Shown one piece after another: positions 1 to 64,000 of a stretch of 64,000 nucleotides of DNA. A program made the translations under genes and the position numbers. The first letter of the stretch is position 1, and every line of letters begins with the position of its first letter. The notes under the pieces were generated by a model. The model was not told the DNA's origin, made no database searches, and saw nothing but the letters and a program-made list of their open reading frames with translations. Origin of the DNA: Erwinia piriflorinigrans CFBP 5888 (lineage in GTDB: Bacteria; Pseudomonadota; Gammaproteobacteria; Enterobacterales; Enterobacteriaceae); NCBI RefSeq assembly GCF_001050515.1, contig NZ_CAHS01000015.1, forward strand, positions 744,001-808,000. The letters run 5' to 3'.

Positions 1-1188
1 CGCCAACTCGTTGCTGAGTATATTGGTTCCATCGCTGGTGCGCAGAATACAGATCCCGACCGGCGCAGACGCCACGATTTTTCGATTGAACTGCTCCTGC
101 TCTTCCAGGCGATAAGCGTTATCTTCCGCAGGCAGAAACATTCGCCGCTCAAACAGTCGGGCAAAAGTGAACAGGATGATGGCGCTAATCAGGTTAAGTA
201 AAATGGCGTTAACGATCAGCATTTTTAGCCGCTCAATTATCGCACTGGTGGCGACGGTATACACCACGCTGAGTGAGGAGGATGGCAGGTTCTTTTTCAT
301 AATCAACCGACTGTAACCCGAAATATAACCAAACCACGCGGGTTCATCAGGCAGATCGTCTGTTGAAAATTGCGCCTCTCCCCGCTCTGAAGTGAGTACG
401 CGCCTGTTATTCTGATCCAGCAGCGTTATCGTCATAGGCAGCCCGCCTGCCGCCATGAGATCGTCTATACGAATATTCTGCTCGATACCCATTAGCGCAG
501 TGACCTTATCCGTCACGTAGACCGGGATAATCATATAGTAGTATCCGACACCGGGCTGCACCGCAGGAGCAATCCAGGAAAGGTTATTCTTGCGCTCTTC
601 TTCAGTCCCATTGCGATAGGCGGAGATCCGCTCACGCAATACTTTCATCATCCGGTTATGTTCAGCAGGCGTGGGCACCAGATCGAAGTTTGCCAGGCAT
701 TGATTTTCCCCGCCTATAAAGAAAACCCTGTTCAGTCGGGCGGCCGTAGCGAAGTTATCTCTCCAATAGTTGAGAAAATAACTGAATGATCCCAGAGAGT
801 TATGTAACGTGTTACGCATGTAGTTACAGTCAGATGAGGGGTAAAACTTGCTGAACTGTGGCTGTAACAGAGTGCCCGTATGCTGTTCACTGTCTGACTG
901 AATGACGCTGTCGCCTGATGTATTCAGATGGTTTTCAGCAATAAATTTTAACTCACGCATCACATCATACGAGTGGCGAACATACCATTCAGCCTGCTGG
1001 TAGCTGGTGGCGAAATCATGCCGAACCTGAGTTTCTCTTTCACGTAACACACTGAGAATATAAAATGCGGCCAGTAACGCTCCCAGCGTCCATAGCATCA
1101 GCGCCAGTGCGCGGAACAGATAGCGGGAGATCTTTAACGTCGTGCGGAAAGAGACAGGATATTTCAAGCGTAACCCACTGGCAGCCAT
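1..1188 (-). CDS. rcsC: RcsC hybrid sensor histidine kinase, N-terminal part (continues past left edge)
   Basis: The reading frame is open from 1188 down to base 1 (396 codons) and matches the RcsC N-terminus: cytoplasmic start with KYPVSFRTTLKISRYLFRAL, first membrane segment (about residues 27-46), a long periplasmic sensor domain with YWRDNF and PGVGYYY, a second membrane segment (about 322-342, ILLNLISAIILFTFA), then the PAS-like region NRKIVASAPVGICILR. The kinase, receiver and RcsC-specific domains lie outside the window. RcsC starts the Rcs phosphorelay (RcsC-RcsD-RcsB), which controls capsule and motility genes and, in plant-associated Erwinia, exopolysaccharide. The start is uncertain: ATG at 1188 lacks a clear Shine-Dalgarno, and the E. 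coli protein begins seven codons later, at a TTG here. Confidence 0.95.
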   Translation of the reverse strand, partial: MAASGLRLKYPVSFRTTLKISRYLFRALALMLWTLGALLAAFYILSVLRERETQVRHDFATSYQQAEWYVRHSYDVMRELKFIAENHLNTSGDSVIQSDSEQHTGTLLQPQFSKFYPSSDCNYMRNTLHNSLGSFSYFLNYWRDNFATAARLNRVFFIGGENQCLANFDLVPTPAEHNRMMKVLRERISAYRNGTEEERKNNLSWIAPAVQPGVGYYYMIIPVYVTDKVTALMGIEQNIRIDDLMAAGGLPMTITLLDQNNRRVLTSERGEAQFSTDDLPDEPAWFGYISGYSRLIMKKNLPSSSLSVVYTVATSAIIERLKMLIVNAILLNLISAIILFTFARLFERRMFLPAEDNAYRLEEQEQFNRKIVASAPVGICILRTSDGTNILSNELA

Positions 1189-1283
1189 AGCGGACAAAAG
1201 AAAAAATATGTGCCGATACAGTAGCGCCAGGCTGCGGAAAAAGCCAGTTATCCCGACCGTTCCCCGCCAGGATTATCCTGATT

Positions 1284-2273
1284 TCACTCCTCCTCTGTCG
1301 CCTGACGCCACTGTGAAGGTGTTTTGCCCGTGACGCGGCGGAACTCGCGGTTAAAGTTAGATTTTGTCTGAAAGCCAACGCTTTCCATTACCTCGATCAC
1401 CGATTGCTGACCGCAGCGTAGCTGTTCACAAGCTTCCCGAATGCGCCAGCCATTAACATACTGTGAAACATTCTGCTGGTTCAACGCATTAACGGCCGCC
1501 GAGATTTGCCGTCCCGGGGTCCCTGCTTTACGCGCCAGTCGAGCCAGGCTGAGGTCAGGCTCGCGATATAAGCCTCCGCGCATTAACGCCTCTACCTTCA
1601 CCATCACGTTTTCTTGCTCTTGCTCGCCTGCCTGATGTCGTGTCACCTGCCGTTTTTTTTCCGCTATCGGTTCCATCAGCGGCTTTATCGGCGTCAGCGA
1701 TAAAGCCAGCGACAGTACGGCACAGACCAGCACATTTCCCAGCAGCAGCAGAACGGGTAGTCCGTTACCGTGAGTGAAGGCGATCAGCAGCGTGGCGATG
1801 ACATCCAATACGGCTATTCCAATCAGCAGCAGCACAGTGACTTGCCAGCCCCTCAACGTCAAGTCGCCGTGCTGTAAGGCCACTTGGTGAAAGCTCTCTC
1901 TGCCAGAACGAAGTTGCAGCTGCATTGCGCCAGCGCAACCAAGCCAGATTGCGGGCAGTAACCAGTCAATCAACTGCGGTAGTAACAGCACGCTGACAAT
2001 CATCATTCCCAGACTTGTCAAACTCCAACCGTAGCGTATCGGCTGCCCCTGCGCCTGGCAAAGCGCAACCCGACATATCAGCGGCAGCGTGCAAGCGGTA
2101 ATAGGTTGCAGCTTGTGCCATACAGGCTGCGCGGACAGCATCGCCATTCCGGCAACCAGAGTATGAAGCAGACACAACAACAGCAGTATTTGAAACACCC
2201 TGCCTGCATCACGTCTTTGTGCCAGCAACAGGAGACAGACAAGGCTGAGTAAAAAATTGATGGGTATTAACAT
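1284..2273 (-). CDS. Membrane-anchored AraC-family transcriptional regulator
   Basis: A 329-residue protein. About the first 190 residues form six or so hydrophobic helices (for example INFLLSLVCLLLLA and VLLLIGIAVLDVIATLLIA). A charged linker (EKKRQVTRHQAGEQEQENV) leads to a C-terminal AraC/XylS DNA-binding domain with two helix-turn-helix units, ending in VMESVGFQTKSNFNREFRRVTGKTPSQWR, a near-consensus AraC signature. This layout suggests a membrane-tethered regulator that senses a signal in or outside the membrane; the ligand is unknown. It is transcribed divergently from the secreted hydrolase at 2353 with only about 80 bp between them, so that gene is a plausible target. It has no counterpart next to rcsC in E. 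coli. Confidence 0.85.
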   Translation of the reverse strand: MLIPINFLLSLVCLLLLAQRRDAGRVFQILLLLCLLHTLVAGMAMLSAQPVWHKLQPITACTLPLICRVALCQAQGQPIRYGWSLTSLGMMIVSVLLLPQLIDWLLPAIWLGCAGAMQLQLRSGRESFHQVALQHGDLTLRGWQVTVLLLIGIAVLDVIATLLIAFTHGNGLPVLLLLGNVLVCAVLSLALSLTPIKPLMEPIAEKKRQVTRHQAGEQEQENVMVKVEALMRGGLYREPDLSLARLARKAGTPGRQISAAVNALNQQNVSQYVNGWRIREACEQLRCGQQSVIEVMESVGFQTKSNFNREFRRVTGKTPSQWRQATEEE

Positions 2274-2338
2274 GGGACTGTATCGCGATCGAGGACGCCA
2301 GCAGCAGATAATGCGCTGATACTACGCTTTTTATCTGT

Positions 2339-2344
2339 GAGGAG
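2339..2344 (+). promoter_or_regulatory. Shine-Dalgarno that sets the hydrolase start
   Basis: GAGGAG lies 8 bases upstream of ATG 2353 and overlaps the alternative GTG 2344, which rules that GTG out as the main start. Confidence 0.7.
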
Positions 2345-2352
2345 TGAATAAA

Positions 2353-3366
2353 ATGCGTCATCTTTTTGCCCTGATACTGCTATTGATCGCTTTACCAGGC
2401 TGGGGGTATTCAGTAGGGAGCCAGCAGCTCATCCTGCAAGATAACCCACAGCAGCGTAAGCTGAAGGTACGTCTCTTCTACCCCAGCAGCAGCGAAGCGC
2501 GTCCACACAGAGAGGGGGATAATCACGTCTTTGAGGGATTTAACGCGCTGGCCGATGCGCCAGTGGCGCAAGGTAAATTTCCCCTGATACTGCTCAGTCA
2601 CGGCAGCGGCGGCAATAATACCAGCCTGGCGTGGCTGGCGGTTCCTCTGGCTGCCAGCGGGGCGATTGTGATCGCCGCTAACCACCCCGGCAGTACAACC
2701 GGTGATTCCAGACCTGATACCCGTATCACCCTTCAGACACGCGATCTTTCATTTCTGTTAACGCATTTTTTGCAGGATGAGAAATGGCGGAAAGCTATCG
2801 ACCCACGAACAGTCGGTGCAATAGGCCACTCAAAAGGGGGATACAGCGTATTGGCGCTGGCAGGAGGGCAGATAACCAAACAGCGTTTGGTTAACTACTG
2901 CCGCATGATGCCTCAAATGCCCGACTGCACGTTTTATCGGCGCGGTCATCTGCCGCCGGAAAAATGGGATGCTGCCGATCTGGCCGGCGACTTTACCGAT
3001 CCGCGCGTGAGTTTTGTTGTCGCAATCGATCCAGGTATGAGCTACGCGTTCACCCCCGTCAGCCTGCGGGGAATACACATTCCTGTATTGACGATCGCTG
3101 CTGGCTACTATATCCATGACCAGCCGCCTATCAATCTGGGCGTGAACCGGTTGCCTTTACCCAGGCTTTCGCTGCCACAGGCGGGCCATTTCGATTTTCT
3201 CCCCCTGTGCCAGCCGGATGCAGAGAAAATCCTGGCACAGGAAGGTGAAGCGTTTATTTGCCAAACGCCCCGGTCACAGCGTGAAGCTATTCATCAACAG
3301 ACGGTCGCTGCCATCAGAAGGTTTATATGGCACAACTCAATGGCGGCAACGCCACCGGGCCATTAA
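2353..3366 (+). CDS. Secreted alpha/beta-hydrolase (dienelactone hydrolase / PAF-acetylhydrolase-like)
   Basis: A 337-residue protein with a Sec signal peptide (MRHLFALILLLIALPGWGYS). The alpha/beta-hydrolase fold is shown by an oxyanion-type motif LLSHGSGGNN (about residues 80-89), the nucleophile elbow AIGHSKGG with Ser160, a candidate acid in VVAIDPGMS, and a catalytic-type His in QAGHFDFLPL. This matches the predicted dienelactone-hydrolase/PAF-acetylhydrolase-like lipoproteins and periplasmic hydrolases of Gram-negative bacteria; the substrate is unknown. The ATG at 2353 is preferred over the in-frame GTG at 2344, because the Shine-Dalgarno GAGGAG (2339-2344) overlaps that GTG and sits 8 bases before the ATG. 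Possibly controlled by the divergent AraC-type regulator. Confidence 0.82.
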   Translation: MRHLFALILLLIALPGWGYSVGSQQLILQDNPQQRKLKVRLFYPSSSEARPHREGDNHVFEGFNALADAPVAQGKFPLILLSHGSGGNNTSLAWLAVPLAASGAIVIAANHPGSTTGDSRPDTRITLQTRDLSFLLTHFLQDEKWRKAIDPRTVGAIGHSKGGYSVLALAGGQITKQRLVNYCRMMPQMPDCTFYRRGHLPPEKWDAADLAGDFTDPRVSFVVAIDPGMSYAFTPVSLRGIHIPVLTIAAGYYIHDQPPINLGVNRLPLPRLSLPQAGHFDFLPLCQPDAEKILAQEGEAFICQTPRSQREAIHQQTVAAIRRFIWHNSMAATPPGH

Positions 3367-3404
3367 CAGAAGGCTAAAGGAGGCGATTCAGGACGGGTCA
3401 GCAC

Positions 3405-3436
3405 CAACAAAAAATATCCTCCGGCATAGCCGGAGG
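3405..3436 (-). terminator. Hairpin with T-run at the end of the IS200 remnant
   Basis: Perfect 8-bp arms CCTCCGGC (3418-3425) and GCCGGAGG (3429-3436) flank the loop ATA. Read on the minus strand, the hairpin is followed by ATATTTTTTG. Subterminal hairpins like this are typical of IS200/IS605 ends, and it would also act as an intrinsic terminator. It may be all that is left of the element's 3' end. Confidence 0.55.
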
Positions 3437-3439
3437 TTT

Positions 3440-3640
3440 CATATGCGCCTGTTTTGGGCCGGATTTCCAAAAGCATATGAATGTGATCCGCACAACATTC
3501 CGCCCCCAGAATCTTCACATTTTTCCACTCACCCAGCTTTCTTAATATGCCACCTATCGCCCGATGCTTTTCTCCATAGAACACCTGCCCCCGGTATTTA
3601 GGCGCAAATACTATGTGATATTTTCAGAACGATTATTATG
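3440..3640 (-). pseudogene. IS200/IS605-family TnpA transposase remnant
   Basis: On the minus strand from about 3620 the frame reads KYHIVFAPKYRGQVFYGEKH, then a helix-rich stretch and ECCADHIHMLLEI. This is the N-terminal half of an IS200-type Y1 transposase, including the metal-binding HIH motif. A TGA codon lies just upstream of the lysine, and after MLLEI the similarity stops; the hairpin at 3418-3436 follows almost at once. The catalytic tyrosine half is missing, so this is an inactive internal-deletion remnant. It sits directly left of the AT-rich C39 cassette and may mark how that DNA arrived. Confidence 0.8.
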
Positions 3641-3770
3641 GGAAAATCCTAAAGTCGTGGCCAGATTTGCCTGACCACTAGAATCTCAAAAGACTCGATT
3701 CAATCTCCTAACCACGGATGGTGACAGTCTGCTAACGCCGAGTTGTCGTGAAGAGTTTAGTAACAGTTTA

Positions 3771-3819
3771 TTGACATAGAATTTTTAGTAATTATCCTTT
3801 ACTAAAGGAAGTAATTATC
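3771..3819 (+). promoter_or_regulatory. Putative sigma-70 promoter with operator-like repeats for the C39 cassette
   Basis: TTGACA (3771-3776), a 16-base spacer and TATCCT (3793-3798) form a plausible promoter 35-60 bases before the first cassette gene. Over and beyond the -10 there is a direct repeat AGTAATTATC (3787-3796 and 3810-3819). Between its copies is a perfect palindrome CCTTTA-C-TAAAGG (3796-3808). The repeat period is 23 bp, about two helical turns, so this looks like a repressor operator. The regulator is not identified. Confidence 0.5.
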
Positions 3820-3833
3820 AAGACAGGGATTTT

Positions 3834-4700
3834 ATGTGTCGCTTTAACTATTTACTATGTCTCATCGTTTTAAGCCCGGCTACCATATTGGCTGAAACTA
3901 AACCCAGCGCCAGTGACTCACCAAAGTCAATCTTGAAAATAGAAGATTTCCTACCTGAACGTCAAAAATGGACCGTGAGCTCTGGGGTAAATATTCTCAA
4001 TAGTAGCAGTGAAGGCAGCCAGCCCGGATACCACATCAATCAGATAAGCCCGGGTCAATACATTCTGGACCGAACGAATGCTCCTTATAGAAAGGAAAAT
4101 AATGGTGCATCAGCATATCTGTCGGGTATGTACGGGGTGACTTCTCATCTTAGTTTATCTGCAACGCTTAATGGTCAGTGGATAAATACAAAGTACTCCA
4201 CTCAAAATAATTCCAGCTCCAGCCAGTCGGAGTATAAATTTAACGGCTTGGGCGTTGGGTTAAGTTACCAACTCTATAGACTGTCTGATTACACCGTTTT
4301 TTTTGGCGGTGTTAATGCTAAAGATGGCAGCGTCGGAAGCTATGTATTGGGCGCATCACTTAACTGGATTTATGATCCTCTTGTGTTAAGTTTTTCAATG
4401 GGGTATCTGGATGGCATATCAAAAGAGAGGTTTTCTAATGATTTTACCGCCTGTACAACCACAGGTAAGGTTATTTTTGCAGTGAATCCAGAAGTGAGCC
4501 TTAATTGGGGCCTGTCAAAAGATTTCATCAATGCAAGAACAGCTTATGGTGATGATAATGAATGGGGCAGCAATACCTCAATGCTGGTTGGAGTCAATGT
4601 TAATCTAATGAAAGATTTAGCCGGAAATATCAGCCATAAAGGTGGGGTTGGAGGAAATAAAAGTTCCGTAATATCTGTAGGTTTGAGTTATAAAATATAG
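3834..4700 (+). CDS. Putative outer-membrane beta-barrel protein of the C39 cassette
   Basis: A 288-residue protein with a signal peptide (about residues 1-20, cut after ATILA). A short charged segment (SILKIEDFLPERQKW) is followed by a region of alternating polar and hydrophobic strands (for example HLSLSATLNGQWIN, FNGLGVGLSYQLYRL, YVLGASLNWIYDPLVLSFSMGYL, ISVGLSYKI). The C-terminus LSYKI suits an outer-membrane insertion signal, although the last residue is Ile rather than Phe. The pattern resembles MetA/phenol-degradation-type or FapF-type barrels, but I do not recognise a named family. It is the first gene of a tight four-gene operon; the next start lies about 10 bases on. Inferred role: an outer-membrane export pore for the next gene's product. 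Base composition is clearly more AT-rich than the gyrA or nuo genes. Confidence 0.65.
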   Translation: MCRFNYLLCLIVLSPATILAETKPSASDSPKSILKIEDFLPERQKWTVSSGVNILNSSSEGSQPGYHINQISPGQYILDRTNAPYRKENNGASAYLSGMYGVTSHLSLSATLNGQWINTKYSTQNNSSSSQSEYKFNGLGVGLSYQLYRLSDYTVFFGGVNAKDGSVGSYVLGASLNWIYDPLVLSFSMGYLDGISKERFSNDFTACTTTGKVIFAVNPEVSLNWGLSKDFINARTAYGDDNEWGSNTSMLVGVNVNLMKDLAGNISHKGGVGGNKSSVISVGLSYKI

Positions 4701-4710
4701 GGAAATGATT

Positions 4711-5160
4711 ATGAATTTTAGAATGATGTTTGCAGTGACTTCTGTTTTTTTAATCACTCCGGTATCAATAGTTGCTTATGCGATAAAAAGCGAGAAGCTT
4801 AATCAGCAACAGAATCGTCTCTCGCATCTCAACTACGATGAGTTCAGAGTCATGGATCGGGAGGAAATGGCTGATACAAAAGGTAAGGTAGGACCTGCTC
4901 TTGTGATCGCTGGTCAAGCTGCTGCAGGGGCAGGTACTGCGATTGCTAACGCCTATGCATCCGCACCCAATAATTCTCCAAACACTTCAGAAGTCATAGC
5001 GCAAGGAGTCGGTGGTTTTGTCGCAGGAGGGCTAAATACTTTCACGGGACCTGTTGCAGCATCAGCTTTTGGCTTGAGTGCATATGGCGCGACACAGGCA
5101 ATGCTGGGTGGTGGTGGAAATTCGGAATGCCAGACATGCCATGCGATTTCGAAACCATGA
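4711..5160 (+). CDS. Small secreted Gly/Ala-rich protein with Sec signal and double-glycine-like leader
   Basis: 149 residues. A Sec signal (residues 1-24, ending VAYA) is followed by a charged leader (25-59) ending MDREEMADTKGK. This fits the double-glycine leader pattern LSxxELxxIxGG: Met at -12, Glu at -8, Met at -7 and Gly-Lys at the cleavage site. From residue 60 the chain is small and hydrophobic with repeated GxxxG/GxxxA spacing (VGPALVIAGQAAAGAGTAI), a second Gly-rich block (GVGGFVAGGLNTFTGPVAASAFG), GGGG and a terminal CQTC pair. It looks like a bacteriocin precursor or an amyloid/pilus-type subunit. The start at 4711 is chosen because AGGGAA (4699-4704) sits 6 bases before it; the ATG at 4705 is too close. 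It is the probable substrate of the C39 peptidase at 5450. Confidence 0.65.
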   Translation: MNFRMMFAVTSVFLITPVSIVAYAIKSEKLNQQQNRLSHLNYDEFRVMDREEMADTKGKVGPALVIAGQAAAGAGTAIANAYASAPNNSPNTSEVIAQGVGGFVAGGLNTFTGPVAASAFGLSAYGATQAMLGGGGNSECQTCHAISKP

Positions 5161-5450
5161 ATATAATATTAAGTATTGCATTAGTGGTTCTGTATATCAT
5201 CACCGGCAGAAAAATATTTGAGAAGAAGCGGAACTTCGCGATTTTCTCGACAGCATTTATGATTTTTATGTTCTGCTGGTCTTTGAGTTTCAATAACTTC
5301 TCAACGATCTATACTCTGTCCGCCGTCATCATTAATATATTACTTTTCATTTTCAGGATAAAAGTACATCAATTCCCTCGAGCGCGTGAGATTGTTTTTC
5401 TTCTGCCGATGATTTCGCTTATCAGTACTGTTACCCGAATGATAAGCTGA
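5157..5450 (+). CDS. Small multi-pass inner-membrane protein of the C39 cassette
   Basis: 97 residues, almost wholly hydrophobic, with three to four predicted membrane segments (IILSIALVVLYIIT, FSTAFMIFMFCWSLSF, TLSAVIINILLFIF, IVFLLPMISLISTV) separated by short basic loops. No family is recognised. Its ATG overlaps the stop of the preceding gene (ATGA), and its own TGA overlaps the ATG of the peptidase gene (TGATG), so all three are probably translationally coupled. A longer frame from 5127 exists, but the overlapping ATGA start is the natural one. Possible roles are self-immunity toward the small secreted protein, or a chaperone/anchor in the export path; neither can be proved from sequence. 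Confidence 0.6.
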   Translation: MNIILSIALVVLYIITGRKIFEKKRNFAIFSTAFMIFMFCWSLSFNNFSTIYTLSAVIINILLFIFRIKVHQFPRAREIVFLLPMISLISTVTRMIS

Positions 5451-6028
5451 TGGAATTGAAATGGAGGGAGAGTTTGAGAAGAGCTTTCAGAGGATGGGTG
5501 ATTGTTATGCTCCTCTCTATTAGTCAATCTTATGCAAATAACACCTGGGTGGAAATGCGCTTTGGGAAAGTTAAAAAGCAAGTCAGTGATAATACCTGCG
5601 GGCTGGCTTCGCTAGTTTATATCTTTTCCGAGCACTACAATAAAGAAATCTCTGAAGATGAACTTATATTAACAGCAGGAGTAAAGACAGAGTATTCCTT
5701 TCTGGATCTGGCAAGGCTGGCCAAAATTTTTTCTATAAAAACTTCCGGCGTGAAAATAACCCTGGTTCAACTGAGCAGAATTCACTCTCCTGCCGTTCTG
5801 TATCTGAACCGATTTGGTAAAGACCACTTTGTTGTTTTTAATGGTATTGATAAGGGCATAGTGCAACTCTATGATCCTGCATGGGGCATGATAAATTATA
5901 CTGTTAATCAATTCTACAGACATTGGGCTGATGTTGATGGTTATGGGAAAGTTTTAATTTTTCTTGACCATCGTCAGGTTAAAATTAATGATGACCTGAT
6001 CTTTGAGAAGAAGATACCCGAATTTTGA
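5450..6028 (+). CDS. Secreted C39-family cysteine peptidase (stand-alone, periplasmic)
   Basis: 192 residues. A signal sequence (basic start MELKWRESLRRAFRGW, hydrophobic VIVMLLSIS, cut near QSYA at residue 29) precedes a full peptidase C39 domain. Visible features are the oxyanion Gln44 and nucleophile Cys50 in KQVSDNTCGLASL, His126 in GKDHFVVFNGI and Asp142 in YDPAWG. C39 domains cut leaders after double-glycine-type sites and usually form the N-terminus of bacteriocin ABC exporters. Here there is no transporter and the domain is exported, as in FapD-type proteins of functional-amyloid operons. The adjacent Sec-exported protein with a GG-like leader is the evident substrate candidate. It overlaps the preceding gene by one base and is the last gene of the cassette. 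Confidence 0.8.
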   Translation: MELKWRESLRRAFRGWVIVMLLSISQSYANNTWVEMRFGKVKKQVSDNTCGLASLVYIFSEHYNKEISEDELILTAGVKTEYSFLDLARLAKIFSIKTSGVKITLVQLSRIHSPAVLYLNRFGKDHFVVFNGIDKGIVQLYDPAWGMINYTVNQFYRHWADVDGYGKVLIFLDHRQVKINDDLIFEKKIPEF

Positions 6029-6043
6029 ACAGGGTTAAACGGA

Positions 6044-6345
6044 TTATCCAGAAAGCAAAATGCCCGCCGCCTCCGGCGACGGTTGTTGTTGCTTGTCTTT
6101 GGTCTGCTGCTTTTCTTCGGTGGCCGCAGATCCCTGTTGTGCAATGCCGACAGGAAGCGGCACTGGTGATAATGGCACCACGGTATTGTTCGACCATTGC
6201 AGCATGACGGCGGGCGCAGGCTGTAAGACAGGCTGCACGTCGGTCGCTTGCCAAACGCCAAAAACATCAGGCCATGCAGGAGCAGAGAAACGTTAAACCA
6301 GACGCTGCTTCCGCCAGCCTGAGGTGCGTAAAGAATCTCTGTCAT
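6044..6345 (-). pseudogene. Truncated, frameshifted tonB/hasB-like energy-transducer gene
   Basis: From ATG 6345 the minus strand reads MTEILYAPQAGGSSVWFNV then SLLLHGLMFLAFG, a TonB-type N-terminal anchor. A one-base shift near 6245 is needed to continue in the frame ATDVQPVLQPAPAVMLQW and the linker QQTKDKQQQPSPEAAG, which stops at 6044. The rest of the proline-rich region and the C-terminal domain that contacts receptors are absent; the next gene is the convergent C39 peptidase ending at 6028. The start lies 7 bases after the ChaN-type gene, so this was the second gene of a Fur-controlled pair. Loss of its 3' part at the cassette edge suggests the accessory DNA truncated it. Confidence 0.75.
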
Positions 6346-6352
6346 CTCCGGT

Positions 6353-7222
6353 TTACCGTTTTTCTGTGGCCGGGGCGATAAACCACAGGTAATCAGCCTG
6401 TTGCACAGTGATGTTCATGCCTTTCTCTGCCAGCATCAGCACGACCGGCTTTGATGAAGGAGAGAGATCCTTCATATGCAAAGGAACACCGATGCTTTTG
6501 GACGCATGGTAACCGCCAGCAATCAGCAGCGCGGGAGGGGGCGCACTGAGCAACTGTTGCGCCATATAGCGGTCACGCTGTTGCTGAATTGCCAGCATCG
6601 AAGTCAACTGTTGGCCTTCGATATTACCTTCGTGCATGACAACAATAGTCTCCTTCAGCGCAGCATGTACTGCTGGCGCGGTGGAGTTTTTTCCTTCCGG
6701 GAAACGAGGGTTTTTATAAAGACTCATGACCTGGTCACGATTGATATTAGCATTCAGCAAAGGGTAAGACGCGCGCAATACCCCGCTGACGACACCTCCG
6801 TACATTGCCCACGGCCAGCCTTTTTGCCAGCTAAGGCGTTCCTGAATACGGCTATCCCGTACTAGCGGGTCCTCTTTCAGCCAGTTTTTTACCTGAGTGA
6901 CGCGTGGTTGCTGGCTCGCTGTCAGCATCTCCAGTAACACGCTGCCCTGCGGACGTTCCAGCGACAGATTTTGGATTAGCCAGAGTTCAATCTGATGATG
7001 TTCGGCATTATCGTGTTTTTCTCCGACGATAAGTCGGGGAGCGCTGGCGAGCTTAACCAGCAGTTGCCGATCGGTTAGCATTTGCCCGCTATGCAAATCA
7101 ATGATTTGCCCATAAGTTATGGCGGCCTGACCGTACGCGAGAGTATGAGTGCTTTGGTTGCAGGCGCAGAGGCCCAAGTTGGCTAGCACTATCAAAGATA
7201 TAAAAAACAATTGTTTACGCAT
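6353..7222 (-). CDS. ChaN-family (haem-binding type) lipoprotein
   Basis: A 289-residue protein from ATG 7222. The signal MRKQLFFISLIVLANLG ends in a lipobox LCAC. The body matches the ChaN/DUF399 family: LIVGEKHDNAEHHQIELWLI near the start, VLLEML, then WPWAMYGGVV, and LLIAGGYHASKSIGVPLHM near the end, where conserved histidines lie. ChaN of Campylobacter and PhuW-type proteins bind haem and are iron regulated. A Fur palindrome lies 83 bases upstream and a tonB-like remnant 7 bases downstream, supporting a role in haem/iron uptake. A longer frame starts at 7309, but it would cover the Fur site and bury the signal peptide, so 7222 is preferred. Confidence 0.83.
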   Translation of the reverse strand: MRKQLFFISLIVLANLGLCACNQSTHTLAYGQAAITYGQIIDLHSGQMLTDRQLLVKLASAPRLIVGEKHDNAEHHQIELWLIQNLSLERPQGSVLLEMLTASQQPRVTQVKNWLKEDPLVRDSRIQERLSWQKGWPWAMYGGVVSGVLRASYPLLNANINRDQVMSLYKNPRFPEGKNSTAPAVHAALKETIVVMHEGNIEGQQLTSMLAIQQQRDRYMAQQLLSAPPPALLIAGGYHASKSIGVPLHMKDLSPSSKPVVLMLAEKGMNITVQQADYLWFIAPATEKR

Positions 7223-7304
7223 ATCTTTTGCCCGGAGGTAGCCTTCAATAGCTGTTAATATTGATGTCTTTCTATTTATAACGGGCGGCATATTAACAAA
7301 CAAC

Positions 7305-7337
7305 CCCATTAAATGATAATAATTATCATTTAATGGG
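7305..7337. promoter_or_regulatory. Fur box: perfect 33-bp palindrome
   Basis: Arms CCCATTAAATGATAAT (7305-7320) and their exact reverse complement (7322-7337) flank a single A at 7321. The core AATGATAATAATTATCATT fits the 19-bp Fur consensus closely. It lies upstream of the ChaN-type gene on the minus strand and indicates iron-dependent repression. Confidence 0.9.
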
Positions 7338-7510
7338 CGAGATTATGATTTGATCTGCCTATGTCATCAATCTGATAGCGCTGCTGGCGCTATTTTTTAG
7401 CCTGACAACGTTCGTGAAGGCTTGCTCTGGCGGCATGTGGGCATGTAAGGACAGGAAAATGGGTAACGAAGTGGCACTGAAAATATTGCTATCGTGACTT
7501 CAGGCCGCTA

Positions 7511-7546
7511 CAAAAGACAAACCCCATGTAAAAACACGGGGTTTGT
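7511..7546 (-). terminator. Intrinsic terminator of gyrA
   Basis: The inverted repeat ACAAACCCC (7517-7525) and GGGGTTTGT (7538-7546), read on the minus strand, is followed by CTTTTG. It lies about 60 bases after the gyrA stop codon. Confidence 0.8.
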
Positions 7547-7604
7547 CAGCGGACTAAGCCGATTCAGGCAAACCGGCTTTATTTTACAGACTGACGTTTA
7601 GCGA

Positions 7605-10241
7605 TTATTCGTCATCGGGTTCTGCCGCTTCATCATCGCTGTCCACTTCCGGGGCAATATCTTCGTCCCCTTCAGCAAGGCTGCCATCGATGGCGTCGAG
7701 TTCTTCCTCGGCAACCGGCTCTGCCACACGTTGCAGGCCCACCACGTTTTCATCTTCGGCAGTGCGGATCAGGATAACGCCCTGGGTATTACGCCCCACG
7801 ACACTGACCTCGGACACGCGGGTACGTACCAGCGTACCGGCATCAGTGATCATCATAATCTGATCGCCGTCGACCACCTGTACCGCACCGATGACCGGCC
7901 CGTTACGCTCGGTCACCTTGATCGAGATAACCCCCTGGGTCGCGCGCGACTTGGTCGGGTATTCGGCGTTAGCCGTACGTTTGCCGTAGCCGTTCTGGGT
8001 CACGGTCATGATAGCGCCATCATCTCGCGGCACGATCAGTGATACCACGCGGTCGCCTTCAGCCAGCTTGATGCCACGAACGCCGGAGGCGGTACGGCCC
8101 ATCGCACGCACCGCGCTCTCCGCGAATCGCACCACTTTACCGGCGGCAGAGAACAGCATCGCCTCATCGCTACCGTTAGTCAGCGACACGCCGATCAGTT
8201 CATCATCATCACGCAGATTGACGGCGATAATACCGGCGCTGCGTGGACGGCTGAACTCGGTCAGTGCGGTTTTCTTCACGGTTCCGCTGGCGGTGGCCAT
8301 AAAGATATTCCAGCCTTCGGCATATTCACGCACCGGCAGAATAGCGGTAATACGTTCATTGGCTTCCAGCGGTAGCAGGTTGACGATTGGACGTCCACGC
8401 GCACCACGACTGGCTTCCGGCAGCTGGTAAACCTTCATCCAGTACAGACGACCCCGGCTTGAGAAGCACAGAATCGTATCGTGAGTGTTGGCCACCAGCA
8501 GGCGATCAATAAAGTCTTCTTCTTTAATACGCGCCGCCGATTTTCCTTTACCGCCACGGCGCTGCGCTTCGTAATCAGACAATGGCTGATACTTAACGTA
8601 GCCCTGGTGCGACAGGGTGACCACCACATCTTCCTGGTTGATCAGGTCTTCGATGTTGATATCGGCACTATTGGCGGTGATTTCGGTACGGCGCTTGTCG
8701 CCGAACTGATCGCGGATCAGCTCCAGCTCTTCACGGATCACTTCCATCAGACGCTCTGAGCTACCGAGAATACGCAGCAGTTCAGCAATCTGCGCCAGCA
8801 GATCTTTATACTCATCAAGCAGTTTTTCGTGCTCAAGCCCGGTCAGTTTTTGCAGGCGTAAATCGAGGATCGCCTGAGCCTGCTGCTCGGTCAGATGGTA
8901 CTGACCGTCGCGGATACCATACTGCTCTTCCAGCCACTCCGGACGAGCGGCGTTATCACCCGCACGCTCCAGCATGGCAGAAACATTACCCAGCGCCCAC
9001 GGGCGGGAAATCAGCCCCGCTTTCGCTTCTGCCGGTGTCGGGGCTGCACGGATCAACTCGATAATCGGGTCGATGTTAGCCAGCGCCACGGCCAGCGCCT
9101 CAAGGATATGAGCACGGTCGCGCGCTTTGCGCAGTTCGAAAATGGTACGACGGGTAATCACTTCCCGACGGTGACGCACGAAGGCTTCGAGAATATCCTT
9201 CAGCGGCATGATTTTTGGCTGGCCCTGATGCAGTGCCACCATATTGATGCCGAAAGAGGTTTGTAGCTGCGTCAGCGAGTAAAGGTTGTTCAGCACTACC
9301 TCACCCACCGCATCGCGTTTCACTTCAATCACGATGCGCATACCGTCTTTATCGGACTCATCACGCAGGGCGCTGATGCCTTCCAGACGTTTCTCTTTCA
9401 CCAGCTCGGCCATTTTCTCAATCAGGCGTGCTTTGTTCACCTGATAAGGTATTTCGTGCACGATGATGGTTTCGCGGCCGGTTTTGGCATCCACTTCGAC
9501 TTCGCCACGGGCGCGGATATAAATCTTACCGCGTCCGGTACGGTAGGCTTCCTCAATGCCGCGACGGCCATTGATGATAGCCGCAGTCGGGAAGTCCGGG
9601 CCAGGGATGTGCTCCATCAGGCCTTCGACGGTAATATTCTCGTCGTCAATGTAGGCCAGGCAACCGTTGATCACCTCGGTGATATTGTGAGGAGGAATGT
9701 TGGTGGCCATCCCCACAGCAATGCCCGAAGAACCGTTGATTAACAGGTTCGGGATGCGGGTCGGCATCACTTCTGGGATCTGTTCAGTGCCATCATAGTT
9801 GGGCACAAAATCAACGGTCTCTTTTTCCAGATCCGCCAGCAGTTCGTGAGCGATCTTTGACATGCGCACTTCGGTGTAACGCATCGCTGCCGCAGAGTCG
9901 CCGTCGACGGAGCCGAAGTTGCCCTGCCCATCGACCAGCATATAGCGCAGTGAGAATGGCTGCGCCATACGTACGATGGTGTCATAGACGGCGCTGTCGC
10001 CGTGAGGGTGATATTTACCGATGACATCGCCGACGACACGGGCGGATTTTTTATAAGCTTTGTTCCAGTCGTTACCGAGCACGTTCATAGCGTAAAGCAC
10101 ACGGCGGTGAACCGGCTTTAAGCCATCACGGACATCTGGCAGCGCACGGCCAACGATGACCGACATTGCATAATCCAGATAGGAGTTCTTCAACTCTTCT
10201 TCGATATTGACCGGTGTAATTTCGCGGGCGAGGTCGCTCAT
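7605..10241 (-). CDS. gyrA: DNA gyrase subunit A
   Basis: 878 residues (E. coli 875). GyrA cuts and rejoins DNA in the A2B2 gyrase that introduces negative supercoils. The start [18 protein letters not shown] matches E. coli; an in-frame ATG 12 codons earlier is not used by the family. The winged-helix/tower breakage domain contains the catalytic Tyr122 (AMRYTEVRM). The C-terminal beta-pinwheel has the GyrA box QRRGGKG, and the tail is acidic (ending [12 protein letters not shown]). The quinolone-resistance region is wild type: Ser83 and Asp87 in [11 protein letters not shown]. Divergent from ubiG, as in E. coli. Confidence 0.98.
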
Positions 10242-10433
10242 GGACGCGCTTTCCTTACTATTTAATCCCGGATTCAAGGGTGCGAAAGTATATCACACTG
10301 CGTCCTGGTGGTGAATGGAAAGCGTTGCTGTAAGCGCTTAATCGCTTTCTGTAAGACGCGTATGCCGAAGCGCTGCCCATCGTGGCAGGTAACGATGTAT
10401 ACTGCAGCAAACTTTGGCTGGAGTCCTGTCCTA

Positions 10434-11165
10434 ATGAAAGCAGAACAAAACACAGACACACATAACGTTGATCGGGGTGAAATCGCCAAATTTGAAGCGG
10501 TCGCTTCGCGCTGGTGGGATCTGGAAGGTGAATTTAAGCCGCTGCACAGAATTAATCCGCTGCGTCTCGGATGGATTGCGCAACATGCCAATGGTCTGTT
10601 TGGCAAAAAGGTGCTGGATGTCGGCTGCGGCGGCGGCATTCTTTCGGAAAGCATGGCGCGTGAAGGTGCAAACGTGACCGGGCTGGATATGGGTGCGGAG
10701 CCGTTGCAGGTGGCGCGTCTGCACGCGCTGGAAAGCGGCGTGAACATCGATTATGTCCAGCAAACGGTAGAAGAACATGCCGGGCAGTTTGCCGGGCAAT
10801 ATGACGTGGTCACCTGTATGGAAATGCTGGAACACGTTCCCGATCCCCGCTCTGTGGTTCATGCTTGTGCCAAGCTGGTCAAACCCGGCGGCGAGGTGTT
10901 TTTCTCCACCCTCAACCGCAACAGCAAATCCTGGCTGATGGCGATTATTGGTGCTGAATACATACTGCGTATGGTGCCACGCGGCACTCATGACATTAAA
11001 AAGTTTATTCGTCCGGGCGAACTGCTCAACTGGGTGGATGAAACGCCGCTGCGTGAACGTCATATCATTGGCCTGCACTATAATCCACTGACCAACCGTT
11101 TCAAGCTGGCACCCGGCGTCGACGTCAACTATATGGTACATACTCACCGCACCATCACTGACTAG
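10434..11165 (+). CDS. ubiG: Ubiquinone biosynthesis O-methyltransferase UbiG
   Basis: 243 residues. UbiG carries out both O-methylation steps of ubiquinone synthesis using S-adenosylmethionine. The Rossmann-type motif [16 protein letters not shown] and the family-specific stretch [11 protein letters not shown] are present, together with the start region [22 protein letters not shown]. The ATG at 10434 follows a GGAG about 10 bases upstream; a longer in-frame extension from 10308 would run into the gyrA promoter and is not part of the family. Divergent from gyrA with about 190 bp between them. Confidence 0.97.
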
Positions 11166-11523
11166 TTTGCCCTGGCACAAGCGGATGCAGCTTTGATTCT
11201 TGGTACTTTAAGCCCCTCTTAACGTCGGGCTTATATTGCATCGCTTTCGACTGACGCCGCCCACCACGATCCGTCCTGGCCCAATTTTTTATGCTTCTGG
11301 TCATGTAGTGGCGTTTTATTACACGTATTTTCCGCTAACAAAAAGCCCTTAATTGGCTGGCTGGACAAGAAACCTGCTACTGGTCAAAAAACTAAAAAAA
11401 ATCTTTACCCATTGACAATTACCCAGGGCCTTGAGAAACGAGGACTTAGGAAAAAAGCCAGTCAGGCACTCCCATTTTTCTGCGAAAATCAAGCCTTGTT
11501 AACCGCGCAGAAGTTACTAGAAT

Positions 11524-11571
11524 ACTCATTATATTGTTGTTGAAACTTCTATCACCCCCTATATGTAGTGT
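11524..11571 (+). promoter_or_regulatory. Tandem NrdR-box-like sites upstream of nrdA
   Basis: CCCCTATATGTAGTGT (11556-11571) matches the NrdR consensus ACACwATATATwGTGT at 13 of 16 positions. ACTCATTATATTGTTG (11524-11539) matches at 12 of 16. Their centres are 32 bp apart, three helical turns, which is the usual arrangement for the ATP/dATP-sensing repressor NrdR at ribonucleotide reductase operons. Confidence 0.6.
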
Positions 11572-11580
11572 TTATCCACA
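11572..11580 (+). promoter_or_regulatory. DnaA box upstream of nrdA
   Basis: TTATCCACA is the perfect DnaA-box consensus, about 70 bases before the nrdA start. A degenerate second copy, TTACTCACA, follows at 11584-11592. E. coli nrdAB is also controlled by DnaA at paired boxes, linking dNTP supply to initiation. Confidence 0.75.
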
Positions 11581-11649
11581 GAGTTACTCACAAAGAGCTA
11601 CCTGTGCATAAGCGTGGGGATTATTTGTTAAGGACAGGTAAAACGCGAC

Positions 11650-13935
11650 ATGAATCAGAGTCTGCTTGTAACCAAACGCGATGGCCGCACCGAACGTATC
11701 GATCTCGATAAAATCCACCGTGTTCTCGACTGGGCTGCCGAAGGTCTGCAAAATGTCTCCGTCTCCCAGGTTGAACTGCGTTCCCATATCCAGTTCTACG
11801 AAGGTATCCGCACTTCTGATATCCATGAAACCATCATCAAGTCAGCCGCTGACCTGATCTCACGCGATGCACCTGATTATCAATACATGGCCGCACGCCT
11901 GGCCATTTTCCATCTGCGCAAAAAAGCCTATGGCCAGTTTGAGCCACCGAAGCTTATTGACCAGGTGACGCGCATGGTCGAAATGGGTAAATACGATGCT
12001 CATCTTCTGACGGACTACAGCGCCGAAGAGTTTGAGCAGATGGACGGCTTTATTGACCACTGGCGCGATATGAACTTCTCGTATGCTGCCGTGAAGCAGC
12101 TGGAAGGAAAATATCTGGCGCAGAACCGTGTTAGCGGTGATATCTACGAAAGCGCACAGTTCCTGTATATCCTGGTGGCTGCCTGCCTGTTCTCAGGCTA
12201 TCCGCGCGCCACTCGTCTGGACTACGTTAAACGCTTCTATGACGCGATTTCAACCTTCAAAATTTCGTTGCCAACGCCGATTATGTCCGGCGTTCGTACC
12301 CCTACGCGTCAGTTCAGCTCCTGTGTTCTGATTGAGTGCGGCGACAGCCTGGACTCCATCAATGCCACTTCCAGCGCCATTGTGAAGTACGTTTCCCAGC
12401 GTGCCGGCATTGGCATTAACGCTGGCCGTATTCGCGCCCTGGGCAGCCCGATCCGTGGCGGTGAAGCATTCCATACCGGCTGTATTCCGTTCTACAAGCA
12501 CTTCCAGACGGCGGTAAAGTCCTGCTCTCAGGGCGGCGTTCGCGGTGGTGCGGCTACGCTGTTCTACCCAATGTGGCATATGGAAGTGGAAAGCCTGCTG
12601 GTACTGAAGAACAACCGTGGTGTCGAAGGTAACCGCGTACGCCATATGGACTACGGGGTACAGATTAACAAGCTGATGTATCAGCGCCTGCTGAAGGGCG
12701 AAGATATCACCCTTTTCAGCCCGTCAGATGTACCGGGCCTGTATGATGCTTTCTTCGCTAATCAGGATGAGTTTGAACGCCTGTATACGAAATATGAGAA
12801 AGATGACAGCATTCGTAAACAGCGCGTGAAGGCCGTCGATCTGTTCTCACTGATGATGCAGGAACGGGCTTCGACCGGTCGTATCTATATTCAAAACGTT
12901 GACCACTGCAATACTCACAGCCCGTTTGACCCGGCTATCGCGCCGGTGCGCCAGTCTAACCTGTGCCTGGAAATTGCGTTGCCGACCAAGCCGATGCAGG
13001 ATGTTAACGACGAAAGCGGCGAAATTGCGCTTTGTACCCTGTCGGCATTCAACCTCGGCGCGATTGAAAGCCTGGACGATTTGCAGGAGCTGGCAACGCT
13101 GGCAGTTCGTGCTCTGGATGCGCTGCTTGACTACCAGGATTATCCTATCCCGGCGGCTAAACGCGGTGCGATGGGACGTCGTACCTTGGGTATCGGCGTG
13201 ATCAACTTCGCCTATTATCTGGCTAAGCATGGCGTGCGTTACTCTGACGGCAGTGCCAACAATCTGACGCATCAGACCTTTGAAGCCATTCAGTACTGGT
13301 TGCTCAGAGCATCCAACGAACTGGCTATTGAGCAGGGTGCCTGCCCGTGGTTTGCAGAGACCACCTACGCGCAGGGCATAATGCCAATCGATACCTACAA
13401 AAAAGATCTGGATACTATCTGTAATACCCCGCTACTGCTCGACTGGGAAGGTCTGCGCGAGTCTGTGAAAACTCACGGCCTGCGTAACTCGACTCTGTCG
13501 GCGCTGATGCCTTCTGAAACGTCTTCACAGATTTCTAACGCCACCAACGGCATTGAACCGCCGCGCGGTCATATCAGCATTAAAGCATCGAAAGACGGTA
13601 TCCTGCGTCAGGTGGTGCCGGAATATGAGCGCCTGAAAGATAGCTATGAGCTGCTGTGGGATATGCCAAATAATGACGGCTATTTGCAGCTGGTTGGCGT
13701 TATGCAGAAGTTTGTCGACCAGGCCATTTCGTCGAACACCAACTACGATCCGACCCGCTTCGCTAACGGTCGCGTGCCGATGAAACAACTACTGAAAGAT
13801 TTGCTGACCGCCTATAAATTTGGTGTCAAAACGCTCTACTACCAGAACACCCGTGACGGAGCAGAAGATTCACAGGACGACCTCGCACCGTCCATTCAGG
13901 ATGACGGCTGCGAAAGCGGTGCCTGCAAAATCTAA
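11650..13935 (+). CDS. nrdA: Ribonucleoside-diphosphate reductase class Ia, alpha subunit
   Basis: 761 residues, the same length as E. coli NrdA. It reduces ribonucleoside diphosphates to deoxy forms, together with the NrdB radical subunit. The N-terminal ATP cone (LVTKRDGRTERIDLDKIHRVLDW) carries the dATP-sensing activity site. Catalytic cysteines are visible in FSSCVLIECGD, RQSNLCLEIALP and GEIALCTLSAFN, and the redox pair Cys754/Cys759 lies in the C-terminal tail CESGACKI. First gene of nrdA-nrdB-yfaE. Confidence 0.98.
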   Translation: MNQSLLVTKRDGRTERIDLDKIHRVLDWAAEGLQNVSVSQVELRSHIQFYEGIRTSDIHETIIKSAADLISRDAPDYQYMAARLAIFHLRKKAYGQFEPPKLIDQVTRMVEMGKYDAHLLTDYSAEEFEQMDGFIDHWRDMNFSYAAVKQLEGKYLAQNRVSGDIYESAQFLYILVAACLFSGYPRATRLDYVKRFYDAISTFKISLPTPIMSGVRTPTRQFSSCVLIECGDSLDSINATSSAIVKYVSQRAGIGINAGRIRALGSPIRGGEAFHTGCIPFYKHFQTAVKSCSQGGVRGGAATLFYPMWHMEVESLLVLKNNRGVEGNRVRHMDYGVQINKLMYQRLLKGEDITLFSPSDVPGLYDAFFANQDEFERLYTKYEKDDSIRKQRVKAVDLFSLMMQERASTGRIYIQNVDHCNTHSPFDPAIAPVRQSNLCLEIALPTKPMQDVNDESGEIALCTLSAFNLGAIESLDDLQELATLAVRALDALLDYQDYPIPAAKRGAMGRRTLGIGVINFAYYLAKHGVRYSDGSANNLTHQTFEAIQYWLLRASNELAIEQGACPWFAETTYAQGIMPIDTYKKDLDTICNTPLLLDWEGLRESVKTHGLRNSTLSALMPSETSSQISNATNGIEPPRGHISIKASKDGILRQVVPEYERLKDSYELLWDMPNNDGYLQLVGVMQKFVDQAISSNTNYDPTRFANGRVPMKQLLKDLLTAYKFGVKTLYYQNTRDGAEDSQDDLAPSIQDDGCESGACKI

Positions 13936-13945
13936 CCTTTATCCC

Positions 13946-13976
13946 CGGGGGCAGACGCGTTTGCCCCCCGTTTTTT
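13946..13976 (+). terminator. Intrinsic terminator between nrdA and nrdB
   Basis: Arms GGGGGCA (13947-13953) and TGCCCCC (13962-13968), an 8-base loop, then CG and six T residues (13971-13976). It lies in the 51-bp nrdA-nrdB gap and ends only 10 bases before the nrdB ATG. This makes it an intra-operonic terminator or attenuator rather than an operon end. Confidence 0.75.
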
Positions 13977-13986
13977 GGAATGAATC

Positions 13987-15117
13987 ATGGCCTACACAAC
14001 CTTTTCGCAGAATAAAAATGACCAGTTGCTGGAGCCGATGTTCTTCGGACAGCCGGTTAACGTCGCGCGCTTCGACCAGCAAAAATATGACATCTTCGAA
14101 AAACTGATCGAAAAGCAGCTCTCCTTTTTCTGGCGTCCGGAAGAGGTTGACGTATCCCGCGATCGCATTGACTATCAGGCGCTGCCGGAACACGAAAAAC
14201 ACATTTTTATCAGTAACCTGAAATATCAGACGCTGCTGGACTCCATTCAGGGGCGCAGCCCGAACGTGGCGCTGCTGCCGCTGATCTCCATTCCTGAACT
14301 GGAAACGTGGATTGAAACCTGGGCGTTCTCAGAAACCATTCACTCACGTTCATATACCCATATCATCCGCAATATCGTGAACGATCCGGCGCTGGTGTTT
14401 GACGATATCGTCACTAACGAACAGATCCTGTCGCGCGCAAAAGATATCTCCGGCTACTACGACGATCTGATTGAAATGACCAGCTACTGGCATCTGCTGG
14501 GTGAAGGAACGCATCAGGTCAATGGCAAAACCATCACCGTTAATCTGCGCGCGCTGAAAAAGCAGCTCTATATCTGCCTGATGAGCGTGAATGCGCTGGA
14601 AGCGATCCGCTTTTATGTCAGTTTCGCCTGCTCCTTTGCCTTTGCCGAGCGCGAGTTGATGGAAGGTAACGCAAAAATCATTAAGCTCATCGCGCGCGAT
14701 GAGGCTCTGCATCTGACCGGCACTCAGCATATGCTGAACCTGTTGCGCAGCGGCACAGATGACCCGGAGATGGCCGAAATCGCCAAAGAGTGTCGTCAGG
14801 AGTGTTATGACCTGTTTGTGCTGGCGGCCGAGCAGGAAAAAGAGTGGGCAGAATACCTGTTCAGCGGCGGTTCGATGATTGGCCTGAATAAAGACATTCT
14901 GTGTCAGTACATTGAATATATTACCAATATCCGCATGAATGCCGTGGGCCTGGATCTGCCGTTCAAAACGCGCTCGAACCCCATCCCGTGGATTAACTCC
15001 TGGCTGGTTTCAGATAACGTGCAGGTCGCCCCACAGGAAGTGGAGGTCAGTTCTTACCTGGTCGGGCAGATTGACTCCGAAGTGAACGCTGATGACCTCA
15101 GCGATTTCCAGCTGTAA
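13987..15117 (+). CDS. nrdB: Ribonucleoside-diphosphate reductase class Ia, beta subunit
   Basis: 376 residues (E. coli 376). This subunit holds the diiron centre and the stable tyrosyl radical. Iron-ligand motifs include [20 protein letters not shown], with the radical Tyr123 (Tyr122 after Met removal), and [17 protein letters not shown]. The C-terminal peptide [11 protein letters not shown] is the conserved tail that docks on NrdA. The yfaE GTG follows two bases after the stop codon. Confidence 0.98.
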
Positions 15118-15119
15118 CA

Positions 15120-15380
15120 GTGGCACGTTCGACCATTACGCTGCGTGCTTCCGGTACGCAGCTTGAATGCCATGACCAACACCCTTCCCTGCTTGCCGCT
15201 CTGGAGGCGCACAGCGTGTGTGTGGAATACCAGTGCCGTGAAGGCTATTGTGGCTCCTGCCGCACCCGCCTGCTGAAGGGTGAAGTCAGCTACAGCGCAA
15301 CACCGCTGGCCTTTGTGCAACCGGGTGAAATTCTACCCTGCTGCTGTCTGGCCAGTGGTGATATTGAGATCGAGCTTTAA
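15120..15380 (+). CDS. yfaE: 2Fe-2S ferredoxin YfaE, NrdB diferric-tyrosyl radical maintenance
   Basis: 86 residues, GTG start two bases after the nrdB stop, so probably translationally coupled. Plant-type [2Fe-2S] ligands are Cys39, Cys44 and Cys47 (CREGYCGSC), plus a cysteine in LPCCC (74-76). YfaE in E. coli supplies electrons to rebuild the NrdB diferric-tyrosyl cofactor, which fits its position as third gene of the operon. Confidence 0.95.
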   Translation: MARSTITLRASGTQLECHDQHPSLLAALEAHSVCVEYQCREGYCGSCRTRLLKGEVSYSATPLAFVQPGEILPCCCLASGDIEIEL

Positions 15381-15440
15381 GAGCCAGCCTGGGCAAGCGC
15401 GCTCACCTGGCCATAAACTGCCTCGTTAAAACCTTAGGTA

Positions 15441-16631
15441 TTACAAGGTTTCCACTACCTCAATCCAGCCGTGCCCGCCGGTCACCGTCTGACCATTAAG
15501 CCAGCGGCGCAGCATATTCATTGCCAGCATCGCCACCATATCCTGACGTGCTTTCAGTCCGTGACGATTAACGCTAAATTTCACTTTTTGCGCAAAAGTG
15601 CCTTCCGGCGTATGCAGCGCAAAGCCTAAACGCTCGTCTTCCATGGCTCCGACAACCAGCGCCAGATGGGCATGATGCTTGGAGGCAAGTTGCTGACTGC
15701 GCGCCGCCAGTAAGCCGAGCGTCTCCCCCTGTGCTGGCAGGACATTGCCCGCAACCAGCCTGGCTCCGGCGGCATTGAGCTGCCACTGTAGCAGCCCGGC
15801 GCTGAACTGCTCACTGACCGACAGCGATAGCTTGTGTTCTTTTAAGCGCCGCGCCAGCTGTTCAGGTAAGGTCTCCAACCCTTCAAAAATGACGCTGTCG
15901 CCAGCGATTTCACGCACCTGCTGCCAAAACTGTTCCATTTGCGCGTGCTTTTCCGCCGGGCCATTCAGCTTCAGCTCGATGATGGGCATGGAAGCGCGAT
16001 AGCCCATCACCACGCCCTCCGGCAGCGGTAGCGTTTCAATGGCTGATGCCAGGTCACTCTCGCCACGACCGAAAGTGGTCATGCGTAAACAGAGCGGGGG
16101 TTGCGGCAGCGTAAAACGGGCTTTAAGACGCGGCAGGATTTGCTCTGTTACCATCAGCTTATATTCGGACGGCACGCCTGGCGTAAAGAATATCCAGCAA
16201 CGATTTAACTGCATGGCAAAGCCACAGGCGGTGCCAACCGGGTTATCGATCATCTCGGCCCCCCGTGGAATTTCAGCCTGCTTGCGGTTGCTGGCCGCCA
16301 TGACTTTGCCACGGCTGGCAAAAAATGCCTCCATTTTGCTCAGCCACTCAGGTTGAATTTCCAGCGGCACACCTGCGGCCGTTGCTGCCGCCAGCGCACT
16401 CAAATCGTCACTGGTTGGCCCCAGACCGCCGTTGACGATCAGGACATCAGCCATTTCGCTGCGCTCGGTCAGTACCGCGACCAGCTCTTCCAGGCTGTCA
16501 CCCACCGTCTGACGACGCGTCATTGCCAGACCTTGTTCCATCAGCAGCGCGGCCAGCCAAGCCGCATTGGTATCGACGATCTGCCCGTGCAGCACTTCAT
16601 CGCCGGTCGCGAGCATTTCCACTCTTATCAT
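15441..16631 (-). CDS. yfaY: CinA-like protein YfaY
   Basis: 396 residues. The N-terminal molybdopterin-binding-like (MoCF) domain carries IVNGGLGPTSDDLSALAAATA, NNR-type and NPVGTACGF motifs and FFTPGVPSEYKLM. The C-terminal domain is a degenerate CinA nicotinamide-nucleotide amidase-like region (SLSVSEQFSAGLLQWQL, where the usual catalytic signature is altered). The start MIRVEMLATGDEVLHGQIVDTN matches E. coli YfaY; the frame extends upstream but without family similarity. Convergent with yfaE. The physiological role in this genus is not defined. Confidence 0.93.
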   Translation of the reverse strand: MIRVEMLATGDEVLHGQIVDTNAAWLAALLMEQGLAMTRRQTVGDSLEELVAVLTERSEMADVLIVNGGLGPTSDDLSALAAATAAGVPLEIQPEWLSKMEAFFASRGKVMAASNRKQAEIPRGAEMIDNPVGTACGFAMQLNRCWIFFTPGVPSEYKLMVTEQILPRLKARFTLPQPPLCLRMTTFGRGESDLASAIETLPLPEGVVMGYRASMPIIELKLNGPAEKHAQMEQFWQQVREIAGDSVIFEGLETLPEQLARRLKEHKLSLSVSEQFSAGLLQWQLNAAGARLVAGNVLPAQGETLGLLAARSQQLASKHHAHLALVVGAMEDERLGFALHTPEGTFAQKVKFSVNRHGLKARQDMVAMLAMNMLRRWLNGQTVTGGHGWIEVVETL

Positions 16632-17060
16632 TTTTATCTCCGGGTATAGGCAAGTTTTCACACTGTATGAAGCACATGTAAGAAACACAACGTCATTTTC
16701 ACATTTCGCCGCGATTTATGACCGGAAAATGACAACTGCGCCACTCTCGTGATCTGCGGCACCTGGCTGCTTTCAGCGTTCTGCATACGCCGTTAAAGTA
16801 AGCTGTCATAGCCCTCCCACGTAATCCCACCGCAATTATCAGTACCGTTATTCAGACAGCAACCGGTATAAAAATGTCGTAAAAATCACGCCATCCGTCT
16901 ATAAATTAGGTAAATAATATTGTACTTATGAATGCTCTTACAGCATTTCACGGCCCTGCTCTGAACGCGGATAGCTGATTTTTCGGCAGCAATCTGGCGT
17001 ACAGTCAACGCCCGTTGAGAGGCAAATGTCGTCATACTTAATCGCAAATAAGATCGATAA
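16632..17060. other. Divergent yfaY-kup intergenic region
   Basis: 429 bp that must contain the promoters of both divergent genes. The stretch before kup (about 16900-16930) is AT-rich. I see no open frame with family similarity, no strong hairpin and no recognisable operator. Confidence 0.5.
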
Positions 17061-18929
17061 ATGAAAACTTCGGAAAAAAAACCCCTACCTGCGGCCATGC
17101 TGGCGGCGGCGGGCATCGTATTTGGTGATATTGGAACCAGCCCGCTTTACACGCTGAAAGAATGTCTCTCCATTCTGCCGGCCGGCGGCATTAATGAAGT
17201 GGCGATTAAAGGATTTCTCTCCCTGATCTTCTGGGGACTTACGCTTATCGTAACCATAAAATACGTCTGTTTTGTGATGCGTGCAGACCATGACGGCGAA
17301 GGCGGAATTCTCACTCTGATGTCACTTGCCAGACAGAAAGTGGGTGCACGGGCCGCGCGCGTTATCGTGCTCGCCGGGTTGACCGGCGGTGCCTTCTTTT
17401 ATGGTGACGGCATTATCACCCCCGCTATCTCTGTGCTTTCCGCCGTTGAAGGCATAGAGATCGTTGCTCCGACTCTGGATCGCTATATCGTTCCGCTGTC
17501 GGTTATCATCCTGGCCCTGCTGTTTATCATCCAGAAGCACGGAACGGAGAAGGTCAGCCGGGTATTCGGGCCGATCATGATTGTCTGGTTTATCACGTTG
17601 GCCGCGATGGGTATCAGAGGCATACTGATCAATCCCGCCATATTACAGGCGCTCAATCCTGCATATGCACTGCAATTTCTGCTGAGCAACAAGGCACTCT
17701 CTCTCGCCGCGTTGGGGATGGTGGTACTGGCAGTTACCGGTGCCGAAGCGCTATACGCAGATATGGGGCACCTCGGCAAGCGCCCAATCAGACTCGCCTG
17801 GCTGGTACTGGCGATGCCAGCGCTGGTATTGAATTACTTTGGCCAGGGTGCTTTGGTAATGGCCGATCATGCTACCGCTAAAAACCCCTTCTATTTGCTG
17901 GCACCGAACTGGGCGCAGATCCCGTTAATTATCCTGTCAACGCTGGCAACCGTGATTGCCGCCCAGTCGATCATTACCGGAATTTACACCCTGACCCAGC
18001 AGGCAATACGCCAGGGCTTTCTGCCTCCGGTACGCATTGTATTTACCTCCGCGACAGAATCCGGCCAGATCTATATTCCGGTAGTGAACTGGCTGCTGTT
18101 TGCCGCTGTGACGGCCGTCATTCTGACTTTCCAACACTCTTCCGCCCTGTCGTCGGCTTACGGTATTGTGGTCACGGGGACAATGGTGTTGACGTCCTGC
18201 CTGGCTGGGGTGGTAGCGGTGAAAAACTGGAAGTGGCCTTTTATCGCCTCGGTACCCTTTATCCTCGGTATGCTGGCGATCGATGTTCCGCTCTTCAGCG
18301 CTAACCTGCATAAACTGCTGTCCGGCGGATGGGTTCCCGTTCTGATGGCGCTGATGATGCTGGTGTTGATGTCTATCTGGAGCGCCGAGCGTTCGAAGCT
18401 AATCCGACGCCTGGGCAATAACGCCGATGGCCTTCTGGCGATGGTCAGCTCTTTAGAGAAATTACCGCCAAAACGCGTTGCCGGCACGGCCATCTTCCTG
18501 ACAAGGAATGAACATGAAATTCCACAGGCGCTGCTGCACAACCTGAAACACAACCGGGTACTGCATGAACGTGTTGTTCTACTGCATATCAGAACCTGCG
18601 ACACGCCAAGGGTGCACAATCAGCAACGTCTGGTTATCCGCCAGCTGTCACCCTCTTTCTGGCAGATAATCGCCTCATACGGCTGGCAGGAAGTCCCTTC
18701 CATGCAGGATATTCTGCACCTCTGTGGGCTGGAAGGATTCGGATGTACGCTTAATGAAGCCTCCTTCTTCACCTCGCACGACACGCTGGTCATGAAAAAA
18801 AGAAAGGGCCTGGCCCGCCTCAGCGGCGGTATCTTTCATTTCCTTCAGCGTAATGCGTTACGCGCCCACGCACAGTTTATGATCCCCCCTAACAGGGTGA
18901 TTGAGCTGGGTGGGCAAAAAGAGTTCTGA
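17061..18929 (+). CDS. kup: Low-affinity potassium uptake protein Kup
   Basis: 622 residues (E. coli 622). A proton-coupled K+ symporter of the KUP/HAK/KT family in the inner membrane. Twelve predicted membrane helices occupy about residues 10-430; a soluble C-terminal domain follows. Family signatures are IVFGDIGTSPLYTLKE near the start and GGAFFYGDGIITPAISVLSA about residue 110. In E. coli kup lies beside the rbs operon; here it sits between yfaY and elaB, so its neighbourhood differs. Confidence 0.96.
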   Translation: MKTSEKKPLPAAMLAAAGIVFGDIGTSPLYTLKECLSILPAGGINEVAIKGFLSLIFWGLTLIVTIKYVCFVMRADHDGEGGILTLMSLARQKVGARAARVIVLAGLTGGAFFYGDGIITPAISVLSAVEGIEIVAPTLDRYIVPLSVIILALLFIIQKHGTEKVSRVFGPIMIVWFITLAAMGIRGILINPAILQALNPAYALQFLLSNKALSLAALGMVVLAVTGAEALYADMGHLGKRPIRLAWLVLAMPALVLNYFGQGALVMADHATAKNPFYLLAPNWAQIPLIILSTLATVIAAQSIITGIYTLTQQAIRQGFLPPVRIVFTSATESGQIYIPVVNWLLFAAVTAVILTFQHSSALSSAYGIVVTGTMVLTSCLAGVVAVKNWKWPFIASVPFILGMLAIDVPLFSANLHKLLSGGWVPVLMALMMLVLMSIWSAERSKLIRRLGNNADGLLAMVSSLEKLPPKRVAGTAIFLTRNEHEIPQALLHNLKHNRVLHERVVLLHIRTCDTPRVHNQQRLVIRQLSPSFWQIIASYGWQEVPSMQDILHLCGLEGFGCTLNEASFFTSHDTLVMKKRKGLARLSGGIFHFLQRNALRAHAQFMIPPNRVIELGGQKEF

Positions 18930-18971
18930 TTGCTGCACCAGCCACCGCATGACAGACATCACGGGATGCAA

Positions 18972-19000
18972 AAAAAAACCGGTCAGCTAAGACCGGTTTT
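18972..19000. terminator. Bidirectional terminator between kup and elaB
   Basis: ACCGGTC (18978-18984) and GACCGGT (18991-18997), with A8 on the left and T4 on the right. It serves the convergent kup and elaB genes. Confidence 0.85.
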
Positions 19001-19033
19001 GACCCGCAAGGGCATTTCTTATCGCGAACCGAA

Positions 19034-19345
19034 TTAACGACGCGCCAGCAGCAGGCCGACAACCAGACCCAACGTCGCGCCAACGCCTACACCGTGCCAC
19101 GGCTTGTCGTGAATATAATCATCCGCACAACATGCAACTTCTTTGGCTCGGGCATAGTATGAATCCGAAGCGCTGCCAAGGCGGGATTTGACTTCGTTAA
19201 GGGACTTTTCCGCTTTCGCTTTCAGCTCAACGTACTTCTCATCAGCCGAGTCGCCAGACGATTTCAGTACCGACTCCAGCGTTTCTGCCAGCAGGGCCAG
19301 ATCGTCATCAAGGCGGGTATCTTGTGATTCAGTCTTCGTAGCCAT
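19034..19345 (-). CDS. elaB: ElaB/YqjD/DUF883-family membrane-anchored ribosome-binding protein
   Basis: 103 residues. A charged helical N-terminal part (LALLAETLESVLKSSG ... KAKAEKSLNEVKSRLG) predicts a coiled coil. A single C-terminal membrane segment with glycine zipper spacing (GVGVGATLGLVVGLLLARR) follows. The KPWHGVGVGA motif is typical of the ElaB/YqjD/YgaM family, tail-anchored proteins linked to stationary phase and ribosome binding. The strong GGAGGA Shine-Dalgarno lies just before the ATG. The elaB symbol is chosen because of the local E. coli-like gene order. Confidence 0.88.
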   Translation of the reverse strand: MATKTESQDTRLDDDLALLAETLESVLKSSGDSADEKYVELKAKAEKSLNEVKSRLGSASDSYYARAKEVACCADDYIHDKPWHGVGVGATLGLVVGLLLARR

Positions 19346-19747
19346 TTAGTTCCTCCGTGGGCAAATAAAGATATGTCGACTAACTATAGACAACTTTTGC
19401 TGTTCTGCCTGACAAAGGCCAGCAATTGGCTGTAAACCCCAACAAAAATCAGCCTGCGGTCGCTGGAGAATGCCCACAGGCTGCCGGATCTCCCGTCGAA
19501 ATTTCTGCGCGGATTAGAATAATCTGATAAATTTTGGCTGAACCGAATTATTCATCAGGCTTAATGTCGTAACTCCCTGTAACCGGGATAAATCCGGTTG
19601 AGCGAATAGGAATATGCTGACAGATTTCAGGGTGCAGGATCGCGGCGATAAGCCGGTTCCGGATAAGGCTAACCAGCCAGCCACCTGAGAGATGAAAGGT
19701 GTAACGACCACTCAAACTCCGTTCTACCAGAGGAAATGATTTCCGGC
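19346..19747. other. elaB-opgD divergent intergenic region
   Basis: 402 bp without a supported gene. A 7-bp inverted repeat CAGCCTG/CAGGCTG spans 19450-19483 but has no T-run. Promoters for both genes must lie here; none could be assigned with confidence. Confidence 0.4.
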
Positions 19748-21407
19748 ATGAATCGAAGAATGTTTATGAAAGCGTCAATGGCATTCGCGACCTTAAGTGG
19801 GATGTCCGGTCTTTCCACGTTATTTTCCCAGGCCGCCTGGGCTGAAGACGGGATTGCCGACGGCAGCGCAAAGCGATTTGATTTTGACGTGCTTTAAAAC
19901 CCTGGCCGCCAGTATGGCGGGCAAACCCTGGGGCGGTATGCCCGCTCCGTTACCAGAAACCCTGGCAAGGCTGACCCCACAGGCCTATAACGAAATCCAG
20001 TATGATGCTAACCACTCATTGTGGAATGGCATCGACAATCGCCAGCTTGATGTTCAGTTCTTCCACGTTGGCATGGGCTTCAAACGCCGTATCCGTATGT
20101 TCTCCGTTGATGGGGAGAGCCGCGAGGCGCGTGAGATCCACTTCCGCCCGCAGCTGTTCAACTACAACGATGCCAAAGTGGATACCAAACAGCTGGAAGG
20201 CAAAACCGATCTCGGCTTTGCCGGATTCCGCGCGTTTAAGAAACCGGAACTCGCCAAGCGTGATATCGTCTCTTTCCTCGGAGCCAGCTACTTCCGTGCG
20301 GTAGATGACACCTTCCAGTACGGCCTGTCTGCGCGTGGTGTGTCCATCGATACCTTCAGCAATGGCAAAGAAGAGTTCCCGGACTTCACCGCTTTCTGGT
20401 TTGAAACGCCAAAAGCGGATGAGTCGACCTTTGTCGTTTATACCCTGCTGGATGGCCCAAGCTGCACCGGCGCATTTAAATTCACCATTCACTGCGAAGA
20501 AAAACGCGTGGTGATGGAGGTGGAAAATCATATCTATGCCCGTAAAGATATCCAGCAGCTAGGCATTGCACCGATGACCACCATGTTCAGCTGTGGCACC
20601 GTTGAGCGCCGCATGTGCGATACCATCCACCCACAGATACACGACTCGGATCGTCTGGCGATGTGGACAGGAAAGGGTGAATGGATCTGCCGTCCGCTCA
20701 ATAACCCGCAGCGCCTGACGTATAACGCCTATCAGGATGAAAATCCACGCGGGTTTGGCATGCTCCAGCTTAATCATGACTTTGACAGCTACCAGGATGT
20801 GATTGGCTGGTACAATAAACGTCCAAGCCTGTGGGTTGAGCCGGTGGGTCAGTGGGGTAAAGGGGCAATTAACCTGATGGAGATCCCGACCACCGGAGAA
20901 ACCCTGGATAATATCGTCTGCTGCTGGCAGCCTGCACAGGCAATTAAAGCCGGTAGCGAACACAGTTTCTCCTACAAGCTCTACTGGAGCGGCCTGCCGC
21001 CTGTTCGCAGCGGGCTGGCGCGCGTTAACGCAACCCGCTCTGGCATGGGGGGATTCCCGGAAGGCTGGGCGCCCGGAGAAAACTACCCTGCCGTCTGGTC
21101 GCGCCGTTTCGCGGTGGACTTCGTCGGGGCAGATTTGAAAGCCGCCGCGTCGAAAGGCATCGAGCCGGTGATCAACGTGTCATCAGGTACCATTAAGCAG
21201 GTGGAGATCCTCTACGTTGAACCGATTGACGGCTACCGTATCCTGTTTGACTGGTATCCTGACAGCGATGCCATCCATCCGGTGGATATGCGCCTGTTCC
21301 TGCGCACTAAGGATGAGACGCTGAGTGAAACATGGCTGTATCAATATTTCCCGCCGCCGCCGGATAAGCGCAAATATGTTGATGATCGGGTGATGACCGC
21401 CGGATAA
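19748..21407 (+). pseudogene. opgD: Glucan biosynthesis protein D (opgD/mdoD), frameshifted after the Tat signal
   Basis: ATG 19748 opens a twin-arginine signal ([20 protein letters not shown] ... QAAWA) and the conserved start RFDFDVL. A TAA at 19895 then ends the frame. Dropping one base in the run TTTAAAA (19893-19899) continues straight into [20 protein letters not shown] and all remaining OpgD sequence to 21407, including [17 protein letters not shown] and the C-terminus [19 protein letters not shown]. The restored protein would have about 552 residues, against 551 in E. coli. OpgD is periplasmic and shapes the backbone of osmoregulated periplasmic glucans. The downstream part has no good start and no signal peptide, so the gene is either inactive or the shift is a sequence error. 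Confidence 0.88.
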
Positions 21408-21417
21408 ATCAATGCTC

Positions 21418-21452
21418 ACCGGCAGGGGCCTCATGGCTCCAGCCGGTTTTTT
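21418..21452 (+). terminator. Intrinsic terminator after opgD
   Basis: Outer arms ACCGGC (21418-21423) and GCCGGT (21442-21447) enclose an inner GGGGCC/GGCTCC stem; six T residues start at 21447. Confidence 0.8.
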
Positions 21453-21619
21453 CAACAGCTGCGTTTATTTCACCCCAGCGGCTGCAACCCGGCATTAACA
21501 CCAAACCGGCAGCGTGCTGTCACCCTGCTCTGCCCGTTTTAACGCCATCGACCGTGCGCCCAAGCCATAAACAGCATGGCCCTCCAGAATCGATTGCAGT
21601 GGGGTTCATCTGTTTGGTT

Positions 21620-22978
21620 TCAGAGTAGAGAGCGGCGCGTTCGTACCCCTTTTTTGTGCAACTGAAGCGCCAACAGGCTAAGGCGTCGCTGCGCCAACGC
21701 ATTTTGCATACGCCTGCGCCAGCTGCGGCTGGGAGTCGGTTGCAGCACTTTTTGCAGCAAAGAGACATAATCCATCAGCAGACCGGGCGTCCATGTCATG
21801 CCTTCGGCACGGCTGCGCACCAACCACAGCAGCCAGAAGTCAGGGTTAACGAGTAGCCCCAATACACCCACACCACGCGCACCCAGCGCGCCCTCTGTCG
21901 CCACATCTAATGCCTGGATTACCGTGGTAGAACAGTTACGCGATGTCAGGTTATAGCGACTGTCCGGGGAGTAAACCTGCCAGTAATTACGCAGTGCTTC
22001 AGCATTATAGTGGCGTAGCGTGAGCCGTCTGTCCGGGCTACACCACTCATCGATCTCCTGCTGTAACGACATGACAAAGCGACCAGCAACATCGTATTCT
22101 TCTCCGGCACGCACCATTGAGCGAAACTTACTAAAGTCACGGTCAATATCATTCAGCGGGTAGTGGCTGATATATAACTGGTCAGGCAGCTCCAGCGCAG
22201 TATGCCCCGTGGAAACATTGCGCTCAACATCAATGGCGGCAAGGTAGCGATCAACAACCAGACGGCGCTCTTTCACCACCGCCGAGCCAACCGGCGTCCA
22301 GACCAGAATCTGCATCGCCACTTCTGGCTCTGCATGGGGAAACGGCGGGTGCACGTAGGCTGTACCATGAGGATGACGCAGCCCGTGTGAGGTAAACATC
22401 GGTAAAGTGGTTACCGACGTGTTTGCAGGCAGCAGCCAGACCTGTAGGGCAAATATCAGCAGCGACAGGCCGGAATGCATCATCATTGCGGCAAAACAGC
22501 CGACGATCACAATATGGTGATGACACGGCCAGTTGCAAAAGATCATCAAACTTAGCAACAGTTGCAGCAGCCCAAACCCGATCTTTTTGCCATACAGGCG
22601 GCAGCGTATCAGGCAGGTCGAAATAATGCGGAACAGACCATCCAGCAGGAGAACGGTCGCAAAAAGCAGCGACAGCAGGTTGTTATCACCGTGATAGCCA
22701 AATACCACCAGCGCAATGGCGATAAAACAGCCGCTGCGAGCCAGGTTCATCCGGCTCGATGGCTGTGGTGAAATAAATGCGGTGACCAGCTCCACTACGC
22801 CTTCTATCAGCAGCACACAGGTCAAAATATGCAGTGGGAATGACAGTGTCCCGTCCGATGCAATATCTGTCAGTATGGCCACCCCAAAACTTGTCCATAT
22901 AAAACCCAACACCACCAGCAGCACCCAACGCGATTTCAGCTCCCGGGCACCCACTAACAACAGTAACAATCTCAGCAA
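21620..22978 (-). CDS. HdeD-like membrane protein with C-terminal papain-like (permuted NlpC/P60-type) domain
   Basis: 452 residues. Residues 1-185 hold about six membrane helices in the HdeD/DUF308 style: paired segments such as VLLVVLGFIWTSFGVAILTD, LLIEGVVELVTAFI and LLFATVLLLDGLFRII. After a loop comes a soluble domain with TGHTALELPDQLYISHYP (His259) and SRNCSTTVIQALDVA (Cys349). The order His then Asn-Cys recalls permuted papain-like folds (LRAT/NlpC-P60, DUF4105-like), so a cysteine hydrolase is inferred, not proven. E. coli HdeD is only the membrane part and helps acid resistance. It converges with opgD; no operon partner is visible. Confidence 0.65.
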   Translation of the reverse strand: MLRLLLLLVGARELKSRWVLLVVLGFIWTSFGVAILTDIASDGTLSFPLHILTCVLLIEGVVELVTAFISPQPSSRMNLARSGCFIAIALVVFGYHGDNNLLSLLFATVLLLDGLFRIISTCLIRCRLYGKKIGFGLLQLLLSLMIFCNWPCHHHIVIVGCFAAMMMHSGLSLLIFALQVWLLPANTSVTTLPMFTSHGLRHPHGTAYVHPPFPHAEPEVAMQILVWTPVGSAVVKERRLVVDRYLAAIDVERNVSTGHTALELPDQLYISHYPLNDIDRDFSKFRSMVRAGEEYDVAGRFVMSLQQEIDEWCSPDRRLTLRHYNAEALRNYWQVYSPDSRYNLTSRNCSTTVIQALDVATEGALGARGVGVLGLLVNPDFWLLWLVRSRAEGMTWTPGLLMDYVSLLQKVLQPTPSRSWRRRMQNALAQRRLSLLALQLHKKGVRTRRSLL

Positions 22979-23183
22979 GGGGATCCTCCAGCATCGCAGA
23001 GCATAAAAATCATTAAGGCCATCTCTTACCTGAAGAGTGTGACCATAAGATTTCGTTCCAGCATCCGGCGGGCTTTGCGATGTCGTTTACTAACCGTTAT
23101 AAATTTCCCCTAAAATACGCCTTAAAACTTAACGCATGCTTAAACACGGCGAATTAATCGACAATAAATCTCCGGTAAACGCG

Positions 23184-23210
23184 AAAAAAATCGGGCTCCT
23201 GGGAGCCCGA
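23184..23210 (-). terminator. Terminator of the nuo operon
   Basis: TCGGGCTCC (23191-23199) and GGAGCCCGA (23202-23210); read on the minus strand the hairpin runs into T7. It lies about 30 bases after the nuoN stop codon. Confidence 0.9.
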
Positions 23211-23238
23211 TTAATGACGCTTGGTAAAAGCTTTTAGC

Positions 23239-24696
23239 TTAAAGCAATGGCTGTGCCAGATTAACCAGCGAGATCAGCGGCTGCGGGTATACCCCCAGTA
23301 TCAGCACCAGGATTGCCGAGATCAGCACCACCACGCCACCGGCAGTAAATGCCCAGTTCGCCGGGGAGTCGCGCTGCATCAGCTCAGGTGGCGACAGATA
23401 TAGGCTGACGGTCATACGCAGGTAGTAGTAAAGGCCAATGGCGCTGCCCAGCACCACCGCCCCGGTCAGCCACCACAGATGCGCACTGACGCCGACCGCA
23501 ATCACATAGAACTTACCGATAAAGCCCAGCGTCATCGGGATCCCCGCCAGTGAAAGCATCATCACCGTCATTACCGCCGCAAGGATTGGGCGATGCCAGA
23601 ACAGACCGCGATAGGAGTAAAGCGATTCAGCATCCGGGCCACGGTACGGGCTGGACATCAGGCTAACCACGCCGAAAGCACCGAGACTGCTGAACAGGTA
23701 ACCTGCCAGATAAACACCGACCGTCTCCAGCGACAGCTGATGGGATTGCACCGCAATCAGCGCCACCAGCAGATAGCCAAGATGGGCAATGGACGAATAG
23801 CCCAGCAGGCGCTTGATGTTACTCTGCGAGATGGCCATCAGGTTGCCGAACAGCATCGATGCCACGGCGATAATACCCAGTACGGTACGCACCCCTTCAC
23901 TGTTGGCCATTGGCGCGTACATAAACAGACGCATCAGCACGCCGAAAATAGCGATTTTGCTGGCGGTAGCGAGGAAGGTGGAGACCGGGGCAGGCGCCCC
24001 TTGGTAAACATCTGGCGTCCACAGGTGGAACGGCACCAGCGACAGCTTAAAGCCGAAGCCGACAATCATCAGACCCAGACCGGCCAGCAGCAGCGGCTGG
24101 TGGATCAAACCGTCATTCAGGTTGCGGCCGAGCGCCATAAAGCCCAGGTTACCGGAGTCTGCATACACCAGCGCCATACCAAACAGCAGGAAGGAAGAGG
24201 CGGCGGCGGACAGAATGGTGTACTTGATCGCCGCTTCCAGCGAGCGCTTCTGCTGGAAGGCATAGCCCACCAGGCCGAACAGCGGCAGCGAAATTAGCTC
24301 AATCCCGATAAACAGCGACGCCAGATGAGTGGCACTGGCCAGCACCACGCCGCCCAGTGCCGCAATCAACACCAGCAGGTAGAACTCTTCGCGGTTATCC
24401 GGGTAGGTTGCCAGCCACGGATAGGCAAAGGTACAGGTCGCAAGGCTTGCCAGGATGACCAGCCCGGTATAGAACATCGAGTATGCATCAACCCGCAGCA
24501 GCGGGGTGACGTCCATTGGCCCAGCCTGACCGACAAAATAGAGAGAAAACAGCGCCAGGTTAAGACCGACGACGGCAAGCGTGGCGTTGACGAAGTGGTT
24601 GCGTCGCCACGCAATGGACAGCATCACAACTACCACCGTCAATCCGACGATCAGCAGCGGCAGAAGCGCGATCAATTGTTGAGGAGTTATTGTCAT
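23239..24696 (-). CDS. nuoN: NADH-quinone oxidoreductase subunit N
   Basis: 485 residues (E. coli 485), about 14 membrane helices. It is one of the three antiporter-like proton-pumping subunits of complex I. Conserved membrane charges are seen in [14 protein letters not shown] (helix 5 Glu) and [19 protein letters not shown] (helix 7/8 Lys/His region), and the family motif [16 protein letters not shown] is present. Last gene of the operon, 6 bases after nuoM. Confidence 0.97.
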
Positions 24697-24702
24697 GGCG
24701 AA

Positions 24703-26223
24703 TTACGGCCTTGTAGTTGAAATTGAAGCAGTAAACCACTGCTGAATATTGCTCATCGCAGCGTGAGAGGTATCCAGAATCGGCTGCGGATAAACCCCCA
24801 GCAGCACCAGCAGCACCACCAGCACCATGATCATCAGGAACTCACGCGCTGACATGCCGCGCAGCGGCGTTTCTGATTTTGCCGGGCCGTAGTAAGCCCG
24901 TTGCATCATTACCAGCGAGTAAACCGAGGCAAATACCAGACCAAAGGTGGCAATGATGATAATCATCGGGACGCTGTGGAAACTGCCGGTCAGGATCATA
25001 AACTCACCGACGAAGTTACCGGTGCCCGGCATCCCCAGGTTGGCTACCGCGAAGAACAGCGACAGACCAGGCAGCCATTTGATGCGTGACCACAGGCCAC
25101 CCATCTGACGCATATCACGGGTATGCAAACGTTCATACAGCTGACCACACAGGATAAACAGTGCCGCAGCCGAAAGACCGTGTGCGATCATCTGGATCAC
25201 CGCCCCTTGGTACGCCAGCTGGCTGCCGGTGTAGATAGCAATCAGCACAAAGCCCATATGGGAAATCGAGGTGTAGGCAATCAGACGCTTGATATCGTAC
25301 TGCGAGAACGCCATCCACGCGCCGTAGAAAATACCGATAATGCCCAGCCACATGGCAATCGGGGCAAACTCGGCGGAGGCGTTAGGGAACAGCGGCAGCG
25401 CAAAACGCAGCAGGCCATAGGCGGCTGTTTTCAACAGAATACCGGCCAGGTCAACTGAACCAGCGGTCGGCGCCTGACTGTGCGCGTCCGGCAGCCAGCC
25501 ATGCAGCGGCACCACCGGCATTTTCACCGCAAAGGCGATAAAGAAGCCAAGCATCAGCAGGTATTCAACGCCGTGCGACATCGGGGTTTTCAGCAGCTGT
25601 TCATAGCTGAAGGTCCACACGCCGGTGGCGTTATAGTGCACAAACACCAGCGCCAGAATGGCGATCAGCATCACCAGACCGCTGGCCTGGGTGTAGATAA
25701 AGAACTTGGTTGCGGCGGTAATACGCGTCTTCCCGTCGGAGGCTTTATGGCCCCATAGCGCGATCAGGAAGTACATCGGCACCAGCATCATCTCCCAGAA
25801 GAAGAAGAACAGGAACAGGTCGATGGCAAGGAACACGCCGATCACGCCGCCGAGGATCCACAGCAGGTTAAGATGGAAAAAGCCCTGCCACTTCTCGATT
25901 TCGTTCCACGAACAGAGGATCGCCATCACGCCCAGCAGGCCGGTGAGCACCACCATCAGTAACGACAGGCCATCAAGCGCCAGATGGAAAGCAATGCCGA
26001 AACGCGGGATCCACGGCACGGAGAACTCAGCCTGCCACTGCGGGCCGCCTTCGGCCTGTGACAGTGAATAGCCGCCCTGTAGCCATAGCTGCAACGAGAG
26101 CGCCAACGTCAGTCCCATTGCGATCAGGGCAATCCAGCGCGGCAGTTTCGTGCCAAAACGCTCCAACTGCCAGCACAGCAGGCCGCCGACGAAGGGTAGT
26201 ATAATAAGCCAAGGTAGTAACAT
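24703..26223 (-). CDS. nuoM: NADH-quinone oxidoreductase subunit M
   Basis: 506 residues, an antiporter-like membrane subunit of complex I. Signatures are FFWEMMLVPMYFLIALWG, with the essential Glu of helix 5, and VPLHGWLPDAHSQAPTAGSV, with the discontinuous-helix residues. The start MLLPWLIILPFVGG follows AGGGAACAA; the frame extends 68 codons upstream into a 214-bp gap but without similarity. The gap before it (26224-26437) is the largest inside the operon and holds two hairpins. Confidence 0.97.
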   Translation of the reverse strand: MLLPWLIILPFVGGLLCWQLERFGTKLPRWIALIAMGLTLALSLQLWLQGGYSLSQAEGGPQWQAEFSVPWIPRFGIAFHLALDGLSLLMVVLTGLLGVMAILCSWNEIEKWQGFFHLNLLWILGGVIGVFLAIDLFLFFFFWEMMLVPMYFLIALWGHKASDGKTRITAATKFFIYTQASGLVMLIAILALVFVHYNATGVWTFSYEQLLKTPMSHGVEYLLMLGFFIAFAVKMPVVPLHGWLPDAHSQAPTAGSVDLAGILLKTAAYGLLRFALPLFPNASAEFAPIAMWLGIIGIFYGAWMAFSQYDIKRLIAYTSISHMGFVLIAIYTGSQLAYQGAVIQMIAHGLSAAALFILCGQLYERLHTRDMRQMGGLWSRIKWLPGLSLFFAVANLGMPGTGNFVGEFMILTGSFHSVPMIIIIATFGLVFASVYSLVMMQRAYYGPAKSETPLRGMSAREFLMIMVLVVLLVLLGVYPQPILDTSHAAMSNIQQWFTASISTTRP

Positions 26224-26303
26224 GGCAATTTGTTCCCTATTGTGTCCTTTGTTTGGGCTATCTTGCTCGGTATTTTGCTTCCCGGCAGTGCTCGCAATGC
26301 TCA

Positions 26304-26334
26304 CATACTCAAGTATGCTCCGCTTGCTAAGCGG
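26304..26334. repeat. Adjacent hairpins in the nuoL-nuoM gap
   Basis: CATACT-CA-AGTATG (26304-26317) is followed two bases later by CCGCTT-GCT-AAGCGG (26320-26334). The pair looks like a small dispersed intergenic element of enterobacteria, but it appears once here and has no coding potential. It could be an RNA processing or stability site between nuoL and nuoM. Confidence 0.5.
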
Positions 26335-26437
26335 CTCGGAAACAAACTCCCTTCGCCGATAACGCCCATCATTCAGGAGAAATTTTCGATTTTTTCTTTC
26401 CGGTGCGGCAACAATATGCCACCCCACTCACTCACCT

Positions 26438-28276
26438 TTACATCACCATCAGCAGCGCCAGCACCACGACGGCACCGATGCTCATTGAGGCGAGATACCA
26501 GCGCAGATAGCCGTTTTCGCTGAACGCCAGCCCTTTGTTACCACCGCGTGCCAGCAGAGCCGGGATATTCATCAGGGAATTCAACGGATCGCGCGACAGC
26601 AGCCGGGCCACAAACAGGTATGGCTTAACAAAGACTTTGTCGTACAGCCAGTCAAAGCCCCAGGCGGCAAACCACCAGGTGGAGAAGAAACGCCCCGGCG
26701 CGCTGTTAGCCACAGCAGTCACCAGCGTGCGTTTGCCCAGCCACAGCGCGGCCGCCAGCAGAATACCGACAATCGCCACCACGCCAGAGGCGATTTCCAG
26801 CGTCAGCACGCTGCCGTGCGCCAGTTCGCTGGTCTCCGGCAGTACGCCACGCAGCGGCGGCACGATCATGGCACCGATAAAGGTCGAGAGAATTAACAGC
26901 ACCAGCAGCGGCAGATGATGGGTGATGCCCTTGCCGGCATGCGCATGAATTTGTTCTTTACCGTGGAAAGCAATAAAGATCATGCGGAAGGTGTACAGGG
27001 AGGTCATAAACGCCCCGGCCAGCCCGGCAATCATCAGGTTCAGATGGCCGTTGGCCAGCGCCCCGGCAAGGATCTCATCCTTACTGAAGAAGCCTGCGGT
27101 GATCATCGGCAGCGCCGACAGCGCCGCGCCGCCGACCAGGAAGCAGACATACACCAACGGGATGCTCTTACGCAGTCCGCCCATTTTGAAGATGTTCTGC
27201 TCGTGGTGGCAGGCGAGGATCACCGAACCGGAAGAGAGGAACAGCAGTGCCTTAAAGAAGGCATGGGTCATCAGATGGAAGATCGCCGCATCCCAGGCCT
27301 GCACGCCAAGCGCGAGGAACATATAGCCGATCTGGCTCATGGTTGAGTAAGCCAGCACGCGCTTGATATCGGTTTGCACCAGCGCCGCAAAGCCTGCCAG
27401 CACCAGCGTCACCGCGCCGACAATCCCCACCAGATGCAGCACTTCCGGCGTCATCAGGAACAGGCCGTGAGTACGGGCAATCAGATAGACACCGGCGGTC
27501 ACCATCGTCGCGGCGTGGATCAATGCGGAGACCGGGGTTGGACCCGCCATCGCATCGGCCAGCCAGGTCTGCAACGGCAGCTGGGCAGATTTACCGACCG
27601 CACCGCCTAATAGCATCAGGGTGGCCCATTGCAGCATATGATTATCGGCAGCGAAGTGTGCCGGAGCCAGCGCCATCATTTCGCGGAAGTTCAGCGTTCC
27701 CAGCTCGTTGTAGAGGATAAACAACGCCAGTGCGAGGAACACGTCACCGACGCGGGTGATGATAAAGGCTTTCATCGCCGCCGCACCGTTGGCCGGATGG
27801 CTGTAGTAGAAACCGATCAACAGGTAAGAGCAAAGACCGACGCCTTCCCAGCCGAGATACATCAGCATCAGGTTATCGGCCAGCACCAGAACCACCATGC
27901 TGGCGATAAACAGGTTGGTATAGGCGAAGAAGCGGGAATAGCCCTCCTCGCCGCGCATATACCAAGAGGCGAACATATGGATCAAGAAGCCAACGCCGGT
28001 CACCACCGACAGCATGGTCAACGACAGGCCGTCGAGCGTCAGGTTGACGTCAATCCTGAAATTGCCCACATGCATCCAGGTCCACAGCGCCTGGTTAAAC
28101 ACCTGTTGCCCGTTATGAAAGAAGTCAAGCCCGGCATACGCCGTGACCAGCGCTGCCAGCCCCACCGAGCCCATGCCGACGGCGGCAGACAGGTTTTCTG
28201 ACCAGCGACCGCGTGAAAACGCCAGTAATAAAAAGCCGATCAGCGGAAACAGAATGGTTAAATAGAGAAGGTTCAT
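26438..28276 (-). CDS. nuoL: NADH-quinone oxidoreductase subunit L
   Basis: 612 residues (E. coli 613), the distal antiporter-like subunit with the long lateral helix at its C-terminus. Motifs: [19 protein letters not shown] (essential Glu), [32 protein letters not shown], and the C-terminal amphipathic region [20 protein letters not shown]. Its start overlaps the nuoK stop by 4 bases (ATGA). Confidence 0.97.
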
Positions 28277-28575
28277 CCGCGCATCTCGCTCACTTTATCA
28301 ATGTTGAGGTTCTGACTGCGACGATGCAGCTGCAACAGCAGCGCCAGGCCAATACTGGCCTCTGCCGCGGCGAGGCTGATCGCCAGGATAAACATCACCT
28401 GACCGTCGGCCTGCCCCCAGTAGCTGCCCGCCACCACGAACGCCAGCGCGGCGGCGTTAATCATGATTTCCAGACCAATCAACATAAACAGCAGATTGCG
28501 GCGGATCATCACGCCCGTCAGCCCGAGGACAAACAGGATGGCCGCCAGAATAAGTCCATGCTGCAAAGGGATCAT
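28273..28575 (-). CDS. nuoK: NADH-quinone oxidoreductase subunit K
   Basis: 100 residues, three membrane helices, the same length as E. coli NuoK. Two conserved intramembrane glutamates, in [16 protein letters not shown] and [20 protein letters not shown], take part in proton transfer in the membrane arm. Overlaps both neighbours, nuoJ and nuoL, by 4 bases. Confidence 0.97.
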
Positions 28576-29126
28576 GCCCGCTCCTCCTTCTTACTTTTCG
28601 CCGCATCCGCTGGACGGTTAGCCAGAACCTCACCGGCACGCTGTTCGCGCCCAATGTGGAACGCCACCACCAGCCCGGCCAGCAGCAGCATCGAAGCCAG
28701 TTCGACCGCCAGCACGTAAGGCCCGAACAGGCTGATACCAACCTGTTTGCCGTCAATCATGGTGCCGTCAATGCCCTGATCGTTGATCGACAGAATGGCA
28801 TAGACGATGGTGAGCAGCAGCAGCAGAGACAGCAGCCCCGGGCCAATCCACATGCCCGGTTTCAGCCAGTCTTTCTCCTGCTGCACTTCGGCACCGCCGA
28901 GATTCAGCATCATCACCACGAAGACAAACAGCACCATGATGGCACCGGCATAGACGATAATTTCCAGCGCACCGGCAAAATAGGCCCCGAGTGAGAAGAA
29001 CACCCCGGACACCGCCAGCAATGAGATGATCAGGTACAGCAACGCATGTACCGGATTGGTATGGGTGATAACGCGCAATGTCGCCAGCACCGCGACCAGT
29101 CCGCAAAGATAAAACGCAAATTCCAT
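28572..29126 (-). CDS. nuoJ: NADH-quinone oxidoreductase subunit J
   Basis: 184 residues, five membrane helices. The conserved third helix [23 protein letters not shown] contains the pi-bulge region that couples quinone chemistry to pumping. The C-terminal charged tail is cytoplasmic. It follows nuoI by about 10 bases and overlaps nuoK by 4. Confidence 0.97.
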
Positions 29127-29136
29127 GCCTGGCTCC

Positions 29137-29679
29137 TTAAGGTAACAAGCCCTTGACGTCGATGGGTTTGGCTTCGTTTTCAGCGTCGCCTTTATCTTTG
29201 CCGTCGATCGCCATACCCGCCATCCGGTAAAAATTGTATTCCGGGTATTTACCCGGGCCGGAAATCAGCAGGTTTTCTTTTTCATACACCAGATCCTGAC
29301 GCTTAAACTCACCCAGCTCAAAGTCCGGGGTAAGCTGAATCGCAGTGGTCGGGCAAGCCTCTTCACACAGGCCACAGAAAATGCAGCGCGAGAAGTTAAT
29401 GCGGAAGAATTCCGGGTACCAGCGGCCGTCAGTCGTCTCGGCTTTCTGCAAGGAGATGCAGCCCACCGGGCAGGCCACCGCGCAAAGGTTACAGGCCACG
29501 CAGCGTTCCTGGCCGTCCGGGTCACGCGTCAGCACAATGCGCCCACGATAACGCGGCGGCAGATAGACCGGCTCTTCCGGGTACATCAGGGTTTCGCGTT
29601 TGGCGAAGGCGTTCATACCTATCAGCCAGATACTGCGAACCGTGGTACCAAATCCAACGACAATGTCTTTTAACGTCAT
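29137..29679 (-). CDS. nuoI: NADH-quinone oxidoreductase subunit I
   Basis: 180 residues (E. coli 180). A peripheral-arm subunit with two [4Fe-4S] clusters (N6a, N6b), bound by [15 protein letters not shown] and [16 protein letters not shown]. It passes electrons toward NuoB. The N-terminal amphipathic helix lies against the membrane arm. Encoded 12 bases after nuoH. Confidence 0.98.
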
Positions 29680-29691
29680 GTTCTTAACCCC

Positions 29692-30669
29692 TTACTGCGC
29701 CGTGTAGAGAATCACTGCGGCAGTCGCCAGCAGATTCAGCAGCGTCAACGGCAGACAAACTTTCCAGCCGAACGACATCACCTGGTCATAGCGCGGGCGC
29801 GGTAACGCAGCACGGATCAGAATAAACATCATCATAAAGAAGGCTGTTTTCAGCGCGAACCAGATAATCGGTGGCAGCCACGGCCCCTGCCAGCCGCCGA
29901 AGAACAGCGTGACGATCAGTGCGGAAACCGTGACGATGCCAACATATTCACCGACAAAGAACAGGCCAAACTTCATGCCGGCATATTCAATGTGGTAACC
30001 ATCGGCCAGTTCCTGCTCGGCTTCCGGCTGGTCGAACGGATGGCGGTGACACACCGCCACTCCAGCGATGCAGAAGGTGAGGAAGCCTAAGAACTGCGGG
30101 ATCACGTTCCACAGGTGCGCCTGGCTGTTAACAATATCAACCATATTGAACGAACCCGCCTGCGCCACCACGCCCATCAGCGACAGACCGAGGAACACTT
30201 CGTAGCTCAGAGTCTGTGCCGAGGCGCGCATCGCGCCGAGCAGCGAGTACTTGTTGTTGCTCGACCAGCCGGCAAACAGCACCGCATACACCGCCAACCC
30301 CGCCATCATCAGGAAGAACAGCAGGCCGATATTCAGGTCAGCGCCCATCCAGGTGGAGGTGACCGGTACGATTGCCATCGCCAGCAGCAGCGAGGTAAAG
30401 GCAATCATCGGTGCCAGGGTAAAGATAACGCGGTCGGTAAATGGCGGGATCCAGTCCTCTTTAAAGAACATCTTGATCATGTCGGCGACCAGCTGTAACG
30501 AACCGCCCCAGCCGACACGGTTAGGCCCGTAACGGTTCTGGAACAGGCCAAGCAGACGGCGTTCGCCGAAGCTCATAAACGCACCGCAACCGACCACCAC
30601 AAACAGGATCACTAAGGCTTTAACCACGGCGATAATGACGTCGATAACTTCCGGTGTCAGCCAGCTCAT
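29692..30669 (-). CDS. nuoH: NADH-quinone oxidoreductase subunit H
   Basis: 325 residues (E. coli 325), eight membrane helices, forming most of the quinone-binding cavity with NuoB and NuoD. Visible signatures: [19 protein letters not shown] in the first cytoplasmic loop and [22 protein letters not shown] in the acidic loop at the quinone site. Its ATG overlaps the nuoG stop by 4 bases. Confidence 0.97.
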
Positions 30670-33392
30670 TGTGCCGCCTCCTGCAGATTGTCAACATTTG
30701 CCCCGGACAGGAACGGCGGAATACCGGGCAGACCGAGCGGTAAACCCACCTGCCCTGCCTGTAGCGTGCTGGAAAAGCGAACCGGCAGACGCAGGGTTTC
30801 ACCCTGACAGTTAAACGCCAGGGTCGTCCCCGCGTTAACGCCGAGTTTCGCCGCATCTTGCGGGTTCACCATCAGGTAAGCATCTGGCATACGCTGCTGG
30901 ATCACCGGGGAGCGCTGGGTCATCTCTTCACTGCCAAACAGATGGAAATACGGCGCTACGCGCCAGCTGTTATTCGCCCCCGCAAAAGCAGCGGGAATAT
31001 TTTCAAACCAGCTCAGCTGCGCGCTACCCGCTTCGATCAGGCGCACGCCCGGATCGCCGTTGCGCAGCTGGCCGCCGACTTCGGCCTGGAACTTGTTCCA
31101 TGCCTGCGGTGAGTTCCAGCCTGGCGCCCAGGCAAACGGGATCTGTGAGCGGGCCGCGCCCGGCTGGTTGTTCCCTTCCATAGAGAAAGCAAACATGCTG
31201 TCTTTGTCCTGCGGCTGGCGCGGCTCGTGCACGCTGATATTGGCGCGCATCGCCGTGCGTCCACTGGCGCGGTGCGGAGAGCGTGACAGCTTCTGACCAC
31301 GAATGCGGAAGCTGGCATCCGGCGCGGCCTGCTTGATCCCCGCCAGCTGTGGCAGGGCCACGATGCAGGCATCAATCACATGATCGAGCTGGCTCCAGTC
31401 CACTTCGCGGCTGTTGATGGTGCTTTGAAGCGAGTGCAGCCAGCGCCAGCTTTCCAGCATCTGGACTTTTTCGTCGTAGTAAGCCGGATCGTAAACCTGG
31501 AAGAAACGCTGGGCGCGACCTTCCTGGCTGACCACCGTGCCATCACTTTCAGCAAAGCTGGCGCTGGAGAGGATCAGGCCGGCTTTTTCCGTGGTCGCGG
31601 TGCGCTGATGGTCGAGCACAATCACGTTTTGCGTGTTGCTCAGCGCCGCATCGACGGTGGCTTTTGGCAGGTGACGATAAAGATCGTTTTCGAGGATAAT
31701 CGCCGCATCGGCGGTACCGCTGGTCAGTTCGGCCAGCGCCGTATCCAGGGAATGCCCACCGATCAGCCCCAGGCCAACGCTGTTGGTCGCTGCCGCCAGC
31801 AGGGTGATCCCCACATCGGCTCCGCGACCTTTCAGCGCTTTAGCCACATTGGCCGCCGCCTGAATCATCGCCTCGCTACCCGCATGGGTGCCGGAGATAA
31901 TCAACGGTTTTCTCGCCCCGGCCAGCGCCTGAACGATGACGTCAATTTTAGCGGCCAGCGCTTTATCAAGGTCGCTCACCGCCGGTGCGCTGGCGTCCAG
32001 CTCATGGGCAATGGCAAAGCCGAGACGCGCCTGGTCTTCCACCGGCGCGCGGTAGCTCCAGGCGGCGATATCATCGAGCCGGGTTTCATCAACGTTGGTG
32101 ACAAACAGCGGATACTTGGCGTTCTGACCAATATTCAGGATCGCCGCGATCTGCCAGTCGGCCACCTTCTGTGCCGCCGCCATCTCACGCGCTTTGCCTT
32201 TTACCGCCTGGCGCACCGACAGCGCCACGCGCGCACCGGTCTGGGTCAGATCTTCACCCAGCACCAGCACCGCATCATAGCTTTCGATTTCACGCAGCGC
32301 CGGGGTATGAATACCGCCGTCGCGCAGCACCTGTAGCATCAGCTCCAGCCGCGCCTGCTCGCCAGCCGCGATACCGGTAGAGAAGTTTTCTGCGCCCACC
32401 AGCTGGCGCAGCGCAAAGTTGCTCTCCACGCTGGCGCGCGGTGAACCAATACCAATCACCTTCTTCGCCTGACGCAGCACGTCGGCCGCCCCCTGCATCG
32501 CCTGGTCAGCGTTCAGCGCGATCCAGTCGTCGCCACGGCGCTGCATCGGCTGGCGTGGACGATCTTTAAGGTTAACGTAGCCATAGCCAAAGCGGCCACG
32601 GTCACAGAGGAAATAGTGGTTAACCGTGCCGTTATAGCGGTTTTCGATACGGCGCAGTTCGCCATAGCGCTCCCCCGGGCTGGTGTTACAACCGATGCTG
32701 CACTGCTGGCAGATGCTGGGGGCAAACTGCATATCCCACTTGCGGTTGTAGCGTTCGGAGTGGGTTTTATCGGTAAATACGCCGGTCGGGCAGATTTCTA
32801 CCAGGTTGCCGGAAAACTCACTTTCCAGTACGCCATCTTCGGTACGACCAAAGTAGACGTTATCATGGGCACCGTAGACGCCGAGATCGGTGCCGTCGGC
32901 ATAATCTTTGTAGTAACGCACGCAGCGGTAGCAGGCGATGCAGCGGTTCATCTCATGGGAAATGAACGGCCCCAGATCCTGATTACGGTGGGTACGCTTG
33001 GTGAAACGGTAACGGCGGAAGCTGTGACCGGTCATCACCGTCATATCCTGCAAATGACAGTTACCGCCCTCTTCACACACCGGGCAGTCGTGCGGATGGT
33101 TGGTCATCAACCACTCCACCACGCTTTCGCGGAACTCTTTCGCTTCGCCGTCATCAATCGAAATAAAGGTGCCGTCAGACGCCGGAGTCATGCAGGACAT
33201 AACCAGGCGACCACGGGTATCTTCGGCATTTTGAAATTGCTTTACCGCACACTGGCGGCAGGCACCGACGCTACCGAGCGCCGGATGCCAGCAGAAATAA
33301 GGAATATCGAGGCCGAGGGACAGACAGGCCTGTAACAGGTTGTCGGCACCATCAACATCATATTCTTTACCGTCTACATGGATTGTAGCCAT
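30666..33392 (-). CDS. nuoG: NADH-quinone oxidoreductase subunit G
   Basis: 908 residues, as in E. coli. The N-terminal ferredoxin-like domain binds [2Fe-2S] N1b ([20 protein letters not shown]) and [4Fe-4S] clusters N5 ([17 protein letters not shown]) and N4 ([20 protein letters not shown]). A molybdopterin-oxidoreductase-like region follows, with the extra cluster N7 site CQQCSIGCN found in E. coli-type enzymes. The start [11 protein letters not shown] matches E. coli; a start three codons upstream is less likely. Confidence 0.97.
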
Positions 33393-33412
33393 AGTGAACA
33401 TGCTTCCATAAG

Positions 33413-33430
33413 GCTCGTGCTGGCACGAGC
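33413..33430. other. Perfect hairpin between nuoF and nuoG
   Basis: GCTCGTGC (33413-33420), two loop bases TG, GCACGAGC (33423-33430), within the 50-bp gap. There is no T-run, so it is not a terminator. It may be an RNase barrier that adjusts the relative yield of upstream and downstream products. Confidence 0.6.
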
Positions 33431-33442
33431 GTTAAACTTTGC

Positions 33443-34783
33443 TTACCAGCGCGCCTTTAACAGGTTGGGCTGGATGCCGCTAATCGCGTGTGCGTTGCTG
33501 TATACCTGGGGTGCCATACCCGCTTCAAACTCTTCGCGGAAGTATTTAATGGCGCTTTGCAGTGGCTCTACGGCACCCGGCGCATGTGCACAGAAGGTTT
33601 TGCCCGGGCCAAGCTGGCGGCAGAGCTGTAGCAAGGTTTCGATATCCCCCGGCTGCCCCTGCTTTTGTTCCAGCGCGCGCAGAATTTTCACGCTCCACGG
33701 CAGGCCATCACGACATGGGGTACACCAGCCGCAGGATTCACGGGAAAAGAACTCTTCCAGGTTGCGCACCAGCGACACCATATTGATCTCGTGGTCTACC
33801 GCCATCGCCAGCGCGGTTCCCAAACGGCTACCGGCTTTACCGATGCTGGCAAATTCCATAGGCAGATCGAGGTGTTGTTCGGTGAGGAAGTCAGTCCCCG
33901 CCCCGCCCGGCTGCCACGCCTTGAATTTAAGCCCGTCACGCATGCCACCGGCATACTCTTCGAGAATTTCGCGCGCGGTCGTCCCGAACGGCAGCTCCCA
34001 AACGCCCGGGTTTTTCACCCGGCCGGAGAAGCCCATCATCTTGGTGCCGGCATCTTCGCTGTTGGAGATGCCTTTGTACCAGTCAACGCCATTGGCGAGG
34101 ATAGCGGGCACGTTCGACAGAGTTTCAACATTGTTGACGCAGGTTGGCTTGCCCCAGACGCCAGCAGATGCAGGGAAAGGCGGTTTGGAACGCGGATTAG
34201 CGCGGCGACCCTCCAGCGAGTTAATCAGCGCAGTTTCTTCACCACAGATATAGCGGCCCGCGCCGGTATGCACGATCAGTTCGAAATCAAAGCCGGTGCC
34301 GAGAATATTTTTGCCCAGCAGACCCGCTTCGGTGGCTTCAGCAATCGCCCGGCGCAAGTTAACGGCGGCCTCAATGTATTCACCGCGCAGGAAGATATAG
34401 CCACGGTAAGCCTTCAGGGCAAAGGCGCTGATCAGCATGCCTTCCACCAGCTGATGCGGCATTTGCTCCATCAGCAGGCGGTCTTTGTAAGTGCCCGGCT
34501 CCATCTCATCCGCGTTACACAGCAGATAACGGATGTTCATCGACGCATCTTTCGGCATCAGGCTCCACTTCAGCCCGGTGGAGAAACCGGCACCGCCGCG
34601 CCCCTTCAGGCCAGAGTCTTTCACCAGGCTAACGATGTCATCCGGTGCCATGCTTTTCAGCGCTTTCTCCGCCCCGGCATAGCCGTTCTTACTGCGGTAT
34701 TCCTCAAGAAATACCGGCTGCTTATCTTCACGCATGCGCCAGGTGAGCGGATGCATTTCGGCAGTACGCACAATCTGTCTCAT
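33443..34783 (-). CDS. nuoF: NADH-quinone oxidoreductase subunit F
   Basis: 446 residues (E. coli 445). This is the entry point for electrons: it binds NADH and FMN ([30 protein letters not shown]) and holds the [4Fe-4S] N3 cluster ([12 protein letters not shown] plus a downstream Cys in [10 protein letters not shown]). It forms the dehydrogenase module with NuoE and NuoG. Its start overlaps the nuoE stop by 4 bases. Confidence 0.98.
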
Positions 34784-35295
34784 TGATACTGCTCCAGTAA
34801 GTTGGCGATATTTTCCGGCGTCAGATGGACGTGAGTATCTTCATCCACCATCATCGTCGGCCCCTTGTCGCAGTTACCGAGGCAGCAGGTTGGCAGCAGC
34901 GTGAAGCGCCCATCCGCCGTGGTTTGTCCCGGCTTGATGTTGAGGTTTGCTTCCAGCGCGGTCTGAATGCCCTGATAGCCGGTGATATGGCACACCACGC
35001 TGTCACAGTAGCGGATCACATGGCGACCCACCGGCGTGCGGAAGATCTGGCTGTAGAACGTTGCCACCCCTTCCACATCGCTGGCTGGAATAGCCAGCAC
35101 CTCTGCAATGGCGCCAATCGCGCCGTCGGGTACCCAGCCGCGCTGCTTCTGTACGATTTTCAGCGCTTCAATCGAGGCAGCACGCGCGTCTTCATAGTGA
35201 TGCTTTTCATGCTCGATGGCGTCACGTTCTGCCGCACTCAGCACAAAAGCACCGGATTCATCGATCGTTTCGATCGCAATTCTTTGATCGTGCAT
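34780..35295 (-). CDS. nuoE: NADH-quinone oxidoreductase subunit E
   Basis: 171 residues. A thioredoxin-like subunit carrying the [2Fe-2S] N1a cluster; ligands are visible in [12 protein letters not shown] and [13 protein letters not shown]. The helical N-terminal part contains the family motif [29 protein letters not shown]. Two bases separate it from nuoC. Confidence 0.98.
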
Positions 35296-35297
35296 AA

Positions 35298-37097
35298 TTA
35301 GCGGTCCACGTCTGACATAACAAAATCGATACTACCGAGGTATACGATCAGGTCGGATACCAGGCTGCCGTTGATCACTGAAGGGATCTGCTGCAGGTGC
35401 GGGAAGCTGGGCGTGCGCACGCGGGTGCGGTAGCTCATGGTGCTGCCATCGCTGGTCAGGTAGTAGCTATTGATCCCTTTGGTCGCCTCAATCATCTGGA
35501 AGGATTCGTTGGCTGGCATCACCGGGCCCCAGGAAACCTGTAGGAAGTGGGTGATCAGGGTTTCGATATGCTGCAACGTGCGCTCTTTCGGCGGCGGCGT
35601 GGTCAGCGGATGATCGGCTTTAAACGGCCCGGCCGGCATATTGTTCAGGCACTGTTCCAGGATGCGCATACTCTGGCGCATCTCTTCCATCTTCAGCATC
35701 ACACGGCTGTATGCACAGCTGACGCCGTCACCAATCGGCACTTCAAAGTCGAAGTTTTCATAGCCGGAGTAAGGACGCCATTTACGCACGTCAAAATCCA
35801 GCCCGGTGGCGCGTAGCCCGGCACCGGTGGTTCCCCATGCCAGCGCTTCTTCCATGTTGTAGGCAGAAACCCCTTTGGCACGGCCAATCAGCACCGAGTT
35901 TTTCAGCGCGGTTTGCTCATAGGCTTTCAGGCGTTTTGGCATCCAGTCAAGGAACTCGCGCAGCAGACGTTCCCAGCCTTTCGGCAGGTCATGCGCCACG
36001 CCGCCGATGCGGAACCAGGCCGGATGCATACGGAAACCGGTAATGGCTTCCACCACATCATAAATTTTCTGGCGATCGGTAAAGGCAAAGAACACCGGTG
36101 ACATGGCACCAACGTCCTGAATAAAGGTGGAGATGTACAGCAGGTGGCTGTTGATACGGAACAGCTCTGATAGCATCACGCGGATCACATCCACGCGTTC
36201 CGGCACTTTAATGCCGGCCAGCTTCTCTACCGCCAGCACGTACGGCATTTCATTGACGCAGCCGCCGAGGTATTCGATACGGTCGGTATAGGGAATGTAG
36301 CTGTGCCAGGACTGGCGCTCACCCATCTTTTCGGCACCGCGATGGTGATAACCGATATCCGGCACGCAGTCGACGATCTCTTCACCGTCCAGCTGTAATA
36401 TAATGCGGAATGCCCCGTGCGCCGATGGATGGTTAGGGCCGAGGTTGAGGAACATAAAGTCCTCATTGGCGGTAGAGCGCTTCATGCCCCAGTCTTCAGG
36501 CTTGAAGGTCAGGGATTCCATTTCCAGATCTTCTTTCTGCTTGGTCAGCTCGAAAGGATCGAATTCAGTGGCGCGCGCCGGATAATCTTTACGTAACGGG
36601 TGCCCTTCCCAACTCTGCGGCATCATAATGCGCGTCAGGTGCGGGTGGCCGACCACATTAATACCAAACATCTCCCAGGTTTCCCGCTCATACCAGTTAG
36701 CATTGGGGAAAATTTTCGTCAGGGTCGGCACATGCAGATCGTTTTCTGACAGCGCCACCTTGAGCATGATATCGCGGTTACGCTCAATGGAGATGAAGTG
36801 GTAGAAAACGGAAAAATCCGCCGCCGGTAACCCGGCACGATGGGTGCGCAGGCGCTCATCCATACCATGCAGGTCATACAGCATCACATAGGGTTTTGGC
36901 AGCTTGCGCAGGAATTCGACGATCTCTAACAACTGCTCACGTTTCACCCAGACTACCGGCACGCCGGTACGGGTTGCTTGCACGGTAAAGGCATCAGGCC
37001 CAAAACGATTACGCAGCTCGCCGATCGCCGGGTCATCCTGGTGATCGCGGGTTTGCCATAACGGCTGAGCGAGATCTTGCGTGGTTAAATCTGTCAT
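35298..37097 (-). CDS. nuoC: NADH-quinone oxidoreductase fused subunits C/D
   Basis: 599 residues; the NuoC (30-kDa) and NuoD (49-kDa) parts are fused as in E. coli, with the junction around residues 175-215. NuoC motifs include [10 protein letters not shown] and HPLRKDYP. NuoD has [18 protein letters not shown] and [14 protein letters not shown], including the His that lines the quinone site. The C-terminus [18 protein letters not shown] matches exactly. The start at 37097 ([10 protein letters not shown]) agrees with the family; the longer upstream frame has no similarity. Confidence 0.97.
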
Positions 37098-37215
37098 AAG
37101 TTGTTCACCATTCTGGCCTGACGGACAGGCGCTCAGTGTTGGCGTCAAGGGGGTCAGCGCATATTACGTTATGTTTTTATTGCGCTTTTTCTGACCACAT
37201 CCATCAACTGCTGGG

Positions 37216-37890
37216 TTAAATTTCGTCAGGGGTACGCAGATTAGTCACGGCAATACGCTCTGCGTTTTTCCTGTCGCGCTCGGACTGCATATTGGCGCGA
37301 TAGACGCCCTGATCGTTGACCACCCATGATAATGGACGTCGTTCTTTACCGATCGACTCTTGCAATAGCAGCAGTGCCTGCATATAGGCTTCGGGGCGCG
37401 GTGGACAGCCAGGAATATAGACGTCTACCGGCAGGAACTTATCAACGCCCTGCACCACGGAATAGATATCGTACATACCGCCGGAGTTGGCACAGGCTCC
37501 CATTGAGATCACCCATTTCGGTTCCAGCATCTGGTCATACAAGCGCTGTATCACCGGGGCCATCTTGGTGAAACAGGTTCCCGCCACCACCATAAAGTCA
37601 GCCTGGCGCGGCGAAGCACGAATCACTTCCGAGCCAAAGCGCGCCACATCGTGCACCGCAGTAAACGAGGTGGTCATTTCGACATAGCAGCAGGAAAGAC
37701 CGAAGTTAAACGGCCAAAGGGAGTTCTTACGCCCCCAGTTCACCATATCGTGCAGAGCATGTTCTAACTTGCCCATATAGACATTTTGATGAACGTGCTT
37801 TTCCAGGGGATCGGTAACAATCTCCTGTTTTTGCAGGGGATAACGGTCATTCTCACCGTTCGGGTCTATGCGGGTGAGCGTATAGTCCAT
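37216..37890 (-). CDS. nuoB: NADH-quinone oxidoreductase subunit B
   Basis: 224 residues (E. coli 220). It binds the terminal [4Fe-4S] cluster N2, which reduces ubiquinone. Ligands lie in [10 protein letters not shown] (tandem Cys), [12 protein letters not shown] and [15 protein letters not shown]. Encoded between nuoA and nuoC. Confidence 0.98.
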
Positions 37891-37907
37891 GTGTTTTTGC
37901 CTCGCTG

Positions 37908-38345
37908 TTACTGCTTGTGACGGTTGGCGTGCGAGATGGTGGTTGGTTTGACGTCAAACTGACGACGGGCAGGAGCCCAATCCAGCGCGCCAATGCGAAC
38001 CAGATAAAACAAACCAGCAAGCAGGACCAAAATGAAAATAGCGGCTTCGACAAAGCCAACCCAGCCGCTTTCGCGGATGGCGGTCGACCATGCATAGAGA
38101 TAGAGCGCTTCAACGTCGAAGATGACGAAGAACATGGCGACCAGATAGAACTTGGCGGACAGACGCAATTTCGCAGTGCCAACGGAAGCAATACCGGATT
38201 CAAAAGGTGTATTTGTGTGCCTTCCACGGGCTTTTCCGCCTAAAAACCATGCTCCCGCCAACATCAGGCAGCAAAGACCTATTGAGACGATCAGGAAAAC
38301 AGCAAATGCCCAGTGATGGGCGACGACTTCTGTGGTTGTTGACAT
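37908..38345 (-). CDS. nuoA: NADH-quinone oxidoreductase subunit A
   Basis: 145 residues, three membrane helices. The family motif [37 protein letters not shown] (read in parts) is intact, with the conserved acidic residues of helix 2. First gene of the nuoA-N operon; 17 bases before nuoB. Confidence 0.97.
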
Positions 38346-38552
38346 ACTCTGACTTACTCACCAAAAGTGGCGCTACGCGTCCTGCTCTAATAAATGGCAG
38401 CTCACACACCACATCGATTCAAGGGAACAATGTAAAAACCATACAATTTATACTGGTTTCATCAATAAGCCAGTAGTTTTATGTGGTTTTTACTCCTTTA
38501 CCTTACCTTTTGTCAACTTTGACAAAACAATCAGCACATTATTTTACATTGA

Positions 38553-38567
38553 GAACATTAAATTAAC
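38553..38567 (-). promoter_or_regulatory. ArcA-box-like site upstream of nuoA
   Basis: GTTAATTTAATGTTC on the minus strand matches the ArcA direct-repeat consensus GTTAATTAAATGTTA at 13 of 15 positions, about 210 bp before nuoA. ArcA represses nuo without oxygen in E. coli, so the site is functionally plausible. Confidence 0.5.
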
Positions 38568-38908
38568 ACATGATGCGCTTTTAGCGAGCTAAATCGAGTC
38601 AGTCACAACATGCGTTGACGAGCGTAGCGGGCAAAACCCTGCAGAATGTCGGTATTTATTCTGGCCTATTTTGGCAGGAATAATCTTTTTTTCCTTCCCC
38701 TTCCAGAAGCTATTTTTTTGATCCAGCACACAGTTTAAGGGTTTATGATAAAAAAACAGGCAGATTTTGACCGTCAAAATGCCCTTCTGGTGAAAACGGA
38801 ATGCGGGAAGTTCCGGGAAAGTTTTTTTTGAGCCCAAGGTAAATAGCTTGAGGTATGAATAAATTTTTAGAGTCATTAAGGCATAAAACGGATAGGTTTT
38901 TTATCAAT

Positions 38909-38951
38909 AAAAAAGCCCTTCAGTCAAAATGCTGACCAAAGGGCTTTTTTT
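38909..38951. terminator. Strong bidirectional terminator after lrhA
   Basis: AAAAAAGCCCTT and AAGGGCTTTTTT arms, with the internal pair TCAG/CTGA. It lies about 60 bases beyond the lrhA stop and isolates lrhA from the nuo promoter. Confidence 0.9.
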
Positions 38952-39011
38952 ATGGAGTAAAAGGGAAAAATCAGTTTTTAATGAAAAGGATACTCGTTTT
39001 CGTTAAAAAAA

Positions 39012-39938
39012 TTACTCTTCTTCATCCGCAAATGCCGAACCGTCCTGAGAACCCGCACGCAGGTGGTACGGATCGTTGCCGGACTCCATTGCATTGAAAA
39101 TCGTCAGCGCCAGCTCGTTGTTGCTATCCGGGTTGCGGCACAGCAGGTACTCGGTATCTGGCAGCATTGGCAGACCTTCGGCAGCCCCCATGACGCGCAG
39201 CTCGGGACTCATCATCTCGACCGGACGAGCGGTAACGCCCAGACCCGCTTTCACCGCCGCACGAACCGCAGCAAGCGTCGATGCGACATATGAGATACGC
39301 CACGGAATACCGGCCTGATTAAGATGGTCTATCGCCAGATCGCGATAAGGGCTTGGCTCATCCAACAGAACTAAAGGAATCGCTTCGCCACGCTGGAACA
39401 TGTAATCCGCCGCGCAATACCACAGAGTGGGTGACGTGCGCAGCACCTGCCAGATGAAATTCATCGGGCTGGAAGTGGTGACAACCAGATCAACCTCGCC
39501 CTGATTGAGCATTTCCATCATGAACGGATTGCGTTGAACGCGAACATCGATCGCCAGCTTAGGATAAAGCGAGGTCACCCGGTTCAGCATAAACGGCAAA
39601 ATCGTGTCTGATGTATCATCAGAGGCACCAATGGACAGAACCCCCTGAATATTGCTGTACATCAGTGAGGTACAGGCTTCATCATTGAAGCGAAGTATCT
39701 TTCTGGCGTAGCCAAGCAGCTGAATACCGTGTTCAGTCAATAATTTATTACGTCCATGTCTGGCGAACAATTCTTTGCCAACCAATTGTTCAAGGCGCTG
39801 CATTTGCTGACTCACTGCCGACTGCGTTCTGCACACCGCTGCCGCAGCCGCGGCAAATGTATTCAGATCGGCAACGGCAACAAAAGTTCTTAGCAGATCA
39901 AGGTCAAGATTGAGTATCGGACGATTTGCACTAGTCAT
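39012..39938 (-). CDS. lrhA: LysR-type regulator LrhA (HexA/PecT)
   Basis: 308 residues. The N-terminal winged HTH (about 12-75; [20 protein letters not shown] ... [20 protein letters not shown]) is followed by a periplasmic-binding-like effector domain. The position between nuo and alaA and the sequence match E. coli LrhA, called HexA or PecT in soft-rot and fire-blight relatives. There it represses motility, exoenzymes, exopolysaccharide or virulence functions. The tail is acidic (FADEEE). A 1-kb non-coding region lies upstream, typical for this gene, which autoregulates in E. coli. Confidence 0.96.
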
Positions 39939-40961
39939 GTTATATCTTCACTTTTATAAGTTTTTACAAACAGCTACCCTGGTGTTATTACTCTGTTTAT
40001 CAATGAGATAAACTTGTAACAATTGCATAATGGTTAAAGTGTTTAGCAATCAAAAAAATTACTCTGTTGCATTACCTGACTCGCAGACAAATAAGTATTC
40101 TTTACTCTGGTCACTCTACTCGACTGATGCCGAACAGATTGCTGCGAAAAGATTCCTTCATCTGATACATCACTCATGCACGCCGCACAAACCCATAAGT
40201 TGCAGGAAGCCGCGTCGTTATAGTTAATTCACACCGACAAAACTCAACAGGAGATGAGTTGCAGTGCTGTTAGTCTAAAACAACCATTGAAAATTAAATT
40301 GCCAGCACGCTGGATCGCAGCGTAAATATTAAGATTTACTTATCAATATACGGAATAAAAATGTTATTTTTATTCCTTCAGGGCCTCGTGCATCAGGTGC
40401 CAAGTCCTCTGAACATTATCCTGACATACTGCCGTTCACTTTTTAAGCCCAAACCTGATTATTCTCTTCACTAAAGTAAGATTTCAGAGGCTATCACACG
40501 CTATACAGCGCTATGCATCATAAAAACCATCTATAAGTCACATTTCAACACAATTATCAGCAGAAGATATCATGAGAGAGGGCAGCTCCTTTCATGTCAG
40601 TCGGTCTCTTCTACAGCTCGTAAAACGCACTAACAAATAAGCTAATCTTGACAGTTTCGATTCGCATTAATATATAGATAATTAATCATTTTCTGAGCCA
40701 GCAGGCCTTGTCAGGAATCGTCATCGGTACGTCACACCCTAAAATACCTGACCAGGTCAAAATATCGCACTAAACTCAAATAACAGCAGAGTCATTCAGA
40801 TATGTGTGCTGGATACCTCCCGTTACCAGCAGAAGAAAAAAACCGCCTTAAACCCTCCGAAGCCCTCTGCTCCCCTTCAAAACCAGTGAGGAGAGGAGTA
40901 CATTGTGCCATGTTAAGTTTTCCACGGCAGGAACGCGGTTCCGCCAGTTAAGGCAACAAAA
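39939..40961. promoter_or_regulatory. Long lrhA-alaA intergenic region
   Basis: 1,023 bp without a convincing gene. The left half is AT-rich. A perfect palindrome, GGAATAAAAAT and ATTTTTATTCC around GTT, lies at 40352-40376. The region must hold the lrhA and alaA promoters and leaders; a small RNA cannot be excluded. Confidence 0.5.
40352..40376. repeat. Perfect 11-bp inverted repeat in the lrhA-alaA gap
   Basis: GGAATAAAAAT (40352-40362), loop GTT, ATTTTTATTCC (40366-40376). Its AT content and position, about 415 bp before lrhA and 590 bp before alaA, suggest a protein-binding site rather than a terminator. Confidence 0.6.
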
Positions 40962-42179
40962 ATGACCCCAATTGAGAAATCCGACAAGCTGGACAACGTG
41001 TGTTACGACATTCGCGGTCCGGTGTTAAAAGAAGCTAAGCGCCTCGAAGAAGAAGGTAACAAAGTCCTCAAGCTGAATATCGGTAATCCAGCCCCATTTG
41101 GATTCGAAGCCCCTGACGAAATTCTGGTTGATGTGATCCGCAATCTGCCAAGCGCCCAGGGATACTGCGATTCAAAAGGGCTATATTCGGCACGTAAAGC
41201 GATCATGCAGCACTATCAGGCCCGAGGCATGCGCGATATCACGGTAGAAGTTATCTACATCGGTAATGGGGTATCCGAGCTGATCTTGCAATCCATGCAG
41301 GCATTGCTCAATAGCGGCGATGAAATGCTGGTACCCGCCCCTGATTATCCGCTGTGGACAGCGGCCGTTTCGCTATCCAGCGGTAGAGCGGTGCACTATC
41401 TGTGCGATGAGTCCGCGGGTTGGTTCCCGGATTTGGACGATATACGCAGCAAAATCACCCCGCGCACGCGTGGTATCGTGATTATTAACCCAAATAACCC
41501 AACCGGCGCTGTCTACAGCAAAGAGCTGCTGTTGGAGATTGTTGAACTGGCGCGCCAGCATAATCTGATCATTTTTGCTGACGAAATTTACGACAAGATC
41601 CTGTACGACGCCGCTCAACACCACTCCATTGCCGCTCTGGCACCGGACCTGCTTACCATCACCTTTAACGGTTTATCGAAAACCTACCGCGTGGCGGGTT
41701 TCCGTCAGGGCTGGATGGTGCTGAACGGGCCGAAGAAGCATGCCAAAGGCTATATTGAGGGGCTGGAGATGCTGGCTTCCATGCGTTTGTGCGCTAACGT
41801 ACCGGCACAGCACGCCATCCAAACGGCGCTTGGCGGCTATCAAAGCATCAGTGAGTTTATCCAGCCCGGTGGCCGACTGTTCGAGCAGCGCAACCGCGCA
41901 TGGGAGCTGATTAACGAGATCCCAGGCGTCAGCTGCGTCAAGCCCGATGGCGCTTTGTACATGTTCCCTAAAATCGACAGTAAGAAATTCAACATTCATG
42001 ACGACCAGAAAATGGTGCTGGATTTCCTGCTACAGGAAAAAGTCTTGCTGGTACAGGGCAGCGCATTTAACTGGCCGTGGCCCGACCATGTGCGTATCGT
42101 TACCCTGCCGCGTGTCGATGAACTGGAAATGGCTATCGGCAAGTTTGGCCGATTCCTGAGCGGCTATCGTCAGCTTTAG
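40962..42179 (+). CDS. alaA: Glutamate-pyruvate aminotransferase AlaA
   Basis: 405 residues (E. coli 405). A class I PLP-dependent aminotransferase that makes alanine from pyruvate and glutamate. The Schiff-base Lys240 lies in [18 protein letters not shown]; the cofactor-binding [13 protein letters not shown] and [12 protein letters not shown] are intact. Same place as in E. coli, between lrhA and yfbR; yfbR follows 61 bases later, with a GC hairpin (GGGGCG 42192-42197 / CGCCCC 42206-42211) in the gap. Confidence 0.97.
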
Positions 42180-42240
42180 GGCTTCTCTTCGGGGGCGGTT
42201 CGCGTCGCCCCTCGTATTATGCTGTAAGGGAAAATTCACC

Positions 42241-42837
42241 ATGCTCCACAGCCACTTCTTTGCTCACCTCTCCCGTCTGAAACTGATAAACCGCTGGCCG
42301 CTGATGCGCAATGTGCGCACGGAGAATGTCTCGGAACACAGTCTACAGGTCGCTATGGTCGCCCATGCGCTGGCGCTGATTAAAAACGCCCGTTTCGCTG
42401 GCAGCCTGAATGCAGAACGTATTGCCCTGATGGCGATCTATCATGACGCCAGCGAGGTGCTTACCGGCGATCTGCCCACTCCGGTAAAGTATTACAATGC
42501 GCAGATTGCCCATGAGTACAAAAAAATTGAGAAAATTGCGCGGGACAAGCTGATTGAGATGCTGCCTGAAGAGCTTCGCTCAGCCTACGCGCCACTGATC
42601 GACGAACATCAGCACAGCGAGGCGGAGACGGCCATTGTCAAGCAGGCTGATGCGCTTTGTGCCTATCTGAAATGTCTGGAGGAGCTGTCTGCCGGTAACA
42701 ATGAATTTCTGATGGCAAAGGCACGTTTGGAGAAAACCCTGTCACAACGCCACAGCCCAGAGATGGATTATTTTATGCAGGTGTTTGTTCCCAGCTTCAG
42801 CCTGTCACTGGACGAAATCAGTAAGGAATCGTTGTAA
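42241..42837 (+). CDS. yfbR: 5'-deoxynucleotidase YfbR
   Basis: 198 residues (E. coli 199). An HD-domain, metal-dependent phosphatase that dephosphorylates deoxyribonucleoside 5'-monophosphates. Metal-ligand residues His33 ([10 protein letters not shown]), His68-Asp69 ([20 protein letters not shown]) and a downstream Asp in [16 protein letters not shown] are present. Last backbone gene before the accessory effector-like block. Confidence 0.96.
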
Positions 42838-42921
42838 CTCACCCCTATAACGGCTGGCCAGAAAAACGGGTTGGTATGAATAAGCTGGTCAGGCCTGCAT
42901 CAAAAGTGAATAACGATAAAA

Positions 42922-45435
42922 TTAGATAAAGATATATTTTAACCTCGCTAATTCATCGCCTGACGGATTCACCACCTCTTCCAGTTCGATATCCCTGCAG
43001 CTAATGGCCTTGCATCTGAAGATGGTATTATCTTCAATCAATACTTCTGCCTCAGTAAGTTTACCCGTATAAAGCATGACCGGGTGTGCCGCTTTTTCAA
43101 CGGCTATTTTATAACGCACGCCATTGGCAGCAGCTGCGAAATTTCTGGCAACCTGCTGCTCAGTAGAAGCAGATATAAACTTTTTACTTGAAATGATATC
43201 ACCGGGTTTTAGTTCAGCGAATGCCTTCATCCCCTGTTTACCGGGTATACATCCCCGGTAAACCATACCGTGGATGACCGGCAGTTTTTTCAACATTTTT
43301 CTGATGTTTGTAACATGCTGAAATGCACTTTCTCTTATATGGGGACTGATGTACTCTTCAGGCATATCGTCCAACAGAAAGCCATTGATAGTGGTATAAC
43401 TGGCACCTCCGTACACGCGAATACTTTCATATTCACCTGAGGTTATTCCTCCGTTTTTATTATCGAAGTCCTGAAGTAAATGGTAAGCTTCCGCTGTTGG
43501 CCTGGTAAATTTAAAAACTTCCATAGTACTTTCAATTTTAGTGGTTAAAACTCCGTCCCCTGCAACCGGACTAAAATAGCCGCTACCAATATAAAATTCT
43601 TTTTTTCTCTTTAAAAAACCACTGCGTCTTCTGGCAAAAATACGAACTTCTGTCTCCTTGTTATAACGGGCCGACCCCTCCTGGACTATTTTTACCCTGA
43701 ACAGTAGCGAATTATGCTTGATATAGTTTTTCCCGTTGCCGGACACAAGAATAGTAGGGAATTTCTTACCAGCACTTAACTCCCCCACTTTGTCTGGACT
43801 CATCCCTGCATCAAGATTATTTTTGAGTATTCTCTCTACATCTCCAGAAAATGCCAGGCAGGGTAAAACAGGAGATCTTGTTACGCGACAGGGCGAATAG
43901 GCTACGCCGACGCCTTCCTCCTGACTGGTAAGATAATATTTACCGTAATAGTTAACTATTTCAATATCCGGTCGACTATCAAGCGTCAGATACGGTTGTG
44001 CCGTCCCCTTGCGCACGCAATAGAATTGTCCATTGAGCTTTACAGCCATTTTATTATTTTTTTTACCCGATATAGAATATCGATAAATCCCTTTATTATT
44101 TGGCTGGGTTCGGATAAAACGTTTAGCGTTAAGTTGCGGGACATCCTGCAAAGTGCGCGCCATTTTAAGATCGATAACATCAGCGTGAGATATCATCTTT
44201 CCCGGTAGATTCTCATGTCTGTTCAGGATAGTATCTTTTATAGCCAAAGTTTCTTCAACTGGGAACCAGATCTTATTTTTATTCGAATAGCTGACCTCCA
44301 GTTCTTTTTCACCTCTGGTAGCAATATATTTATTCCCCTGATGAGATAAAAGATATTCATCACCCTTAATATAAATATGCACGAGGTTTTTATTCATATA
44401 CGTTTGCTCTGGAAGACCGACTTGCTTATCCACCGGCTGACCATTTATATTTTTTGTTGAAAAATCAGCAATCATCTTTGCCACCATCAGAACCTGATTA
44501 TTTAACTCAACGACGTTTTGCACATTGACGGTTTTCCCATTCAGATTGTCAGCAAACATTTTGAATAAGGTCCCACCAATTCTTTGCACAATCACCGTTG
44601 GCATCGCACCGGGGATCAGAGATACAACCGCATTGACAACCTGATCCACTTTACGGGTGATTACCGACAGAGATTTTATCTCTTCATCATTGGGACAACG
44701 TCGCATATTATCCATATAATCAATGACCTGGGACTCTCTTGCTAACTCCTCAACCGGGCTTAACAGCGTATTGCCTATCTTGCGTAAAATGTCTGCTGCC
44801 GTCAGGGTTTCTCTCTCTTCAATGCAAGAGAAATCCATCTTCACACGCTTAATGTCCTCCGGCTTTTTGTGGGTGGTGCTCTCTCGGGGTGCTAACATTG
44901 GAGCAGCCGTGGGTAAAGGCTCTGGAGACAAAAAGGCCTCCCTGCTGCCCATCGCGGCTGTGCTGCCGGTATTGTGCTGGTCGGAGGATGAAAGACCCGC
45001 ACCGAATAGCTGTCGGCCGTATGTGAAAGTCCCCAGCCCTGTAGTAACCAGCGCAGCACCAGCAAACCACATGAATTTCCTGTTCAGTTTAAAACTATAA
45101 ACAGGCGGTGAATCCTGTTGCTGCATGATTCGGACACCGTCTTCTGCAAGCCGTTTTAATTCTCTTCCTTTAAGCAGAACTTCCTGCCACTGCGTATCCT
45201 TTGCCAACTTTTCTTCTGATTTACAATCACAAAACCATTTGAAAACATTTTTCCTGCATTGACAGAAAGACGATACAGGAGACGAAGTCATTTCAATAGC
45301 CGAATCTGAAACAGAGATAACACTTGGGATAAGCCCCCGACTGGCATAGTCATGACTACCGCCGCTTTCTTCCTGGGACGCAGTTAGCACAGAATTTTGA
45401 GCAACAGCTATGGCTGCATATGTAATATGTGGCAT
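42922..45435 (-). CDS. Large ADP-ribosyltransferase-domain protein, candidate effector/toxin (copy A)
   Basis: 837 residues. The C-terminal 150 or so residues match the ADP-ribosyltransferase exoenzyme fold of the R-S-E class: YESIRVYGGASYTTINGFL, Arg727 in MVYRG, Ser755-Ala-Ser757 in KFISAS, and Glu795-Ala-Glu797 in TEAEVLIED. The N-terminus (about 1-60) is Ser/Ala-rich with few charges and no Sec signal, as in type III effectors. One hydrophobic segment lies at about 120-145 (FMWFAGAALVTTGLGTFTYG) and another at 265-290. The middle region has no recognised domain but holds the shared motif SPCRVTRSPVLPC. A Shine-Dalgarno AAGGG precedes the ATG. No exporter, chaperone, antitoxin or hrp box was found nearby. 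Paralogous along its length to the gene at 45650. Confidence 0.75.
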   Translation of the reverse strand: MPHITYAAIAVAQNSVLTASQEESGGSHDYASRGLIPSVISVSDSAIEMTSSPVSSFCQCRKNVFKWFCDCKSEEKLAKDTQWQEVLLKGRELKRLAEDGVRIMQQQDSPPVYSFKLNRKFMWFAGAALVTTGLGTFTYGRQLFGAGLSSSDQHNTGSTAAMGSREAFLSPEPLPTAAPMLAPRESTTHKKPEDIKRVKMDFSCIEERETLTAADILRKIGNTLLSPVEELARESQVIDYMDNMRRCPNDEEIKSLSVITRKVDQVVNAVVSLIPGAMPTVIVQRIGGTLFKMFADNLNGKTVNVQNVVELNNQVLMVAKMIADFSTKNINGQPVDKQVGLPEQTYMNKNLVHIYIKGDEYLLSHQGNKYIATRGEKELEVSYSNKNKIWFPVEETLAIKDTILNRHENLPGKMISHADVIDLKMARTLQDVPQLNAKRFIRTQPNNKGIYRYSISGKKNNKMAVKLNGQFYCVRKGTAQPYLTLDSRPDIEIVNYYGKYYLTSQEEGVGVAYSPCRVTRSPVLPCLAFSGDVERILKNNLDAGMSPDKVGELSAGKKFPTILVSGNGKNYIKHNSLLFRVKIVQEGSARYNKETEVRIFARRRSGFLKRKKEFYIGSGYFSPVAGDGVLTTKIESTMEVFKFTRPTAEAYHLLQDFDNKNGGITSGEYESIRVYGGASYTTINGFLLDDMPEEYISPHIRESAFQHVTNIRKMLKKLPVIHGMVYRGCIPGKQGMKAFAELKPGDIISSKKFISASTEQQVARNFAAAANGVRYKIAVEKAAHPVMLYTGKLTEAEVLIEDNTIFRCKAISCRDIELEEVVNPSGDELARLKYIFI

Positions 45436-45649
45436 GATTAAAACCCTTTAAAATTAGAAATTACCCTCATGGATTTTCAATAGCTAAAAGATTATCGATA
45501 ATGTGGTTGCAATAAAGTTTGTCAAAAATAGATTTAGATAAACTTCCGGGGCGATATAAAGATGATGCCAAGTACTTCTTCCGATCGCCATTATTAAAAA
45601 CTAAATTATTCATCACCGTAGTTTCATTAGTCAAAATGGTATATGAAAA
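45436..45649. other. Gap between the two ADP-ribosyltransferase-like genes
   Basis: 214 bp, AT-rich, with a ribosome-binding site for the downstream gene. No hrp box, no gene and no strong terminator are visible, so the two genes may be cotranscribed or copy A may have its own promoter. Confidence 0.4.
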
Positions 45650-48181
45650 TCATATATAGACATTTTTTAATCTTCTCATGTCGTGAGTAGATGGATTCAC
45701 GATTTCTTCCAGAACAACGTCCCTGCCATAGACATAAACACACCTGAACAGGACATTATCCTCAATTATTACTTCGGCTTCCCTAAGTTTCCCTGTAAAA
45801 GTTAATATAGGATGAGCGGATTTTTTAACGTGGATAGTATAACGAATAGCATTAGGTCCGGCTGCGAAAATATTTGCCACCGCCCGATCCATTGAGGCAG
45901 AAATAAACTTACGACTTGAAATAATATCTTCGGCTTTGAGCTCGGAAAAAGCTTTAGCTCCCAGGGTAGTAAGCTGGCTTCCCCTGTATACTACACCATC
46001 AATACTCGGTAATTTTTTTAACAGCGTTCGGATATTTTTTATATGTGAAATCACCGTGGCTTTACGTTCAGAATCAGTATAATCATTTAGTCTTCCATTA
46101 TAGATAAAATCATTTATATCACGATAACTTACCCCGCCGTACGCTCTAATACTGGCATATTCTTCTGATGTGATTTGTCCCTTAGCACGTTCGAAATCTT
46201 TAACTGACTGGTAGGCTTCTGCTATCGATCTGGGCAAATAAAGCGTTTCCATGACATTTTCAATCTTACTATATAGATAACCATTCCCTTTTAACTCACT
46301 AAAATAAGCACTGGTGATATAAAAGTCATTTTTTCTCTTAAACAACCCCGTTCTTTTCTTACCAAAGATACGTATTTCGCTGCTACCCATGACATCAGAA
46401 TTGATAGGTGAAACGACTTTAATTTTAAAAACGGCACCATTATGCTGTATATATTTTTTGTTATTTTCGGACACCAAAATGGCAGGATTATCCTTATCAC
46501 TTCTTAACCAGCTAAAAGTCAGTGGGCTTGAGGCGTAATCACGATTAGCCGTAAGGACTTCATTCAGATCTTGCGAGTAACTCATACATAATGAATAGGG
46601 CGATCTTTTTACTCTACAGGGAACAGATTTAACCTCGGCGCGCTTATCCTTAGTGGCAAGGTACCATGTTCCGTCGTACATGATTATTTCTGACTCTGTT
46701 TTTTCATAAATAGCCATCCTCTTTTTAGTCGTCCCCGCACTGACACGATAAAACATGCCGTTAAGCTTAACAGCCTGCATTGCCGATCTGTTTTGTTCCT
46801 TAGGGCATCTATATATGCCTTTATCATTTGGTCGTGACGCGCTGAAAAGGTTAGCATCAAGTGGCCGGACATCTTTCAAAGCATCGGCTATTTCAAAATC
46901 AGCAATGGCCGGGTAAGGGATTATAATTGGGTTTGCATCTTGCAATGGTGACAAAGGCAGATATGCCAAATCATTCTTATCCCTCACCAGATACCAAGAC
47001 TTTTTTTGGTTAGAATAACGAGTGGGAAATTCACCGTCGTTACCACGTGCAATAAAATCACCCTTTTTATTGATTATTATGTATTTAGCCGTATCAATCC
47101 ATGTAGTCATATCACCATCTTCAAGATAAGTATCTTCAGGCAATGCTAATTTATCATTGATAAGTTGCCCATTTTCATCCTTGGGTGAAAAGTCAGCGAT
47201 CATTTTCGCCATCATCAGGACCTGATCATTTAATGCATAAGCATTATAAAAATCAACGGGTTTACCTTCCATATTGTCCGCAAACATTTTGAATAAATTC
47301 CCACCTACTCTTTTTATAATCACTACCGACATCGCACCAGGAATGAGAGATATAACCGCATTGATAACCTGATCTACTTTGCTTGTAATTTCCGAGAGAA
47401 ATTTCATCTCTTCTTCATTAGGACAATGTCCTATATTATTCAGATAATTAATAACCTGGGACTCTCTGGCTAATTCCTCAACCGGACTTAACAGCGTACT
47501 CCCTATCTTGCGAAAGATATCTACTGCCGTCAGGGTTTCTCTTTCTTTAATACAAGAGAAATCCTTCATCACAATCTTAACATCGTCGGGCATTTCGCTA
47601 GTGGTGGTGCTCTCTCTGGGTACCCAGATTGGGGCAGCTATGGGTAAAGGCTCTGGCAACGAAGTGACTCCTCGCATTGCAGATGTGCTGTGGGTATGGG
47701 TTGGGTCAGTCAACGGGCTGTCCTGATTACCTGTACCAAATAGCTCTCGGCTGTATGCGAAGGCTCCGATGCCAGTCGTGAGTAAAGCTGCGGCAGAAAA
47801 CCATCCTAATTTTCCGTTAATGCGAAAAGCTGGGGTTAGACATGAATCAGGTTGCGGTCGGACATGGGCATAGCCATCGGCTAGCCGTTGCAGTTCTCTT
47901 CCTGTAGTGCAAATTTCCTGTAATTCAATATCTACAGAAGATTCACGATCTTTATCGCTCCACGGCAGAAATTTGCTCAAAAAACTGGGCACTGATTTTA
48001 AGGGCTGGCCGGGAGAAAAAACGCATGGCGAACTGTTTTCATCAGCAAAATTTGATAGAGAGGTAATATTCGGTGTGAGTTTCCGAACGCCGCAGCCAAC
48101 ATCCTCCTTGAGGCTTTCTGAAGTGACATTGAGCAAAGAAGTCCGATCGCTTGCGACGGAAACCTGTTTAATATCTCGCAT
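45650..48181 (-). CDS. Large ADP-ribosyltransferase-domain protein, candidate effector/toxin (copy B)
   Basis: 843 residues, colinear with copy A. Shared blocks include the hydrophobic FSAAALLTTGIGAFAYSREL (about 130-150), ERETLTAVDIFRKIGSTLLSPVEELARESQVI (read in parts), IPGAMSVVIIKRVGGNLFKMFADN, VPCRVKRSPYSLC, and the C-terminal transferase domain. Catalytic-type residues are kept: Arg733 (VVYRGSQ), Ser761-Ala-Ser763 (KFISAS), Glu801-Ala-Glu803 (REAEVIIED). The first 60 residues differ most from copy A (SDRTSLLNVTSESLKEDV). The conserved catalytic set in both copies argues that both are active enzymes. AT-rich codon choice differs from neighbouring backbone genes and suggests horizontal acquisition. 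Target protein and export route are unknown. Confidence 0.75.
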   Translation of the reverse strand: MRDIKQVSVASDRTSLLNVTSESLKEDVGCGVRKLTPNITSLSNFADENSSPCVFSPGQPLKSVPSFLSKFLPWSDKDRESSVDIELQEICTTGRELQRLADGYAHVRPQPDSCLTPAFRINGKLGWFSAAALLTTGIGAFAYSRELFGTGNQDSPLTDPTHTHSTSAMRGVTSLPEPLPIAAPIWVPRESTTTSEMPDDVKIVMKDFSCIKERETLTAVDIFRKIGSTLLSPVEELARESQVINYLNNIGHCPNEEEMKFLSEITSKVDQVINAVISLIPGAMSVVIIKRVGGNLFKMFADNMEGKPVDFYNAYALNDQVLMMAKMIADFSPKDENGQLINDKLALPEDTYLEDGDMTTWIDTAKYIIINKKGDFIARGNDGEFPTRYSNQKKSWYLVRDKNDLAYLPLSPLQDANPIIIPYPAIADFEIADALKDVRPLDANLFSASRPNDKGIYRCPKEQNRSAMQAVKLNGMFYRVSAGTTKKRMAIYEKTESEIIMYDGTWYLATKDKRAEVKSVPCRVKRSPYSLCMSYSQDLNEVLTANRDYASSPLTFSWLRSDKDNPAILVSENNKKYIQHNGAVFKIKVVSPINSDVMGSSEIRIFGKKRTGLFKRKNDFYITSAYFSELKGNGYLYSKIENVMETLYLPRSIAEAYQSVKDFERAKGQITSEEYASIRAYGGVSYRDINDFIYNGRLNDYTDSERKATVISHIKNIRTLLKKLPSIDGVVYRGSQLTTLGAKAFSELKAEDIISSRKFISASMDRAVANIFAAGPNAIRYTIHVKKSAHPILTFTGKLREAEVIIEDNVLFRCVYVYGRDVVLEEIVNPSTHDMRRLKNVYI

Positions 48182-48975
48182 TAATAATATCCATTTATAT
48201 TAAATGTCGAATTCACAACAAACCCTTACATTACTGAGTCGATAATGCAATAAAAACCCCTCCACACTTTCCATGCAGAAGCTTTTATTGAAAATAACAG
48301 GGTAATGTCATGATTTTCAGCGTTGGCTAATCCCGCCCCAGCATTCCTTATGGAGATTGCAGCCCTCCTGACGCATGGGGCATCCATTTTATTCAAATGG
48401 GTTTAAACGGCGGGAACGGGTTATTGACACTAAGAAGGAATAAACCCTCAGCGTTTATGTGAGTCGCGAAAATATATTGCTGCAGGTTGATCTTTTATCG
48501 GGCCAACGAAATTCACGCCTGGCGGGAATCATCGATAATACCAGCTTGAAATAAAAGGCAATCCTGTTCCTGGACGGTTGGGATTATCCAGCACTCCTTG
48601 CTTACTAGATCCTTCACTCTCAAAGAAAAATTTACAAGACATATTAAAAAAAAATATCAGCACGCCTGGTGCTATGAAGTCATTGCCCCTAGTCAAATAA
48701 TTATGACCATCCCTGACACTATTCCAGCACCTTGCGGCCATTACAACTTTATTATCAAGGTGGCCACTCTTTAGTGGCGTATTTTGTAATTTTTGTCATT
48801 TCTTATGAGCCTTTCCCAAGCTATACCCACTGAAAAATAAATGTATCTCCGTGTTAACGATGCTTCTGTCCGCAGGGGCGAGGCATCTGTTCAGGTCATC
48901 AAGATGGAGATAAAGAGGGGGGGATAGTCAACGCCGGGAAGAGTCCCCCCGGCGTTGATATGGAATCAGACAGCA
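48182..48975. other. Non-coding region upstream of copy B
   Basis: About 800 bp between the effector-like pair and yfbT. E. coli yfbS belongs at about this point; no similarity to it is seen. The stretch is AT-rich. A large hairpin at 48928-48958 lies next to yfbT. A 70-codon frame at 48529-48741 has no protein-like features. No tRNA or insertion-sequence ends were recognised. Confidence 0.45.
48928..48958. terminator. Hairpin downstream of yfbT
   Basis: Arms TCAACGCCGGG (48928-48938) and CCCGGCGTTGA (48948-48958), 11 bp perfect. There is no immediate T-run on the minus strand (a C8 tract and TCTTT follow), so it is a probable but non-canonical terminator of yfbT. Confidence 0.55.
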
Positions 48976-49635
48976 TTAATGTCTGCGGTAAACATTGATG
49001 CTTTCATCAGCATTTTTATGAATGATTAACTCTTCTAGCGAGCCAAGCACCATATCGACATCCTCCAGCCGTTGAGCATCCGCTGGGGGATTGACGGCAA
49101 TCACATGGCAACCTGCGGCCAGCCCTGAGAGGATGCCAGCAGCAGCATCTTCCACCACCACGCACTCTTCGGGTTCCAGGTCGAGCAGCTGGGCACCGAG
49201 TAAATACGCGTCGGGTTCCGGTTTGCCACGCTCTACGCGTTCAGCGGTGACAAATACTGCCGGGGCGGGTAACCCTGCCGCAGCATGTCGGGCGCTGGCA
49301 ACCGGCACCGAACCGGAGGTGACAATAGCCCAGGGAATCGATAATTCATCCAACGTCGCCAGCAGCTGGAGCGCGCCCGGCAGAGCCAGAATGCCCTCGG
49401 TATCGCCCGCTTCCAGCTCTTCCAGCGCGACAAACTCCCGCTGGATCTCCTCAGCAGTTGCTCCCGCCATAAAGTGGCGCAATGAGGTAATGGCCTGCTT
49501 GCCGTGGATAAAGCTCAGCACTTCGTCAGTGGCTATGCCATGGCGCTCACCCCAGCTTTTCCAGGCACGCTCAACCACCGCAAGGGAGTCGACCAGAGTG
49601 CCATCCAGATCAAACAGAAAACCTTTACACTTCAC
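48976..49635 (-). CDS. hxpA: HAD-type sugar/hexitol phosphatase YfbT (HxpA)
   Basis: 219 residues from a GTG start at 49635. A HAD superfamily phosphatase that acts on sugar phosphates. Motif I is FLFDLDGTLVDS (Asp9 nucleophile, Asp11), motif II VTSGSVP, motif III around GKPEPDAYLLGA, motif IV VVVEDAAAGILSGLAAG. The GTG is preferred to an ATG 11 codons upstream because AAGGAAG lies about 6 bases before it and E. coli YfbT starts at this residue (MRCKGFLFDLDG). In E. coli yfbU lies between yfbT and yfbV; it is missing here. Confidence 0.93.
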   Translation of the reverse strand: MKCKGFLFDLDGTLVDSLAVVERAWKSWGERHGIATDEVLSFIHGKQAITSLRHFMAGATAEEIQREFVALEELEAGDTEGILALPGALQLLATLDELSIPWAIVTSGSVPVASARHAAAGLPAPAVFVTAERVERGKPEPDAYLLGAQLLDLEPEECVVVEDAAAGILSGLAAGCHVIAVNPPADAQRLEDVDMVLGSLEELIIHKNADESINVYRRH

Positions 49636-49717
49636 CGTTTCTTCCTTTTTGGTAGAGATGATGCGCACATTATGGTGCGCACCGGAGCGCTGTTAGCGAA
49701 GAAAACCCGCACAGCGT

Positions 49718-50170
49718 TTAAAGATCGTCAAGAAAGGTTTTATCCAGCTGCTTAAATGCGCGCTTGAGGACATCTGCCAGCGACTGGTAGGTCGGTTTAC
49801 CTTCAATCGGCGCAACCGCCTGACCGGCAGCCTGCAACTTTTCACGCACTTCACTGAACCAGCCCAGCAGACTGGGTGGCAGTGGTGTCACCGAGCGTTT
49901 CCCCAGCCACCACAGCCCCTGCATCGGCAGGCTACAGGCGAACAGAGCGGTGGCAATAGCAGGACCCAGCTGTCCACCAAGCGCAATTTGCCAGCTCAGG
50001 CAAAAGACCGCCAGCGGCGGCATAAAGCGGATGGCAAAACGCGTCGCGCGCGTCACTCTGTTTTCAGGAAACATGGGCGCAAGACGCTTATCGACAGGCC
50101 ATGTTTTCATATAGTGTTGCCCATGCTGGAACAGTTTAAACCAACCCACGGAGCCGGATTCATTAGCCAT
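49718..50170 (-). CDS. yfbV: Inner-membrane protein YfbV (DUF412)
   Basis: 150 residues. Two membrane segments ([18 protein letters not shown] and [19 protein letters not shown]) and a C-terminal cytoplasmic helix region ending [14 protein letters not shown], identical to E. coli. YfbV affects chromosome macrodomain organisation (Ter) in E. coli. The start at 50170 has GAGG about 7 bases upstream; the in-frame ATG four codons before it is less likely. Confidence 0.93.
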
Positions 50171-50495
50171 GGTAAACCTCAACTTCAGAGATAAATTTTA
50201 AAAAAAACACGCAACACACCAACTGTACCTTAAAGAAATCAAAATATTTTGTTTTTGCGAGTGACCCTGGTTATCCTGTGCGCACTTGTCACCCCATACA
50301 GCGGCGGCATGCTGCCTGGCTCAAGGTGCAAACACATAAAGCGACAGAATTCTGTCCATAATAATTCCAAAATTTTTTGCTTTCGGACAAGGCTTTTAAA
50401 AGCCAGATATCCGACATTAATGTACCAGCTTTCATGCGCGAAGCTGAAAGTCTGATTGAATTTTATTTCGCCACCTTAAACAAATAGGACCTTCC
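50171..50495. other. Divergent yfbV-ackA intergenic region
   Basis: 325 bp that carry both divergent promoters. An AT-rich patch lies at 50190-50255. No operator was identified with confidence. Confidence 0.4.
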
Positions 50496-51698
50496 ATGTC
50501 GAGTAAGTTAGTACTGGTTCTGAACTGCGGTAGTTCTTCCCTGAAATTTGCCATCATCGATCCAGCGAATGGTGACGAATACCTGTCAGGTTTAGCTGAA
50601 TGCTTCCATCTGCCGGAAGCCCGCATCAAATGGAAACTGGATGGCGCTAAACAAGAAGCGGCTCTGGGTGCCGGTGCTGCACACAGCGAAGCACTGAACT
50701 TCATGGTTACAACTATTTTGGCACAAAAACCAGAACTGTCGGCACAAATTGCTGCAATCGGTCATCGCATCGTTCATGGTGGCGAAAAGCTGACTCACTC
50801 AGTGGTGATCGACGAGTCCGTTATCCAGGGCATTAAAGACGCCTCATCTTTCGCACCGCTGCATAACCCGGCGCACCTGATCGGTATCGATGAAGCGCTG
50901 AAAAACTTCCCTCACCTGTCAGATAAAAATGTCGCCGTTTTTGACACCGCGTTCCATCAGACAATGCCGGAAGAGTCTTATCTCTACGCCCTGCCTTACA
51001 AGCTGTATAAAGAGCACGGCGTACGTCGCTATGGCGCACACGGTACCAGCCATTACTATGTGACCCAGGAAGCGGCTAAAGTCCTCAACAAGCCCGTGTC
51101 CGAACTCAATATCATCACCTGCCACCTCGGCAATGGCGGCTCCGTTTCGGCCATCCGTAACGGCGAATGTGTGGACACCTCAATGGGTCTGACCCCGCTG
51201 GAAGGTCTGGTTATGGGCACTCGCAGCGGCGATCTCGACCCGGCCATCATTTTCTTCCTGCACGACACGCTGGGCATGAGCGTCGACGCTATCAATATCA
51301 TGTTGACCAAAGAGTCTGGCCTGCTGGGTCTGACCGAAGTGACCAGCGACTGCCGCTATGTTGAAGATAACTACGACAGCAAAGCCGATGCCAAACGTGC
51401 GATGGATGTTTATTGCCACCGCCTGGCCAAATATATCGGCTCCTACTGCGCACAGATGGATGGCCGCCTGGATGCGGTTATTTTCACCGGCGGTATCGGC
51501 GAAAACTCCTCGATGGTGCGTGAACTGACGCTAAATAAACTGGCTCTGCTGGGTATTGAAGTCGATGCCGAGCGCAACCTCGCCGCCCGTTTCGGCAAAT
51601 CAGGCTTTATCAATAAAGAAGGCACCCGTCCGGTGCTGGTATTGCCAACCAATGAAGAGTTAGTTATCGCTCAGGACGCCAACCGTCTGACCGCATAA
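50496..51698 (+). CDS. ackA: Acetate kinase AckA
   Basis: 400 residues (E. coli 400). It reversibly phosphorylates acetate with ATP; with Pta it forms the acetate overflow and acetyl-phosphate pathway. ASKHA-fold signatures: [13 protein letters not shown] at the start, [42 protein letters not shown] and [14 protein letters not shown]. Followed by pta in the same direction, with a hairpin in the 211-bp gap. Confidence 0.98.
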
Positions 51699-51707
51699 TC
51701 ACTTTGT

Positions 51708-51731
51708 CTCCGCCAGCTCAGGCTGGCGGAG
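51708..51731 (+). terminator. Hairpin between ackA and pta
   Basis: CTCCGCCAGC (51708-51717), loop TCAG, GCTGGCGGAG (51722-51731), then CTGTTTCTG. The stem is stable but the T-run is poor, so it is a partial terminator or attenuator between the two genes. Confidence 0.6.
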
Positions 51732-51909
51732 CTGTTTCTGGCACCACGTTTTATCTGGCCAACCGCGTTTTCGTGGCGGAAATCGGCAACAGCGTCACCT
51801 GAAGATGACTGCCCGATTGCACAGCCCCAGTCTTGAGGTTCATCCTTAGGTAGTATCATCGGAATGAACCACACGCGGCGCGGATGACCAGGCTAAAGGA
51901 GAACTTATC

Positions 51910-54054
51910 GTGTCCCGAACTATTATGTTGATCCCTACCGGCACCAGTGTCGGCCTGACCAGCGTCAGCCTCGGCGTTATTCGTGCTATGGAACGTAAAG
52001 GCGTACGTCTTAGCGTGTTCAAGCCCATCGCCCAGCCACGCACGGGTGGCGACAGCCCGGATCAGACCACCACCATCATCCGCAAGCACTCCAACATTCC
52101 CGCCGCTACACCGCTGGCGATGAGCCGCGTCGAGTCCCTGCTCGGTTCCAATCAGCAGGATGTGCTGATGGAAGAGATTATCGCCAGCTACCATGAAAAT
52201 ACCAAAGAGGCTGAAGTGGTATTGGTAGAAGGCCTGGTGCCTACGCGTAAGCACCAGTTCGCCTCCGCGCTGAACTATGAAATTGCCAAAACGCTCAATG
52301 CAGAAATCGTCTTTGTGACGGCGCTGGGTAATGACTCGGCAGACCAGCTGAAAGAGCGCATTGAACTGACGCAGGCCAGCTTTGGCGGCAGCAAGAACAA
52401 AAGCATTACCGGCGTTATCATTAATAAACTCAATGCCCCGGTCGACGAACAGGGTCGTACCCGTCCCGATCTGTCCGAGATTTTCGATGATTCCAGCAAA
52501 GCCAACGTGGCCAATATCGACCCGAAACAGCTGTTCGCCAACAGCCCGCTGCCGATACTGGGCTGCGTGCCGTGGAGCTTTGAGCTGATCGCCACCCGTG
52601 CTATCGATATGTGCCGCCACCTGAACGCCAGCGTGATTAACGAGGGTGAAATTGCGACACGCCGCGTGAAATCGGTGACTTTCTGCGCGCGCAGCCTGCC
52701 CAATATGCTGGAACATTTCCGCCCTGGCTCCCTGCTGGTCACCTCTGCCGATCGCCCTGATGTGCTGGTCGCTGCCTGCCTGGCCGCGATGAACGGAGTC
52801 GAGATTGGTGCCATCCTGCTGACCGGCGGCTACGCCATTGATGCACCGATTCAGAAACTGTGCGAACGCGCCTTCCAGACCGGCCTGCCGGTATTCCGGG
52901 TGGATACCAATACCTGGCAGACGTCACTCAGCCTGCAAAGCTTCAACCTGGAAGTGCCGAGCGATGATACCCAGCGTATTGAACGCGTTCAGGAGTATGT
53001 GGCCAGCCACATCGATGCCGAGTGGATCGAATCCCTGACCGCCACCTCCGAGCGCAGCCGTCGCCTCTCCCCACCGGCATTCCGCTACCAGCTGACCGAG
53101 CTGGCGCGCAAAGCCGGCAAGCGCATCGTACTGCCGGAAGGTGACGAACCACGCACCGTTAAAGCGGCGGCTATCTGTGCCGAACGCGGTATCGCCACCT
53201 GTATCCTGCTGGGCAACCCGGAAGAGATCCAGCGCGTTGCGGCGGCTCAGGGCGTTGAGCTCGGCAAAGGTATTGAAATCGTCGATCCGGCCAGCGCACG
53301 CGAAAACTACGTGGCGCGTCTGGTTGAGCTGCGCAAGAGCAAAGGCATGACCGAAGTGGTGGCGCAGGAGCAGCTGGAGGATAACGTGATGCTTGGCACC
53401 ATGATGCTGGAGCGCGGCGAAGTGGATGGACTGGTCTCCGGTGCGGTACACACCACGGCAAATACCATCCGTCCGCCGTTGCAGCTGATCAAAACCGCGC
53501 CAAACAGTTCGCTGGTCTCCTCGGTGTTCTTTATGCTGCTGCCTGAACAGGTGCTGGTTTACGGCGACTGCGCCATCAACCCAGATCCGAACCCGGAGCA
53601 GCTGGCCGAAATCGCCATTCAGTCTGCGGATTCAGCGCTGGCATTTGGTATCGAACCACGCGTGGCGATGATCTCCTACTCCACCGGCAACTCGGGAGCC
53701 GGTAGCGACGTGGAAAAAGTGCGTGAAGCCACGCGTATCGCCCAGGAAAAACGCCCCGACTTGGTTATCGATGGCCCGTTGCAGTACGACGCAGCCATTA
53801 TGGCCGACGTGGCGAAATCAAAAGCGCCAAATTCACCGGTGGCAGGCCGCGCTACCGTGTTTATCTTCCCGGATCTGAACACCGGTAACACCACCTACAA
53901 AGCGGTGCAGCGCTCTGCCGATCTGATCTCCATCGGGCCAATGCTACAGGGCATGCGCAAACCGGTTAACGACCTGTCGCGCGGTGCGCTGGTTGACGAT
54001 ATCGTCTACACCATCGCCCTGACGGCGATTCAGTCGAAGCAGGCTGAAGCATAA
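51910..54054 (+). CDS. pta: Phosphate acetyltransferase Pta
   Basis: 714 residues (E. coli 714). It interconverts acetyl-CoA and acetyl phosphate. The three-part long form is complete: an N-terminal P-loop-type region ([17 protein letters not shown]), the DRTGG regulatory domain (about 230-350) and the C-terminal PTA_PTB catalytic domain (from [13 protein letters not shown] to [20 protein letters not shown]). GENVLYG-like catalytic-domain regions such as [20 protein letters not shown] and [16 protein letters not shown] are intact. Confidence 0.98.
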
Positions 54055-54117
54055 ACCCTCACGGGCGATGCACGTCGTCGCCCAACCGCTGCAGGATATT
54101 TATCCGAACGCGTTGAC

Positions 54118-54146
54118 GCGGGCCAGACACAAGGCCCGCTTTTTTT
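54118..54146 (+). terminator. Intrinsic terminator after pta
   Basis: GCGGGCC (54118-54124), loop AGACACAA, GGCCCGC (54133-54139), T7 (54140-54146). It ends two bases before the stop codon of the convergent ATPase gene. Confidence 0.92.
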
Positions 54147-54148
54147 AT

Positions 54149-55234
54149 CTATTGCAGCACCACATCCAGCGCGCGCAGGTACTGCGGCTGCCACGACAGC
54201 ATCACTTCACTGCCCGCCTGCCAGCGGCTGTCCATTTTATCCGGTGACAGTTTCACCATAAAGTTGCCCTGTCCCGCCACCTCGGTCAGCATACGTACGT
54301 GATCGCCCAGGTAAATAAACTGTTGAATACGCGCTTTAATCTGCCCATCGCCCTGCAGTGGCGCATTGACATTAATCCGTTCCGGGCGAATGCTGAGCTG
54401 AATTTTTTTACCCGGCGAACTTGGCCGCACCTTTAGCGCATCCAGCTCACTGCCGTCATCCAGCCGCACGCGATAATAGTCGCCATTCGCAGAAACTTGC
54501 GTGGCCAGCAAGCTGTTATTTTCGCCGATAAACTGCGAAACAAAGGCGTTAGCTGGCTGCTCGTAGAGCTTGCCCGGACTGTCCATTTGTTGGATCACGC
54601 CATCGTTGAATACCGCCACCCGGTCTGACAGGGTCATCGCTTCACTCTGATCGTGCGTCACATAGACTATGGTCAGTCCGAGCAGCTCATGCAGCTGTTT
54701 AATCTCCAGCTGCATATGTTCGCGCAGCTGCTTATCCAGTGCGCCAAGGGGTTCATCCATCAGCACCAGCTTGGGTTCAAACACCAGCGCCCGTGCCAGC
54801 GCCACGCGCTGCTGCTGGCCGCCGGACATCTGCGCCGGATAACGATCGGCCAGCGAGGTCAGTTTGACCATATCGAGAATACGCGCCACGCGCTGCTTAA
54901 TGTCGAACTTGCTCATGCGACGGATAGAGAGCGGAAACGCGAGGTTTTCCGCCACCGTCATATGGGGAAACAGGGCATAATTCTGAAACACCATGCCGAT
55001 ATCGCGCTGGTGCGGGGGCAGAATGTGCAGCGGCCTGTCGCGCAGAAAAATTTCGCCATCGGTCGGGGTTTCAAAACCGGCCAGCATCATCAGGCTGGTG
55101 GTTTTTCCAGACCCGGAAGGCCCTAACAGGGTAAGAAACTCCCCTTCCTGCACATCCAGATTCAGATTGCGAACCACCAGCTTTTCGCCGTCATAGCTCT
55201 TTTTAATATTTTTAAAACTCACCAGTGATCTCAT
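54149..55234 (-). CDS. ABC transporter ATP-binding protein, polyamine (PotA) type
   Basis: 361 residues. Walker A GPSGSGKT (38-45), Q-loop MVFQNYALFPHMTVAENL, signature MSGGQQQRVALARAL (136 onward), Walker B LVLMDE (156-161), H-loop VYVTHDQSEAMTLSDR. A C-terminal TOBE domain (about 240-355) with SIRPERINVN places it in the CUT1/PotA subfamily. It should power the permeases encoded at 59558 and 60834; no other ATPase gene lies near them. It is unusual in being on the other strand, separated by the regulator and aminotransferase genes. Probable substrate: putrescine or GABA, from context. Confidence 0.88.
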   Translation of the reverse strand: MRSLVSFKNIKKSYDGEKLVVRNLNLDVQEGEFLTLLGPSGSGKTTSLMMLAGFETPTDGEIFLRDRPLHILPPHQRDIGMVFQNYALFPHMTVAENLAFPLSIRRMSKFDIKQRVARILDMVKLTSLADRYPAQMSGGQQQRVALARALVFEPKLVLMDEPLGALDKQLREHMQLEIKQLHELLGLTIVYVTHDQSEAMTLSDRVAVFNDGVIQQMDSPGKLYEQPANAFVSQFIGENNSLLATQVSANGDYYRVRLDDGSELDALKVRPSSPGKKIQLSIRPERINVNAPLQGDGQIKARIQQFIYLGDHVRMLTEVAGQGNFMVKLSPDKMDSRWQAGSEVMLSWQPQYLRALDVVLQ

Positions 55235-55510
55235 CGCATTCTCTCGTCAATCGGGGGAAAATATCCCGGGCACGCGTTGTGCATCACTGACACCGGGCGC
55301 ATCTGTCGGGCGGCTCTTTTTTAGCTCTACCACAACAAATTTCCTTTCGACAAGCGGAATTTACCAAATTCGTAAAAATAAACCCTGAAGGCGAGAACTC
55401 TCAGGATATTGTTTTATATCATCTTTTTAGTCATGCACTAAAATGCATCACAAAAAAGCCATGTACAATCAGGCAATTTCAGCAACCTGCACCAGCGTAG
55501 TGCGCAGCGC

Positions 55511-56992
55511 CTAACGTTGCAGGCGACGCGCCAGGCAGGCGAGGATCGGCGCAAACTTTTCCGCCATCTGCTCCTCGTCAACGCAGGCATAGCCCAGTAA
55601 CAGCCCGCGCCGCGCGGTACCCAACAGGTAGTAGGCCGACAACGGGCGCGTCAGTACGCCATTCTGTTCCAGCTCGGCGCTGAGCGCCACGTCATCAATG
55701 TTATCGGGCAGCGCCAGGATCAGATGCAGCCCGGCGTTACTCTGCTGAGCAATAAAACTTTCCCCCAGATTTTCCCGGATAATGTGCACCAGGGCGGCAC
55801 GGCGGCGGCTGTACAACTGGCGCATGCGCCGGACGTGCGCCGCGTAATGTCCTTCACGAATAAACTCGGCCAGGGTCAACTGCTCCAGACCGTTACCGCC
55901 CCGGTACAGCTCTGAATGGGCCATCTTCATACGCGCCGCCAGCGGCTTAGGCACCACCATGTAGCTCAGACGCAGGCCGGGGTAAAGGGTTTTGCTGAAG
56001 GTACCGAGGTAGATCACCGGGGCATCAGGTGCCAGCCCCTGCAACGCCGGGATAGGTGTTTCGGCAAAGCGAAACTCGCCGTCGTAGTCATCCTCTACCA
56101 CCCAGCTGTCAACGCTTTTTGCCAGCGCCAGCAGCTGCTGGCGACGTTGCAGGCTCATCACCGAACCCAGCGGGTACTGATGCGAAGGCGTGACGCAGAT
56201 TAAACGCGGCGGCCGCGCTTCGCCACGTAAATCGGGCAGCGTCAGGCCCTGTTCGTCCACCTCGGTTGGCAGCAGCTCAACGCCGTTGACCGCCAGCACG
56301 TTACGAATCCCCCAATAGCCAGGCTCCTCAACCCATGCCCGGTCACCCGGATCGCAGAGCATTTTCGCCAGCAGATCCAGCGACTGATGGGTTCCAGCGG
56401 TGATCAGGATCTGTTCCGGCGTGCAGTTGACCGATCGAATTACGCGCAGATGATCCGCCAGCGCCTGCTGTAGCTGCTGGCATCCGCCGTGACCGGAGTA
56501 GCTTAGCGCCTCCACCGGCATGCGGCGGCTCAGACGCAGATGAATTTTGCGCCAGATATCGTGCGGCATATGGCTGACGTCCGGCACGCCGGGCATAAAC
56601 GCCCCCCACTGATGCGGCCCCGCCCCGCTGCGCGCCAGCAGACGCGAGCCACGGCTGGAGAACCGGACAAAGTTAAACGCCCGGCCAGCGGCTGGCGGCC
56701 GGCTGCCGATGTCAGGAACGCTCTCCGGCAGGGGATCACTGACGAAGGTGCCACTGCCGGTGCGGGTTTGCAGATAACCCTCAGACTGTAGCTGCTCGTA
56801 GGCGGTCAGTACCGTATTACGTGATACCGACAGATCCTTTGCCAGGTCACGGGAAGCGGGTAGGCGGCTACCGGTGGCGATGGAGCCATCCTGGATGGCG
56901 CACTGCAATGCATCATACAAACGTTTGCCCAGCGTACCGTTGAGATTCTGGGCCAGGCGATGCGCGAGCAGGTCACCGAGTAAGGTTAGCAA
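55511..56992 (-). CDS. MocR/GabR-type regulator (GntR HTH plus aminotransferase-like domain)
   Basis: 493 residues. The N-terminal GntR winged HTH (about 15-85; GSRLPASRDLAKDLSVSRNT then VLTAYEQLQSEGYLQTR) is followed by a fold-type I aminotransferase domain. Its PLP-binding Lys334 lies in YLGTFSKTLYPGLRL; other cofactor residues are seen in DDYDGEFRF and TPSHQYPLGSVMS. Such MocR proteins (GabR, PdxR, TauR) sense PLP with GABA or related amines and usually activate a divergent aminotransferase gene. That arrangement is present here: the GabT-type gene starts 158 bp away on the other strand. Inferred role: GABA-responsive activator of the downstream gene set. Confidence 0.88.
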   Translation of the reverse strand: MLTLLGDLLAHRLAQNLNGTLGKRLYDALQCAIQDGSIATGSRLPASRDLAKDLSVSRNTVLTAYEQLQSEGYLQTRTGSGTFVSDPLPESVPDIGSRPPAAGRAFNFVRFSSRGSRLLARSGAGPHQWGAFMPGVPDVSHMPHDIWRKIHLRLSRRMPVEALSYSGHGGCQQLQQALADHLRVIRSVNCTPEQILITAGTHQSLDLLAKMLCDPGDRAWVEEPGYWGIRNVLAVNGVELLPTEVDEQGLTLPDLRGEARPPRLICVTPSHQYPLGSVMSLQRRQQLLALAKSVDSWVVEDDYDGEFRFAETPIPALQGLAPDAPVIYLGTFSKTLYPGLRLSYMVVPKPLAARMKMAHSELYRGGNGLEQLTLAEFIREGHYAAHVRRMRQLYSRRRAALVHIIRENLGESFIAQQSNAGLHLILALPDNIDDVALSAELEQNGVLTRPLSAYYLLGTARRGLLLGYACVDEEQMAEKFAPILACLARRLQR

Positions 56993-57150
56993 AATTGGTT
57001 CCTTGAAATTTTAAAAACTGGCTCTGGATTATAAAACCCCTAAGAGGCTAAAAAGCAAGGAGAGCCGAGAGTGCGTGGCGTGAATATCCCCGATCATTGA
57101 GATGGCATCGGGGCGTAGCGCACGCGTCGAATGTTGATAAGGGATAAGCC

Positions 57151-58413
57151 ATGAACAACCGTGAAACAGACCAACGTCGTCTGAATGCCACCCCGCGTGG
57201 CGTAGGCGTGATGTGCGATTTCTATGCCACCAAAGCGGAAAACGCCACGCTGTGGGATGAGCGGGGACGCGAGTACACCGATTTTACCGCCGGTATCGCC
57301 GTGCTCAACACCGGCCATCGTCACCCGAAAGTGATGGCGGCGGTCAGCGCTCAGCTGGAGTGTTTCACCCATACCGCTTACCAGGTGATCCCTTACGAGA
57401 ATTACATCCGTCTCGCCGAACAGCTTAACCAACGGGTTCCCATCGACGGGCCCTGTAAGACCACGTTCTTCTCCAGCGGAGCCGAAGCGGTGGAAAACGC
57501 GGTGAAAATCGCCCGCGCCGCCACCGGTCGTCCTGGGGTCATCGCCTTTAGCGGGGCCTTCCACGGCCGCACGCTACTGACGATGGGTCTGACCGGCAAA
57601 GTGACGCCGTACAAAACCGGTTTCGGCCCCTTCCCGGCATCGGTTTTTCACGCGCGCTACCCGAATGCACTGCATGGTTACAGCGTGGAGGATGCGCTGG
57701 AAAGCCTGGAAACCCTGTTCAAATGCGATATCAGTCCTCAACAGGTTGCTGCCATTATCTATGAGCCGATTCAGGGCGAAGGCGGCTTTAATATTGCGCC
57801 TGAAGCGTTCGTCAGCGCGCTGCGCAAACTCTGTGACCAGCACGGTATCCTGTTAATTGCCGATGAAATTCAGACCGGCTTTGCGCGTACCGGCAAACTT
57901 TTTGCCAGTGAATACTACCCGGATGCCCGCCCCGACCTGATGACGATGGCGAAAAGCCTCGGAGGCGGCCTGCCGATTTCTGCGGTAAGCGGCCGCGCCG
58001 AACTGATGGATGCGCCTGAGCCTGGCGGACTGGGGGGCACTTACGCCGGTAATCCGCTGGCGATCGCCGCCGCGCTAGCGGTGCTGGAAGTGATTGAAGA
58101 GGAGCAGCTGTGCGCCCGTGCCTTACGCCTCGGCGCAGAGTTGGTAGAAACCCTGAACTCCAGCGGCTGCGCGGCGCTGGCAGAAGTGCGCGCACGCGGC
58201 TCAATGGTGGCGGCAGAATTTAACGACCCGACCACCGGCAAGCCCTCTTCCGCCATTGCGCGCCGCATTCAACAGCGCGCGCTGGAGCAGGGATTAATTC
58301 TGCTGACCTGTGGCGTACACGGCAACGTCATTCGCTTTCTCTATCCACTGACCATCCCCGAGGTGCAGTTTAAAGCGGCCCTCAACCTGCTTGATTCACT
58401 GCTACGCGCCTGA
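57151..58413 (+). CDS. gabT: 4-aminobutyrate aminotransferase (GabT/PuuE type)
   Basis: 420 residues. A class III PLP aminotransferase that transfers the amino group of GABA to 2-oxoglutarate. Cofactor-binding motifs: FFSSGAEAVENAVKIARAAT, AFHGRTLLTMGLTGK, EPIQGEGGFN, LIADEIQTGFARTG, and the Schiff-base Lys268 in MTMAKSLGGGLPIS. Upstream lies a divergent MocR regulator; downstream, 58 bases on, the binding-protein gene, so it probably leads a GABA/polyamine import and catabolism operon. A related enzyme such as PuuE is an equal reading. Confidence 0.88.
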   Translation: MNNRETDQRRLNATPRGVGVMCDFYATKAENATLWDERGREYTDFTAGIAVLNTGHRHPKVMAAVSAQLECFTHTAYQVIPYENYIRLAEQLNQRVPIDGPCKTTFFSSGAEAVENAVKIARAATGRPGVIAFSGAFHGRTLLTMGLTGKVTPYKTGFGPFPASVFHARYPNALHGYSVEDALESLETLFKCDISPQQVAAIIYEPIQGEGGFNIAPEAFVSALRKLCDQHGILLIADEIQTGFARTGKLFASEYYPDARPDLMTMAKSLGGGLPISAVSGRAELMDAPEPGGLGGTYAGNPLAIAAALAVLEVIEEEQLCARALRLGAELVETLNSSGCAALAEVRARGSMVAAEFNDPTTGKPSSAIARRIQQRALEQGLILLTCGVHGNVIRFLYPLTIPEVQFKAALNLLDSLLRA

Positions 58414-58471
58414 TGCCATAACAATGGCACGAAAGCTGCATTAATAAATATAAACTAATCAGGAGGTTAGT

Positions 58472-59497
58472 ATGATTAAGACACTGGCAGCAGCGACGAT
58501 TGCCATGTTTGCTTTACAGGCACAGGCCGAGAGTCTGACGGTCATTTCCTTTGGCGGCACCAATAAAGACGCCCAGGAGAAGGCGTTTTACAAGCCGTTT
58601 ATGGCAGCAGGCAAAGGCACCATTGAAGCGGGCGAATACAACGGCGAAATGGCACGTTTGCGCGCGATGGTTGAAACCGGTCAGGTTGGCTGGGACCTGG
58701 TGGAGATGGAAACCCCCGAGCTGCAACGCGGCTGCGAAGAGGGGCTGCTGGAGCCGCTAGACTGGAGCAGGCTGGGCAATAAAGCCGATTTTATCCCTGC
58801 GGCGGTCAGCGAGTGCGGTGCCGGGATCTTCGTCTGGTCCACCGCCCTGACTTATGACGCCAGCAAGCTGAAAACAGGCCCGAAAAGCTGGGCCGACTTC
58901 TGGGATGTTAAGACGTTCCCTGGCAAACGCGCGCTGCGAAAAAGCGCGAAGTATACGCTGGAAATCGCGCTGCTGGCCGACGGCGTTAAACGCGAAGAGG
59001 TTTACAGCGTGCTGGCGACACCTGCCGGAGTCGAACGCGCATTTAAAAAACTCGACCAGCTGAAGCCCAATATCCAGTGGTGGGAATCGGGCGCACAGCC
59101 GTTGCAGTGGCTGGTTTCCGGCGATGTGGTGATGAGTTCAGCCTACAACGGCCGCATCGGCGCAGCGCAGGATGAGGGCCATAACTTCAACATTGTCTGG
59201 GACGGTGCGCTGTATGACCTCGATAACTGGGCGATCGTCAAAGGCTCAAAACATAAGGCGCTGGCGGAACAGTTTATTGCCTTCAGCAACCGGGCGGAAA
59301 ACCAGAAAGTGTATGCCGAAAATATTCCCTATGGCCCGACCAATATCAACACCAGCGCATTGCTCTCCCCACAGCGCCTGAGCAAGCTGCCCACCGCGCC
59401 GGAAAACCTCGCCGTCTCATTGCAGGTCAACAGCAGCTTCTGGCTGGAACATGGCGAAGATCTGGAACAGCGCTTCAATGCCTGGGCCGCCAGATAA
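58472..59497 (+). CDS. Periplasmic substrate-binding protein, polyamine/GABA ABC transporter
   Basis: 341 residues with a clear signal peptide (MIKTLAAATIAMFALQAQA, cut before ESLTV). PotD/PotF-like fold of the bacterial extracellular binding-protein family: VISFGGTNKDAQEKAFYKPF, WDLVEME, PKSWADFWDVKTFPGKRALR, VDGALYDLDNW-type hinge region. A strong AGGAGG lies 5 bases before the ATG. Its place between gabT and two PotB/PotC-type permease genes supports polyamine or GABA as ligand. The ligand pocket cannot be assigned from sequence alone. Confidence 0.87.
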   Translation: MIKTLAAATIAMFALQAQAESLTVISFGGTNKDAQEKAFYKPFMAAGKGTIEAGEYNGEMARLRAMVETGQVGWDLVEMETPELQRGCEEGLLEPLDWSRLGNKADFIPAAVSECGAGIFVWSTALTYDASKLKTGPKSWADFWDVKTFPGKRALRKSAKYTLEIALLADGVKREEVYSVLATPAGVERAFKKLDQLKPNIQWWESGAQPLQWLVSGDVVMSSAYNGRIGAAQDEGHNFNIVWDGALYDLDNWAIVKGSKHKALAEQFIAFSNRAENQKVYAENIPYGPTNINTSALLSPQRLSKLPTAPENLAVSLQVNSSFWLEHGEDLEQRFNAWAAR

Positions 59498-59557
59498 ACA
59501 CCATCAGGGTAGCCCTGGCCGGGTGATAGCGGCCATCAAACCGATAAGGAAGCAGCT

Positions 59558-60826
59558 ATGAGTCAAAACCTCGTGATGGAATCCCCTGTGTCACCGGCTG
59601 ACGGGGCGGCATTGCCCGACCTCCATCAGCGCCTGCGCCAGGCCGACGGGGTAAAAACCCGGCGTTCCCTGCTGCTGATTGCCCCGCTGCTGGTCTTCGT
59701 GGTGGTCTGTTTTCTGTTTCCCATCGTCTCTATTTTGAGTAAAAGCGTTGCCAACCCGGAATTTCATGACAATCTGCCGCAGACCAGCGCTGCGCTGCAA
59801 CGGTGGTCGGGCAAAACCCTGCCGGACGAGGCGCTGTTCGCTGTCCTCGGCGAGGAGCTTATCGCCGCCCGTAAAGACGGTCGACTGGCCGTTATCGCCA
59901 AACGTCTGAGCTATGAAGACGCCAGCTACCGCCGCCTGATTGTCACCGCACCACGACTGGTTTCCGCCTCCGGTAGCGGGGTGAAAGCGGCATTGATCGC
60001 CGGGCAGCCGTTATGGGGTGAACTGAGCACCTGGCAAACCCTGAAGCGCGTGGCTAGTCCGGTCACCAGCTACTACCTGCTGTCGGTGTTCGACCGTAAA
60101 GTGGATGCGAAAACCGGCGTCGAGCGGCCGCTGCCAGCGGACCAGGCTCTGTATGTTAATGTGCTGCTGCGCACCCTGTGGATGGCAACGGTGGTGACGC
60201 TGCTCTGTGTCGGCATCGGCTACCCGCTGGCATGGTGGCTGGCGAAACAACCCTCCAACCGCGCCAATCTGCTGATGATCCTGGTGCTGCTGCCCTTCTG
60301 GACCTCGCTGATCGTGCGTACCGCCAGTTGGATCGTCCTGTTGCAATCCGGCGGCCTGATCAATCGCACCCTGATGGCGATCGGCATCATCGACCATCCC
60401 CTGACGCTGGTGTTTAACCGCATCGGTGTGTTTATCTCCATGACCCATATTCTGCTGCCGTTTATCGTGCTGCCGCTTTATGCGGTGATGAAAGGTATTT
60501 CGCCCAGCTATGTGCGCGCCGCCGTCTCGCTGGGCGCACATCCGTTTGTCGCTTTCTGGCGCGTCTACGTGCCGCAAACTTATGCCGGTATCGCCGCTGG
60601 TGCGCTGCTGGTGTTTATGATGGCGATTGGCTACTACGTGACCCCTGCCCTGCTGGGCGGGCCGGATGACCAGATGGTGAGCTATTTCGTCGCCTTCTTT
60701 ACTAACAGTACGATGAACTGGGGAATGGCCGCCGCGCTGGGGAGCCAGCTGCTGGTTATCGTGCTGCTGCTGTATATCGTCTATGTGCGCGTAACCCGTA
60801 CCTCTGCCGAAGCGGCAGCCCATTAA
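59558..60826 (+). CDS. ABC transporter permease, PotB type
   Basis: 422 residues. The first membrane helix (SLLLIAPLLVFVVVCFLFPI) is followed by an unusually long periplasmic section of about 150 residues (to about 200), then five more helices with the EAA-type loop GAHPFVAFWRVYVPQTYAGI that contacts the ATPase. PotB is normally about 280 residues, so this belongs to the larger subgroup with an inserted periplasmic domain. Shine-Dalgarno AAGGAAG precedes the ATG. The partner permease starts 7 bases later. Confidence 0.87.
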   Translation: MSQNLVMESPVSPADGAALPDLHQRLRQADGVKTRRSLLLIAPLLVFVVVCFLFPIVSILSKSVANPEFHDNLPQTSAALQRWSGKTLPDEALFAVLGEELIAARKDGRLAVIAKRLSYEDASYRRLIVTAPRLVSASGSGVKAALIAGQPLWGELSTWQTLKRVASPVTSYYLLSVFDRKVDAKTGVERPLPADQALYVNVLLRTLWMATVVTLLCVGIGYPLAWWLAKQPSNRANLLMILVLLPFWTSLIVRTASWIVLLQSGGLINRTLMAIGIIDHPLTLVFNRIGVFISMTHILLPFIVLPLYAVMKGISPSYVRAAVSLGAHPFVAFWRVYVPQTYAGIAAGALLVFMMAIGYYVTPALLGGPDDQMVSYFVAFFTNSTMNWGMAAALGSQLLVIVLLLYIVYVRVTRTSAEAAAH

Positions 60827-60833
60827 GGAGATA

Positions 60834-61664
60834 ATGATGCGACAACAAGGCACTCTGATCCTGCGCCTGTGGAAAGGCCTGTTTAACTTCTATGCGGCGG
60901 CGGTATTACTGTTTCTGATTGTACCGGTGCTGACCATCGTGCCGCTGTCGTTTAACGCCAGCTCGTTTCTCAGCTATCCGCTCAGCGGTTTCTCATTGCG
61001 CTGGTATCACACCTTCTTCCATTCGCAGGAGTGGCTGGGTGCGCTGGGGAACAGTCTGCTGATTGCGCCGCTGGCTACCCTGCTGGCAACGGCGCTCGGG
61101 GTGCTGGCAGCGATGGGGCTGGTGCGCGGTGAGTTTCGAGGCAAAGGGGTGGTGATGGCAATTATCATCTCGCCGATGGTCGCTCCGGTGGTGATTATTG
61201 CTGTTGGCATGTTCTTCTTTTTCGCCAGGCTCTCACTGCTTAACAGCTATCTTGGGCTGGTGCTGGCCCACGCGCTGCTCGGCGTGCCCTTTGTAGTGAT
61301 CACCGTGGTGGCGGTGTTAAAAAGCTATGATACTAATCTGTCACGTGCCGCTGCCAGCCTTGGGGCTTCGCCGCTGGTGGTATTTCGTAAGGTGACGCTG
61401 CCGCTGATTGCTCCCGGGGTGTTTTCCGGCGCGCTGTTTGCCTTCGCGGCCTCTTTCGACGAAGTGGTGGTGACGCTGTTCCTCGCCAGCCCGAGCCAGC
61501 GCACGCTGCCGATCCAGATGTTTGCCGGTATCCGCGAAAACCTTGACCCCACCATCGCCGCCGCTGCCAGCCTGATGATCGGGGCCTCGCTGATTCTGCT
61601 GATCGTGATGGAGATATTGCGCCGCCGTGGCGAAAAGATGCGCCAGTCAGCACCGGCACATTAA
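60834..61664 (+). CDS. ABC transporter permease, PotC type
   Basis: 276 residues, six membrane helices, EAA loop AAASLGASPLVVFRKVTLPLIAPG. It pairs with the PotB-type permease just upstream. Two ATG codons stand in tandem (60834 and 60837). The Shine-Dalgarno AAGGAG is better spaced (6 bases) for the second one, so the true N-terminus may be one residue shorter. It converges with yfcD. Confidence 0.88.
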   Translation: MMRQQGTLILRLWKGLFNFYAAAVLLFLIVPVLTIVPLSFNASSFLSYPLSGFSLRWYHTFFHSQEWLGALGNSLLIAPLATLLATALGVLAAMGLVRGEFRGKGVVMAIIISPMVAPVVIIAVGMFFFFARLSLLNSYLGLVLAHALLGVPFVVITVVAVLKSYDTNLSRAAASLGASPLVVFRKVTLPLIAPGVFSGALFAFAASFDEVVVTLFLASPSQRTLPIQMFAGIRENLDPTIAAAASLMIGASLILLIVMEILRRRGEKMRQSAPAH

Positions 61665-61691
61665 CTCATTCACGGGGGAATGCGGTGAAAC

Positions 61692-61722
61692 AGCGATGGT
61701 GCGCGCTCGTGGCACCATCGCT
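61692..61722. terminator. Hairpin between the convergent PotC-type permease gene and yfcD
   Basis: AGCGATGGTGC (61692-61702) and GCACCATCGCT (61712-61722), a perfect 11-bp stem. T-runs are weak on both sides (GTTT on the minus side), so termination efficiency is uncertain. Confidence 0.6.
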
Positions 61723-61727
61723 AATGG

Positions 61728-62258
61728 TTACTCTTGCGCAGCCCGTCCTGACTCGTTATTGCGCGTCAGCCACAGCGACAGCGCTTTCAGCGAGTCGGCG
61801 GTAAACTCATCACAACGGGCGGTGATCTCTTCCGGCGTCATCCAGAAAATTTCATCCACCTCTTCTTCCTGCATGGAAAACGGGCCGTGGGAGACGCAGC
61901 TGAATAACCCGCCCCACACGCGGCAGTGCTCATCTTCAAAATAGAATTGGCCGTGCTCAGCAAACGGCACCGCCGCAATACCCAGCTCTTCTTCCGCTTC
62001 GCGCCGCGCCGATGCCAGCATCTCTTCGCCGCTCTGCACCACGCCACCCGCCGTGGCATCCAGCATACCCGGCATAAAGTCTTTAATTTCAGTACGACGC
62101 TGTACCAGAATTTTACCCATGCCGTCGTGAACCACGATGTAAGTTGCGCGATGGCGCAAACACTGTGCCCGCATCTGTGCACGGCTGGATTGTGCAATCA
62201 CCTCGTTGTCGTCGTTAACGATGTCCACCCACTCCGTGCCCTGATCTTGCTCCACCAT
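61728..62258 (-). CDS. yfcD: Nudix hydrolase YfcD
   Basis: 176 residues (E. coli 180). The Nudix box runs from [20 protein letters not shown] to ELGI, matching GX5EX7REUXEEXGU. The start region [35 protein letters not shown] is that of YfcD, an IPP-isomerase-like Nudix protein whose substrate is not settled. The ATG at 62258 follows AAGGG; upstream in-frame sequence has no similarity. In E. coli yfcE lies between yfcD and yfcF; it is absent here. Confidence 0.94.
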
Positions 62259-62381
62259 CCGTAACCCTTTTTTTTGTTCTGGCGCCTGGCGCTGAGTTGA
62301 ATCACTTGTCTTCGCGCCTGATGGCGCGAGCCGCACTAAATTAATGTTTAACCGCGTTCGAAGCAATCTCCAATTTGTGCG

Positions 62382-63098
<717 letters not shown>

Positions 63099-63221
63099 TC
63101 ATAGCGGGCCTGGAGCGCAATTCACAACATCAATCTGTGCGCATGACATCACACGCAATTTCGCCATCTTCACCTATGATAAAAGCAGATGTTGTACTGA
63201 CTCTTCTCAAAGGATAACCAC

Positions 63222-64000
63222 ATGCATATTCTGATTACCGGCGGATCGGGGCTGATTGGTCGCCCGTTAACTGCCCACCTGCTACAACTGGGCCATCGGG
63301 TCAGCGTGGTCACCCGCGACGTCGCCGCTGCCCGCAGCAAACTGGGGGAGCGGGTCGGGCTGTGGTCAGGGTTGGATCAGCAACAGGATCTGAATGATAT
63401 TGATGCGGTGATTAATCTGGCTGGGGAGCCGATTGCCGGCAAACGCTGGAGTCATGCACAAAAACGCCTGCTGTGTGACAGCCGCTGGCAGATAACCGAA
63501 CGTCTGGTCGCATTGATTAAGGCCAGTAGTCGCCCGCCTGCGCTGCTGATTTCCGGCTCTGCGACCGGCTACTATGGTGACAGCGGCGACCAGGTTCTGA
63601 CCGAGGACGATCCCGGGCATGATGAATTTACCCATCAGCTCTGCGCGCGCTGGGAACAGCTGGCGCAGCAGGCGCAGAGTGACCAGACTCGCGTTTGCCT
63701 GATCCGTACCGGCGTGGTGCTGAGCAAACAGGGTGGTGCGTTGGCACAAATGAAACTGCCGTTTAAACTGGGCGTCGGGGGCGCGCTGGGCAGCGGCAGG
63801 CAGTATATGCCGTGGATACATCTGGAAGATGCCATTAACGGTATTCTGTGGCTGCTGGATAAACCAGAACTGCACGGCCCGTTCAATCTGGTGGCTCCTT
63901 ACGCGGTGCGCAATGAGCGGTTTGCCGCTGCCCTCGGTCAGGCCATGCATCGTCCGGCCTGGATGCGCGCTCCGGCAATGGCGATTAAGCTGATGATGGG
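63222..64000 (+). CDS. yfcH: NAD-dependent epimerase-like protein YfcH, 5' part (runs off right edge)
   Basis: 259 codons are visible of a protein usually near 300. An SDR-family fold: Rossmann motif [18 protein letters not shown] at the start, [27 protein letters not shown], and [39 protein letters not shown] (read in parts), characteristic of the YfcH/SulA (TIGR01777) group. The function in cells is not known. The ATG at 63222 lies about 7 bases after AAAGGAT. Confidence 0.94.

Follow-up and report, generated by a model that had tools for sequence, protein, structure and literature searches.

Four closely packed genes, all on the forward strand, lie between positions 3834 and 6028 of the 64,000-nucleotide stretch of DNA analysed here (the window), and encode a FapF-like outer-membrane barrel, a cargo precursor, a small membrane protein and a C39 peptidase (Table 1). 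The preliminary description had proposed a compact cassette of overlapping or nearly abutting, AT-rich genes, and the open reading frames (ORFs) bear this out: the GC content of the cassette is 0.41 compared with 0.531 for the window, and an equally low value is found in 2.9% of stretches of the cassette's length. The gap between the barrel and cargo genes is 10 bases when the cargo is counted from its second ATG at 4711, giving 149 amino acids (the ATG at 4705 gives 151), and the membrane gene shares a single base, at 5450, with the peptidase gene. The small protein, initially described as having 97 residues, is encoded by a membrane ORF as proposed, but its length is 97 or 107 residues depending on the start. 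Its gene overlaps the cargo gene by 34 bases with the start at 5127, where the ATG overlaps the first Cys codon of the cargo motif described below, and by 4 bases with the start at 5157. The region contains 7 promoter-like sites against a shuffle mean of 6.9, and so the support for the site at 3771..3798 is weak. There is no tRNA gene as an integration site within the window.

Table 1. Features of the cassette and of the adjoining genes
Feature	Position	Strand	Evidence
Possible promoter (TTGACA, 16 bases, TATCCT)	3771..3798	+	10 of 12 matches; weak
FapF-like outer-membrane barrel, 288 aa, signal peptide by eye	3834..4700	+	Profile A3 against FapF structures
Cargo precursor: Sec signal and double-glycine-type leader ending MDREEMADTKGK	4711..4887	+	Predicted cleavage after K59
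Gly/Ala-rich mature cargo of 90 aa (predicted bacteriocin)	4888..5160	+	Sequence comparison
Codons C140-Q-T-C143-H144, heme-c-type C-X(2-4)-C-H near the C-terminus	5128..5142	+	14 of 14 readable cassette cargos
Small membrane protein, predicted immunity protein, 107 aa (5127) or 97 aa (5157)	5127 or 5157..5450	+	Divergence, orphan arrays
Exported (periplasmic) C39 peptidase, 192 aa	5450..6028	+	Pfam 74.9 bits; invariant catalytic residues
Broken TonB-like gene, cjrB type, adjoining the cassette	6044..6345	-	Two pieces against pUTI89 CjrB
ChaN-family haem-binding lipoprotein, cjrA type	6353..7309	-	PF04187, E 5e-35

In a profile search with the four proteins, three of them matched no Pfam or NCBIfam model that would name them. 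A barrel profile built from 9 sequences (A3) matches the FapF structures 5o65, 5o67 and 5o68 with an E-value of 4e-5, and this weak match, the sole credible one among solved structures, is in agreement with the barrel-like outer-membrane protein initially proposed; the structure prediction suggested at that time gave a poor model (pLDDT 26). The peptidase scores 74.9 bits against the Pfam C39 cut-off of 22 and falls below the cut-off of every specific Pfam and NCBIfam model, including FapD (58.4 bits, cut-off 330) and the FilB pilus-system peptidase (43.4 bits, cut-off 475). The catalytic residues noted at the outset, Gln-44, Cys-50, His-126 and Asp-142, are invariant in 9 aligned peptidases. 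The export signal of the peptidase, like the other signal peptides of the cassette proteins, was read by eye, and so was a lipobox-like Cys on the peptidases of Vibrio and genome G059.

The cargo precursor carries a Sec signal followed by a second, double-glycine-type leader, as was first noticed, and Glu-52, Thr-56, Gly-58 and Lys-59 of this leader are invariant in four aligned precursors, although the leader ends with GK and not GG. The mature cargo has no meaningful family match in Pfam or NCBIfam, its AlphaFold model is helical with low confidence (pLDDT 42), and no amyloid-type Asn/Gln repeats were seen in it by eye.

The terminal CQTC of the preliminary description holds as a Cys pair, but the true motif is CQTCH, and the conserved C-X(2-4)-C-H tail to which it belongs had been overlooked. 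The tail is present in all 14 readable cargos of the clade and in none of seven kin cargos. The Cys spacing is X2 in 11 tails, X3 in two and X4 in one, and His directly follows the second Cys in every one of them despite these changes. Among 1906 distinct ORFs of 60-260 amino acids in the window and the collected loci, 21 have C-X(2-4)-C-H near the C-terminus. Fifteen of these 21 are cassette cargos, including L121, a cut duplicate of the cargo in the window, and six are other ORFs, a distribution by which a chance origin of the motif was rejected. Its origin as a by-product of the gene overlap was also rejected, because the cargo and membrane genes are separate in G015, G059 and the E. coli plasmids L015 and L016.

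The four-gene order, for which a genome-neighbourhood search had been proposed, recurs in Winslowiella iniecta, the same-genus genome G030, genome G059, Serratia inhibens, a Photorhabdus sp., in which the barrel gene is split, and Vibrio coralliilyticus. The membrane protein is the least conserved of the four between the window and W. iniecta (37%). Related cassettes are carried by mobilizable E. coli plasmids of 5.9-6.6 kb, of which the other annotated genes are for replication, mobilization or hypothetical proteins, and by a fourth plasmid of 6.2 kb. A microcin gene of the E492 group is found close to one of the E. coli copies. One scan of viral contigs revealed no relative, and four phage records contain distant C39 matches only. 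The E. coli alleles are 96.2% identical in the barrel, 96.1% in the leader and 83.6% in the C39 peptidase but only 50.7% in the mature peptide. The dN/dS ratio of the mature peptide is not above 1 (0.16 and 0.32), so that no positive selection was found, and dS rises together with dN, from 0.09 and 0.14 in the barrel to 0.68 and 1.39 in the mature peptide, indicating allele exchange rather than point-by-point selection.

Orphan small membrane genes in E. coli occupy the same position as in the cassette, although the membrane protein of the window has no detectable similarity to the proteins that they encode. In 458 of 5426 complete genomes (about 8%), at least 80% of the three-gene membrane array from one E. 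coli cassette is covered, whereas the cargo of that cassette has any match in six and its peptidase is at least 80% covered in six. In the two orphan copies read, pUTI89 and AR_451, the three array ORFs are open, C39 is cut at 69 amino acids and the array adjoins a colicin-type immunity gene. Nearly all orphan arrays belong to one lineage of 96.5% identity. They may be carried along by the plasmid genes around them.

The Avibacterium paragallinarum p250 locus, annotated as hemocin, reportedly a tested bacteriocin, has genes for HmcD, a C39 peptidase, an AAA ATPase, a structural peptide and an immunity protein; a search for hemocin in a limited literature collection found no paper. It shares location on a plasmid (6.3 kb) with the related E. 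coli cassettes, and with the cassette of the window a barrel (HmcD, recovered by A3 with 47.7 bits), a C39 peptidase (110 bits with A1, the C39 peptidase profile) and a Sec-type signal and GG leader on the structural peptide; its annotated immunity gene would be the counterpart of the predicted one. It differs in the extra AAA ATPase, in the structural and immunity genes lying downstream of C39, and in a cargo with CSVC and CHNC pairs but without C-X(2-4)-C-H. Class II microcins of Enterobacterales are small Gly-rich peptides with a double-glycine-type leader and an immunity protein, exported by ABC exporters with a fused C39 domain together with TolC, and those of class IIb carry a C-terminal siderophore as bait for the receptors of rivals; in contrast, no ABC gene is found among the four genes, and the cargo would possibly carry heme in place of a siderophore. 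The cargo resembles c-type cytochromes and heme-tagged peptides of the Ccm System I in being a polypeptide of Sec-type export that bears C-X2-C-H and occurs in hosts with Ccm. Its motif, however, stands at the very C-terminal end of a peptide resembling a bacteriocin, and three of the 14 tails have X3 or X4. The Neisseria nap island (NapP, NapF, NapA-C, NapI), which was horizontally acquired, shares a C39 peptidase, a FapF-related channel and small GG peptides, and differs in gene order, cargo and its reported role in autolysis (PMC11798529). The Neisseria C39 peptidase scores 99.9 bits with A1. In an 8.5 kb Neisseria stretch in which the Nap genes were not located, no ORF matched the barrel profile and none of those of 60-260 amino acids had the tail motif. 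The Pseudomonas Fap system uses the same route of an exported C39 peptidase (FapD) and a homologous barrel (FapF) (PMC5557850), but has a repeat amyloid cargo, several subunits and no immunity gene. Thus the system, first called possibly undescribed, has parallels in plan in the nap island and p250, while three of its proteins are indeed without a family name.

These comparisons make it probable that the cassette is complete, was acquired horizontally and specifies a bacteriocin built on the hemocin/Nap plan (hemocin/Nap-type exported-C39 bacteriocins being a grouping made in this analysis), with killing and immunity as its predicted functions. The precursor would cross the inner membrane by Sec, as its signal peptide suggests. 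A soluble periplasmic C39 peptidase would cut it after the GK of the leader, consistent with the catalytic residues and the conserved leader, and the 90-residue Gly/Ala-rich peptide would leave through the FapF-like barrel, as its homology implies. From its composition, the probable target of the peptide is the membrane of related bacteria. Since orphan arrays exist and the membrane protein is divergent, this protein would guard the producer. Both the route and the option of a bacteriocin with immunity had been raised in the preliminary description, and homologues back the two, the latter fitting best of the options considered there. The bacteriocin reading is supported by the mobilizable plasmids carrying related cassettes, the homology of barrel and C39 to p250, the homologous Neisseria C39 and the nap island with NapP, NapF and GG peptides (PMC11798529), the excess of orphan arrays over cargo and C39, the divergence of the mature peptide beside a conserved barrel and leader, and the proximity of one copy to a microcin gene. 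It is weakened by the one lineage of possibly hitch-hiking orphan arrays, the low dN/dS and raised dS of the mature peptide, the dissimilarity between the window's membrane protein and the array proteins, the lack of an A3 match in the Neisseria stretch and the two poor AlphaFold models. If this reading is correct, a little-studied export route would extend to a bacteriocin family whose members were found in one Vibrio and in a number of Enterobacterales, and the unannotated membrane-gene array of E. coli would be explained.

Among the kin for which a published experiment was considered here, the Neisseria Naps stand closest, and these are reported to have promoted autolysis without killing competitors (PMC11798529). 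This weakens the bacteriocin reading and favours a Nap-like system for self-lysis, or programmed death, rather than a weapon; such a role is improbable, because the plasmid life-style, the colicin-type immunity gene next to the array in the two orphan copies read and the allele exchange in the mature peptide all fit competition between cells. Since FapF and FapD are the closest named families and Fap uses the same route (PMC5557850), the cargo might instead build a surface amyloid, the fibre option of the preliminary description. However, there is one short Gly/Ala-rich cargo lacking Asn/Gln repeats and no further subunit gene, the FapD score is far under its cut-off, the Enterobacterales loci that have repeat-rich cargos group apart and score lower with A1, and orphan immunity is unexpected for fibres; the orphan arrays and the diverse mature peptides are signs of competition, and a fibre is thus very improbable. 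The small Gly-rich peptide and GG-type leader would also suit a class II microcin with the cassette C39 as an accessory, exported by a chromosomal C39-ABC exporter, for which an open frame of 709 amino acids on contig C22, of a size suited to an exporter and with the genome's single further C39 match, is a candidate. Such a microcin is hardly credible, because this match lies outside the cluster, the leader follows a signal of Sec type, the peptidase carries an export signal of its own and the intact cassettes read have a barrel gene upstream.

CQTCH at residues 140-144 of an exported protein conforms to C-X2-C-H for covalent heme c. System I requires little beyond CXXCH and modifies 12-residue peptides (PMC3601427), and the tail, exported by Sec, should be accessible to cytochrome c maturation. 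Before its export the motif would be open to this machinery in the same compartment, and so the product may carry heme. These observations lead to a tentative and rather doubtful hypothesis that the cargo is a heme-carrying bacteriocin, which would be delivered to the periplasm by Sec because Ccm works there, receive heme on its tail, be trimmed by C39 and be released through the barrel, the heme being either a bait aimed at the heme or TonB-type receptors of rivals or a warhead with redox activity. The Photorhabdus cassette supports this hypothesis, because it lies directly upstream of ccm genes, ending 76 bases before ccmA. CcmE is present in all nine cassette host genomes checked, and further ccm genes were read by eye among the ORFs of the window's own genome. 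However, CcmE is also found in 75 of 98 relatives and in five of six hosts of other C39 loci and is therefore non-discriminating, which, together with the variable Cys spacing, favours a tail that binds a metal or a receptor or ends in a disulfide. The chance of such a tail, compatible with a bacteriocin, is about even; against it stand the undemanding nature of System I and the invariant His, for which a plain disulfide has no need. If heme is truly present, a heme-attachment motif at the end of such a bacteriocin would be new, and the cell would be using its own cytochrome c machinery to make a natural Trojan-horse or redox peptide of a new kind.

The ChaN haem-binding-family gene adjoins the cassette in both the window and G030, which also supports the heme-bacteriocin hypothesis; the gene is carried by only 8 of 37 same-genus genomes. 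Its product is 68.5% identical to pUTI89 CjrA and 47-53% identical to five same-genus copies. The 99-residue piece of the broken cjrB-type gene has no Pfam match, and its two pieces, compared separately with pUTI89 CjrB, are 58% identical over 31 residues and 64% identical over 56 residues.

The cassette of the window is real, as the preliminary description of a four-gene cassette with an exported C39 peptidase had proposed, and complete; its four ORFs all lie on the + strand. The GC content of the block is 0.41, against 0.531 for the window. The profile search of the proteins suggested there shows that no Pfam or NCBIfam model names the barrel, the cargo or the membrane protein, and that the peptidase is the sole cassette protein with a real library match (Pfam C39, 74.9 bits); its NCBIfam matches, FapD (58.4), FilB (43.4) and four further models, are every one under cut-off. 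Gln-44, Cys-50, His-126 and Asp-142, described earlier as intact in the peptidase, are kept in the alignment of nine related peptidases. A barrel profile built from nine sequences matches the FapF structures 5o65, 5o67 and 5o68 at E 4e-5, all other matches being at E 0.35 or worse. The search for the same gene order, likewise suggested, found the exact four-gene order in Vibrio coralliilyticus.

Features of the window cassette and of related loci, with positions in the sequence named
Feature	Sequence	Position	Strand	Remark
IS200-type transposase-like fragment	window	3363-3584	-	by eye; just upstream of cassette
FapF-like barrel	window	within 3834-6028	+	288 aa
Cargo	window	from 4711	+	149 aa
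Membrane protein	window	from 5127 or 5157	+	107 or 97 aa, respectively
C39 peptidase	window	within 3834-6028	+	192 aa
cjrA-like plasmid-type ChaN and broken cjrB-like TonB gene	window	6044-7309		directly beside cassette
Two inverted, near-identical transposase-like ORFs	L025 (genome G059)	2393-3085, 6709-7401		by eye; cassette between them, like a composite transposon
Barrel gene	L061 (Photorhabdus)	2228-3122		split into two overlapping ORFs
Complete cassette	L066 (E. coli N51 plasmid)	2307-6071		near E492-group microcin gene and Tn3-family transposase
Orphan array with truncated C39	L065 (pUTI89)	3995-5349		genes unannotated in record

The annotation of the Avibacterium plasmid p250 names HmcD, a C39 peptidase, an AAA ATPase, a hemocin structural protein and a hemocin immunity protein. 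HmcD is found by the barrel profile (47.7 bits) and the p250 C39 by the peptidase profile (110 bits). In Haemophilus, hemocin is an experimentally tested bacteriocin. A Neisseria C39 is found by the peptidase profile at 99.9 bits, and the barrel profile finds no barrel in the Neisseria stretch; among 35 C39 loci it finds one in 18 at E below 1e-6. Passages of the report on the Neisseria nap island describe the C39 peptidase NapP, the FapF-related NapF and GG peptides, which promote autolysis without killing of competitors (PMC11798529). In the Fap system, FapD is described as a periplasmic C39 peptidase required for secretion, as shown with C38A (part of PMC5557850). The cassette most likely encodes a bacteriocin system built on the hemocin/Nap plan.

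Between E. coli alleles, the mature part of the cargo is the least conserved. Between pSCU-387-3 and MSB1_4I, identity is 96.2% in the barrel, 96.1% in the Sec signal and leader and 83.6% in C39, and 50.7% in the mature part. Synonymous divergence is raised in the mature part too (dS 1.39 vs 0.14 in the barrel for this pair; 0.68 vs 0.09 for MSB1_4I and N51). The mature part is thus exchanged by recombination, and dN/dS values of 0.32 and 0.16 for these two pairs, respectively, give no support for point-by-point positive selection on it.

The membrane proteins are the predicted immunity factors. They show the lowest identity between the window and Winslowiella iniecta (37%, vs 71% for barrel, 66% for cargo and 54% for C39); more distant pairs have low identity in both cargo and membrane protein, two of those listed (Photorhabdus–G030 and window–G059) having a slightly better conserved membrane protein than cargo. 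In plasmid 5 of E. coli MSB1_4I, the space between cargo and C39 is occupied by three small membrane ORFs (60, 58 and 56-71 aa), and the window membrane protein has no match to these array proteins. At a coverage of at least 80%, this array occurs in 458 of 5426 complete E. coli genomes, the orphan arrays being mostly one lineage of about 96.5% identity, and 467 of its 469 places are on plasmids. The MSB1_4I cargo type has matches in six E. coli genomes, as does its C39 over at least 80%, so that no more than six of the 458 could carry the cargo. Two orphan copies were read, one in pUTI89 and one in the AR_451 small plasmid. Both have all three membrane ORFs open, a C39 truncated to 69 aa and neither cargo nor barrel, and the neighbouring gene is named colicin E1 family microcin immunity protein.

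The distribution of the cassette is sporadic: only one of 178 genomes of the Photorhabdus family and one of 30 of the Serratia genus match the peptidase profile, both already known, and among 392 genomes of the window's family, only its own and a weak match with stops. Among 98 relatives searched with the peptidase, seven match at E 1e-8, namely the window genome, W. iniecta (apparently; G023), G030, G015 and G059, together with G016 and G020, whose copies are broken. Decayed copies are seen in G015, G016 and G020. A scan of genome contigs confirmed six loci, three being the cassettes of W. iniecta, Serratia inhibens and Photorhabdus sp. CRCIA-P01 and three weak matches in Bacteroidota assemblies. 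Among 394 genomes of the order, strong matches occur only in the window genome and G059, and 17 weaker ones lie at E 1e-21 to 1e-26, those read encoding Fap-like, repeat-rich exported proteins. Separate Enterobacterales loci with FapD-like C39 (L088-L104), those read having repeat-rich exported proteins, possibly form a Fap-like fibre family. In the class, 25 of 369 genomes match at 1e-10 or better; one, G143, matches the exported C39 peptidase at seven places (L106-L111) and may be a multi-cassette genome. Thirty-three plasmid records match the peptidase, 10 over at least 80%. Three E. coli plasmids that bear the cassette (5.9, 6.2 and 6.6 kb) were typed as mobilizable, their remaining genes being for replication, for mobilization or hypothetical; AF3 plasmid 3 is a fourth.

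The cargo ends in C-X(2-4)-C-H in all 14 readable ends of the clade (window, W. iniecta, G020 remnant, G030, G015, G059, Serratia, Photorhabdus, Vibrio, pSCU-111-4, pSCU-387-3, MSB1_4I, N51, AF3). One tail is common to MSB1_4I, N51 and AF3, leaving 12 tails if these count once; G016 is left out because it has no recognisable cargo. The motif is absent from seven kin cargos outside the clade (L019, three in L020, L112, L113 and the p250 structural protein), which were picked by leader pattern in 18 C39 loci, the p250 one by eye; C39 genes themselves and an out-of-frame ORF over a C39 gene (L108 5520) were dropped, and no cargo was recognised in the other loci. The spacing is X2 in 11 tails, X3 in G015 and pSCU-111-4, and X4 in G030. 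Heme-c proteins with X3 or X4 spacing exist, and the review passages searched make no mention of such spacings. According to parts of two reports, System I recognises only CXXCH or little more and 12-residue peptides are modified (PMC3601427), and System I is hypothesised to treat any Sec-delivered CxxCH, a C-terminal heme tag having been used (PMC6962350). From the strict motif and the suggestive neighbours we infer, tentatively and with some doubt, that the cargo may carry heme at its tail. In literature on bacteriocin or microcin with CXXCH or heme c, no heme-bearing bacteriocin appears by title among the matches listed.

CcmE is present in all nine cassette hosts tested, and also in 75 of 98 relatives and five of six hosts of other C39 loci, so that host Ccm only permits the heme idea. 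Inspection by eye assigns the ORFs around CcmE in the window genome to ccmA, B, C, E, F, G and H. In Photorhabdus, 76 bases separate the last cassette gene from a ccmA ORF on the same strand (CcmA 288 bits, cut-off 195), followed by ccmB (269, cut-off 156), ccmC by eye and ccmE. The window cassette adjoins a ChaN haem-binding-family gene and a broken TonB-like gene, with no receptor ORF between this pair and the cassette. Inspection by eye of some 1 to 5 kb on either side showed no such neighbour at the cassettes of W. iniecta, G015, Serratia, G059 and Vibrio; in G023 (apparently W. iniecta), ChaN and the cassette are on separate contigs. Co-mobilisation and function explain the neighbours of the cassettes equally well. 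Eight of 37 same-genus genomes, that of the window among them, have ChaN; the window copy shares 68.5% identity with pUTI89 CjrA and 47-53% with the five same-genus copies compared, out of seven found. In pUTI89, some 1.5 kb separate ChaN from the orphan array, and in G030 the end of ChaN is 429 bases upstream of the cassette, at a place that holds a TonB-like ORF in four other genomes read (by eye).
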